Of a DNA stretch of 39,275 bases, positions 1 to 39,275 are shown piece after piece. Position 1 is the stretch's first letter, and each line of letters starts with the position of its first letter. A program made the translations under genes and the position numbers. Source of the DNA: a virus; the IMG/VR virus record IMGVR_UViG_3300049427_000018, positions 1 to 39,275 of that record; one strand, given 5' to 3'. A model generated the notes under the pieces. That model did no database searches. It was not told where the DNA came from and saw only the letters and a list, made by a program, of their open reading frames with translations.

Positions 1-222
1 ACAACGCTGGATAACTATTTTCATTCTGGCGCCTTGACCGTTGAGCAAGCCAAGTTGATGGATGAAAGCTTTGATAATCGGAATAAAGGATTCAAGAAGA
101 ATTCGGGTTCAGCAAAACCTCAAATTGAAATTGTTGCTGAAAGCAAAGAAAGCAACGCTGTTTCAGCTGAGGAGTTAGAAGAGTTACTCAAGCTAGCTCG
201 AAAAATTGACGGAAAGGAATGA
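1..222 (+). CDS. C-terminal end of an unidentified phage early protein (5' truncated)
   Basis: The reading frame is open from the first base (TTLDNYFHSGALTVEQA...) to a TGA at 220-222, so this is the last 73 residues of a gene that starts outside the window. The visible part is hydrophilic, ending in an acidic/leucine-rich helix (EELEELLKLARK). Its place directly before a sliding-clamp gene suggests a replication protein, for example a DnaD-like replisome organiser, but no diagnostic motif is visible and this is only inferred from position. The gene downstream uses a ribosome site lying inside this one. Confidence 0.6.
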   Translation, partial: TTLDNYFHSGALTVEQAKLMDESFDNRNKGFKKNSGSAKPQIEIVAESKESNAVSAEELEELLKLARKIDGKE

Positions 223-226
223 TTCA

Positions 227-490
227 ATGACTAGACCAAAAGTTGAGCGAAAAGTTATCGTTTGCGACGAATATGACTTCTCTTGGCACAAACAGCAGAC
301 GAAAGTCATATTGCAGTTGCACAAGGAAGGAAAGAACCTCCAGCAGATTGCTAACCGGTTCCGGCGTCCGAAAGAAGAGATACTTATCGCCCTCATTGGT
401 TTATTACCACAATCCGAATTAGCAGCAATGCTAGGAAGTTGCTGGGACGCTAGGAATGGCGACAAAAAGACATTCGAATGCATAGATTAA
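227..490 (+). CDS. Small hypothetical phage protein, possible helix-turn-helix
   Basis: This is an 87-residue protein. I chose ATG 227 because GGAAAGGA at 211-218 sits about 8 bases upstream; an earlier in-frame TTG at 206 lacks a ribosome site. The first gene's stop lies only 4 bases before this start, so the two are translationally linked. The middle (ILQLHKEGKNLQQIANRFRR) looks like a resolvase/sigma-type helix-turn-helix. The rest is unremarkable, with two cysteines. It is probably a small regulatory or replication accessory protein of the early operon; function unknown. Confidence 0.6.
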   Translation: MTRPKVERKVIVCDEYDFSWHKQQTKVILQLHKEGKNLQQIANRFRRPKEEILIALIGLLPQSELAAMLGSCWDARNGDKKTFECID

Positions 491-512
491 ACAGCTCAGA
501 AGGGAGAAACCA

Positions 513-1604
513 ATGAAATTTGTGATACACCGGAATGTTTTGCTAGCGCCTTTATCTCAAGCTGCCGAAGCCGCAGACGGGAAAAGTCATTTGGAGCTAA
601 TTAATGGGGTTTACATCGAAGCTTCTGCCGAAGGGCTAAGGTTCGTGGGATCAGATACAAAATTAACGATCGAGAGCGTTATATCAACCGTTGATGTGGA
701 GATTCTTCAACCCGGTCACGTTGTTCTAGTGGCGAAATCTGTAGTCGAAATTATTAAGAAAATGCCCGAAGGCTTGATGCGAGTCGAGGTGATTGGAACA
801 AAAGTCCGATTCATATCAGGTAAATCCAAACTTGAAATGTCGGGTGCGGACGTAACTGACTGCCCTTACCCAGCACTCCCCGAAGGCAATGCAATTACGC
901 TGGACTGGGAAACTTTCAAAAAGATGCTTACGCAATGCACTTATGCCATTTCGAAAAGCGAAACGGAGCCCATCTTGATGGGAATCAGGACGGAGACGCG
1001 AAACGGCAGGCTGCTGCTAACAGGATGCGACCGCACACGTTTGGCTATCGTTTCTGAACCGGTTGATTTCGAGATACCACAATCGGTAATTATATCCGGC
1101 AGCCATTTGAGGAAAATAAGGAATTTGTTCAGTAGCGGTAACGTCAAGTTGATCTTCACTAACAACAAAGCAATTTTCCATACGGACAAGCTTACAGCCT
1201 ATATCCAGATCCTTGATGGGACTTACCCTCCTGTCGATCGCCTTATCGAACCAAATAACGCAACCAAGATTATGATTCCCACGCAGGTGTTAATTGGTTC
1301 CATCGAGCGAGCCCGGATAACATCAGATTCAGATAAGATATTCGTTCACATCACGAACCAAGAAATCAACATCTCCAGTCATAACGACTCCGGTGGGGCT
1401 GCCGACGAATCAATCCCATTAGAGCAATTTGAAGGAGAAGAAATGCGGATAGCGCTTAATTCAGAGCATATTCTTGAAGCCCTAAAAGCCATTGAGGACG
1501 AAGAAACAACGATTCGTATCATTGGACTTAAAAAACCATTAATCATATCCAATGGCGATGAGGATTTTGGAGTTCACGTTATCACTCAGTTATTAAGCAG
1601 ATAG
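513..1604 (+). CDS. dnaN-like: Phage DNA polymerase III beta subunit-like sliding clamp
   Basis: The 363-residue product has the length and pattern of a DnaN clamp (bacterial ones are about 370-380). It opens MKFVIHRNVLLAPLSQAAEA, followed by the clamp-like LELINGVYIEASAEGLRFVGSD and a second domain with MGIRTETRNGRLLLTGCDRTRL, typical of the repeated clamp fold. Clamps form a ring round DNA and tether the polymerase. A good ribosome site (AAGGGAG) precedes ATG 513. It lies in the early replication block next to a DNA methyltransferase. A phage-borne clamp suggests that the phage replaces or competes with the host clamp. No polymerase gene is visible here. Confidence 0.88.
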   Translation: MKFVIHRNVLLAPLSQAAEAADGKSHLELINGVYIEASAEGLRFVGSDTKLTIESVISTVDVEILQPGHVVLVAKSVVEIIKKMPEGLMRVEVIGTKVRFISGKSKLEMSGADVTDCPYPALPEGNAITLDWETFKKMLTQCTYAISKSETEPILMGIRTETRNGRLLLTGCDRTRLAIVSEPVDFEIPQSVIISGSHLRKIRNLFSSGNVKLIFTNNKAIFHTDKLTAYIQILDGTYPPVDRLIEPNNATKIMIPTQVLIGSIERARITSDSDKIFVHITNQEINISSHNDSGGAADESIPLEQFEGEEMRIALNSEHILEALKAIEDEETTIRIIGLKKPLIISNGDEDFGVHVITQLLSR

Positions 1605-1615
1605 GAGGGGTACCC

Positions 1616-1720
1616 ATGCAGCAGGAAATTATTTTTGAACAAATGACTCTTGAAATTGTAGATGGCTATCTTGTCGTTCCAGAGTTCGAAAAAAACCTAG
1701 TTGAAGCCGGTGCACAATGA
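1616..1720 (+). CDS. 34-residue hypothetical protein overlapping the methyltransferase start
   Basis: ATG 1616 follows AGGAGGGG at about 1602-1610 and opens a 34-codon frame (MQQEIIFEQMTLEIVDGYLV...). It ends in the ATGA overlap with the C5 methyltransferase start at 1717. The strong ribosome site and the stop/start overlap argue for real translation, probably coupling the methyltransferase to this short gene. The product is acidic with no recognisable domain. Confidence 0.55.
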   Translation: MQQEIIFEQMTLEIVDGYLVVPEFEKNLVEAGAQ

Positions 1721-3042
1721 CAGCGTCATTACGCAAAGCGAGTTTATTTAGCGGGATCGGAGGAATCGATCTAGCAGCACACTGGGCAGGCATGGAAACA
1801 GTCGTTTTCTGTGAAAAAGAAGCATTCCCACAGAAGGTACTCAATGCAAGGTTCCCAGGTATTCCAATCATTGAAGATGTTCACGATTTTAGAAAAGAAA
1901 GGTTGATGGCAGATGGCATCATCTCAGAAAGACATTCAATTGACATTATTTCCGCCGGATATCCTTGCCAGCCTTTCTCCCATGCCGGGAAGCGAAAAGG
2001 CGAGAACGATGACCGCCACCTCTGGCCGGAGGTTAAGCGAGTACTGGAGGAGATCCGACCCCGTTGGTTTATTGGTGAAAATGTGTCTGGACACATCAGT
2101 ACGGGGCTCGACGATGTTCTTGCTGACTTGGAGGGAATCGGTTACTCCGCATGGCCGGTTGTTTTTCCGGCTTCGGCGGTTGGTTCGCAAAACAACAGAG
2201 AAAGAGTTTTCATCGTGTGCTACTCCTCAAGCTCGGGATTATCGGAGTGCGGACGCCCCTCAATCCCCGCGTTTAGCTCGGAAAAAACAACAGGGCTGGA
2301 CGTTGAATCTGAACGACCAAGTGAAGCTATGGCCAACACCGACAGCAACGGAAACTGCGGCTTTGAAGAAAATGGAGTTGACCGAGAACGGCAGGAGAAG
2401 ATCAAAGAATGGGAGCTCACACAGTATAGACTTAGCAACGTCAGTCAAAATGTGGCCGACACCGAGAGCGAACGATGCGGAAAAACGGGGAGAGATAAAC
2501 GGGGAAGATTTACGAAACGGTCTTCCGGGAGCAGTGCGGATGTGGCCAACACCGAAAGCGACTATAAGAGGGGATTGTCCATCAGAGCGGATGAGGAGAA
2601 CCCCGGATCTTCACTCCCTTGTGAAAATGTGGCCGACACCGAATTCCTCAGACAACAGGAATCGAGGGAATTTATCAAATCCAGTAATTCAGGAACGAAT
2701 CAAGAAGGGGAAGCAAGTAGAGCTATCAATGGTTGTATCGGATACAACGGGGCAGCTGAACCCAGATTGGGTAGAGTGCCTAATGAATTTTCCGATTGGC
2801 TGGACGGATGTGGATTAAATCCATTAAACGCCTTAATCGAAATAGTAAATCAGTATCCCCAGCCTGCGCCTATGGGGATGGAGCAATACGATTGGGAACC
2901 TCCAAGAGTCGCGGAGAAAGTACCTGATAGAGTTGATCGATTAAAGGCGATAGGCAACGCAGTTAACCCTTTGCAGATATACCCGATCCTGTATGCAATC
3001 AGAATCATAGATGAATGGTTAGCTGCCCATACAACATATTGA
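1717..3042 (+). CDS. C5-cytosine DNA methyltransferase
   Basis: The 441-residue protein transfers methyl from S-adenosylmethionine to cytosine C5. Visible motifs: motif I LFSGIGGID (residues 10-18), motif IV GYPCQPFSHAGKR with catalytic C84, motif VI ENV (121-123), motif VIII SQNNRERVF (157-165), and motif X GNAVNP near residue 413. The region between VIII and X, where target recognition normally sits, contains four VA(N/D)T-like stretches (MANTDS, VADTES, VANTES, VADTEF) and is poor in hydrophobic residues. A second long frame reads through residues 66-367. No restriction endonuclease is adjacent, so it is an orphan phage methyltransferase, likely for protection of phage DNA. The start overlaps the previous stop (ATGA). 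Confidence 0.92.
   Translation: MTASLRKASLFSGIGGIDLAAHWAGMETVVFCEKEAFPQKVLNARFPGIPIIEDVHDFRKERLMADGIISERHSIDIISAGYPCQPFSHAGKRKGENDDRHLWPEVKRVLEEIRPRWFIGENVSGHISTGLDDVLADLEGIGYSAWPVVFPASAVGSQNNRERVFIVCYSSSSGLSECGRPSIPAFSSEKTTGLDVESERPSEAMANTDSNGNCGFEENGVDRERQEKIKEWELTQYRLSNVSQNVADTESERCGKTGRDKRGRFTKRSSGSSADVANTESDYKRGLSIRADEENPGSSLPCENVADTEFLRQQESREFIKSSNSGTNQEGEASRAINGCIGYNGAAEPRLGRVPNEFSDWLDGCGLNPLNALIEIVNQYPQPAPMGMEQYDWEPPRVAEKVPDRVDRLKAIGNAVNPLQIYPILYAIRIIDEWLAAHTTY
1913..2818 (+). CDS. Out-of-frame ORF inside the C5 methyltransferase gene, WPTP-repeat protein
   Basis: A 301-codon frame, +1 relative to the methyltransferase, is open inside its gene. ATG 1913 is preceded by AGAAAGG about 10 bases upstream. 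The product has four WPTP motifs (residues 140, 181, 211, 240), each in a (K/R)(L/M)WPTPxA context, plus a related ATPQAR at 103. It also has an N-terminal TWRESVTPHGRLFFRL segment and a C-terminal LNPDWVECLMNFPIGWTD. From memory, proteins with WPTP repeats and a similar LNP..VE.LMGFP.GWT ending recur in phages beside such methyltransferases. That makes real expression plausible but not proven; the function is unknown. It could still be a by-product of methyltransferase sequence constraints. Confidence 0.5.
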   Translation: MASSQKDIQLTLFPPDILASLSPMPGSEKARTMTATSGRRLSEYWRRSDPVGLLVKMCLDTSVRGSTMFLLTWRESVTPHGRLFFRLRRLVRKTTEKEFSSCATPQARDYRSADAPQSPRLARKKQQGWTLNLNDQVKLWPTPTATETAALKKMELTENGRRRSKNGSSHSIDLATSVKMWPTPRANDAEKRGEINGEDLRNGLPGAVRMWPTPKATIRGDCPSERMRRTPDLHSLVKMWPTPNSSDNRNRGNLSNPVIQERIKKGKQVELSMVVSDTTGQLNPDWVECLMNFPIGWTDVD

Positions 3043-3073
3043 ATAGCAAAGGTTCAAGGAAGGGAGTTTATAA

Positions 3074-3415
3074 ATGATAGTTTCTGACGAATTTTATAGC
3101 CCTGAACAGGCTTCTGCGCTTGCTATTAAATGGTGTGAAGAGAATAAAGGTTGGCAGAGGATTTGTGATATAGAGGGCGGCAGTGATCATTTGTACCAAA
3201 CGTGGGAAGAGCTGCCGCAGAAGGTAAAGAAGTCATGGGGTGGTGATTATCGAGACGAAGGGAAAAACGCTTGGGAAGAATTTGGCGTAAAAAAGTGCAA
3301 AGTACCTTGCGGATTTGTTACGGGAAAAGGCGAGTTTTATAGTTGGCAGGATCAGGACAAGATACCATTTGGGCATAACATCATGATGGTTTTTAAGACT
3401 GATGATCTTCGATGA
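3074..3415 (+). CDS. Hypothetical phage protein, tryptophan-rich
   Basis: This is a 113-residue protein with a strong ribosome site (GGAAGGGAG) before ATG 3074. It is rich in aromatic residues (W at several positions, e.g. KWCEENKGW, KSWGGDY, SWQDQD) and has a small CxxxxC element (KKCKVPCGF). No family is recognised. It is the first of a series of small early cassette genes downstream of the methyltransferase and is followed 30 bases later by a zinc-ribbon gene. Confidence 0.65.
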   Translation: MIVSDEFYSPEQASALAIKWCEENKGWQRICDIEGGSDHLYQTWEELPQKVKKSWGGDYRDEGKNAWEEFGVKKCKVPCGFVTGKGEFYSWQDQDKIPFGHNIMMVFKTDDLR

Positions 3416-3445
3416 ATAACATTGAACATGGGAAGGGTGAAAAAA

Positions 3446-3634
3446 ATGGCTAGATGCTTAGATTGTGAAACTATATACGCTGTTTATGGTGGAAGCAAAG
3501 GTTCTAAATGCCCTGTTTGTAAAAGTAGAAATATTGATACGCCAAAAGAAAATAAAATAGCGGAAGTGGTCGAAGTATCTGAATGTAACTCACAAGGAAA
3601 AGGAGGAGGCTACAAGTGCCTCCCCTCAATTTAG
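3446..3634 (+). CDS. Small zinc-ribbon protein
   Basis: The 62-residue product begins MARCLDCETIYAVYGGSKGS and has two CxxC knuckles (CLDC near residue 4 and CPVC near residue 22), a classic zinc ribbon. ATG 3446 is chosen because GGAAGGG at 3431-3437 is well spaced; an in-frame TTG at 3422 has no ribosome site. The C-terminal end is a low-complexity tail with two more cysteines. Small zinc ribbons are common in phage early regions; the target (DNA, RNA or protein) cannot be told. The gene converges with the leftward collagen-like gene. Confidence 0.65.
   Translation: MARCLDCETIYAVYGGSKGSKCPVCKSRNIDTPKENKIAEVVEVSECNSQGKGGGYKCLPSI
3605..3623. terminator. GC-rich hairpin between converging genes
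   Basis: GGAGGC / GCCTCC arms enclose a 7-base loop at the end of the zinc-ribbon gene, facing the end of the leftward collagen-like gene. There is no U-run on the plus strand and only an interrupted pyrimidine run on the minus strand, so a terminator role is weak. Confidence 0.25.
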
Positions 3635-4384
3635 CTAGAGGATGTTAGGTCCAATTACCTCACCGCTGAAATGGACCTCATTGATTACAGGATTAGCGAA
3701 ATTAGTAATTGGGATTGGTGCACCATCCGTAATTACACTAAATCCGGAGGCTGGGCCTGCTGCTGCAGTTAGAAAATAACTTGTATTAGGACCAGTTACT
3801 CCAGTATCGGTACATGCAAAGGTTGTTGTAATGGTTCCTTGCACCAGAGTATTTCCTGTTCCTGAAAAGTTGATCTGGGTTACACTTCCGGAGTCTACTA
3901 CTGAGGCAACACGCACACCTAATAATGGATCATTTCGGAAAAAGCTGAAGTTCATGACTTGGCTTGCCAATGCTATTTCGGGGGCAACTTCGCTTATGAA
4001 GTTAAAGCTCCATACGATGGATGCTTTTAATGCCACTCGACTATTTATATTAACATTACTTAAAGTTATTGACTGGTTACTGACTTGAACTTCCGGACCA
4101 ATCATAGCAGGTAACACTGGAAGTACGATTGTTGTAATGGCTGGACCACCGGTAATCATAGGATCGGGAATCTGAAAAAAATCATAAAAAGAAAGCAGTC
4201 CAACTCCTGAAGGACCAGGTAATCCTTGCGGACCGGGAGGACCTGCAGCCCCTTGTTTTCCATTCCGTGCAAGCACTTTAATAATTCGTCTTTTGCGCGT
4301 CCCTTTAATTAAGGAATTATGTTTACATCTCTTTGGGATATTTCTTTTCAAACATTTTTTAAGCCTAGTAGTGGAACATTTCAT
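3635..4384 (-). CDS. Collagen-like protein with spore-surface-type C-terminal domain
   Basis: The 249-residue protein has a basic, cysteine-containing N-terminal tail (about residues 1-45), a very short collagen-like segment (GPPGPQGLPGPSG, Gly every third residue) and a roughly 185-residue Thr/Ser/Val-rich beta-type domain. This resembles exosporium/spore-surface glycoproteins of Bacillales (BclA-like and related) in design, though the collagen stretch is much shorter. ATG 4384 follows GAGGAGGTG with good spacing; a GTG at 4393 overlaps that site. It lies opposite to the surrounding early genes, as expected of a lysogen-expressed passenger gene. A sigma-K-like promoter is visible upstream. 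Confidence 0.7.
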   Translation of the reverse strand: MKCSTTRLKKCLKRNIPKRCKHNSLIKGTRKRRIIKVLARNGKQGAAGPPGPQGLPGPSGVGLLSFYDFFQIPDPMITGGPAITTIVLPVLPAMIGPEVQVSNQSITLSNVNINSRVALKASIVWSFNFISEVAPEIALASQVMNFSFFRNDPLLGVRVASVVDSGSVTQINFSGTGNTLVQGTITTTFACTDTGVTGPNTSYFLTAAAGPASGFSVITDGAPIPITNFANPVINEVHFSGEVIGPNIL

Positions 4385-4411
4385 CGAATACACCTCCTCA
4401 CATAGATGCCT

Positions 4412-4438
4412 TATTTTATGTATTTGTTGAAATGGTGT
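4412..4438 (-). promoter_or_regulatory. Possible sigma-K (mother-cell) promoter of the collagen-like gene
   Basis: Reading the minus strand, AC (4438-4437) is followed by 16 bases and CATAAAATA (4420-4412). This matches the sigma-K pattern AC-N16/17-CATANNNTA of Bacillus. It is placed 28 bases before the ATG of the collagen-like gene, with the ribosome site between. This fits a spore-coat role, but the motif is short and AT-rich chance matches occur. Confidence 0.4.
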
Positions 4439-4490
4439 GTTAGACAGTTGACTAGATTTATAGATATGTAACTATTAATTGATGAATCCA

Positions 4491-4517
4491 GCTGAATACA
4501 GAAGAACATGAGGAGGT
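4491..4517 (+). repeat. Early-gene leader repeat, copy A
   Basis: The element GCTGAATACAGAA..ACATGAGGAGG ends in the ribosome site of the coiled-coil gene at 4521. It closely matches 5723-5749 and more loosely matches 6511-6538, 6684-6710 and 6857-6883. Confidence 0.65.
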
Positions 4518-4520
4518 ATT

Positions 4521-4802
4521 TTGAATGGTAGTTACAAAAATGATTACAAAGCACTGCATAACAAAGTTGGTAATTTAACGGAACGTTTGACCGAGGAAAA
4601 GAGCGAACTGGATCGGGCGCAAGAGAGTTACAATGCGGTGAAAATGCAGTTACAGGAAGCGGAACTGCTGTATTTTGACGAAGGGCATTCGGAATCATGC
4701 TGTGTATGCTGTGGAAAATCAATCCTGGAATTAGAATTATGTATATCCAGTGGACAAAACCTTTATCCGGATGATGGAGAATGGGTTTGCTCAGAAGTGT
4801 GA
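4521..4802 (+). CDS. Coiled-coil protein with cysteine cluster
   Basis: The product is 93 residues. Residues about 10-50 form a charged coiled coil (NKVGNLTERLTEEKSELDRA...), followed by SCCVCCGKS and a late single Cys, which suggests a metal-binding knuckle. The start is uncertain: TTG 4521 is close to GAGGAGG, while the best-spaced ATG (4525) is in another frame and stops after 17 codons. No family recognised. It belongs to the series of small early cassettes, each preceded by a copy of the leader repeat. Confidence 0.55.
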   Translation: MNGSYKNDYKALHNKVGNLTERLTEEKSELDRAQESYNAVKMQLQEAELLYFDEGHSESCCVCCGKSILELELCISSGQNLYPDDGEWVCSEV

Positions 4803-4895
4803 CAAAAGTTAGTTGATGATTATGCTGTAAATAAGACCTTTGGGCAATGAACATTGACTGAATAATGAGGACTATCAGATGAATACGGAATTGAT

Positions 4896-5093
4896 CTAAG
4901 GAGTTTCTCGACGACTAATCATAGAGATCAAATGTATGTCAAAGAGGCTCCAAACAATAAGAATAAGTGAGTTAACTTTCATATTAAATATTTCAATATG
5001 CATTTTTCCCGTATAAGCAAATCGAGTTGAAAAATATAATGCGATGATCCAAGAAACCACAATGTGTAATCTATTTATTGTACTTTGGTTCAT
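4896..5093 (-). CDS. Small two-TM membrane protein
   Basis: A 65-residue leftward ORF begins at ATG 5093, with AAAGGAG 9 bases upstream on the minus strand. Two hydrophobic stretches (IVVSWIIALYF and SLILIVWSLFDIHLISMI) are predicted membrane segments, with a basic tail (SRRETP). It is oriented against the early operon like the collagen-like gene, suggesting an independently expressed passenger gene. No family recognised; a superinfection-exclusion role would be a guess. Confidence 0.45.
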   Translation of the reverse strand: MNQSTINRLHIVVSWIIALYFSTRFAYTGKMHIEIFNMKVNSLILIVWSLFDIHLISMISRRETP

Positions 5094-5204
5094 TTTTAAC
5101 TGCTCCTTTTTAAGTAATAATAAATCTGTTATTACCAATAAATAGGAATATATACTCATCAATCATTATTGTTTCTATACCAAAAGAACATGAAAGGGAT
5201 AAGT

Positions 5205-5474
5205 TTGAAAGTATTAGACATGTTCATCTTCTCCGAGCATTTGTATGGACTGCATAACGATGAACATTGGATGAATATGGAGGAACATATCACTATGGAG
5301 TGTGACCATGGAAACTGTACTAATGAGGCTGTAGCTACGGGGAGTGTTTACCACCATATAAAAGGGTTTACGTCCGTAAATACGTGCTCAAAACACAGCC
5401 TGTATTGTAGCTTAGACTGGTTAGCCTCATGCTACAAAACCGAAGAGCGACCACCAAGGGATGAAAAATCGTGA
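5205..5474 (+). CDS. Hypothetical protein with Cys/His cluster
   Basis: TTG 5205 follows AAAGGGA with 6-base spacing and gives 89 residues; an ATG at 5188 is in frame but lacks a ribosome site. The middle contains CDHGNCTNEA and later CSKHSLYC, a CxHxxC...CxxHxxxC arrangement that could bind zinc, as in small treble-clef or zinc-finger phage proteins. It ends just before the next cassette gene. Function unknown. Confidence 0.5.
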   Translation: MKVLDMFIFSEHLYGLHNDEHWMNMEEHITMECDHGNCTNEAVATGSVYHHIKGFTSVNTCSKHSLYCSLDWLASCYKTEERPPRDEKS

Positions 5475-5487
5475 AAGGGCGGTGTGC

Positions 5488-5727
5488 GTGTTGAAAAAGC
5501 GCCAAACCCAAAGAAGCATCGGATTTATTCAAGGAATTATTTATGCGGCAACTATGATAAAATCCAACGGCTTTGATGCATTTGATTTGATTAGTGAGTC
5601 GGGTATTTCGATTGCAGATATTCGTTGTTATGCGGAAAAGTCAGATGTTGAACAAATTGAAGATATTTTATTTGCTCTTGAAACAGATAAAACGATTGAT
5701 AGATACGTAGCGATGAACATTCGCTGA
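5488..5727 (+). CDS. Hypothetical small early protein
   Basis: GTG 5488 is chosen because GAAAGGG (5473-5479) is correctly spaced and follows the upstream stop. ATG 5461 is possible but has its ribosome site touching it. The 79-residue protein is helical (FIQGIIYAATMIKSNGF, VEQIEDILFALE) without a recognised domain. Its stop TGA lies inside the leader repeat that serves the next gene. Confidence 0.55.
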   Translation: MLKKRQTQRSIGFIQGIIYAATMIKSNGFDAFDLISESGISIADIRCYAEKSDVEQIEDILFALETDKTIDRYVAMNIR

Positions 5728-5749
5728 ATACAGAAATACATGAGGGGGA
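5723..5749 (+). repeat. Early-gene leader repeat, copy B
   Basis: GCTGAATACAGAAATACATGAGGGGG is nearly identical to copy A (4491-4517) and carries the ribosome site of the methyltransferase at 5756. The upstream stop codon is part of the element. Confidence 0.65.
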
Positions 5750-5755
5750 TAGAAC

Positions 5756-6502
5756 GTGCTTAATACCATAACTCATGGCGATTGCGATTGTCTCGAAGTA
5801 ATGAAGCAGATTGAATTTGAATCAGTAGATATGATATTTTGCGATCTGCCATTCGGAACGACTAAAAGTGAATGGGACGTTATCATCCCTTTTGAATCAC
5901 TTTGGCTTCAGTACGAAAGGATTATTAAACCTAATGGAGCAATTGTGCTTTTTGCTAAGGCTCCTTTTGACAAAATGCTATGGGCCAGCAATCCGAAACT
6001 ATACCGCTATGAATGGGTTTGGGAAAAGAACAAGGCTACTGGTCATTTGAACGCCGGGCACATGCCACTGCAGGCTCACGAAAATATACTTGTTTTTTAC
6101 AAGAGTCCGCCAGTCTATAATCCGCAAATGACAAACGGTCACAAGCCGATGAATGCTGCAACCAATAATCATAAGTCTACAGCGTATGGAGACGGTGTTC
6201 CATGGTCCAATGATGCTGGCTCAACAATTAGGCATCCGCGCAGTGTTCTATATTATCCAGTCGTCAATAATGACGATCCTGAACGAATACACGTAAATCA
6301 AAAGCCTGTTGAACTGTGTGAATACATGATTCGGACTTATACCAATGAGGGGCAATTGGTATTGGATAATTGCTCAGGATCGGCTTCAATTGTAATGGCT
6401 GCCGCTAATACAAATCGTAATTTCATCGCAATAGAGAAGGATGCGGACGCTCATGGTAGATCCGTGGAGCGGATGGAGAACCGTCAATTGGTTTTATTCT
6501 GA
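5756..6502 (+). CDS. Beta-class N4-cytosine/N6-adenine DNA methyltransferase
   Basis: The 248-residue protein has the catalytic motif IV as DLPF (D30-F33, CDLPFGTTKSEWD) near the N terminus. The AdoMet-binding motif I is near the C terminus (VLDNCSGSAS, about residues 202-211). This order defines the beta class, and an HVNQKPVELCEYMIR segment precedes motif I as usual. The DLPFGTT form is common in phage adenine methyltransferases, but target base and sequence cannot be read from the protein. GTG 5756 follows GAGGGGG. No partner endonuclease is nearby, so it is an orphan modification enzyme. Confidence 0.88.
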   Translation: MLNTITHGDCDCLEVMKQIEFESVDMIFCDLPFGTTKSEWDVIIPFESLWLQYERIIKPNGAIVLFAKAPFDKMLWASNPKLYRYEWVWEKNKATGHLNAGHMPLQAHENILVFYKSPPVYNPQMTNGHKPMNAATNNHKSTAYGDGVPWSNDAGSTIRHPRSVLYYPVVNNDDPERIHVNQKPVELCEYMIRTYTNEGQLVLDNCSGSASIVMAAANTNRNFIAIEKDADAHGRSVERMENRQLVLF

Positions 6503-6531
6503 TGAGCAAAGCTGAATATTGAGAAACTTAT

Positions 6532-6551
6532 GGTGATGTATAGACACCACC
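6532..6551 (-). promoter_or_regulatory. Hairpin downstream of the 23-residue peptide gene
   Basis: On the minus strand GGTGGTGT / ACATCACC form an 8-bp stem (one G-U) with loop CTAT. On the plus strand the wobble becomes an A-C mismatch, so the structure favours the leftward transcript. No U-run follows; it may stabilise a short mRNA. Confidence 0.3.
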
Positions 6552-6564
6552 GCGCATCGAAAAT

Positions 6565-6636
6565 TCACTTCTTTTTCTTTTTGAATACACCAAACAGCAC
6601 CGCAAAAATAATAACAACGATTAAGAAACCACTCAA
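6565..6636 (-). CDS. 23-residue single-TM peptide, type I toxin-like
   Basis: The minus strand reads TTG 6636, then MSGFLIVVIIFAVLFGVF followed by five lysines and TGA. AAGGGGTGA gives a ribosome site 5-6 bases upstream, and TGCTATAAT (extended -10) lies 20 bases before the start. One hydrophobic helix plus a lysine tail is the design of small membrane toxins (TxpA/BsrG, TisB) and of other tiny membrane proteins. No sequence family is recognised. Confidence 0.5.
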   Translation of the reverse strand: MSGFLIVVIIFAVLFGVFKKKKK

Positions 6637-6656
6637 TGATATCACCCCTTTTTGAG

Positions 6657-6665
6657 ATTATAGCA
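6657..6665 (-). promoter_or_regulatory. Extended -10 promoter for the 23-residue peptide
   Basis: On the minus strand TGCTATAAT is a perfect extended -10 (TGnTATAAT). No clear -35 is present, as allowed for extended -10 promoters. Confidence 0.5.
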
Positions 6666-6683
6666 TTATCTGCACGGTTGTTG

Positions 6684-6710
6684 TTTGAATTTGGAAGAAC
6701 ATAAGGAGGG
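6684..6710 (+). repeat. Early-gene leader repeat, copy D (degenerate)
   Basis: TTTGAATTTGGAAGAACATAAGGAGGG shares the GAAT...GAAGAACAT.AGGAGG core with copies A and B and carries the ribosome site of the 43-residue gene. Confidence 0.45.
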
Positions 6711-6718
6711 TTATTGGT

Positions 6719-6850
6719 ATGGAAAAGGTGAAGAGGACTGTTCGTGAATCATTACTTGAATGGGGATGGTCTCACTTAGTTGTTGGTCTTATGTCTGATG
6801 AAGAGTGCGAGTCTCTTTTGGAATCCGTAGTAATGTATCCGGAAGGGTGA
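6719..6850 (+). CDS. 43-residue hypothetical early protein
   Basis: ATG 6719 is preceded by ATAAGGAGGG. The 43-residue product (MEKVKRTVRESLLEWGWSHL...) is mostly helical and acidic at the C terminus. It sits between two leader repeats, and its TGA begins the next copy (TGAACATCGGCTGAAT). No family recognised, but the ribosome site and setting support translation. Confidence 0.5.
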   Translation: MEKVKRTVRESLLEWGWSHLVVGLMSDEECESLLESVVMYPEG

Positions 6851-6856
6851 ACATCG

Positions 6857-6883
6857 GCTGAATTTTGAGATGTATGGGAGGTG
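6857..6883 (+). repeat. Early-gene leader repeat, copy E (degenerate)
   Basis: GCTGAATTTTGAGATGTATGGGAGG keeps the GCTGAAT..TGAGA..ATGNGAGG layout and supplies the ribosome site for the ASCH-domain gene. Confidence 0.5.
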
Positions 6884-6887
6884 CAGC

Positions 6888-7220
6888 ATGAAAGGATTGA
6901 TTATTAAGTCGCCATGGATCGAGAAGATACTATCAGGCAAGAAAGTTTGGGAGATAAGAGGATCGAATACGAATATTCGAGGAACTATTGCCTTAATAAA
7001 AAGTGGTAGCGGAATGATATATGGAACTGTGGTGTTAACTAAAAGTTTCCCAGTTACGCAAGAGGCATTCGAGCAAGGCGGAAGAAATCATTGTATTCCG
7101 GATACTTACGAAAACAAATATAAAAAACGCTATGTATGGGAACTTAGTTCGCCACAACTCTTTGATAAACCCATTCCATACAAGCACCCACAAGGGGCTG
7201 TGATTTGGGTGAACCTATAG
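6888..7220 (+). CDS. ASCH-domain (PUA-like) protein
   Basis: This is a 110-residue protein. MKGLIIKSPWIEKILSGKKV followed by WEIRGS is the hallmark N-terminal strand-helix-strand of ASCH domains (I/LxxPWaxxIlxGkKtwEiR), a PUA-like fold thought to bind RNA or modified bases. The C-terminal strand ends KHPQGAVIWVNL. ATG 6888 sits 5 bases after GGGAGGTG; ATG 6870 lies before that site. In phages, ASCH proteins appear among early accessory genes; some family members act as ribonucleases or deaminate or hydrolyse modified bases, but which applies here cannot be told. Confidence 0.78.
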   Translation: MKGLIIKSPWIEKILSGKKVWEIRGSNTNIRGTIALIKSGSGMIYGTVVLTKSFPVTQEAFEQGGRNHCIPDTYENKYKKRYVWELSSPQLFDKPIPYKHPQGAVIWVNL

Positions 7221-7265
7221 TGAACATTGAGGAATTTAACAACAAAACAAAGGGAGAGATTAGAA

Positions 7266-7952
7266 ATGAGTATCGATCTACAGGCGATGGTAAATGCGGC
7301 AATGGTGAAAATGCACGAAGAAGGTGTAATCCAGAAAATTGTAGAGGAAAAGATTGCAAAGACCGTTTCAAACATCGTTGATGATGTACTCGGATCGTAT
7401 TCGGATTTTGGTAAACAAGTGAAAGAAGTCGTGAAGCAAAGCCTGGCTATTGATGTTGATAAGATGGAGCTTCCTACGTATAACGTTCTTGTGAGAAACG
7501 TAGTTCGGGAACGTTTGGATCAGTTGGTTCACGTTCAAGGCATAGAGCTCCTTAAGGCTCGTATGGATGAAATTTTCAAAACAGTTGAATCAGAGATGAA
7601 GCTTTCTGAAATCGTAGAAAATTGGAAAGAGGCACTTAACGAGGATCACGAACGCGATGGTGAACATATCACAGTTACCTGGGAACCTTCAACTTATAGC
7701 AGCGGTGGCGGTTGGCTTTATATTGACGAAGAAGAAGACAAAAGCAACTACCAATGCGATCTACGCGCTGGGATTAACAAGGACGGAACGATTTTTGCGC
7801 TTCACTGGAAGTCACATGATTTACTGAAAGAAGTAAAGACAACGTGGGCTATTGACAGCATTGGAGAACAATTCTTTCGTATGCATGCAGCTGGTTCAAA
7901 AATAATTGTTGATATGGACGAAGTGGAGAAATACTTTGGATATGATGACTAA
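7266..7952 (+). CDS. Hypothetical phage protein, helical N-terminus
   Basis: The product is 228 residues, starting at ATG 7266 after GGGAGAG. The first 130 residues are amphipathic helix (VEEKIAKTVSNIVDDVLGSY..., VVKQSL, KARMDEIFKTVESEMK), suggesting coiled-coil oligomerisation. The C-terminal 90 residues are a beta-rich acidic domain (TVTWEPSTYSSGGGWLYIDEEE). No family recognised. It is the last gene before the late regulator and is set off by a hairpin. Confidence 0.65.
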   Translation: MSIDLQAMVNAAMVKMHEEGVIQKIVEEKIAKTVSNIVDDVLGSYSDFGKQVKEVVKQSLAIDVDKMELPTYNVLVRNVVRERLDQLVHVQGIELLKARMDEIFKTVESEMKLSEIVENWKEALNEDHERDGEHITVTWEPSTYSSGGGWLYIDEEEDKSNYQCDLRAGINKDGTIFALHWKSHDLLKEVKTTWAIDSIGEQFFRMHAAGSKIIVDMDEVEKYFGYDD

Positions 7953-7973
7953 TTATATTCTTATTAAGAAATA

Positions 7974-8022
7974 AAAAAGCCTCCGGCTCTGTTGGGGAAC
8001 GGGCGCCGAAGGTCTTTGAACA
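7974..8022 (-). terminator. Weak hairpin with A-tract (minus-strand terminator-like)
   Basis: CCTCCGGC and GCCGAAGG arms (one mismatch) flank a 16-base loop after AAAAAA. The run reads as U's only on the minus strand. No leftward gene is seen feeding it, so its role is unclear. Confidence 0.25.
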
Positions 8023-8061
8023 ACACTCATCAACCATTATAACATAAAGGGGATGAGGGGA

Positions 8062-8457
8062 ATGTTGGCAATGGCAATGGACTGGTATGGTGAACAGATA
8101 GAATTATTTCCAAAGGCGACTAAATCAGAATTAAAGATCGCGAAAGCAGCCTTATCGCGGTATCGCCGCATGAAATCGGTCGTTGATGACTTCGAAGCAA
8201 GAGGGATCGATTCACTTGCTCAAAAACAATTAGGTGTATACAATGCCTATAAAGCAAGTGTCGGCACTATCGATAGAGCAGTCAATCTTATACAGGACGA
8301 CGATGTAAAGAATATGATTGACGTCCGATATATCAAAGGACTTCCGCATTACGTGACTATAAAGCGATTTGCTACCTGGCATCCTTCCACAGTTGACCGC
8401 AAAATAAATCTAGGGATTGAGTCGATAGCGAATACGCTCAAACTTTGGGAATCATGA
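8062..8457 (+). CDS. ArpU/RinA-like late transcription regulator
   Basis: This is a 131-residue helical protein. The layout matches the ArpU/RinA-type late regulators of Gram-positive phages: an N-terminal helical part (SELKIAKAALSRYRRMKSVVDDFE), a middle YNAYKASVGTIDRAVNLI, then VRYIKGLPHYVTIKRFATWHPSTVDRKI resembling a sigma-like helix-turn-helix. In those phages the protein switches on the packaging/head operon. ATG 8062 has AAAGGGG 9 bases upstream; ATG 8053 and 8071 are alternatives. It ends just ahead of a strong terminator, and the late genes begin downstream of the accessory insertion. Confidence 0.65.
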   Translation: MLAMAMDWYGEQIELFPKATKSELKIAKAALSRYRRMKSVVDDFEARGIDSLAQKQLGVYNAYKASVGTIDRAVNLIQDDDVKNMIDVRYIKGLPHYVTIKRFATWHPSTVDRKINLGIESIANTLKLWES

Positions 8458-8511
8458 AAATATTGCGTGTAAATCGCGTGAAATCAGCGTCAAAAATAAG
8501 AGTGCCTACGA

Positions 8512-8563
8512 GGTACAGTATTGGCAGGAGTTAATTACTCCCAGTCAACACTGTACCTTTTTT
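8512..8563 (+). terminator. Strong intrinsic terminator after the late regulator
   Basis: GGTACAGT / ACTGTACC arms (8512-8519 and 8550-8557) enclose a second hairpin GGAG-TTAATTA-CTCC, followed by TTTTTT. It ends the early operon. Confidence 0.8.
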
Positions 8564-8770
8564 CATTTTAAAGTCCTTTGAAAACAGAATAGGTCGTGTG
8601 AAACGGCGAAAGCCATAGTAGCTGGGGACAGTAGGCGCGGTATCTGTCAGCAGACAGAGGTTCAGATTCCTCTCCCTAAGAAGCGACTCAAAACAATTCG
8701 ATAATCTTCCATTCACTCATCCATATGGATCAATGGAAGATTATCGAAACAAAGAAAGGCGGCGATCCGG
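8564..8770. other. Non-coding stretch with tRNA-arm-like and long inverted repeats
   Basis: No convincing gene is seen. A hairpin TCTGTC-AGCA-GACAGA (8643-8658) is followed by AGAGG-TTCAGATT-CCTCT (8656-8673). The second resembles a tRNA T-arm with one extra base, but there is no matching acceptor or anticodon arm. It is followed by a perfect 17-bp inverted repeat (8697-8713 / 8732-8748). Confidence 0.5.
8697..8748. repeat. Perfect 17-bp inverted repeat
   Basis: TTCGATAATCTTCCATT (8697-8713) is exactly complementary to 8732-8748. The 18-base spacer contains the palindrome ATCCATATGGAT. There is no U-run. It lies 22 bases before the next gene start and may be an operator, an RNA leader structure or an element relic. 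Confidence 0.75.
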
Positions 8771-8968
8771 TTGAGGTTTACAAGACGATTACCCACAGTA
8801 AACGACAGCAAACAACAACCGGCTAAATGCCGCAGCTGTCCATGGGGCAGGCAAGAGGGTTCAAAACAGTTTTGTAGCAGAGTGAGGTGTCCAAAAGATG
8901 AAAAGATGGTTAACCAAGCTTCTCATAATATTCGCCCAGCAGGCAGCTCCAGCGCCTCGCAATCGTAA
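8771..8968 (+). CDS. Small cysteine-rich phage protein
   Basis: The product is 65 residues, starting at TTG 8771 with AAAGAAAGG upstream at somewhat long spacing. The core KCRSCPWGRQ..GSKQFCS..RCPK has C-x2-C...C-x4-C spacing and a CPWG motif that I recall from small Firmicute phage proteins near the terminase genes. It probably binds zinc. Function unknown. Codon use and the conserved core make it more credible than a chance frame. Confidence 0.55.
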   Translation: MRFTRRLPTVNDSKQQPAKCRSCPWGRQEGSKQFCSRVRCPKDEKMVNQASHNIRPAGSSSASQS

Positions 8969-8998
8969 GGAACGCCGTCATGGTAGACAACAGTGAAC

Positions 8999-9165
8999 CG
9001 CAGCTAAGCTGCATCACATAGATACCTCATTATGTAGTTTGTAACTATTGAGGAAAGAAGGAGCCCTACACTGTCGGATAGCAACCGAATCTAGATGAGG
9101 AGGCACCTTCATCCTAGTAACACACTTTGCAGGGCGAACAAAAAAGAGCCGCAGGGATGCTCTCC
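8999..9165. ncRNA. Hairpin-dense non-coding region, possible structured RNA
   Basis: Successive structures are GCAG-CTAAG-CTGC (9000-9012) and CCTCA...TGAGG with inner TAGTT/AACTA (9025-9053). A closing pair GCCCT (9063-9067) / AGGGC (9131-9135) then encloses TCGG/CCGA (9074-9088) and CTAGATGAGG / CCTTCATCCTAG (9091-9117), giving a three-way-junction-like fold. A final hairpin AGAGC...GCTCT next to A6 (minus-strand terminator-like) ends it. No coding frame is convincing. Confidence 0.3.
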
Positions 9166-9329
9166 CATACGACTCTACGACCGATGCTTTCGGATTTGTA
9201 GCTAATCATACCATTCTCGGCAGGAAAATGGAAGTATTTAATGAGTCTGCATTGACATAAATTCGACGAGCTGTCAAACCGATTAGAGAGCTAAATATAA
9301 AAACAATCTATAATTAAAAAAAGTATATG

Positions 9330-9359
9330 TTGTTTAACGAACTAATGTTCTGATATAAT
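9330..9359 (+). promoter_or_regulatory. Sigma-A promoter of the three-gene operon
   Basis: TTGTTT (9330-9335), an 18-base spacer and a perfect TATAAT (9354-9359). A LexA-like box lies within the spacer. Confidence 0.65.
9338..9351. promoter_or_regulatory. LexA (DinR) SOS box
   Basis: CGAAC-TAAT-GTTCT matches the Bacillus SOS half-sites CGAAC-N4-GTTCG at 9 of 10 positions and sits between -35 and -10. A weaker copy, AGTAC-AAAT-GTTCC, is at 9378-9391. LexA binding here would repress the operon until DNA damage. Confidence 0.6.
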
Positions 9360-9374
9360 TAGCAAAAATTAAGA

Positions 9375-9398
9375 ATGAGTACAAATGTTCCCTATTGA
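9375..9398 (+). CDS. Possible 7-codon leader peptide
   Basis: ATG 9375 opens MSTNVPY and stops at TGA 9396. The last codons overlap the CCTATT segment (9391-9396) that can pair with the first arm of the downstream terminator hairpin. No good ribosome site is visible, so translation is uncertain. Confidence 0.25.
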   Translation: MSTNVPY

Positions 9399-9409
9399 GA
9401 AAAAAATGG

Positions 9410-9443
9410 AAATAGGCCATTATTAAGAAAAAAGCCTATTTTT
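9410..9443 (+). terminator. Leader terminator / attenuator of the three-gene operon
   Basis: AAATAGGC (9410-9417) pairs with GCCTATTT (9434-9441), followed by U's. It lies between the promoter and the first gene, so it would stop transcription unless disrupted. CCTATT at 9391-9396 can pair with AATAGG (9411-9416) as an alternative antiterminator. Confidence 0.55.
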
Positions 9444-9466
9444 GTCGAATAAACGGGGGAGATAAA

Positions 9467-10657
9467 ATGCTGAAAATATCGACATTTAAGAATATTTATA
9501 TGAAAGACTTCTTTGATTTCTTTAAAAGTAAAAATGTTCCTGATCGGAATAGCCGTTTAAGAGCCGATACAACAAATGCACGTTATAGTTCAATTCTTAA
9601 AGTTGTTAATGAAGAACTAAAAAGCACGACAGGTGCATTCAATGCAGAGGAATTGGATGAATTTTTGTTCGATAATTTGTTTTATTCAAATAATAATTAT
9701 CATTATGCATATAGATTGGAAAATTTGTTTTTTACAACAGAGACGACAGAACAACAGGTAGAAGCATTCTTTGCAAATAATCCTTCTTTAAATTATAAGA
9801 AATTATTAACCGATGTATCTGTATCAGATTATGAATTATGTACACTTAGATCTGAATTTTCAGATGGTAAATTGACAAGTATAAAAATGTTAATAAAAGT
9901 CGAAACAATAAGTACCCGTAGTATTCCAGCTATTGATATGTTTTCAGCTGTGTTAATTGATTTGGCAAATAAAATGGTTATATTTAAATTCAATCTAAAT
10001 CATTTGGATAATATCCGAAAGGACCCTCTCGATCTTCTTTCTATCCTAAAAAAGATACTTCACGGGGAGGGGACTAGCTGGAAAATATTTAATCCAATAC
10101 AGATAAACATAACGTCACTTAATGAAGAGGCATCTAAAGAGACCATATTCAAATTATTTGAAGAACTTAGCCTTGAAGCCGAAGAATTACTTGATGCACA
10201 AACTTTACCTGATACCGAAAAAAATATCGAGAATTTTCTTAAAGAAATGGGATTAAGAGAAGTAACTGAAGATTATATACAACAGATTAAAGCAGTTATT
10301 TATCAAGAAATAAGCAATACCATAAAAGATTCAATTTTTGAAAAAGGATGGGTCTTTAGATTTGTGTTTCGTGAGGGGCAAACTACAAGAGCTTCAACAA
10401 GAACGGATGATCGTGGTCCTATATATGGATCTAAGGTATACTGGCACCTAAAAGAGTTAATTTTTAAAGAAACTAAAATGATTGAATCTGGCTTTCATTG
10501 GCATATTAAAAATAATACGGGCGAAGATGATTATGTTCAGGTGCGACTTGAATCAAGAAGTGATACAATAATAATGCATTATTATTACAATATGAGATAC
10601 GGCAGAAAGGAGAAGGAGGACTTTGTTGTACGAAAAATTAACGAGTATTTACCATGA
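9467..10657 (+). CDS. Unrecognised 396-residue protein, first gene of a candidate conflict operon
   Basis: ATG 9467 follows GGGGGAG. The protein is A+T-rich in its coding and lysine/asparagine-rich, unlike the neighbouring head and replication genes, a sign of transfer. It has an N-terminal helical part, a beta segment around residues 125-175 (SVSDYELCTLRSEF..., IKMLIKVETI, FSAVLIDLANKMVIFKF), a helical middle with acidic runs, and a C-terminal beta-type domain (GFHWHIKNN, YVQVRLESRSDTIIMHYYYN). No enzyme motif is seen. It overlaps the next gene by 32 bases, so co-translation is likely. A sensor or regulatory role is inference only. Confidence 0.8.
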   Translation: MLKISTFKNIYMKDFFDFFKSKNVPDRNSRLRADTTNARYSSILKVVNEELKSTTGAFNAEELDEFLFDNLFYSNNNYHYAYRLENLFFTTETTEQQVEAFFANNPSLNYKKLLTDVSVSDYELCTLRSEFSDGKLTSIKMLIKVETISTRSIPAIDMFSAVLIDLANKMVIFKFNLNHLDNIRKDPLDLLSILKKILHGEGTSWKIFNPIQINITSLNEEASKETIFKLFEELSLEAEELLDAQTLPDTEKNIENFLKEMGLREVTEDYIQQIKAVIYQEISNTIKDSIFEKGWVFRFVFREGQTTRASTRTDDRGPIYGSKVYWHLKELIFKETKMIESGFHWHIKNNTGEDDYVQVRLESRSDTIIMHYYYNMRYGRKEKEDFVVRKINEYLP

Positions 10658-11288
10658 TTCTGGTTGCGTTAATTACTTCCCCAATTCTTTGCTTGCTGAT
10701 TTTGTTGCTTTCATTCAGAATAATATTGCAAAAAAACAAAGGTTATTAAGTCCTTACAGATTCGCGATTGATTATAACATATCAGTTCGTGACACTGTTA
10801 AATTCTTTATGTTCTTTTCTAATAACGATGGTGCTCTCACGGTAAAATATTTCTTTGAGTGTTCAAACCCATCTTGTATTTCAAACCGTATTTTCTTGGA
10901 GGATGATGTTTTACGTCAAAACCAAGACACATTAAATGAACCGATAATATGTGACGAATGCGGTAGGGATTATTTACTGAAAACAATTATTCCCTTTATT
11001 AAAGTGTATTTTCAGGTTAAGTCGGAATTGATGGTCCCATCAGAACAATTGGATATATCGCGTTTCGATCGAAACTCTACATTCGAGGCACTAGAAGGGT
11101 TGCCTGATAATTTAAAAGTCGAGTCCCCTTCATCCATAATTAACAAGGTTACTACTCATGATGAAGGGGACGAATTTGCAGTTGATTTGCAACTTTTAAT
11201 TGATCTTAATAACGAAATTGACTTGAAAATAATCTCAGACCCAATAGATGAATTCTTAACATCTATATCAGCTTTTGTAAGATATTAA
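10626..11288 (+). CDS. Winged-helix plus zinc-ribbon protein of the candidate conflict operon
   Basis: The product is 220 residues. TTG 10626 has AAGGAGG 6 bases upstream; TTG 10623 is also possible. Residues about 40-75 (LSPYRFAIDYNISVRDTVKF...) look like a winged helix of the type followed by a zinc ribbon in other multidomain regulators. Cysteine pairs ECSNPSC and CDEC about 40 residues apart complete the ribbon. The C-terminal third is acidic and unassigned. It would bind DNA or a partner protein. Sandwiched between an unknown protein and a SLATT-like membrane protein, it may be the adaptor of the system. Confidence 0.75.
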   Translation: MYEKLTSIYHDSGCVNYFPNSLLADFVAFIQNNIAKKQRLLSPYRFAIDYNISVRDTVKFFMFFSNNDGALTVKYFFECSNPSCISNRIFLEDDVLRQNQDTLNEPIICDECGRDYLLKTIIPFIKVYFQVKSELMVPSEQLDISRFDRNSTFEALEGLPDNLKVESPSSIINKVTTHDEGDEFAVDLQLLIDLNNEIDLKIISDPIDEFLTSISAFVRY

Positions 11289-11307
11289 TCTGGATGGGAA
11301 GTAATAT

Positions 11308-11766
11308 ATGAGTGACGAAGAAATAAGTGTAAAAATTAAACAACTCTTACAATTTATTAAAATAGATTTGGCCTCATCTGTAAGCTCTGGGAATAACCTA
11401 AGAAAAAAGGCATTTCGAATGAAAGTATGGGCTATTACACTTTCCGGGCTTATTACAGTGATATTAGGGTGGACATTTCTTGGTGATTATGGAAAATGGG
11501 CAGCTATTTTTTTAAGTGCAAGCTTAACTGCATTAAACAGTTGGGATGCATACAAAAATTATGATAAACGCTTCTTGCAAGAGACGTATTCAACAACAGG
11601 CCTCAAATTTTTGTTTCAAGACATTAGTCTTTATTTAACGGGTAACTCCACGTTTGAATCAGAAAAATTCGATGAGTTTAAAAAAAGATATGACGATCTT
11701 CATAATGAGTACATATCTGAAAGAAAATCACTAGACAGCAATCCTAAAGATACAGAACAAGATTAA
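11308..11766 (+). CDS. SLATT-like two-TM protein (candidate membrane effector)
   Basis: The product is 152 residues, starting at ATG 11308 after GGGAAG. A basic helical N terminus (RKKAFRMKVW) is followed by two membrane helices (AITLSGLITVILGW and WAAIFLSASLTALNSWDAY), then a conserved-looking cytoplasmic helix (YKNYDKRFLQETYSTTGLKF) and a charged coiled coil. The two-TM segment with ALN.W.A and the following R.L...Y helix resembles the SLATT/DUF4231 families, which are predicted pore-forming effectors in nucleotide-signalling conflict systems. The operon ends in a terminator 6 bases later. The family call is from pattern, not a search. Confidence 0.7.
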   Translation: MSDEEISVKIKQLLQFIKIDLASSVSSGNNLRKKAFRMKVWAITLSGLITVILGWTFLGDYGKWAAIFLSASLTALNSWDAYKNYDKRFLQETYSTTGLKFLFQDISLYLTGNSTFESEKFDEFKKRYDDLHNEYISERKSLDSNPKDTEQD

Positions 11767-11771
11767 AGGTA

Positions 11772-11811
11772 AGCGGAAGTTCTATAATTGAGCTTCTGCT
11801 TTTTTATTTTT
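11772..11811 (+). terminator. Intrinsic terminator of the three-gene operon
   Basis: AGCGGAAGTTC / GAGCTTCTGCT (11 bp, two wobbles) with loop TATAATT, followed by TTTTTTATTTTT. Confidence 0.85.
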
Positions 11812-11845
11812 AAAAAAAGTGCTACAGTATTCACTATTTTATGGG

Positions 11846-11872
11846 AGGGCACTCAAGCGGTGCTCTATTTTT
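11846..11872 (+). terminator. Second terminator-like hairpin before the recombinase
   Basis: AGGGCAC / GTGCTCT (7 bp, one wobble), 7-base loop, followed by ATTTTTATTT. It may back up the first terminator. Confidence 0.5.
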
Positions 11873-11901
11873 ATTTCAATATGTTTAAATGAGGTGGTGG
11901 T

Positions 11902-12459
11902 ATGAATGTCGTCCAACCGATCCGCGACCAAGTAGTCATAGACGGAGTTAAACGTTATTTATGGCTGCGCAGCATGCGTGACTATCTTTATTTTTGCATG
12001 GGCATATACAGTGGATTGCGAGTATCTGACTTACTTTTACTTCGTGCAGGAATGGTCAGAGGTACACATGTTCAAATGACCGAGAAAAAGAATGCTCACG
12101 ATAAATTATTCATCATCCACCCATCCATTCGAAATGATTTACATCATTTCATCAAGGATATGGCAGATGATGATTTTTTATTTCAAAGTCGCCAAGTCAA
12201 AAAGAAAGTCAGGCTCAGGAATCAACCTATTCATCGTAGCACGGCGTATCGAATGCTCAACAAGGCAGCTAAAGAATTTAGGTTAAAGGACATCGGCTGC
12301 CACACCCTTAGAAAAACGTGGGGATACCAGTTATACATTAAGGACCCGACGAAATTAGCGTTACTAATGAAGATGTATGGACATAGCGATCCGATGATCA
12401 CTTTAGACTATATTGGTATGACACAGGACATGATGGATGATGCCATTTCGAGTTTATAG
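11902..12459 (+). CDS. Minimal tyrosine recombinase (catalytic domain only)
   Basis: The 185-residue protein contains the tyrosine-recombinase catalytic set: R in SGLRVSDLL (near residue 39), K in MTEKKN, HxxR in CHTLRKTW (near residue 134), GHSD (the second His/Trp position), and the nucleophile candidate in LDYIGMTQ. It lacks the usual N-terminal core-binding and arm-binding domains of full integrases (about 300-400 residues). The start ATG 11902 follows GAGGTGGTGG. Such short recombinases are common near terminase genes in Bacillales phages. It might resolve genome multimers or act on nearby sites rather than serve as the prophage integrase. Confidence 0.85.
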   Translation: MNVVQPIRDQVVIDGVKRYLWLRSMRDYLYFCMGIYSGLRVSDLLLLRAGMVRGTHVQMTEKKNAHDKLFIIHPSIRNDLHHFIKDMADDDFLFQSRQVKKKVRLRNQPIHRSTAYRMLNKAAKEFRLKDIGCHTLRKTWGYQLYIKDPTKLALLMKMYGHSDPMITLDYIGMTQDMMDDAISSL

Positions 12460-12766
12460 AGCTTTTGAGTGCATCATAACTAGAGTGGTTTTGCACTCAT
12501 TTTCAGAAAGCAGAATAAACCCTTGACAGCACTAGAAAAACAATGTTTTTACGAGTGCAACACAAGTATGATTATGATTCACTCTAGAACCAGTTATTAG
12601 GAGAAAACAAGGATTTAAGAGCTCGTCCTCATCATCGGTTTAATGGTTACTTTCTCAATCAAGAGCGTTACCAATGAAGCCGGAGCGTTCTTTCCAACTC
12701 GAATAATATATAATTGTCAAATATTACACCTCATTGTATGCTTATTTACAAAGGGGATAGACATAA
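12460..12766. other. Non-coding region with repeats downstream of the recombinase
   Basis: It holds GAGTGCA at 12467 and 12553, TGCACTC at 12492, CTAGAGTG at 12480 and its complement CACTCTAG at 12580. A TTGACA (12523-12528) has no good -10 at 17 bases. A promoter for the next gene is at 12714-12742. No coding frame here is convincing. Confidence 0.6.
12714..12742 (+). promoter_or_regulatory. Sigma-A promoter for the membrane-protein gene
   Basis: TTGTCA (12714-12719), a 17-base spacer, then TATGCT (12737-12742), followed 24 bases later by ATG 12767. This gives the gene its own expression, as expected for a lysogen-expressed passenger. Confidence 0.55.
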
Positions 12767-13249
12767 ATGACATTTCACAATTCACGGATAACATCTTATC
12801 TAGGTTTCGGATTCATCATTCTTGCTCTGATGTCGTATTACAATTTAGTTAAGTTAACTGATCAACATTATTTAGCACTATCAGTAGCTGGTTTCCTCTT
12901 TATAATTTTTGATGTTTTTTCTCACTTAAATAAGGAATTTAGACGAAGAGAAGTCAAATGGTTAGCGTGGATCTGTGGTAAAATTGAAGGCTTAGCGTTA
13001 TTCTTTTCAATTATGGCTATTTTGGTATTACCCTTCATTAAAATGAATCAAACAAATGAAGAACTTCAGCGATTAAACAACTTTATTGTTCTAAGTGGCT
13101 TAGGTCTTGTAATTATGTTGCTTTCCTCTAAGGAAATTTCAGAAATGGTAAAGTTTATAAAGGGCGTATTTCATAGAAATAATGTGAATAATGCTAAAGA
13201 ATATAATGTGGTTGAAACTAATGAAGATAATGACAAAAAGTATCCATAG
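12767..13249 (+). CDS. Four-TM hypothetical membrane protein
   Basis: The product is 160 residues with four hydrophobic spans (YLGFGFIILALMSYY; LALSVAGFLFIIFDVF; GLALFFSIMAILVLPFI; FIVLSGLGLVIMLLSS) and a basic, asparagine-rich tail. AAAGGGGATAG precedes ATG 12767. It has its own promoter and its own terminator overlapping the stop, so it is a self-contained cassette between the recombinase and the packaging genes. No family recognised; superinfection exclusion is one possibility for such genes but is not supported by a motif. Confidence 0.7.
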   Translation: MTFHNSRITSYLGFGFIILALMSYYNLVKLTDQHYLALSVAGFLFIIFDVFSHLNKEFRRREVKWLAWICGKIEGLALFFSIMAILVLPFIKMNQTNEELQRLNNFIVLSGLGLVIMLLSSKEISEMVKFIKGVFHRNNVNNAKEYNVVETNEDNDKKYP

Positions 13250-13264
13250 GGATGCTTTTTTTTA
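13235..13264 (+). terminator. Intrinsic terminator overlapping the membrane-protein stop
   Basis: GTATCC-ATAG-GGATGC, followed by eight or more T's and flanked upstream by AAAAA that can extend the stem. Confidence 0.75.
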
Positions 13265-13289
13265 TTTCACCTGGAGGTGGTGATATGTA

Positions 13290-14039
13290 GTGGCTAGAGC
13301 ACGTAGTACAAACCGTGAGGCTGCTCTTAAACTTTGGATCAAGAGCGGTAGAGAGATGAAACTTACTGAGATTGCAGAGGATCTAGGGATCAGCGCTGCG
13401 CTCGTCCGTAAATGGAAATTCCTTGATGCTTGGGATGATATACCGATTAAGCGGAAGCGCGGCGGGCAGCCAGGTAATAAAAACTCAGTAGGGAACAGCG
13501 GCGGACCCGGAGGTCCGGAAGGCAATGATCACGCCATGAAGCATGGATACTATGCTAAGTACCTGCCCGAAGCTGTCCTGCAGATCGTTCAGGAGATTCA
13601 TGATTCCGATCCGCTAGAATTGATCTGGAATAACATCATACTCCTCCAAGCAAAGCTGCTTCACGGTCAACGAATTACTCATGTTACTGATAAAGACGAC
13701 ATGACTAAAGAATTGAAAAAAGAGAAGCCGGGAGAGTGGGGAACAGAAGAAGAATGGGAACTGCAATTTGCTCATGATAAATTCGCCAATGCTTCCAAGG
13801 CTGACGTTCTTATCATGCGTGAGCTGCGGAGTGCTATAAAGCAATTCTTATCTGCTGCACCTGAGAATGATGAGCGCCGAGCCAAACTTGAGATGATGAA
13901 CGTGCAGATGGAGAAGGCGAAGACAGAACATGAGCGCGTTAAATTGCAGGTGGAGAAGTTGGCTAACAACGATGATGACATCGATGACGATTCCAAGTTA
14001 ATTGATGACTGGGTGAACGGGGTAATGAACGATGGCTAA
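13290..14039 (+). CDS. terS: Terminase small subunit
   Basis: This 249-residue protein recognises phage DNA for packaging. The N-terminal helix-turn-helix (MKLTEIAEDLGISAALVRKW, about residues 23-42) and the GGQPGNKNSVGNSGGPGGPEGN linker followed by HAMKHGYYAKY are typical of PBSX/XtmA-like small terminases. The C-terminal part is a coiled coil with an acidic end. GTG 13290 is the start: the ATG at 13285, better placed after GGAGGTGG, is followed at once by TAG. The gene overlaps terL by 8 bases. Confidence 0.9.
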   Translation: MARARSTNREAALKLWIKSGREMKLTEIAEDLGISAALVRKWKFLDAWDDIPIKRKRGGQPGNKNSVGNSGGPGGPEGNDHAMKHGYYAKYLPEAVLQIVQEIHDSDPLELIWNNIILLQAKLLHGQRITHVTDKDDMTKELKKEKPGEWGTEEEWELQFAHDKFANASKADVLIMRELRSAIKQFLSAAPENDERRAKLEMMNVQMEKAKTEHERVKLQVEKLANNDDDIDDDSKLIDDWVNGVMNDG

Positions 14040-15486
14040 ATCAGAGAGCTTAACAAAACGGATGGCCGCTTTCAAACAACGGATACCGGTATACCGAAAG
14101 AGCCCGAACACCTTCTTTCGGGAAATTATCAATTTTCATCCGGATGAATGGCAAGAAGCGGTTTCGAACGATATAGCCAATCATCGATTAGTTTCCGTGA
14201 GATCAGGTCAAGGAGTTGGGAAAACAGCGGTTGAAGCTGCCATAGCGCTTTGGTTCCTGTCATGCTTTCCATTTCCTCGTGTTGTGTGTACAGCTCCAAC
14301 AAGGCAGCAGCTCAATGATGTATTATGGGCTGAGATAAGCAAATGGCAATCAAAGAGCCCAATTCTGAAACGTATCCTTAAATGGACAAAGACAAAAGTC
14401 TATATGCGAAAGAATGAGGAGCGCTGGTTCGCCACAGCGCGAACGGCAACCAAGCCGGAGAACATGCAGGGATTTCACGAAGACTATATGCTATTTATCG
14501 TGGATGAGGCGTCAGGCGTTGATGACCGCATTATGGCTGCCATATTCGGTACTCTCTCTGGAGAGTACAATAAGCTTTTCATGTGCGGGAACCCAACAAG
14601 AACGAGTGGGTTCTTTTTTGATTCACATAATAGGGATCGCAACATCTACAAAACGCATCAGGTCTCTTGTCTCGATAGTCCGAGAACCAGCAAAGAAAAC
14701 ATTGAAATGCTCAAGCGAAAGTACGGTGATGGTAGCGATGTATGGCGCGTAAGGGTAGAGGGACAATTCCCTCGTGGTGAAGCCGGCACGTTTATAACGC
14801 TTGAAGCTGCAGAGTTCGCAGCAAGGGAAGTCAGGGTTATGCCAACTGGCACTGTGTTAACGATCGGATGTGACGTTGCTCGTTTCGGTGATGACGAAAC
14901 ATCCATATATGCAGGCATCGGCAAGAAGACTGTCGGCCAGAAGCATCATCATAAAGAGGATACAATGGTTACTTCCGGCTGGGTGGTACGACTGACAAAG
15001 GATATTCTGCTCGAGCATATCAACATCGATAGAGTCATTATCCGAGTGGATGATACCGGAGTCGGCGGCGGCGTGACCGATCGACTGAAAGAAATCGTCT
15101 CCGAAGAAGGTTTGTTTTGGGAGATTGTACCGATAAACAACAACGGCAAAACATTTGATGAGCACTATGGGAACTTGGGCTCTGAAATGTGGGGAACGAT
15201 ACGGACCGAGCTGGAAGGGAACATGACGGCCTTTATTAGTGGGTTACCACCAGAATTTGAGCTGCCTGATGATGACATATTAATTTCTCAGCTCTCCACT
15301 CGTAAATGGCGAATGACATCTAAGGGTAAGATCATGCTTGAAAGCAAAGACGATATGAAGAAACGCGGACTTAAGTCTCCCGATCGCGCCGATGCTTTCG
15401 TGTTAGCATTTGGGGAATATATGCTAGATCCGCAGAATGAGCGCGTAATGACTCCATTTATCGGTGGAGTGACTATTCGGAGGTAG
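14032..15486 (+). CDS. terL: Terminase large subunit
   Basis: The product is 484 residues. The ATPase has Walker A SGQGVGKT (K64) and Walker B MLFIVDEAS (D157-E158); the nuclease has GCDVARFGDD (D280, D286), VDDTGVGGG (D339-D340) and SPDRADAF (about 449-456). Together these give the packaging motor and headful/cos cutting activity that works with TerS at the portal. The length is usual for the family. The ATG at 14032 overlaps the terS stop, implying coupled translation. No frameshift or intein is seen. Confidence 0.95.
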   Translation: MAKSESLTKRMAAFKQRIPVYRKSPNTFFREIINFHPDEWQEAVSNDIANHRLVSVRSGQGVGKTAVEAAIALWFLSCFPFPRVVCTAPTRQQLNDVLWAEISKWQSKSPILKRILKWTKTKVYMRKNEERWFATARTATKPENMQGFHEDYMLFIVDEASGVDDRIMAAIFGTLSGEYNKLFMCGNPTRTSGFFFDSHNRDRNIYKTHQVSCLDSPRTSKENIEMLKRKYGDGSDVWRVRVEGQFPRGEAGTFITLEAAEFAAREVRVMPTGTVLTIGCDVARFGDDETSIYAGIGKKTVGQKHHHKEDTMVTSGWVVRLTKDILLEHINIDRVIIRVDDTGVGGGVTDRLKEIVSEEGLFWEIVPINNNGKTFDEHYGNLGSEMWGTIRTELEGNMTAFISGLPPEFELPDDDILISQLSTRKWRMTSKGKIMLESKDDMKKRGLKSPDRADAFVLAFGEYMLDPQNERVMTPFIGGVTIRR

Positions 15487-15506
15487 TGTAGGAGGAAGGT
15501 GAAGAC

Positions 15507-16955
15507 TTGAAATGGTATCAAAAGGTAATCTATTCTGTTGCAATGAGCGTCCTTCCCGCATCTGTGAAGAAGCGGATGACGGGAGTAGGCAGGGCAACAG
15601 TTCCTAAAAGCACGAACCCATTCGGCATATTCAACTGGCTTCCAAAGAAGTATCAGCAAGCGCATAACATCGATCTTACTAAGCTTCAAAGCTACACAGC
15701 TGAGGAATTGCTAGAGCTGCTTATATCTGTTCATCCAGATGTATCCTATGCCCTGTACACCTATTTGAGGATGGGAGACACAACGTTAACGTTTACGGCA
15801 AAGAAGCCTAATAAGAATAACGACAAAAGCGGACAACACGTACTGGACGAGTTAAAGACCATGCTTAATACTCCGCTGCCGTCACCTGGTTATCAGCACG
15901 GACGGTCATTGGACAAGCTGGACACGATACAACGTATGATGGTTATGGTCCGAGGGGCTTGTGCTGGCGAAGTCGTACTGAATGAGCAATGCAACGATGT
16001 GATTGATATTGTCCCAGTCGATCCGGCACTTATTTGGTTTAGGAGGGAGTCTGACACTGATAGACTTACACCGTGGCAATATGTAAAGCATCCAAGGAGG
16101 CAAGTTGGAGAGGAATGGTTCGGGCAATACAAAAAGATTGATACGCCGACATTCATTTATGAAGAATTCGATCCGATGGTCGATGACCCATACGGGCGAA
16201 CGCCGATGTTGCCAGTGCTCCAGGTGGTATTCTTCCACCTTCAAGTGCTGCAGGATCTGAAAGCGGTGGTCCATAATCAAGGGTATCCACGATTGGACAT
16301 TTCGATGATGGAAGAGATTATGTTGAAGAATGCTCCTCCTTCCATACAAAACAATCCGGCAGCTCAGCAGAAGTTTCTAACGGAACGAATGGGCGAGGTG
16401 ATGACGCACTTTAATTCCCTGAACCCTGATGATACTTTCGTGCATTGGGACAGCGTTAAGGTCGAGTATTTAAAAGGTGGAAGCACAGGCCCAATGATTG
16501 ATATTAAGAAACTTATCGACATCATTGATACACAAATGGCTACATCGCTTAAAACGCTGCTGACAATCTTATCCCGGCATCAGGGGTCAACTGAGACATA
16601 CAGTTCAATTGATACCCAAATATACATCAAGAATGTAGAGTCCGCACGGAGCGTAACCAAACGTTTCTGGCAGCGGGCTTTTGCTATGTCCGTGAGGGTG
16701 AAGGGGACACAGACAAATATTGAAGTTGATTATGCCCCTATTGATTTACGATCTGAAAATGAGATTGAAAGAGATAGGCGTTCTAAAATCAATAACTATG
16801 TTTTGGCTGAGAAGGAACTTTATATCACACCACAAGAGGCGGCAGAGGAAGTTCGTTGGACACTTGGTTTGGACGCCAAGATTCCTGCTGAGCTGGTAGA
16901 AAAGTTGCAGCATAAACGAAGTGAGGCAATTGAGCCAGTGGAAGGAGGTGAATAA
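15507..16955 (+). CDS. Portal protein
   Basis: The 482-residue protein sits in the canonical place after terL. It has a portal-like composition: DPDVSY-type start (VHPDVSYALYTYLRMGD), a tryptophan/acidic mid section (PTFIYEEFDPMVDDPYGRTPML, a typical DP.GRSPL-like portal motif) and a long C-terminal helix. Twelve copies would form the ring through which DNA enters and leaves. TTG 15507 follows GGAGGAAGG. The exact portal family is not certain from sequence alone. Confidence 0.85.
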   Translation: MKWYQKVIYSVAMSVLPASVKKRMTGVGRATVPKSTNPFGIFNWLPKKYQQAHNIDLTKLQSYTAEELLELLISVHPDVSYALYTYLRMGDTTLTFTAKKPNKNNDKSGQHVLDELKTMLNTPLPSPGYQHGRSLDKLDTIQRMMVMVRGACAGEVVLNEQCNDVIDIVPVDPALIWFRRESDTDRLTPWQYVKHPRRQVGEEWFGQYKKIDTPTFIYEEFDPMVDDPYGRTPMLPVLQVVFFHLQVLQDLKAVVHNQGYPRLDISMMEEIMLKNAPPSIQNNPAAQQKFLTERMGEVMTHFNSLNPDDTFVHWDSVKVEYLKGGSTGPMIDIKKLIDIIDTQMATSLKTLLTILSRHQGSTETYSSIDTQIYIKNVESARSVTKRFWQRAFAMSVRVKGTQTNIEVDYAPIDLRSENEIERDRRSKINNYVLAEKELYITPQEAAEEVRWTLGLDAKIPAELVEKLQHKRSEAIEPVEGGE

Positions 16956-16960
16956 CAAAC

Positions 16961-18235
16961 ATGGCAAAACCGACAGCGGAACAGCTATCAAAGATCAATC
17001 AAAAGGCATTGGTTCAATTAACCGACGAGCAGGTGCATGTGTTTCAAGCTAAAATCATCGGGACCAAACGGATTGAAAAGTACAAAATGAAGATTACGCC
17101 TAACTTTCTTCGAAAAATGGCGGATCAAGTCAGAGAAGGCGTCGCCTTGTTGGTGGATCATCCTTGGCAGAAATGGGAAGCTTTATCGTTCCCTTATGGC
17201 AGGACATTCGATAGTCGTATCGTTGAAGAAAATGGTGAGTTGGAGCTTTATGGTGATCATTATATGGCTAAGGGCTTGGAAGCAAACGGGATTTCAGCTG
17301 ATCAACTAGCCATAGGTATTGATTCCGGCACGATATTTGATACCTCAGCAGGATTCATTACCACAAAGCATACATGCAGTATTTGTGGCGAAGATTATTT
17401 CAGGAGCGCAAATTGTTCTCATATGAGAGGACAGCAATATGAAGGAAAAGAATGCCTAGTATTAGCGGATGATGGTTATATCATGGAAAACTCCATCGTT
17501 TTTGATGGAGGGTATGAAGGCGCCGGTATTACTCGTGGGTCTCTTTCGGAGTATTCACCAGAAGAAGTCACTCAGCAATTAAAAACGGAATATGAACCAC
17601 TTTCCTTAGATGCAAAGTCGCTTGATGGCGATGGACGCGTCTTTTATTTTTTCGGAAACAAAGGCGGTATGTCTGCTTTTGTATCCAAAAAACATCAAAC
17701 TAATGAACAGGCCAACACACTGGCCGAAGGAGATGAAACTGTGACAGAAGAACAAAAAGCTGCTCTTGCAGCGACAGGCGGTTTACTTGGTCAGATTCGT
17801 ACAGCGTTAGGTTTGACGAATGACTCGGACATTGTTGGCAAGATCGCATCATTAAGCGCACAAGCGGCAGATGGCGAAGCGTATAAGATGAAAGTTACTG
17901 ATCAGGCATGTAGCGCAGGCATCCGTGCGCTGGGCGCAGCATTTAACGTTGAAGCAATGAAGACGGCACTATCTCATTTGCCTGTCTCGGAAATTGAAAA
18001 AATCAACGCTTCGTATGAAGCGCATGCACAAGCGGCGCTGGGCGGGGGCGGCCAACACACACAGGGAGCTAATATTGATTTGCCAGCTGGTGCTTTGAGT
18101 GGAGCTGCACCAAGTAATTCGCAAAACGCTGGTGTAGAAAAGACCCCCGAAGAGATCAGAGCATTCGCTCGTGAAGAGGCTAGGGCGGCTCTCAAGAGCT
18201 CAGGCCATGGTCATCTAGTAAAGGAGGAAAAATAA
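16961..18235 (+). CDS. Prohead protease fused to scaffold domain
   Basis: The product is 424 residues. The N-terminal half reads as a capsid maturation protease: KMKITPNFLRKMADQVREGV, then VDHPWQ (candidate catalytic His) and YGRTFDSRI. A CSICGEDYFRSANCSHMRG cluster (C-x2-C...C-x2-H) suggests a bound zinc. From about residue 250 the protein becomes Ala/Gln/Glu-rich and disordered, ending in a helix (TPEEIRAFAREEARAAL), typical of internal scaffolds. Its place between portal and decoration/capsid genes supports the call. The exact catalytic residues are not certain. Confidence 0.75.
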   Translation: MAKPTAEQLSKINQKALVQLTDEQVHVFQAKIIGTKRIEKYKMKITPNFLRKMADQVREGVALLVDHPWQKWEALSFPYGRTFDSRIVEENGELELYGDHYMAKGLEANGISADQLAIGIDSGTIFDTSAGFITTKHTCSICGEDYFRSANCSHMRGQQYEGKECLVLADDGYIMENSIVFDGGYEGAGITRGSLSEYSPEEVTQQLKTEYEPLSLDAKSLDGDGRVFYFFGNKGGMSAFVSKKHQTNEQANTLAEGDETVTEEQKAALAATGGLLGQIRTALGLTNDSDIVGKIASLSAQAADGEAYKMKVTDQACSAGIRALGAAFNVEAMKTALSHLPVSEIEKINASYEAHAQAALGGGGQHTQGANIDLPAGALSGAAPSNSQNAGVEKTPEEIRAFAREEARAALKSSGHGHLVKEEK

Positions 18236-18236
18236 T

Positions 18237-18605
18237 ATGAATCATGCTTCGTACAATGGAGCTCCGGGACCGGGGCCGATTTACACGCAAGAATTCACCG
18301 AGGTGCTTGCATCAACTGATCTACAAGCGCGATTGCCCGGCGGTGTGCTTTTGGCGCAAGGGAATGGCTTAATCAAAAAAGGGACGGTACTCGGAAGGGT
18401 AACAGCTTCCAAAAAGTTTGTTCCTTACAGCTCGGCAGCAACCGACGGTTCTCAGGTTGCTGTGTGTATTCTAGATAACGATCAGGATACAACGGTTTCA
18501 GATATTGGAGCTTCAACTTGGATCGCTGGCATTTTCACAGAATCGAAACTGACGGGCATTGATGCAGCTGCTAAAACAGCATTGCGTCTATGCTACTTCG
18601 CATAA
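18237..18605 (+). CDS. Head decoration protein (lambda gpD-like)
   Basis: The product is 122 residues. GGVLLAQGNGLIKKGTVLGR followed by a beta-rich stretch and an Ala-rich C terminus matches the lambda gpD-type capsid-stabilising protein that binds trimerically on the mature head. AAGGAGGAAA precedes ATG 18237. It directly precedes the major capsid gene, as in lambda (D-E). Confidence 0.88.
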   Translation: MNHASYNGAPGPGPIYTQEFTEVLASTDLQARLPGGVLLAQGNGLIKKGTVLGRVTASKKFVPYSSAATDGSQVAVCILDNDQDTTVSDIGASTWIAGIFTESKLTGIDAAAKTALRLCYFA

Positions 18606-18620
18606 GGGGGATAAACAATA

Positions 18621-19637
18621 ATGGCTGTTAACGTACTAGATCCGTTATTTCTAACCGAAGTCGTTCAAAACATCCGGACAGATATCAACTCATTCCGAGG
18701 TGCGCAGCTCCTCACTGGTGGTGTAGATCTGAAAACGGAGCGAGGTCTTACGATCGAATACGATATCACGTATGACGATACAGGCATGACACCACCAACC
18801 GGCCTTAACGATCCATCTCCGATCCACACGCCTCCACTCGTCAAGGCAATGAGCTTTACGAATCAGGAATGGCGGGAAAAAGTGATTATCGATCGCGAAA
18901 AGATGGCAGTTTTGCGCCAACCAGGTAACAAACTGGATCAGCTTTGGGCAGAAGAGTACATGATTGAGCGCATGATCAACCTTAACGCGCGTCTTGAAAC
19001 GCGGTTCGAATGGATGCGTTGGCAATCTCTGACTGGAAAGCTTATCATTCCAGCGACTGCTACTAAGCCGGCTATTACAATTGATTACGGTGTTCCAACA
19101 AACAATAAACCGACAGCTTCCGTTCTATGGAGCAATACAGCAACGGCTGATCCGCTTAAGGACTTGGATGATTGGATTCTTCGCTTCCGTGGCAGTGGTG
19201 CAAGGGCCGTTAAAATCATCGCGAACAAAAAGGTAGATACATACCTTAAGCAAAACGAAAAAATTCGTGATCTTCTGAAAAATACGCACGGTAAAAACAT
19301 CGTGACTGCGGACTCACTCGCAACTGTTATCGATCAGAACCTCAACGGACTTCAATACGAAGTCTATGATGGCGGTTATATCGATGATACAGGAACATTC
19401 CTTCCGTTTATCCCGGACAATGCCGTTATCATCGTGGGCCAAGGCGTTACTGGTACTATGATGGATCTTGTGACCAGCCCGAACAACTACGAAGATATTT
19501 TCACTGGTCATCCGGGCAAGTTCGCATTGCCTAAGCTAATTAAAGGCGATCCAGATCAATGGCAAGTCATTAACGGCGCTACGGTGCTGCCGAAACTAAA
19601 ATACGTGAACTGGCATATCATCGCTACAGTAGCGTAA
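18621..19637 (+). CDS. Major capsid protein (lambda gpE-type)
   Basis: The product is 338 residues, the usual length for gpE-type capsid proteins with the HK97 fold. Signatures include the N-terminal DPLFLTEVV, YDDTGMTPPTG, REKVIIDREKMAVLR and a C-terminal P-domain segment GHPGKFALPKLI. GGGGG precedes ATG 18621. It forms the icosahedral shell, matured by the upstream protease and stabilised by the decoration protein. Confidence 0.92.
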   Translation: MAVNVLDPLFLTEVVQNIRTDINSFRGAQLLTGGVDLKTERGLTIEYDITYDDTGMTPPTGLNDPSPIHTPPLVKAMSFTNQEWREKVIIDREKMAVLRQPGNKLDQLWAEEYMIERMINLNARLETRFEWMRWQSLTGKLIIPATATKPAITIDYGVPTNNKPTASVLWSNTATADPLKDLDDWILRFRGSGARAVKIIANKKVDTYLKQNEKIRDLLKNTHGKNIVTADSLATVIDQNLNGLQYEVYDGGYIDDTGTFLPFIPDNAVIIVGQGVTGTMMDLVTSPNNYEDIFTGHPGKFALPKLIKGDPDQWQVINGATVLPKLKYVNWHIIATVA

Positions 19638-19653
19638 GAGAGGGGGATAAACC

Positions 19654-20043
19654 ATGGCGATTGTGAAAGTTTTAGTAGATGCGGTTGGCGAATACAACGC
19701 AGGGGATATCGTAACCGATGCCCCTGACGGCTTGATTGAGATCGCAAAGAAACAAATACGTAACGCTGCATCTGGCGAGTTGCTGGCCGTGATCGTTGAT
19801 AGCGACGAAGTGATCAGCGATAACCCTTCAAAACGGGAGTTGGAACTCCAAGTTGAGCTCCAACAGTCCAAAGAGCGCGAAGGGGTACTGCAAGCGCAAT
19901 TGGATGCACTTACTGCGGAGAACGCCCTCAGAGACCTTAAGGCACAAGCAAAAGAATTGAAAATTCCGGGTTATACCAAGATGAGCGCTGATGAGCTACT
20001 TGCAGCCATCGAGGCTGCTGGTGGTGGTTCGGTTGCCGAATAG
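19654..20043 (+). CDS. Small head protein with coiled coil and SAP/HeH-like tail
   Basis: The product is 129 residues. The first 45 form a beta-type domain (MAIVKVLVDAVGEYNAGDIV), residues 55-95 are a strong coiled coil (LELQVELQQSKEREGVL...), and the C-terminal KELKIPGYTKMSADELLAAI is the short helix-extended-loop-helix (HeH/SAP/Rho-N-like) found at the end of many phage structural proteins. The position after the capsid gene corresponds to lambda FI-like genes. Role in packaging or head completion is inferred. Confidence 0.75.
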   Translation: MAIVKVLVDAVGEYNAGDIVTDAPDGLIEIAKKQIRNAASGELLAVIVDSDEVISDNPSKRELELQVELQQSKEREGVLQAQLDALTAENALRDLKAQAKELKIPGYTKMSADELLAAIEAAGGGSVAE

Positions 20044-20473
20044 GATTCTAACAACTGAAACCTATCATGATGAAATACGAGGGCGTCTAGGCGTTGGGGA
20101 AGAGATTATAACTAACGTCAGCATAGACGTTCCTTCTGTTTTGCCAATTGCTGAATCAAAAATCATTGCAAACGTACCGGATTATGTCGATCTAACTGGC
20201 GATGATGCCGGTTACCTCTATGCAGCAGCCACATGCATGGTAGCTGCCATATTAGCTCCATCCATGGGGGCGAGGATCAAGAAGTCAAAGAAAGATTTTG
20301 ATTGGTCCATTGAAAATCAGCTTGTGGATTGGCAAACAGCTGCAAACGCGCTGGTTGACGAAGCATATGAGTTAATCGGAATGATCCAAAACGGGGGCAG
20401 CACTGTATCGGTTGCTCCTGCTTTTGGTGTTTCAGGTCCTACGCGTTTGAAAGACAAGCTGAGGATGAGGTGA
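20033..20473 (+). CDS. Head-tail connector protein
   Basis: TTG 20033 is given as start (146 residues); ATG 19991 would overlap the upstream gene by 53 bases and neither has a strong ribosome site. The helical C-terminal part (YLYAAATCMVAAILAPSMGARI, DWQTAANALVDEAYELIGMI) and the place after the capsid gene fit a gp6/gp15-type adaptor that binds the portal ring. The family is inferred from position and helical pattern. Confidence 0.65.
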   Translation: MPNRILTTETYHDEIRGRLGVGEEIITNVSIDVPSVLPIAESKIIANVPDYVDLTGDDAGYLYAAATCMVAAILAPSMGARIKKSKKDFDWSIENQLVDWQTAANALVDEAYELIGMIQNGGSTVSVAPAFGVSGPTRLKDKLRMR

Positions 20474-21045
20474 TGGCTATGTTCAATGACTTCCCTGAAC
20501 GCCAAACTTCCTGCCTAATCAACGATACGCCAGAAAAGGTAATCTTATCCCGTGAAACCAAAGCAACGTCTGTAATGGGCAAAGAATACGTCTACAACGG
20601 TCTGTTTGCTCCGAACTCTATCATTGCACTAGGCGATATCGTGGAAGTAGTAGCGTCCTACATGGTCCTCACCATGCGGCAGACGGTGGAGCGCGACAAG
20701 TATTGCTCGCTGCTAAAAACAAATGCAGTTATTGACATACAGCGTTATGGCCGTGAATTTGACGGCAATCGTAATCCGGTAGGTAAACCCAAGTTTCTTA
20801 CTGTGGAAGCTGGCGCTGCTTGCTTCGCTCAATTCGTTACCGGGGATTTGCGACAGGATGAACCGGGGCTGCTTGAAACAACGAAATACCTGCTTGTTTT
20901 ACAAAAGAGCGTGGATATTGAACGGCCACAAAACGCAAATCCGGATCGTATCATATTAGATGGTAGGCCCTATCGAGTAGATGTGGTGGACAACATCAAG
21001 TATCCAAATCTCTTAAACGTCCAATTGTCGGAGGATACACGATGA
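20473..21045 (+). CDS. Head-tail joining protein (stopper-like)
   Basis: The product is 190 residues. ATG 20473 shares TGATG with the previous stop, with GAGG 8 bases upstream; ATG 20479 is an alternative. The protein is beta-rich (VEVVASYMVLTMRQTV, KPKFLTVEAGAACF, GRPYRVDVVDNIKYPNLLNV). The C-terminal half resembles the small-barrel head-closure proteins of siphophages. Assignment rests on operon order. Confidence 0.6.
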   Translation: MAMFNDFPERQTSCLINDTPEKVILSRETKATSVMGKEYVYNGLFAPNSIIALGDIVEVVASYMVLTMRQTVERDKYCSLLKTNAVIDIQRYGREFDGNRNPVGKPKFLTVEAGAACFAQFVTGDLRQDEPGLLETTKYLLVLQKSVDIERPQNANPDRIILDGRPYRVDVVDNIKYPNLLNVQLSEDTR

Positions 21046-21620
21046 ACGGCATTAGAGGTTACGACAGTGCGAGAGCAGAACGAGATTTGCGAAACGAGCT
21101 GCTGTCCGAAATCATCAAACTTGCCGATTTGGTTGCAGAGACGGCAAAAGTCAACGTGCGTTATTATCCCGAAGTACGCAATCATGTCAGGCAGCAGCTT
21201 GAAGTTTTGGCATCCGACATGTACAGCATGGAGATAACAGCGGATTACTGGCAAGCGTGGCTTGAGCAGTTCGGTAAGGGATCGTTGATGGCTGGACCTG
21301 TGCAAAATCCCGGACTCACCAAATATATGAATTCGGAGCTATGGAACAACTTGCGATCACGATCCAGCAAGGCAGTTGCTGGGCGCGGCGAAGGAAGATA
21401 CAAATCAATTGACGGTACCTTTAAGTTTTCAGAAGGCTCGATGGCTGGCGTCGATTTGGAGGAGCTGGCACAGCGCGGGGAGATTGATAAGAAATTCGCT
21501 CCTACGCCGCCGACTTACTTCTTGCGGATCGCATTGCAAGCGAATCGGCAGCGTATCCTTGAAGGACTACAGCGCGTTATGACAGATTTTCCGTACCACA
21601 AATACTTTCAAATGGGGTGA
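21042..21620 (+). CDS. HK97 gp10-like tail completion protein
   Basis: The product is 192 residues with an ATGA overlap with the preceding gene and GGAGG upstream. A long N-terminal amphipathic helix (LRNELLSEIIKLADLVAETA) is followed by a basic, glycine-rich part and a C-terminal helix (ALQANRQRILEGLQRVMTD). Late in the connector block, this layout matches gp10/neck proteins. Confidence 0.6.
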   Translation: MNGIRGYDSARAERDLRNELLSEIIKLADLVAETAKVNVRYYPEVRNHVRQQLEVLASDMYSMEITADYWQAWLEQFGKGSLMAGPVQNPGLTKYMNSELWNNLRSRSSKAVAGRGEGRYKSIDGTFKFSEGSMAGVDLEELAQRGEIDKKFAPTPPTYFLRIALQANRQRILEGLQRVMTDFPYHKYFQMG

Positions 21621-21624
21621 GGGA

Positions 21625-22059
21625 TTGAGTCAACAACTTATTGATGCGGTTGGTAACGTATTGATGCAAGACGTCGAGTTCATGGCATTTCTGGATTTAA
21701 CGCCATCCTCATCCGATGAGAGTATTGTGGAGAGAATCGTCAAGGGGGTGGAGCCGGAGAAGGTGATAACCGGTGATAGCGTACCGATGATGTTAATTTA
21801 CATTATGCCTGGTCGATTTGGTAGAAATCACCTTGTCTATGAAGGAAAGTTTTGCTTAGATATATATGCACCCAGCAGTGCGGATGCTCGAAGGATTGCA
21901 GAGCAAGCTTTTAAATTGTTCCACGATGAAAACATCAGGCAGCAGGCATTAAATACGTTCCGCTGTTCTTTGGTATACGATACCGATTTCGCAACCGGAA
22001 TTACAGGTGTCAAAGGCTACAAGGCAATCTATGACGTCGATTATATACGCATGAATTGA
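21625..22059 (+). CDS. Tail terminator-like protein
   Basis: The product is 144 residues, starting at TTG 21625 after GGGGTGAGGG. The mixed alpha/beta pattern (SVPMMLIYIMPGRF..., YEGKFCLDIYAPSSADARRI, FRCSLVYDTDFATG) resembles the lambda gpU/SPP1 gp17 fold family that caps the tail tube. Its place directly before the tail tube gene supports this; sequence evidence alone is modest. Confidence 0.6.
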   Translation: MSQQLIDAVGNVLMQDVEFMAFLDLTPSSSDESIVERIVKGVEPEKVITGDSVPMMLIYIMPGRFGRNHLVYEGKFCLDIYAPSSADARRIAEQAFKLFHDENIRQQALNTFRCSLVYDTDFATGITGVKGYKAIYDVDYIRMN

Positions 22060-22068
22060 GGTGATGGC

Positions 22069-22260
22069 ATGTCGGTAAAAGCGGAAGAAAGCAAAGAAGA
22101 GCCCTCCGAATGGGAGCAACTGATTGATGAAAAGATCAGATTAGCATCAAAGCTCGGTATTATGGGAAAAGGCGTAGAGCCGAAAAAAGGCTATGAGCAG
22201 ACAAAAGAATATCAGCGCATCACTGAAATCGATGCACGACTATGGGAACTTGTAAAATAA
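22069..22260 (+). CDS. 63-residue hypothetical tail-region protein
   Basis: GAGGTGATGGC precedes ATG 22069. The charged helical product (EEPSEWEQLIDEKIRLASKL) has no recognised domain. Its last codons form one arm of a terminator hairpin, so translation and termination overlap. Confidence 0.6.
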   Translation: MSVKAEESKEEPSEWEQLIDEKIRLASKLGIMGKGVEPKKGYEQTKEYQRITEIDARLWELVK

Positions 22261-22278
22261 TCTTACAGGTTCCTTTTT
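22245..22278 (+). terminator. Terminator hairpin overlapping a stop codon
   Basis: GGAACTTGTAA / TTACAGGTTCC (11 bp, one wobble), 7-base loop, then TTTTT. It lies between the small protein and tail tube genes and would set their relative levels. Confidence 0.65.
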
Positions 22279-22301
22279 CTATTTGAAGGAGGACAATTAT
22301 C

Positions 22302-23087
22302 ATGGCTGAACCGTTAGTTTTTGATGGCGTAGGAAGAATTTGGACGCGGGGCATGGACGGATCGATTAAATGGATCGATGAGAAAGTGAATAGCGTCATG
22401 TTTGCACCGCAATTTGCTTGGACAAAAGTGTTTGGCGGCGAATCCGGGTTGCCGTTTCACCTCACGGCACAGGATTTGCAAGACACCCTCTCTATCGAGG
22501 TTCCGCGCTACTCGCCACTTATTGCGGAATTATCCCAAGGCGCCGAGACAGTAGAGGGTTCAGTGACGTTTGATGAAAACGAGGAAGCCATTCTTACGTC
22601 ATCCGGATATACGATCAAGGCACCCGCAAAGTTCGGTGGGACATTCATTGCAGAGAGCGATGACGTGTACCTGAAGTCGCCAGAAGGTAAACTGACGCAG
22701 CTGACTCGAGCAGCTTCTGCACCAACTGCAACGCAATACGCGATTACTGCAGCTGGCGTCATTACCTCAGATGCAGCGAACAATAACAAAAACATCATCG
22801 TTATTTATAAATGGAGTACAGCACAGGGCACAAAGAGCAATTTTACAGGCACGCGTAAGCCGAAGCCGTTCAAATTCATACATCGTTTTGAATTGATTAA
22901 CGATCGCACAGGTCAGCCGGTTCAAGTGCAGCTCACGGTGTACAAGTGCATTGGCGGCGGCACGCTCAATGTCGGCGCTACACGAAAGACTCCGACAACG
23001 AGTACGATTGCGCTCGAAGTATTGGAAGCTGAAATTACACCGGATAACCCGGAAGGGATCGCCGCAGAAATCATTTTTTCAAACTAA
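22302..23087 (+). CDS. Major tail tube protein
   Basis: This is a 261-residue beta-rich protein starting after GAAGGAGGAC. The sequence runs DGVGRIWTRG, PRYSPLIAELSQGAETVEGS and, near the end, a FKFIHRFELINDRTGQPVQV segment. The position just before the overlapping chaperone genes identifies it as the tube subunit, stacked as hexamers around the tape measure. It is flanked by hairpin terminators on both sides, suggesting separately tuned high expression. Confidence 0.85.
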   Translation: MAEPLVFDGVGRIWTRGMDGSIKWIDEKVNSVMFAPQFAWTKVFGGESGLPFHLTAQDLQDTLSIEVPRYSPLIAELSQGAETVEGSVTFDENEEAILTSSGYTIKAPAKFGGTFIAESDDVYLKSPEGKLTQLTRAASAPTATQYAITAAGVITSDAANNNKNIIVIYKWSTAQGTKSNFTGTRKPKPFKFIHRFELINDRTGQPVQVQLTVYKCIGGGTLNVGATRKTPTTSTIALEVLEAEITPDNPEGIAAEIIFSN

Positions 23088-23095
23088 CGAAATGA

Positions 23096-23130
23096 ATCCC
23101 CTGCTGGACTAAGCGGGGGATATCTTATTT
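23096..23130 (+). terminator. Terminator-like hairpin after the tail tube gene
   Basis: ATCCCCTGC / GCGGGGGAT (9 bp, one wobble), 8-base loop, then ATCTTATTTT. The U-run is imperfect, so it is likely partial. Confidence 0.5.
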
Positions 23131-23149
23131 TCAGGAGGATGCTTTCACC

Positions 23150-23485
23150 ATGGAAGATAAAGTGATTGATCAAACATTAAATATCGGGCCTGAGATCCGG
23201 TTAGCCGAAGGTCTTGTAAAGCACGTTAAAATCGGGACGATTGGGCTTATTCGACAAGTAAGGCAATCCATGAAAGGCATTAGCTATCGCTTTTCACAAT
23301 CCATTGGCCGCGAAAAATGGGAATCCGAAGACGCGAGTAATGTGATTGATTGGCCGGCAGTAGAAGCTGCCTACCGCAAAATGTTCAATCTGATACTCGT
23401 TGAAGGATTGACGGACGCGGAATATGAGCAAGTCAATGATGAGGGCATTAAGGAGTTGGAAAATCTCATGGAGCGATTTCTTTAA
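23150..23485 (+). CDS. Tail assembly chaperone (gpG-like)
   Basis: The product is 111 residues, starting at ATG 23150 after AGGAGGATG. It lies between the tail tube and tape measure genes, the place of the lambda G gene, and its product keeps the tape measure soluble during assembly. It ends ...CGA TTT CTT TAA G: a CUU-UAA at the end of the frame like the CUU-UGA shift site in bacterial prfB. This allows a +1 shift into the downstream frame to make a gpGT-type fusion. Confidence 0.82.
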   Translation: MEDKVIDQTLNIGPEIRLAEGLVKHVKIGTIGLIRQVRQSMKGISYRFSQSIGREKWESEDASNVIDWPAVEAAYRKMFNLILVEGLTDAEYEQVNDEGIKELENLMERFL

Positions 23486-23759
23486 GGAATCGTTCCCGCC
23501 AGATCCCGATGCGGATGATGATCCGGATGAGGAAGAAGCGGATAAGGGTGAAACGGACTGGATGCGATTATGGGCTTTGTGTATAAGCAACGGCATATCA
23601 GACGGTGAATGGACGAACATGACGATTCCGAAAATTCGTGCCTTGATGAAAGAAAAGGATCGGAAGCGGGAATTCGAAATCATTTTGCATGGCGGTAAGG
23701 TTGAAGGAAAGCCGAAAAAAGCGAAGTATCTTTCGGATTTAGGCATATTCCCCAAATAA
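23484..23759 (+). CDS. Tail assembly chaperone extension (gpT-like), by +1 frameshift
   Basis: After CTT (23480-23482) the ribosome would skip T23483 and read AAG 23484 onward, giving 91 more residues (KESFPPDPDADDDPDEEEAD..., WMRLWALCISNGISDGEW) and a fusion of about 202 residues. The frame also has an ATG at 23424, but without a convincing ribosome site, so frameshifting is the likelier origin. The acidic linker then a compact helical T-like domain (TIPKIRALMKEKDRKREFEI) fits gpT. Listeria phage PSA is known to use +1 shifts in tail and capsid genes. Confidence 0.7.
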   Translation, partial: KESFPPDPDADDDPDEEEADKGETDWMRLWALCISNGISDGEWTNMTIPKIRALMKEKDRKREFEIILHGGKVEGKPKKAKYLSDLGIFPK

Positions 23760-23823
23760 GCTAAGGGATTCGTTCCTTAGCTCGAATGAGCACGCTATTG
23801 TTTAGTGTGCTCATTCGAGCTAA
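23760..23823 (+). promoter_or_regulatory. Two overlapping, mutually exclusive hairpins before the tape measure gene
   Basis: GCTAAGG (23760-23766) pairs with CCTTAGC (23775-23781). Alternatively TTAGCTCGAATGAGCAC (23777-23793) pairs perfectly with 23807-23823, extending by GCTA/TAGT to 21 bp with a 5-base loop. They share 23777-23781. No U-run follows, so processing, stability or attenuation is more likely than simple termination. Confidence 0.65.
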
Positions 23824-23849
23824 ACGGAAAACGAAAGGATGGTGAGAGA

Positions 23850-26800
23850 ATGGAAGCATTGAACAAAGATGTTGTTGGCGCCAGGCTTAATTTAGACATA
23901 ACCAAAATGACGCCAGCATTTAAAGTGATCGACGGCGGCGCAAGGAAGAATGCAGAATCCTTTAAGGTATTGAATACTGAGCTGGCGAAAACCGAAAAAA
24001 GCTATGTGTCGATGGCGAATGCTGCTGATAAGGTAGCCATGAGCGCGGATGAGCGCCGTAAGAAAATCCTAGCTGAATCGAACGCACTTGTTGCACAGCG
24101 AAAGGCACAAACCGAATTGCTTCAGGCCAAGACAGCAGCGCTCAATAAAACGAATCAAATCGTCGAAGAAAAGCTAAAAGCGCAGCAGGCCATTGTTAAA
24201 CGGCAAAATGATGCGATAGAGCAGCAGGAGCAGCAGCATCAAAAACGCATGCAAGCATTGCAAAATCGGGTATCGTCAACCGGGGCAACCGCCGCGAGAA
24301 CTGCAGGAACGGATGATTCGACACGTGAACGTGTTTTGCAAGCAGAACATCGTATGCGCCGTCAGCTGGGACTTGATGAGCAGCAGGATGTTCAGCGCGT
24401 CTCAAGAGAGCGAGAACGCTCTTTGCAATACGAACAGCGGGTACGCCGTGAAATTGCCAGACAGGAAGTGCAACAGGCTGAGCAACTTAGGAGACTCAAT
24501 AGTCAGGGTGTTTTGAATCGATCCTCGCAATATGTATTCTCTCAAGCCATGTATTCAGCGGTTATACAAGGGGCTCATGAAGCAATCGCAGTACTAAAAG
24601 ATTTTGAATATGAACTCGTCAATGTTAAAAGGGTGATGGGTGATACCGCTGATGTCGCTTTTGTAAAAGAATCCATGATTGAATCTGCAAAGGAATATGG
24701 ATATGCCTTAAACGAAGCGGCCAGCGTGTATACGCTCATTGCGCAAAGTGGATTTAATGAGAGAGAAACGGAAGCTCTCGCAACAACGGCGCTCATGGCT
24801 AAGAATGTAGAGCAATCATTTCAGAGCGCTGCCCAGGCGCAGGAGCTAATGACTGGAGCTGTACTCAACTACGGACTCGCAGCGGAGGACTCGGCAAGAT
24901 TGTTGGATCGTATTAATGAAGTGTCAAATAAATATCCAACCACTTCGAAAAAGATCTTGGAAGGGATGAACAGAGTTGGCGCGGCTGCCAAGAATGCTAA
25001 AGTGCCGATTAATGAATTAATTGGTTATCTCACTGTGCTCAATCAGGCAGGATTTAGCGGGGCTAATGCGGGTAATGCCATAAAATCGTTTATTTCTTTT
25101 TCGAGCCGTGATATTGCGATCGATAAGCTCGAAAAATATGTCGGGCTAATTAAGAAAGCAAATGGAGAGATGATGCCTTTCAGCGAGATCCTGAGTCGTG
25201 TCGCTACCAAATGGGATGGCCTAGCAGATGCGCAGCGTCATGAGATTACTCAGGCGATTGCGCGCGGAGACCAGGCTTCAAAATTCATTGCGCTAATGAA
25301 CAACTACAGCAAGGTCATGGAAATTGCAGAAACAGCCGAAAACTCGTTTGGATCTGCGCAACGGGAGAACGCGCTAGCCATGGAAACGTTAGCGAAGAAG
25401 TCGCAGCAGCTTAAAGCGACATGGGATCAGTTGATTGTGTCTATTGGTGATAGCGGGCTGCTTAGTGCTCTAAAAGGAATCGTGGATACGACTAAATTGC
25501 TAATCGATGGTTTTAACTCCATCCCTACCCCCGTACGGAACGCTTTGACGGCAACTCTGCTGCTGGGCGCCGGGATTATGACACTAAATACGGGTATGCG
25601 TTTGTTAACGGGCCAGTCCATTGCGACGATGGTCACGGGACTGGCGAGCGCAGCACGGTCCATGCTTGGATTAGCTACAGCGACCGATGCGGCTACGATT
25701 GCACAACGTGGCTTTATAGCTACTCCGATAGGTGCAATTTTAACAGGTATATCAATCGCTTTGGGTGCAGCTACGCTTGCATGGAGTGCATATAACGGTT
25801 CTCAAAATGCAGCAATTGACGGCACGAAACAAGCGGAGAGAGATGCGTATGCGCTGGGTGAAAAATACAAAGAGTTAAAAGCTATCATTGATGACAATAC
25901 ACGTTCAGACAAGGAAATAGCGTCTGCAAAGGCGGAACTGACGAATGTAATCGAGCGTATGAGCAAGGTCATGCCGGAGATGATCTCGAAATGGGATGAA
26001 AACGGCAAGGCGATTGATTTGAATGTTGAAAAGGTCAAGTCATTTGGAAAAGAGTACGCAGAAGCACTTCGAATGGTTGAAGCTGAAGAAATAAGAAAGT
26101 CCACCAAATCAAGGGATCTTTTGAAAACCGACCTAGATATACTTGTTTCATATATGGAAGCGCAAAAATCCGGAAATATGGAACTGGCTAAATCATTAGC
26201 TGGTCAAGTCGCGGACATAACAGGTGGGTTTATCAATGCTAACAAAATCAGTCCCAAAGTGGCTCAAGAAATTGTCGAAGTAAGCGAACAAATCGGTGTG
26301 CTGGATGAACGAATCAAAAATGGTCAACAATCGTTAGACGCTTTAGACGGAAAATTAAATAATTCTGCTGACGCAGCGGATGAATTTCGATTAGCGATGA
26401 CAGAAGCGACAAACGAAACGGATGCAACCGATGATGCCATTGTAGATGTTGGCGATGCACTTGAGGATTTACAGAAGGGAATTGTAAACGTTAGCGATAG
26501 TATCGCGGACTTGAATCAACTATCTGTCGATTTAGCCAAAGGTCAGTCGCTTAATGCACAAGCGGCAGAGGCGTTGATTAATCAGTATCCGCAATTGGCT
26601 TCAAGCATTTATAAAACGGCAGATGGTTGGTCGTTTGAAGAAAGTGCCGTCAAATCAGTTAGACAAGCACAGATAGAATTGCTAGAGTCATCCCGACTAA
26701 CTCAGGCTGGCATTACTTCTTCCATGTACACAGAACTAGAGAAGAGGCTAGAGTATTATGGCATTGAACTAGATTCGATTAGTAGTTTAGCAGAAGCACA

Positions 26801-28622
26801 ATCGGTCATGGAACAAATGACTAAGGGAATTGGGGTTCATTCGCTGTATGTGCCGGAGAGCGTTAATCAATTAGCGAAAATCGTTTCCATCCGTGAGAAG
26901 TTCAGCAAACTTAATGCTGATCCGAGTTATGGTGTTCAGTCAGAGAAAGAGAACGCAAAAGATAGCAGCAAGAAAGGAGACGATCCACTTGCTAAGGCAT
27001 TTGCTTCTTCTCAGAAGTATATTGAGCATCAAAAAGCAATGGGAAGGCTTTCGACAAAAGAAGAATTGTCAGCTTGGGAGCGGGTGCAGTCACAATATGT
27101 TAAAGGCTCTGAACAGCGTATGGCTGCTGATGAGAAGGTCTATGCGCTCAAGAAGCAGTTAATCGAGGAAACGAAAAAAATAGAGCAGGATGCATTTAAC
27201 GCTTCAACTAGTTGGATGTCCCATCAAAAAGGAATTCGCGAAGTATCAGCTAAAGAGGAACTAATATGGCTAGAGCGCCTGCAAGGTAAGTATAAAGTTG
27301 GTACTGAGATTCGCATGAGTCTGGATGAACAGGTTTATGCGGCAAGAAAAGCAGCTATGCGCGAAACAATGGCCTTGTCTGAATCTTTTATATCGCATGA
27401 GAAGGCTATGGGCAGAATGTCAATTGAGGAAGAGCTGAAATCATGGGAGCGGGTGCAAGCGAGGTACTTAAAGGGTACGGAGGAGCGAAAGCGTGCTGAT
27501 GAGCAAGTATATGCTCTTAAGAAGCAGCTTATCGATAAAGAAACCACGGATACCACAAAACTCGTTACTGTCCAGCAGACGGCGCTTGAGAAAGCCAAAA
27601 ACGATACGATCAAGCGCATCAATGAGGAAAAGGATGCTTTTGTCACAGCTCAGGACAATAAGATTAAAGCGATTGATGAGCTTATCGCATCGATGCGAGA
27701 ACAAAATGCGGACGATGATTACGAAACCCAGCTAGCGGAGAAGCGAGCTAGGTTAGTGCTGTTGCAATCCGCTGTCGGTCCGGAAGGCATCAAAGAACGT
27801 GAAGATTTATTGAAAGAAATTGCGAAGATGGAACTGGATCGCGGTCGTGATCTTGCAATCCGAAGCCTCGAAGCAGATAAGAAGAAGCTTGAGGAGGAGA
27901 AGCAGCTAAAGACGTCTGAATATGAAAACCAAATTAAGCAATTGGAGACGCATTATGACTCGCTTATCGATGCGTTTAAGGAGTTTTCAAATGAGACCGT
28001 GAAGCAAGCTGACGCGCTTAAGCAGATTCAAGTGCTTAAGGAATCGGAGAAAAATGCAGAGATCCTTTCGCAACTCGATGCTTTTATACTGGCTTATCAA
28101 GCCAAAATGAGTAAAATAAGCGGCTTGTCCATGTCGCAAAAGGAACGCGACCTACAGGAGTATAACAGCAATAAAGATTTGTGGGATGCGGCAAAAGTGA
28201 GCGGCGACAAAAATAAGATGGAAAGCCTTGCTGCTCGTAACAACCAAATCCGTGATCTATATAACATAAAGCAGGATACGGGTAAGCTACAGCATTTTTC
28301 GGAAGGCGGCGCAGTAAAAGGGATGCGCGGTCAAGCGGTTCCAGTTATAGCCCACGCTAACGAGTTGATTTTAAACGATAGGCAGCAAGGGAATCTATTC
28401 AAACTACTAAACTTTGCGATACCTCATCTATCATTCAAAATGCCAAGCTTCAGCATGCCTATGGCATCTGGATCGAATCAATCGGTTGTAAACCATAATT
28501 ACTATACCGTTTCTACGGGAGACGTTAATATAGATGATCCCTCCTCTGCTAAAACATTTTGGTCTGAGAAAGATAACCTTGTTCGTAGATTCCAATCGTC
28601 AGGGGGGAGCAAACAGCGATGA
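23850..28622 (+). CDS. Tape measure protein
   Basis: The protein is 1590 residues; ATG 23850 follows GGATGGTGAGAG at good spacing (an upstream in-frame ATG at 23805 overlaps the hairpin). It sets tail length and leaves the tail during DNA entry. A long N-terminal coiled coil (residues about 40-200), a TP901-like core (GYALNEAASVYTLIAQSGF, FSGANAGNAIKSFISF) and two hydrophobic stretches near residues 570-590 and 630-660 (ALTATLLLGAGIMTL; AILTGISIALGAATLAW) are visible. Three tandem repeats and a coiled-coil tail follow. The C terminus contains GGAVKGMRGQAVPVIAHANE, common in this family. Confidence 0.95.
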   Translation: MEALNKDVVGARLNLDITKMTPAFKVIDGGARKNAESFKVLNTELAKTEKSYVSMANAADKVAMSADERRKKILAESNALVAQRKAQTELLQAKTAALNKTNQIVEEKLKAQQAIVKRQNDAIEQQEQQHQKRMQALQNRVSSTGATAARTAGTDDSTRERVLQAEHRMRRQLGLDEQQDVQRVSRERERSLQYEQRVRREIARQEVQQAEQLRRLNSQGVLNRSSQYVFSQAMYSAVIQGAHEAIAVLKDFEYELVNVKRVMGDTADVAFVKESMIESAKEYGYALNEAASVYTLIAQSGFNERETEALATTALMAKNVEQSFQSAAQAQELMTGAVLNYGLAAEDSARLLDRINEVSNKYPTTSKKILEGMNRVGAAAKNAKVPINELIGYLTVLNQAGFSGANAGNAIKSFISFSSRDIAIDKLEKYVGLIKKANGEMMPFSEILSRVATKWDGLADAQRHEITQAIARGDQASKFIALMNNYSKVMEIAETAENSFGSAQRENALAMETLAKKSQQLKATWDQLIVSIGDSGLLSALKGIVDTTKLLIDGFNSIPTPVRNALTATLLLGAGIMTLNTGMRLLTGQSIATMVTGLASAARSMLGLATATDAATIAQRGFIATPIGAILTGISIALGAATLAWSAYNGSQNAAIDGTKQAERDAYALGEKYKELKAIIDDNTRSDKEIASAKAELTNVIERMSKVMPEMISKWDENGKAIDLNVEKVKSFGKEYAEALRMVEAEEIRKSTKSRDLLKTDLDILVSYMEAQKSGNMELAKSLAGQVADITGGFINANKISPKVAQEIVEVSEQIGVLDERIKNGQQSLDALDGKLNNSADAADEFRLAMTEATNETDATDDAIVDVGDALEDLQKGIVNVSDSIADLNQLSVDLAKGQSLNAQAAEALINQYPQLASSIYKTADGWSFEESAVKSVRQAQIELLESSRLTQAGITSSMYTELEKRLEYYGIELDSISSLAEAQSVMEQMTKGIGVHSLYVPESVNQLAKIVSIREKFSKLNADPSYGVQSEKENAKDSSKKGDDPLAKAFASSQKYIEHQKAMGRLSTKEELSAWERVQSQYVKGSEQRMAADEKVYALKKQLIEETKKIEQDAFNASTSWMSHQKGIREVSAKEELIWLERLQGKYKVGTEIRMSLDEQVYAARKAAMRETMALSESFISHEKAMGRMSIEEELKSWERVQARYLKGTEERKRADEQVYALKKQLIDKETTDTTKLVTVQQTALEKAKNDTIKRINEEKDAFVTAQDNKIKAIDELIASMREQNADDDYETQLAEKRARLVLLQSAVGPEGIKEREDLLKEIAKMELDRGRDLAIRSLEADKKKLEEEKQLKTSEYENQIKQLETHYDSLIDAFKEFSNETVKQADALKQIQVLKESEKNAEILSQLDAFILAYQAKMSKISGLSMSQKERDLQEYNSNKDLWDAAKVSGDKNKMESLAARNNQIRDLYNIKQDTGKLQHFSEGGAVKGMRGQAVPVIAHANELILNDRQQGNLFKLLNFAIPHLSFKMPSFSMPMASGSNQSVVNHNYYTVSTGDVNIDDPSSAKTFWSEKDNLVRRFQSSGGSKQR
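27006..27540 (+). repeat. Three tandem repeats in the tape measure protein
   Basis: Each unit has H(Q/E)K..R.S..EEL..(W/L)ER(V/L)Q..Y..G.E.R...DE.VYA. The His codons are at 27027, 27222 and 27396, giving spacings of 65 and 58 codons. Copies 1 and 3 are most alike; copy 2 has diverged. Confidence 0.8.
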
Positions 28623-29431
28623 TCGAGGTCACCATTGAACACAAAGGCGGGATAGATACTTTCTCTTCTCTTGGGCTAGGACTCAAGAGGAGAGACATCC
28701 CTGTCCTTCCTGAGACGAGGGAATATAACCAAACAATTGCAGGTATGGACGGTGAAATTGATTTTGGAGCGGAGTATGGTCCGCGAGTCATTGAGCATGA
28801 ATGTGTACTCATGGCTAATAACCCTACAACGGACTATCATGCAAAGTTGGCACGCATTGCCCAAATATTTAATGCGCGCAACGGAGATGTCATTCTGACT
28901 TATAGTGATATCCCGGATCGGCGCTACATCGCTAGATATGCGGGTACAATGAACATCGAAAAAATCATATTCGATGGCAATCTGTCCATTCCCATGAAAA
29001 TGCATAATCCATTTCCTGAGTCACTGAGAGATACGGTGCTTCGTGAATACGGCCAAGGTTTGGAGTACGGACAAGGCTATGAGTACAGCGCTTATTCCAT
29101 CCTAATTACCTCAAATGGGCAAACCTTTCAAATTGAGAATCGGGGGACGACAGAGGCGCTTCCGCTACTGCGAATAACAGGTTCTTGTACAAATTTATCT
29201 TTGTCTGACGGCCACAATACTTTCACCTTTGGCAGCGTGCTGACAAACGCTGTTTTAGAAGTGGACAGCAGCCTAAGAAAGAAAACAGTAAAGCTTAATA
29301 ATCAAAACGCCTTCTCTCAATCGAACGGCGTTTTTTTTGTGCTTAAACCAGGCATTACGAATCTTACGGCAAGCGGAGTCAATCCGAATTTCTCCATTGA
29401 ATTTATTTTCAGACACCAATTTTTATATTAA
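28619..29431 (+). CDS. Distal tail protein (Dit)
   Basis: The product is 270 residues with an ATGA overlap with the tape measure stop. An N-terminal beta-barrel region (GLGLKRRDIPVLPETREY...) includes LTYSDIPDRRYIARYAG, and the C-terminal galectin-like part is FQIENRGTTEALPLLRI...TNLTASGVN. Hexameric Dit joins the tail tube to the tip. A terminator-like hairpin lies inside the gene near residue 230. Confidence 0.85.
   Translation: MIEVTIEHKGGIDTFSSLGLGLKRRDIPVLPETREYNQTIAGMDGEIDFGAEYGPRVIEHECVLMANNPTTDYHAKLARIAQIFNARNGDVILTYSDIPDRRYIARYAGTMNIEKIIFDGNLSIPMKMHNPFPESLRDTVLREYGQGLEYGQGYEYSAYSILITSNGQTFQIENRGTTEALPLLRITGSCTNLSLSDGHNTFTFGSVLTNAVLEVDSSLRKKTVKLNNQNAFSQSNGVFFVLKPGITNLTASGVNPNFSIEFIFRHQFLY
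29304..29338 (+). terminator. Intragenic terminator-like hairpin in dit
   Basis: AAAACGCC (29304-29311) and GGCGTTTT (29327-29334) are followed by T's to 29338 (eight in all from 29331). It is inside the coding region, about 95 bases before the stop. Confidence 0.45.
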
Positions 29432-29443
29432 GGAGGAGCAGTC

Positions 29444-30124
29444 ATGGCGTTCATTCCAAAAATCATTACCAAATTTCTAGATATGGCAAACTTACAGCGC
29501 CACAACGATAATTTCGCGGATATCAGGACGGAGCTCGACAAACATGACGTTCATGTTGCAGACAAAAATAATCCGCATGCGGTGACGGTTACTCAAATTG
29601 GGGCTGAGACTCCAGGCGGGGCACAGGCTAAAACTGATGCAGTGCAAGGAAATCTAAACGCGCACACATTGAATACAGCCATCCACACAACACAAACGGA
29701 AAAGAATAAGTTAGCTGGCATTGCGGCGGGAGCCGAGGTTAATCAGAATGCATTTTCAAAAGTTGTGGTTCCTGGACAAGGGGATGTGGACGCTGACTCC
29801 AAAACAGACACGCTCACGATTGCAGGCGGCATCGGCATTACGGTAACCACGAACCCGACAACTGACACTGTTACTATAACGGCAACGGGAACGGCTGCAC
29901 CAGGCGCTCATGCTTCAACGCATGTCACGGGTGGATCGGATGTTATTCCGAATGCGGTTGCCGGTGGTAATGCAGGATTAATGTCGGGAGCGGATAAGGA
30001 TGCCTTAAATAAAACGGTTCAAGGCTTGGCTGATCTAAATGCTTATTTAAATTTCATGCCAATTGATGGGGGAGATTTCGAGGGATCACAAGGTGGCCCA
30101 CCGTTTGACGCTGGACAATTTTAA
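29444..30124 (+). CDS. Tail fibre/baseplate-like structural protein
   Basis: The product is 226 residues after AAGGAGGAGCAG. The low-complexity, Thr/Gly/Ala-rich sequence has the NPHAVTVTQIGA motif found in many tail fibres. It continues with DTLTIAGGIGITVTTNPTTDTVTI and ends in AHASTHVTGGSDVIPNAV, a fibre-shaft-type segment. It is the first of three fibre-like genes placed ahead of the tail-lysin gene. Confidence 0.75.
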   Translation: MAFIPKIITKFLDMANLQRHNDNFADIRTELDKHDVHVADKNNPHAVTVTQIGAETPGGAQAKTDAVQGNLNAHTLNTAIHTTQTEKNKLAGIAAGAEVNQNAFSKVVVPGQGDVDADSKTDTLTIAGGIGITVTTNPTTDTVTITATGTAAPGAHASTHVTGGSDVIPNAVAGGNAGLMSGADKDALNKTVQGLADLNAYLNFMPIDGGDFEGSQGGPPFDAGQF

Positions 30125-30151
30125 AACGTATTTTCAGGAGGTAATATTCAT

Positions 30152-31042
30152 ATGGCACTTAGATTAAGACGCGGTCTTGCTGCTAACTTTGAAGCTGTAA
30201 CATTAGTATCAGGCGAACCAGCATTCCTTCTCGATACCGGTAAACTTTATATCGGGGGACCTTCTGGTGAGAAAATCCTCGTTAACCCGGATCAAGCCGC
30301 TGCCGAATCAGCCGCTAAGCTTACCACACCGCGCACAATTGCATTAAACGGTGATGGCACAGGATCAACTAGCTTCGATGGTTCAGCCAATGTAGCCATT
30401 ACGCTCGTATTAGCGAATAGCGGAGCTACAGCGGGAACTTTCACGAAGGTTCAAATTGATGCAAAAGGACGAGTGATCTCAGCATCTCAGATTACGGCAG
30501 CTGATATCCCGAATCTTACACTGGCTAAGATCACAGATGCCGGAACAGCAGCAAGTAAAAATACAGGCACAGCGGCAGGGCAAATCCCGATTCTCGATTC
30601 TGGCGGGAAGTTGGACGCGGCTGTGCTTCCGGCAATCGCAATTACAGATACATTTGTCGTGGCAACACAAGCGGCAATGTTGGCGCTAACATGCGAGGTT
30701 GGGGATGTGGCTGTTCGGACAGATTTACAAAAATCGTTCATCCTGAAAACGGCAGGAGCTTCAACTCTTGCTAACTGGCAGGAGCTGCTTACGCCTACTT
30801 CGCCAGTGCAAAGTGTAGCGGGAAAAACGGGGGCAGTTACGCTTGCTTCTGCCGATGTAGGACTAAATAACGTTACCAATGAGAGCAAGGCGACGATGTT
30901 TGCAGGCGCTGCTCTTACGGGTAACTCGACAGCCATAACGCAAGCAGCAGCAGACAACAGTACGCGGATAGCGACTACAGCCTATGTGAAATCACAAAAC
31001 TATCTCACTGCCAGCAGCGACATTGACGGCGGTACATTCTAG
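30152..31042 (+). CDS. Tail fibre-like protein
   Basis: The product is 296 residues; CAGGAGG precedes ATG 30152. The N terminus (LRLRRGLAANFEAVTLVSGE) matches the mtd-like trimerising head found in many phage fibres, and the same pattern opens the next gene (QVRRGVKAILPTLEAGELGY). The shaft has VQSVAGKTGAVTL.SADVGL and TRIATTAYVKSQ motifs typical of tail fibres. It is likely part of the adsorption apparatus. Confidence 0.8.
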   Translation: MALRLRRGLAANFEAVTLVSGEPAFLLDTGKLYIGGPSGEKILVNPDQAAAESAAKLTTPRTIALNGDGTGSTSFDGSANVAITLVLANSGATAGTFTKVQIDAKGRVISASQITAADIPNLTLAKITDAGTAASKNTGTAAGQIPILDSGGKLDAAVLPAIAITDTFVVATQAAMLALTCEVGDVAVRTDLQKSFILKTAGASTLANWQELLTPTSPVQSVAGKTGAVTLASADVGLNNVTNESKATMFAGAALTGNSTAITQAAADNSTRIATTAYVKSQNYLTASSDIDGGTF

Positions 31043-31054
31043 GAGGCGAGGCAA

Positions 31055-32191
31055 TTGGCTAATAAAATACAAGTAAGAAGAGGTGTAAAGGCTATCTTGC
31101 CCACACTAGAGGCGGGTGAATTAGGGTACACCACAGATACAAAAGAGCTATTCATAGGGAATTCATCGGGCGGAAATACTCAAATCCCAAGCATTGACAC
31201 GCTTGTTGATGGAGTATTAAGACAAGCGATTATTAATGGTAATTTTGATATATGGCAGAGGGGAACGAGTTTTACATACCCAGGAGCAGCTGCCGCCTAT
31301 ACGGCTGACCGATGGTTTGTGGTCCGGAATGGAACAGGGAATTCAACAACAGTATCCAGACAAGCATTTGCTAATGGTCAAGCAGATGTTCCTAATAACC
31401 CCAAGTATTATCTACGATGTGAAACTACGGTTGCGGGTACGGGGCAAACGTATAATGCTTTATTTCAGCCTATTGAATCCGTTGCTAGTTTTGCCGGAGG
31501 GAAAGCATCTTTTAGTTTTTGGGCAAAGTCCAATGCCGCAAGGACAATTTCTGTGGATGTAGCACAAGTATTTGGAGCTGGAGGATCGGCTTCGTGGCAA
31601 TCGTCGCCGGTTTCTATAAGTCTAACAACGGCATGGAAAAAATTCAGCGTTACATTTGATTTACCAAGCATCTCAGGAAAAGCGATTGGAGCAAATGATT
31701 ATGTATGGTTTGAATTTAATCTGCCTATAAATACTGTTTCGACCGTAGACATAGCCCAAGTCCAGGTCAATGCAGGAGAAACAGCAATGCCATTTCAACT
31801 AAGATCATTCGCTGAAGAGCTAGCATTGTGTCAGCGGTACTACGAAAAGAGCTATGATTATAACGTCTCACCCGGCACAGCAAGTTCATTGTCGGGAATA
31901 CAACTCTTTGCCGTCCCATCTAACACAATTTCATCAACACAAAGATATGGGGTTACTACGTATAAGGTAAGAAAAAGAATATCTCCCACTGTTACGATAT
32001 ACCCCTTCACCACACCAAGTAACACTGGTAGGGTATCATCTAACGCAGGTACTGATTTAGGGGCAAACTCGGGTAGAGTTACTCCTCTTAGTGGCGAAAG
32101 TTCACTGGTGGTCGACAACGGGGCGGGCGGTTCATTGACAACGATTGATCAAGCGATAGTATTCCACTACACAGCAGATGCCGAGTTATAA
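31055..32191 (+). CDS. Tail fibre with carbohydrate-binding-like domain
   Basis: The product is 378 residues, starting at TTG 31055 after AGGAGGCGAGG. A fibre N terminus (VRRGVKAILPTLEAGELGYT) is followed by IINGNFDIWQRGTSFTYPG, TADRW and a roughly 130-residue beta-sandwich (KASFSFWAKSNAARTISV) like carbohydrate-binding modules, then a C-terminal tip. This is likely a receptor-binding protein. Confidence 0.8.
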   Translation: MANKIQVRRGVKAILPTLEAGELGYTTDTKELFIGNSSGGNTQIPSIDTLVDGVLRQAIINGNFDIWQRGTSFTYPGAAAAYTADRWFVVRNGTGNSTTVSRQAFANGQADVPNNPKYYLRCETTVAGTGQTYNALFQPIESVASFAGGKASFSFWAKSNAARTISVDVAQVFGAGGSASWQSSPVSISLTTAWKKFSVTFDLPSISGKAIGANDYVWFEFNLPINTVSTVDIAQVQVNAGETAMPFQLRSFAEELALCQRYYEKSYDYNVSPGTASSLSGIQLFAVPSNTISSTQRYGVTTYKVRKRISPTVTIYPFTTPSNTGRVSSNAGTDLGANSGRVTPLSGESSLVVDNGAGGSLTTIDQAIVFHYTADAEL

Positions 32192-32201
32192 GGAGGATAA
32201 C

Positions 32202-32597
32202 ATGAGCGGATACAAACATTATATAAGAACGAATGAAGCCGGGATGATCATCTACGGCTTTTCTTCTGCCTTCGAACAGCCATTGGAGACGGATTACCTC
32301 TATGCAGAGGAAGCGCCACGCCATTTTCACGAGTCATTTGCGGAGCCGTTAACAAATGAGCGTGGGCAGTATCGTTTTAAAGTGATTGACGCTGAATTCA
32401 TCGCACGGTCACAAGAAGAACTTGATGCAGAATGGCAGCAACAACCGCCGTCACCGCCGACTGAGTTAGATCTAATCGGCGCACAATTAATCCAGCGCGA
32501 ACTTGAAGCGCTGGAGCTTCGCGCAGAGAATCAAATGTTGGGTGTGCAGCTTGTTGGTCTGGAACTAAGATTGTTTCAACTGGAAGGAGGTGTTTAA
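32202..32597 (+). CDS. XkdW-like/tail accessory protein
   Basis: The product is 131 residues, starting at ATG 32202 after AAGGAGGATAAC. The N terminus (YKHYIRTNEAGMIIYGFSSA) is mixed alpha/beta, a PPSPPTE linker follows, and the C-terminal helix (LIGAQLIQRELEALELR) could form a coil. The place directly before an XkdX gene matches PBSX XkdW; sequence similarity is not certain. Confidence 0.6.
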   Translation: MSGYKHYIRTNEAGMIIYGFSSAFEQPLETDYLYAEEAPRHFHESFAEPLTNERGQYRFKVIDAEFIARSQEELDAEWQQQPPSPPTELDLIGAQLIQRELEALELRAENQMLGVQLVGLELRLFQLEGGV

Positions 32598-32599
32598 GC

Positions 32600-32737
32600 G
32601 TGTCAGATTTTGAACGGATTAAATATTACTACTCTAAAGGCTGGGCCAAGAAGTCTCAAGTTGCACAGTACACGGTATACGGCGTCATCACATCGGAGGA
32701 ATACACCCTAATTACAGGTGAAACCTATCAGGTATAA
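32600..32737 (+). CDS. XkdX-like protein
   Basis: GTG 32600, 12 bases after AAGGAGG, opens 45 codons: MSDFERIKYYYSKGWAKKSQ then VAQYTVYGVITSEEY and ITGETY. The (K)YY..G......VA.YV..G.IT.EEY..ITGE.Y pattern is the XkdX family signature of PBSX-like phages, a small tail-region protein of unknown detailed function. Confidence 0.82.
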   Translation: MSDFERIKYYYSKGWAKKSQVAQYTVYGVITSEEYTLITGETYQV

Positions 32738-32742
32738 CATTC

Positions 32743-32779
32743 ATGCAGCTCTATTAAATCGGGGCTGCATCTTTTTTTT
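32743..32779 (+). terminator. Intrinsic terminator after xkdX
   Basis: ATGCAGC / GCTGCAT (7 bp), 14-base loop, C, then TTTTTTTT. It separates the fibre block from the tail-lysin gene. Confidence 0.75.
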
Positions 32780-32791
32780 GGAGGGATTTCC

Positions 32792-34918
32792 ATGCTGAAG
32801 GTCTTTGATAAGAATTTGCTTCAACAAGGCGTATTGCCGGATGCTATGGATGTTCAGCGAACGAGGCGACTTAATAGCGATTATGAGCTAACCTTGACCC
32901 TTCCAATGATTAGCGAGGATTACGACAAGATACAGATCAAAGGCCATGTTCAGGACGAAAGAGGTCAGTATTACGTCATTAACGATCGATCGCGGAAGCG
33001 GGACGGAATGAAGCGGCTTGTGCAGTTTGACTGCATGCATGTCATGTTTAAACTATCGGACATAAAATTTCCGTATGCATCCTACATGGAGGAAGGCTTT
33101 GGCGTTAATATAGCAACGCTACTGAATACGATCTCGGCAGCTTCTGGCGGCAAATTTTCTTTTACGTTAGATGACACGTTTGAGTTAATGGATGTAAAGG
33201 ACTTTGGTCGAGGGAATTGCTTGCAGGCGCTCAATAAGGTCATAGAGATCTACGGCTGCGAGATTGAGCCGGATAACTTTGTCATTCATATTAAAAAGAA
33301 AATCGGTATGGATCGCGGTCTGCAATACCGGTATCAGAAGAATATCATCAACGTCAATTTCAAAGACAGCTCCAGAACGCTTGCAACGCGGATGTTTGCT
33401 CAAATGAAAGACGGACGAACATTTATAGGCTTGGCAGCATCAAATCTCACTAACGAGGAATATGCCCTATTAAATGCGGTGCCGGGCGCAATCGTAAACG
33501 GAGTAATTAAAGTAAACTATCTCATTTCTCCGTATGTCGGATACTGGTCCAATACGACGAACACCTATTTCGACAATGAAATCATCAATCAGGATATTGA
33601 AGATCCAATTGAATTGTTGAAAGCTACTCGCAAGGCGCTAAGAGAAAATGAAGTCCCGGCACTGGATGTCATGATCAGCGCTGCTGATTTGCATAAGATC
33701 GACGATGAGGAGCCTGAGATTCACTTAGGCGATACGGTAGCCATGTACGATGCTGGCATGCAGATCAACGGCATAACAGCCAGAGCAATGGAAGTCGTGG
33801 AATATCCCTTTGAATTAAATAAGCATCCAGACGTAAAACTGGCCAATTATTTTTTGCGGGATTACATGGATATCATCGCAGACTTGGACAAGTCAAAGCA
33901 GAGCGTTGATAACATCATTAGCGGCGGCAAAGTGCGGACGGCAGTTTTTGAATCATTTGCAGCTCAGGCTATCACAGATATCAATAATTCGAAAACGGAA
34001 ATAAGCTATCCCGTTGATGGCGGAATTCTAATGAGAGAAAAAACCAATCCATTGGAACAGGTACGACTTACTTCTAAAGGAATCGGGGTATCGACGGATG
34101 GATGGCAAACGGTTGAAGCAGCTATAACAGCGAAAGGGATTTTGGCTCCAAAGGTCATAGGGACGTTAGGTAACTTCGTCGATATGGAAATCGGGATCGG
34201 TAACAATGTCTTCAAAGCGAATCAAAGCGGCATCCATTTAGGGCATCAGGTTTTGGGTAGTGCCCCGTTCCGCGTGAACATGGCCGGAGATTTTGTCGCT
34301 AATAAGGCAACAATAACAGGAGAAGTACATGCAACAAGTGGAAGTTTCTCAGGTGATATACAAGCCTATGGAACCATAACAGGCGGTACGCTTACAGGAG
34401 CCAAGATCCAAACTAGGCCGGCAGGGCAGTATCCGCGAGCAGAAATGAATAGTGTCGATAATTTGTTTGGTGCATACGCTTCAGCTACCAGGTACATTAA
34501 CATTTTAGCAAATGATTCAGGCGATCCACTTCTTTATTTTAATAATGCTTCTAATCTAGTAAGGATCGCCTTGATTAATGACGCATTTTCTATCGGTGCA
34601 TTTGCTAAAATGGTGCTTGCATCTACAGGTGAACTTTCAATCGGCGCAACAGGGGCTGGGTCCAATATACGAATTACTCCCGAAAATGGGAAGGTTATAT
34701 TCCCCTCATGGGACTCAATATATTCTACATTGGAATTCAAGACGCTGAAACATGCACTAGACGCTAAATCTAATTCAGGTGTTTCAACAAGTCTATCTGG
34801 CGGACATAATCACGGTATTCCAGATGGGGCGAGACTTGCAATAGTTAATAGTTCGGGAGTCGTAACAGGAAGTGTTATTTGGTCCATTGCTGCTAACCAT
34901 AGCCATGCCCAAAATTGA
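32792..34918 (+). CDS. Tail-associated protein (Tal / prophage tail endopeptidase-like)
   Basis: The product is 708 residues, starting after TTTGGAGGG. The first ~380 residues have the Prophage_tail/Tal pattern (TRRLNSDYELTLTLPMISED; GHVQDERGQYYVINDRSR; DRGLQYRYQKNIINVNF; AMEVVEYPFELNKHP). The C-terminal half is fibre-like, and the tip has SLSGGHNHGIPDGARLA and AANHSHAQN, with His-x-His elements as in metal-binding fibre tips. Tal sits at the tail tip and contacts the host. No canonical peptidase motif is obvious, so enzyme activity is uncertain. Confidence 0.82.
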   Translation: MLKVFDKNLLQQGVLPDAMDVQRTRRLNSDYELTLTLPMISEDYDKIQIKGHVQDERGQYYVINDRSRKRDGMKRLVQFDCMHVMFKLSDIKFPYASYMEEGFGVNIATLLNTISAASGGKFSFTLDDTFELMDVKDFGRGNCLQALNKVIEIYGCEIEPDNFVIHIKKKIGMDRGLQYRYQKNIINVNFKDSSRTLATRMFAQMKDGRTFIGLAASNLTNEEYALLNAVPGAIVNGVIKVNYLISPYVGYWSNTTNTYFDNEIINQDIEDPIELLKATRKALRENEVPALDVMISAADLHKIDDEEPEIHLGDTVAMYDAGMQINGITARAMEVVEYPFELNKHPDVKLANYFLRDYMDIIADLDKSKQSVDNIISGGKVRTAVFESFAAQAITDINNSKTEISYPVDGGILMREKTNPLEQVRLTSKGIGVSTDGWQTVEAAITAKGILAPKVIGTLGNFVDMEIGIGNNVFKANQSGIHLGHQVLGSAPFRVNMAGDFVANKATITGEVHATSGSFSGDIQAYGTITGGTLTGAKIQTRPAGQYPRAEMNSVDNLFGAYASATRYINILANDSGDPLLYFNNASNLVRIALINDAFSIGAFAKMVLASTGELSIGATGAGSNIRITPENGKVIFPSWDSIYSTLEFKTLKHALDAKSNSGVSTSLSGGHNHGIPDGARLAIVNSSGVVTGSVIWSIAANHSHAQN

Positions 34919-34959
34919 GTGATATACTAGACTCAAAATTTGGGAAATGAGGTCGGATT

Positions 34960-35496
34960 ATGAAAAGGGTTGTCATCGCATTTGTAGCAGGGGCGCTACT
35001 CATGGCATCGGGGCAAGTTTTAGCAGATAGTGTATCCAAAATCGGTAAGAAAATCGATAGTGAGGCTAAGGTTATTCTTAACGGAAAGCAACTAAGCAAT
35101 GCTGTGATCAGCGAAGGAAAGAGCTATGCGCCGGTTCGCGATATTGCAGAGGCATTAGGAGCTTCAGCTTCCTATACAAAGGGCGTGATTACGATAGAAA
35201 AAGCAATGACTGATGACGCAGAAATTTTAAAGATCGAGAAACTAGCATCTCTTAATAAAAACAAAAGTTTGTTGATCGAGGAAAAGAATAGTCGTACTAC
35301 GGCCAACCAAAACATGAAAGCAGATAATGTAAAAGCACAAGAGGAAATGGACAAAATTGTTCAAGAATGGGCCAAGGAGTCTTATCGAAGCAGAATATCA
35401 AGCAATAACGCAGGCATTGCTACTAATGAAAAGCGCATCGCCGAAATTACTGCGGAAGTAGCAACAATCGATGCTGAAATAGCATCAATAAAATAA
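34960..35496 (+). CDS. Secreted stalk-domain (copper amine oxidase N-terminal-like) protein
   Basis: This is a 178-residue protein. A signal peptide (MKRVVIAFVAGALLMASGQV then LADS) precedes ILNGKQLSN..ISEGKSYAPVRDIAEAL and KGVITIEK. This is the stalk-domain pattern (L-x-VPVR-x-(I/V)-AEALGA) common in secreted Paenibacillus proteins. The rest is a Lys/Glu/Asn coiled coil. GAGG is before ATG 34960. It stands between Tal and the lysis genes, so it may be a moron altering the lysogen's surface or a late gene. Confidence 0.75.
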   Translation: MKRVVIAFVAGALLMASGQVLADSVSKIGKKIDSEAKVILNGKQLSNAVISEGKSYAPVRDIAEALGASASYTKGVITIEKAMTDDAEILKIEKLASLNKNKSLLIEEKNSRTTANQNMKADNVKAQEEMDKIVQEWAKESYRSRISSNNAGIATNEKRIAEITAEVATIDAEIASIK

Positions 35497-35500
35497 TCCG

Positions 35501-35532
35501 AAGAGTCGTCCATTGGGCGACTCTTTTACTTT
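35501..35532 (+). terminator. Intrinsic terminator after the stalk-domain gene
   Basis: AAGAGTCG / CGACTCTT (8 bp), 9-base loop, followed by TTACTTT. Confidence 0.65.
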
Positions 35533-35547
35533 AAAGGAGTGTTTGAA

Positions 35548-35754
35548 ATGGCAGAGGTTAAGAAGAAGCTCGAAATAACTGTAGATATCGATAAACCAAT
35601 CGACGAAATCAAGGAGTGCATTATCTCGATTTCCATATTCCACGGTGCGCAGCAAATAGAAATATTGAAAGAAATCGAAATTTGGCTCGGTAAGACGATC
35701 GAGGATGCAGAATCAAAAAAACAAATTCAAGATGTACCACAAGGATCTGAGTAA
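35548..35754 (+). CDS. Small hypothetical protein before holin
   Basis: The product is 68 residues, starting at ATG 35548 after AAAGGAG. It is charged (KKKLEITVDIDKPIDEIKEC, EILKEIEIWLGKTIED), acidic and helical, with no TM. Being next to holin, it may be a small lysis accessory, but no family is recognised. Confidence 0.6.
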   Translation: MAEVKKKLEITVDIDKPIDEIKECIISISIFHGAQQIEILKEIEIWLGKTIEDAESKKQIQDVPQGSE

Positions 35755-35770
35755 TCAGGTCCTTTTATTA
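35741..35770 (+). terminator. Terminator hairpin overlapping the stop
   Basis: AAGGATCTGA-GTAA-TCAGGTCCTT (10 bp, one wobble), followed by TTATTAT. The loop is the TAA stop plus one base. Confidence 0.6.
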
Positions 35771-35815
35771 TGTCAGTTATAGAAAATATATAGAAAATTG
35801 AGGGGATGAACATCA

Positions 35816-36307
35816 ATGTTTAAGCAATGGCTAACGGTAGATGTAACGGAAGGAAGGGCAATTGCAGCGATAATAGGGGCCGCACTAGCTCCTTGGGTAT
35901 CTTTGATTTACGGGAATGGTCGGTTAATACCTATATTGCTTTTAATTGTTGTAATTGGTTTGGACTGGGTAACGGGTATTTCAGCAGCATTGAAAGATAC
36001 AACATTTTCAAGTGAATACGGATTGAGGCAAGGAGTGCCCCGTACCATGTTTCTTTTGTCGCTTCCGGCGCTGGCTAATCTTTTGGATGCAATGCTCGGT
36101 GTACCTGGTTTACTGTTTTACGCAATTACGCTTGGCATCATATATCACACATGGCAATCGTTAACGGCCAACGCCTACCGTGCTGGTTGGGGGAAATGGA
36201 TACCACAATCAGTGATGTCGCATATCGAGTCAGAGCTTAAAAACAAAGTGGATCGCGCTAGCAAAACCAAGACTGCTCCAAAAGGGGGAAATGAGGATGC
36301 CGATTAA
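35816..36307 (+). CDS. Phage holin (toxin-secretion/lysis holin family)
   Basis: The product is 163 residues. Hydrophobic stretches are IAAIIGAALAPWVSLIYG, LIPILLLIVVIGLDWVTGI, MFLLSLPALANLLDAML and LLFYAITLGIIYHTW; WVTGI.AALK.....EYGLRQG is the TIGR01593/Phage_holin_4-type signature. Holins perforate the membrane to release the lysin. The stop overlaps the amidase start by 11 bases. Confidence 0.88.
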   Translation: MFKQWLTVDVTEGRAIAAIIGAALAPWVSLIYGNGRLIPILLLIVVIGLDWVTGISAALKDTTFSSEYGLRQGVPRTMFLLSLPALANLLDAMLGVPGLLFYAITLGIIYHTWQSLTANAYRAGWGKWIPQSVMSHIESELKNKVDRASKTKTAPKGGNEDAD

Positions 36308-37031
36308 TTATGTAATTAATTACATTCCAAAAGGAACGGCAAACAACCGCCGTCCCGCGAAAGCTATGGCAGCAACATCAATCACAATCCATAATACAGG
36401 CAATCCAAGCAGTACCGCCAAAAACGAAAGGGCATGGCTTACAAATTCGACGAATGCCCGAACAGCCTCATTTCATATCGTGGTTGACGAGCAGGAGGCA
36501 ATTGAATGTTTGCCATTAACCGAACACGCTTGGCATTCTGGCGATGGCAGCGGAGCTGCGAGCGGAAACCGAACTTCAATAGGGATCGAGATTTGCGAGA
36601 GTGGCGACTATGCTAAGACGCTGATAAATGCGGTCGAGTTAGTAGCCAGTATGCTTAAGCAACGAGGATGGGGCGTTGATCGGCTAAAGCGTCATTATGA
36701 TTGGTCCGGCAAGATATGTCCACGACTTATGTATGATGATGGCAAATGGACTGGGTGGACGGTATTCAAGCAAATGGTCGCTGCGCAAATGCAGCCAAAC
36801 ATAGAGGAGGGTCAACCAATGACAGCTTCAGAAAGAAAGGCATTTGAAACCTTAGAAAAAACAGTGAAAGATCAAGGAAAACAGCTGGAAGAGTTGAAGC
36901 AACTTGTACCGGCTCCAGCATGGTTTGGCAAAGAATTTATAAACGTGGATCTAGGTAGTCTTATACATGATCCTAACTTTACCGTTGAAGGCTGGCGTAC
37001 ACTGGCTGTTTCATTGCGCACATTAAAATAG
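36297..37031 (+). CDS. N-acetylmuramoyl-L-alanine amidase (endolysin, Amidase_2)
   Basis: The product is 244 residues. The zinc/catalytic set is H32 (ITIHNTGN), E98 (GIEIC), H133 (KRHYDW) and C141 (KICPRL), typical of Amidase_2. ATG 36297 is 8 bases after AAAGGGGG. A coiled-coil linker (KDQGKQLEELKQL) leads to a C-terminal segment that ends VEGWRTLAVSLRTLK, possibly a wall-binding end. It cleaves peptidoglycan after holin release. Confidence 0.92.
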   Translation: MPINYVINYIPKGTANNRRPAKAMAATSITIHNTGNPSSTAKNERAWLTNSTNARTASFHIVVDEQEAIECLPLTEHAWHSGDGSGAASGNRTSIGIEICESGDYAKTLINAVELVASMLKQRGWGVDRLKRHYDWSGKICPRLMYDDGKWTGWTVFKQMVAAQMQPNIEEGQPMTASERKAFETLEKTVKDQGKQLEELKQLVPAPAWFGKEFINVDLGSLIHDPNFTVEGWRTLAVSLRTLK

Positions 37032-37034
37032 AAA

Positions 37035-37077
37035 AGAGCCTACTGACCATAGAGGTTGGTAGGCTCTATTTCTATTT
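37035..37077 (+). terminator. Terminator after the lysis genes
   Basis: AGAGCCTACTGACC / GGTTGGTAGGCTCT (14 bp, two wobbles), loop ATAGA, then ATTTCTATTTT. It ends the late operon. Confidence 0.8.
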
Positions 37078-37148
37078 TCCCAAGCGATTGGGATTTTAAT
37101 ATTCAATAGAACTGGTTTTGACATCGTATTTGTGTATTCAAACGAAAA

Positions 37149-38039
37149 TCAGTCAAAAAGAACGGTTCTCAGAGATTGGATTGTATCAGAAGTGTCATTA
37201 ATTGCATCTATAAGAAGCTGACGTTTTACTTCCCAAAGTTGGTCTTCAGATGATTGATTTCTAAGCATGCGTACAACAACCTGTGCAGCACTAACTTTAC
37301 CGCGAAGGAGTTCGTCTCGAAGTGTTTTCAAGGTATCCAAATCGGGTAAAATCTCGCTATTAGGTTGGGCTGGTCCTAGCTCTTTCACAATAGATGTATA
37401 GTCATGTACAGCATGATCCCCGTATCTCACAATTCGTTTCACTTTATCCTCCGTCAATTCATGGATCTCATTACCCTCGTCACCTAAAATACGAAACAGC
37501 TCCAGTTTACCAAGATATGCTGCTTCATAATCCAGCCTGAAGTCTTTGAGATAATACTTAAATCCATCAGGAGTGAGAAGGTAATTAACTTTTGACCAAT
37601 CAACTCCAGTAAAGGTTACAGTTCCCCAGCGGTTTGATTTTATGCCTAGCGCTTCTTTAATCGCACTCTGCAAGAGCTGGGAAAAATTCAGTCCGGCATC
37701 CTCGCCTGTTTCTTTTAACCATTTTGGCATAGTACAGTTCTTTGTAACTGCTTTATTGGCAGCTTCCTCGCGATATGGAGGGAGAAAGACGTCAACGAAC
37801 ACAATCCGATCAGATGGATCTAAATTATCTATTACGTCGGGTTCAGATGGAGAAGGTGGTTGCCAGCCTCTTTCTTCAAGTTCAAGTATTCGGCTAATTA
37901 GCATTTCTTTAGCCTTACGAACGCCATCAACAACATCATCAGTAACAATTCCAGTGCCAGGGAAATCCGGGAAATATAATCCATAGCCGCCATCCGAAGC
38001 CTTTTCAACCACAACTGGATAGATAAAATTATTTGTCAT
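37149..38039 (-). CDS. hicB-like: HicB-like antitoxin with a long C-terminal extension
   Basis: The product is 296 residues. ATG 38039 has GAGGAG 10 bases upstream; GTG 38048 is 3 bases from that site. The N-terminal ~135 residues form a HicB: YPVVVEKASDGGYGLYFPDF (partial RNase-H-like fold), V.FLPPYREEAANKAV, and a MPKWLKETGEDAGLNFSQLL helix like the DNA-binding end of HicB. The remaining ~160 residues are of unknown family. Ordinary HicB proteins are usually about 80-150 residues. Downstream of hicA in one leftward operon. Confidence 0.78.
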   Translation of the reverse strand: MTNNFIYPVVVEKASDGGYGLYFPDFPGTGIVTDDVVDGVRKAKEMLISRILELEERGWQPPSPSEPDVIDNLDPSDRIVFVDVFLPPYREEAANKAVTKNCTMPKWLKETGEDAGLNFSQLLQSAIKEALGIKSNRWGTVTFTGVDWSKVNYLLTPDGFKYYLKDFRLDYEAAYLGKLELFRILGDEGNEIHELTEDKVKRIVRYGDHAVHDYTSIVKELGPAQPNSEILPDLDTLKTLRDELLRGKVSAAQVVVRMLRNQSSEDQLWEVKRQLLIDAINDTSDTIQSLRTVLFD

Positions 38040-38095
38040 TTTAAACACACTCCTCGATATTATTAGGAGGTAAGAGGTTTGAGAAAAGCCCGGGG

Positions 38096-38311
38096 TTAGA
38101 AGCTAACCCCGGAAGTCTTTTCAATGTTCTTTAATGTGCCTTTCGGAACTACTTGGCCTGAACGATGGAAGCTTATGTCAGCGAATCGGGTGTTATCCGT
38201 TTTGTGTATGTAGCGTTGGTGGCTAGATTTCGGATTATGATTTGCTGATTTTATGAATCCTGCTTGCTTCAAGCCTTGTAATACATCTCTTGTTGTGACT
38301 TGTTTTCCCAA
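38096..38311 (-). CDS. hicA-like: HicA-like mRNA interferase toxin
   Basis: The product is 71 residues, starting at TTG 38311 after AAAGGAGGT. VLQGLKQAGF, KSSHQRYIH (catalytic His in the SxH region) and VVPKGTLKNIEKTSG fit HicA, a double-stranded-RNA-binding-like mRNA interferase. It is transcribed before hicB from a promoter with a palindromic operator. The pair is a type II toxin-antitoxin module near the phage's right end, likely for stability or defence. Confidence 0.85.
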   Translation of the reverse strand: MGKQVTTRDVLQGLKQAGFIKSANHNPKSSHQRYIHKTDNTRFADISFHRSGQVVPKGTLKNIEKTSGVSF

Positions 38312-38337
38312 CCTCGTTACCTCCTTTCTATATACTT

Positions 38338-38366
38338 ATTATAACACGCATCATTATGCGTGTAAA
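38338..38366 (-). promoter_or_regulatory. hicAB promoter
   Basis: On the minus strand TTTACA (38366-38361), a 17-base spacer and TATAAT (38343-38338). The spacer holds most of the palindrome ACACGCAT-N4-ATGCGTGT. Confidence 0.8.
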
Positions 38367-38393
38367 CAAATAAATACGCGTAATAATACGCAT
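38344..38393. promoter_or_regulatory. HicB-like operator cluster
   Basis: ACACGCAT-CATT-ATGCGTGT (38344-38363) is a perfect 8-bp palindrome. Further upstream of the promoter, ATACGCG (38374-38380) and ACGCAT (38388-38393) form extra half-sites. The pattern fits autorepression by HicB. Confidence 0.55.
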
Positions 38394-38414
38394 CAAGTGT
38401 TTCCTTTCTATTCA

Positions 38415-38443
38415 TTTACAAACAAACGTTCGCATAATATAAT
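38415..38443 (+). promoter_or_regulatory. Sigma-A promoter of the SOS operon
   Basis: TTTACA (38415-38420), a 17-base spacer, perfect TATAAT (38438-38443). Confidence 0.75.
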
Positions 38444-38458
38444 GAGAACAAATATTCG
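38419..38458. promoter_or_regulatory. Two LexA boxes in the SOS promoter
   Basis: CAAAC-AAAC-GTTCG (38419-38432) and AGAAC-AAAT-ATTCG (38445-38458) match CGAAC-N4-GTTCG at 9 and 8 of 10 positions. They flank the -10 and explain induction by DNA damage. Confidence 0.65.
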
Positions 38459-38474
38459 TATTGGAGTGAGGGGC

Positions 38475-38669
38475 ATGATTGATAAGTATATAGGTCGGAC
38501 AGTTCAGATTATTTATAACGACCGCAATCGCAACATTTCAATCCGCACCATACATGTCAGGTCGATACGGGATGGACGAGTAAAAGCATACTGTTATACG
38601 GCTAATGCCCCTCGCGTATTTAGCATGTCGAACATCATTGATGTGGAGTTGATTAAACAGAATGCTTGA
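38475..38669 (+). CDS. SOS-operon small protein (YolD-operon-associated)
   Basis: The product is 64 residues, starting after GGAGTGAGGGG. The sequence MIDKYIGRTVQIIYNDRNRN then TIHVRSIRDGRVKAYC and APRVFSMSNIIDVELI is like the small beta-barrel (WYL-like) proteins that I recall in Paenibacillus operons beside YolD and UvrX-type polymerases. The stop overlaps the next start by 8 bases. Role in SOS response inferred from promoter and neighbours. Confidence 0.65.
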   Translation: MIDKYIGRTVQIIYNDRNRNISIRTIHVRSIRDGRVKAYCYTANAPRVFSMSNIIDVELIKQNA

Positions 38670-38904
38670 TGATACTACACGAAAAATATTGACGGTCATT
38701 TTTAATGTATATCGTGACAATCCCTCAATAATAGATGTTGCTTATATTAGTCATAAGTCACAAAGAACTGAGGATCAAGTAAAGGAATCGATAAACATTT
38801 TAGTCAAAGAGGGTTTGATACTTTGGGATCAGCAGAACAATACATTCAAAGTGTTATATAACCGAATCGAGAATAAGCCAGTTGTGTGGCGAGGTTGGAA
38901 CTAG
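38662..38904 (+). CDS. Winged-helix DNA-binding protein of the SOS operon
   Basis: This is an 80-residue winged helix: TTRKILTVIFNVYRDNPSII, then SHKSQRTEDQVKESINILVK and GLILWDQQNNTF. Its start overlaps the preceding gene, and its stop TAG shares a base with the GTG of the YolD gene. Probably a regulator; the target is unknown. Confidence 0.68.
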   Translation: MLDDTTRKILTVIFNVYRDNPSIIDVAYISHKSQRTEDQVKESINILVKEGLILWDQQNNTFKVLYNRIENKPVVWRGWN

Positions 38905-39275
38905 TGAAAAAGGTGAACAGATTAGATCCACAAAGTAATAAAATGTGGTCAAGTAGCCGGATGATGTTGCCGGAGCATGTCGTCGCAATTAATAAATTCA
39001 ACAAAGAACAGGAGGATTTAGACATGGCAAAAGCAAAGGGGCCAAAGCGACCTACGAGAGATGAGTTTGAAATGGAGGAGCTAGGTGAGCGTTTGGTGGA
39101 GGCTCAGCAGGAGGAATTGTTAATAAAACTTATAGTTTGGAATTGGGATGCGCCTGTGAAAGGGAAAATTATAAAAATGGATTCCAGAACAAAATCAGTT
39201 CATGTGGAGTTTAATGGTGAGACAACAAAGGTTCATTTCATGGATATTATGAAGATACAGTCTGCGGATAATTAA
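38904..39275 (+). CDS. yolD-like: YolD-like protein
   Basis: The product is 123 residues. GTG 38904 overlaps the previous stop (TAGTG). The MWSSSRMMLPEHV segment and PKRPTRDEFEMEELGERLVE are recognisable YolD-family elements, followed by a small beta-barrel (VKGKIIKMDSRTKSVHVEFN). In Bacillus subtilis SPbeta yolD is paired with the Y-family polymerase gene uvrX under LexA. A polymerase gene is therefore expected just past the window. Confidence 0.82.
   Translation: MKKVNRLDPQSNKMWSSSRMMLPEHVVAINKFNKEQEDLDMAKAKGPKRPTRDEFEMEELGERLVEAQQEELLIKLIVWNWDAPVKGKIIKMDSRTKSVHVEFNGETTKVHFMDIMKIQSADN

What the first reader, a model, noticed from the sequence alone, without database searches (positions are those of the whole stretch)
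9338..9391. LexA box in the promoter of the three-gene operon
CGAAC-TAAT-GTTCT lies between -35 and -10, and a weaker box follows at 9378. The same layout recurs at 38419-38458 in the YolD operon. A candidate conflict system under DNA-damage control would tie it to prophage induction, or to sensing of incoming phage that damage DNA.
Basis: partly seen in the sequence, partly recalled or inferred. Interest (0 to 1): 0.6.

Follow-up and report, generated by a model that had tools for sequence, protein, structure and literature searches.

The report
SOS-controlled prophage three-gene cassette
A virus that sits dormant in a soil bacterium carries a three-gene cassette, probably a defence or kill module, whose on-switch contains binding sites for the cell's DNA-damage repressor LexA; distant copies of the cassette keep the same kind of switch although the DNA around it has changed completely, so control by DNA damage is probably real.

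Summary
The box is real. A LexA matrix trained on 90 sites upstream of lexA in 30 Bacillales genomes ranks 9338-9351 second in the window (17.3 bits; 0.03 such sites expected by chance) and the two YolD-operon boxes first and third. It fills the spacer of a sigma-A-type promoter. The 'weaker box' at 9378 is at chance level alone (5.4 expected), but homologous operons show that it belongs to a second conserved promoter pattern, found only upstream of this gene in 3.9 Mb scanned. Six of six copies from the window's lineage (probably Paenibacillaceae) carry a LexA-like box upstream of gene A (background 3.9% of genes), against none of eight other Bacillales copies. The strong first-promoter box accompanies only copies whose third gene is a SLATT membrane protein (3 of 3; 0 of 11 others). 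Flanking DNA is randomised, box arms are not. Best reading: host LexA represses a prophage-borne cassette that swaps membrane effectors. LexA control is well supported by sequence; LexA binding, induction and the defence role are inferred. LexA-controlled prophage operons are known; this cassette, absent from PADLOC and Pfam, appears undescribed.

The parts
9330..9335 (+). -35 (TTGTTT) of promoter P1
   Evidence: read from sequence; same place as TTGAAA and TTGAAT in L136 and L140
9338..9351 (+). LexA box 1, CGAACTAATGTTCT, in the P1 spacer
   Evidence: matrix score 17.3, 0.03 expected per window; conserved in L136 and L140
9354..9359 (+). -10 (TATAAT) of promoter P1
   Evidence: read from sequence
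9378..9391 (+). LexA-like box 2, AGTACAAATGTTCC
   Evidence: score 8.3, chance level alone; positional equivalents at -80 to -98 of gene A in L136, L146, L158, L159
9395..9423 (+). putative promoter P2 (TTGAGA, 17 nt, CATTAT)
   Evidence: promoter scan; composite pattern with box 2 found only upstream of A in 3.9 Mb
9467..10657 (+). gene A, 396 aa, no known family
10623..11288 (+). gene B, up to 221 aa, four invariant cysteines (probable zinc ribbon); overlaps the end of A
11308..11766 (+). gene C, 152 aa, SLATT-domain two-TM membrane protein
   Evidence: NCBIfam SLATT_1 E 1.8e-10, 40.9 bits against cut-off 41; 40% identical to L140 C, which passes the cut-off
11771..11801 (+). terminator-like hairpin with T-run
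38419..38432 (+). LexA box of the YolD operon, CAAACAAACGTTCG
   Evidence: score 18.1, best in the window; equivalent in L099
38445..38458 (+). second LexA box of the YolD operon, AGAACAAATATTCG
   Evidence: score 15.6; equivalent in L099
38475..39275 (+). YolD operon: small ORF (38475-38669), 80-aa winged-helix-like ORF (38662-38904), YolD-like protein (38886-39275)

Best explanation
The 9330-9423 region is a double promoter that puts a three-gene prophage cassette (A, B and a SLATT membrane protein C) under host LexA. In an undamaged lysogen LexA sits on box 1, in the -35/-10 spacer of P1, and more weakly on box 2, just downstream of P1 and upstream of P2, and keeps expression low. DNA damage leads to RecA-stimulated LexA self-cleavage and derepression, together with the YolD operon at 38.4 kb. 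The cassette most likely acts as a conflict or abortive-infection module: A and B (B probably zinc-binding) sense or signal and the membrane protein C executes, so LexA keeps a potentially toxic membrane effector silent until the DNA is in trouble. Shown by sequence: the boxes, the promoter geometry, conservation in independent copies, the effector swap. Inferred: LexA binding, induction, the existence of two start sites, and the function of A, B and C (my confidence in the conflict role alone is about 0.45).
For: Top matrix scores of the window. Same box-in-spacer geometry in L136 and L140 with arms 8-9 of 10 identical and flanks 21-39% identical. Second conserved box and promoter pattern in the window, L136, L158, L159, box alone in L146. 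6 of 6 lineage copies against 3.9% background and 0 of 8 other copies. LexA promoters of the same genomes carry sites that fit the matrix. SPbeta yolD box CGAACTTTTGTTCT is bound by LexA with Kd 3.9 nM (PMC8270828). SLATT domain in C; cargo position.
Against: No binding or expression data. Eight homologous operons in other Bacillales have no box, so SOS control is not needed for the cassette as such. Box 2 is weak by the LexA matrix and P2 is only a sequence pattern. The host of the window is unknown. The SLATT association rests on three copies. A and B match no known defence family.
Confidence: 0.75

Rival explanations
1. The boxes are operators of a phage-encoded LexA-like or other regulator rather than of host LexA. 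For example a truncated LexA-type winged-helix protein activates P2 from box 2, as GIL01 gp6 activates P3.
For: Box 2 lies just upstream of the P2 -35, a usual activator position. GIL01 gp6 is a truncated LexA that activates transcription (PMC6182141). A LexA N-domain-like gene lies in the YolD-type operon next to the cassette in L146; the window has an 80-aa winged-helix-like ORF in its YolD operon.
Against: Profile comparison of the 80-aa protein with the LexA N-domain is inconclusive (probability 54%, 21 columns). Box 1 and the YolD boxes fit the host LexA matrix as well as real lexA-promoter sites do.
Confidence: 0.2
2. The cassette is SOS-timed lytic-cycle or lysogen-fitness cargo (for example a host-takeover or lysis helper), not a defence module.
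For: LexA derepression coincides with prophage induction. In L135/L136, L140, L158 and L159 the cassette lies directly after holin/endolysin genes.
Against: It also occurs on a plasmid, beside smpB outside a recognisable prophage, and in the lysogeny modules of other prophages, without a LexA box, which suits defence cargo better than a lytic function.
Confidence: 0.25
3. The match at 9338 is a chance resemblance in AT-rich promoter DNA and the operon is not under LexA.
For: A plain consensus search finds about as many matches in shuffled sequence.
Against: Matrix significance, position in the promoter and conservation in independent copies.
Confidence: 0.05

Closest known systems
LexA (DinR) boxes of Bacillus prophage SPbeta, especially the yolC/yolD promoters
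   Same: 14-bp CGAAC-N4-GTTCG type boxes in prophage promoters, two per promoter at yolD, LexA binding shown in vitro (PMC8270828); the window's YolD operon has the same arrangement and box 1 differs from the yolD box CGAACTTTTGTTCT at two spacer positions
   Different: The SPbeta genes concerned are not an A-B-SLATT cassette; here the box controls apparent cargo and a second promoter-like element follows
Phage GIL01 LexA-controlled promoters (dinBox1/1b, P3)
   Same: Strong plus weak LexA site at one promoter; phage genes governed by host LexA (PMC4551915, PMC6182141)
   Different: GIL01 uses LexA as its lysogeny repressor; here none of the significant boxes lies before the replication genes
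DNA-damage-responsive immune operons (CapW/BrxR, CapH+CapP, CapK+CapS)
   Same: Candidate immune operon expressed on DNA damage (PMC13373217)
   Different: Those use a dedicated regulator encoded next to the operon; no such gene here, the operator fits host LexA
SLATT-containing conflict systems (2TM effectors, SLATT-associated reverse transcriptases)
   Same: C carries a SLATT_1-type domain and matches PADLOC 2TM-effector and RT-SLATT profiles
   Different: No nucleotidyltransferase, SLOG or reverse transcriptase found; the partners A and B belong to no described family

Membership tests
LexA (SOS) regulon, Bacillales-type LexA | 14-bp LexA operator scoring like real lexA-promoter sites | tested here: met
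   17.3 against training median 17.2 and lower quartile 15.7
LexA (SOS) regulon, Bacillales-type LexA | operator overlaps the promoter so that LexA can block RNA polymerase | tested here: met
   box 1 fills the P1 spacer, as in L136 and L140; start site not mapped
LexA (SOS) regulon, Bacillales-type LexA | operator conserved upstream of orthologous genes | tested here: inconclusive
   a LexA-like box in 6 of 6 copies of the window's lineage, 0 of 8 other Bacillales copies
LexA (SOS) regulon, Bacillales-type LexA | binding by LexA and induction by DNA damage | not testable with these tools
   needs EMSA and reporter assays
SLATT conflict systems | SLATT two-TM domain | tested here: met
   SLATT_1 E 1.8e-10, 40.9 bits with cut-off 41; the L140 homolog passes at 47.6
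SLATT conflict systems | associated SMODS nucleotidyltransferase, SLOG or reverse transcriptase | tested here: not met
   A and B match none in Pfam, NCBIfam or PADLOC
DNA-damage-responsive immune operons (CapW, CapH+CapP, CapK+CapS) | dedicated regulator gene adjacent to the operon | tested here: not met
   next genes are phage genes of other kinds: unknown protein at 8053 and a tyrosine recombinase at 11902
DNA-damage-responsive immune operons (CapW, CapH+CapP, CapK+CapS) | operon protects against phage | not testable with these tools
   needs a phage challenge
GIL01-type LexA lysogeny switch | LexA box controls the early lytic promoter | tested here: not met
   the three significant boxes lie only before the A-B-C cassette and the YolD operon, none before the replication genes

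The most novel reading that the evidence does not exclude
A previously undescribed modular prophage immune system (conserved A-B core with exchangeable membrane effectors) that uses the host's LexA instead of a regulator of its own, and in which acquisition of the SLATT effector went together with acquisition of a second, strongly LexA-repressed promoter, so that the tightness of SOS control evolved with the effector.
Probability: 0.35. Interest if true: 0.75.

Novelty: new variant of a known kind. Interest (0 to 1): 0.52.

Why it matters
Control of immune operons by DNA damage is an active question; the described cases use dedicated regulators (CapW, CapH+CapP, CapK+CapS; PMC13373217). A cassette wired straight to host LexA, with conservation across divergent copies and a strong-box/SLATT association, makes it directly testable whether phages couple the host SOS response to defence or killing. 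No paper in the searched library mentions SLATT and LexA together.

Tried and rejected
Plain consensus searches: not significant, replaced by a trained matrix. AlphaFold of A: mean pLDDT 45, unusable. AlphaFold of B: pLDDT 70, but no Foldseek match at E 0.001 or better; a weak resemblance to winged-helix and zinc-finger proteins is a lead only. Rfam: no RNA in the window. Annotated phages: no relative of A, B or C. Viral contigs: a single relative of A. The 80-aa protein of the YolD operon as a truncated LexA: inconclusive. The idea that the box is a trait of the whole cassette family was rejected. The idea that box 2 is only noise was first accepted and then rejected. One script gave empty rows for three loci because alignment rows named like loci overwrote them; repeated correctly.

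Full report
What was checked. The window is an IMG/VR virus record of 39,275 bases. Head and packaging genes start at about 13-14 kb and the endolysin is at 36.3 kb. The three-gene operon is A 9467-10657, B 10623-11288 and C 11308-11766, followed by a terminator-like hairpin at 11771-11801.

Is the box there, and is it more than chance? With a plain consensus it is not significant. I therefore took the upstream regions of lexA from 30 Bacillales genomes, collected 90 sites and built a symmetric matrix.

Do homologous operons keep it? The first homologs, at 45-50% identity (L001, L002, L013, L014, L015), a plasmid copy (L005) and two distant copies at 22-24% (L016, L017), have no LexA-like site belonging to the promoter of A (the two boxes 300-330 bp upstream in L005 lie next to the divergent Y-polymerase gene). 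A search of the whole class then gave copies in a genus of 4-8.5 Mb genomes, later in its family and order. There the picture is different. L136 (and its duplicate L135) has TTGAAA-a-GGAACGTATGTTCG-ta-TATACT and L140 has TTGAAT-a-AGAACCTGTGTTCG-ta-TATTAT, the same geometry as the window's TTGTTT-aa-CGAACTAATGTTCT-ga-TATAAT. Box arms agree at 8-9 of 10 positions while flanks agree at 21-39%, which argues for selection on the box.

The weaker box. L136, L146, L158 and L159 have LexA-like 14-mers 80-98 bp before A, as the window does at -89. In the window, L136, L158 and L159 it is followed after 2-3 nt by TTGNNN, 17 nt and [CG]ATTAT. This composite pattern has no other occurrence in 3.9 Mb (both strands together) of session DNA; the pattern was derived from these copies, so only the absence of background hits is informative. 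I read it as a second promoter P2 with an operator just upstream of its -35. In total 6 of 6 copies of this lineage have a LexA-like box (7.9 or more) within 240 bp of A, against 0 of 8 others; among 1707 genes in comparable DNA 3.9% reach 7.9 and 0.4% reach 15.5.

Box and effector. The third gene is of two kinds with no detectable similarity to each other: a SLATT protein in the window, L136 and L140, and another membrane protein in the rest. The strong P1 box is present in exactly the three SLATT copies. In the A tree these lie on two branches (window with L136; L140), whose neighbours (the Bacillaceae group; L146) lack both. The counts are small and the root is uncertain; in L146 gene A is also disrupted by stop codons.

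Context. The cassette looks like cargo. In four related phages (L035, L047, L054, L056) homologs of the genes that flank it in the window lie about 0.5-1.2 kb apart, against 3.4 kb here. In L135/L136, L140, L158 and L159 it lies after holin/endolysin-type genes (gene types read from the translations). In L014 and L015 it lies near a repressor-like gene and a serine recombinase, with a LexA box just after it; in L002 a YolD gene with a LexA box follows; in L005 it is divergent from Y-polymerase and yolD genes; in L013 it is beside smpB, outside a recognisable prophage. The repeated neighbourhood with LexA-controlled genes is notable but may only reflect a shared cargo position.

How it most likely works. 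Shown: operator-like sequences, promoter geometry, conservation, operon structure, SLATT domain, effector swap. Established elsewhere: LexA binds such boxes at SPbeta yolD with Kd 3.9 nM (PMC8270828), and GIL01 uses LexA at a strong and a weak box (PMC4551915). Inferred: LexA represses the cassette and DNA damage releases it; A and B sense or signal and C acts on the membrane. Whether the output is defence, killing of the host or help for the lytic cycle is open.

Relation to known systems. It works like a LexA-regulated prophage operon, a known kind. It resembles DNA-damage-controlled immune operons, but without their dedicated regulators (PMC13373217). It is not filed under a SLATT system type, because the defining partners are absent. 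A and B have no significant match in Pfam, NCBIfam, PADLOC or, by sequence, in the PDB.

Limits. Records near the window's own genome may be hidden by the tools; the host is not known; transcription starts are predicted; only 14 independent loci were found; family and order searches drew samples, not all genomes.

Noticed in passing
window 38662-38904; L146:9942-10190: An 80-aa winged-helix-like ORF inside the LexA-boxed YolD operon; the equivalent gene of L146 is a clear LexA N-domain (61 bits). It may be a truncated phage LexA like GIL01 gp6; profile comparison for the window protein was inconclusive.
   Followed up: partly
L001, L002, L013-L017, L135/L136, L140, L146, L158, L159: The third gene of the cassette is exchanged between two unrelated membrane-protein types while A and B are conserved.
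   Followed up: yes
L135 and L136 (genome G661): One genome carries two copies of the cassette that are identical over at least 7.2 kb, in two prophage-like regions.
   Followed up: no
window 10600-10660: Genes A and B overlap by 35 nt, and the purine-rich ribosome-binding stretch AGAAAGGAGAAGGAGGA for B lies inside the end of A; it is nearly unchanged in L001 and L002, suggesting translational coupling.
   Followed up: no
window 37149-38048, minus strand: 299-aa protein with a HicB-like antitoxin domain; its partner ORF may be 38096-38311 on the same strand.
   Followed up: no
L005 (Priestia megaterium plasmid NZ_CP064271.1): Plasmid copy of the cassette with gene A annotated only from its middle part (5' part interrupted), divergent from Y-family polymerase and yolD genes that carry two LexA boxes.
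   Followed up: partly
window 7227-7952: Phage protein of unknown function (phrog_2600) with a weak partial match to ZorA (E 8e-4, far below the cut-off).
   Followed up: no
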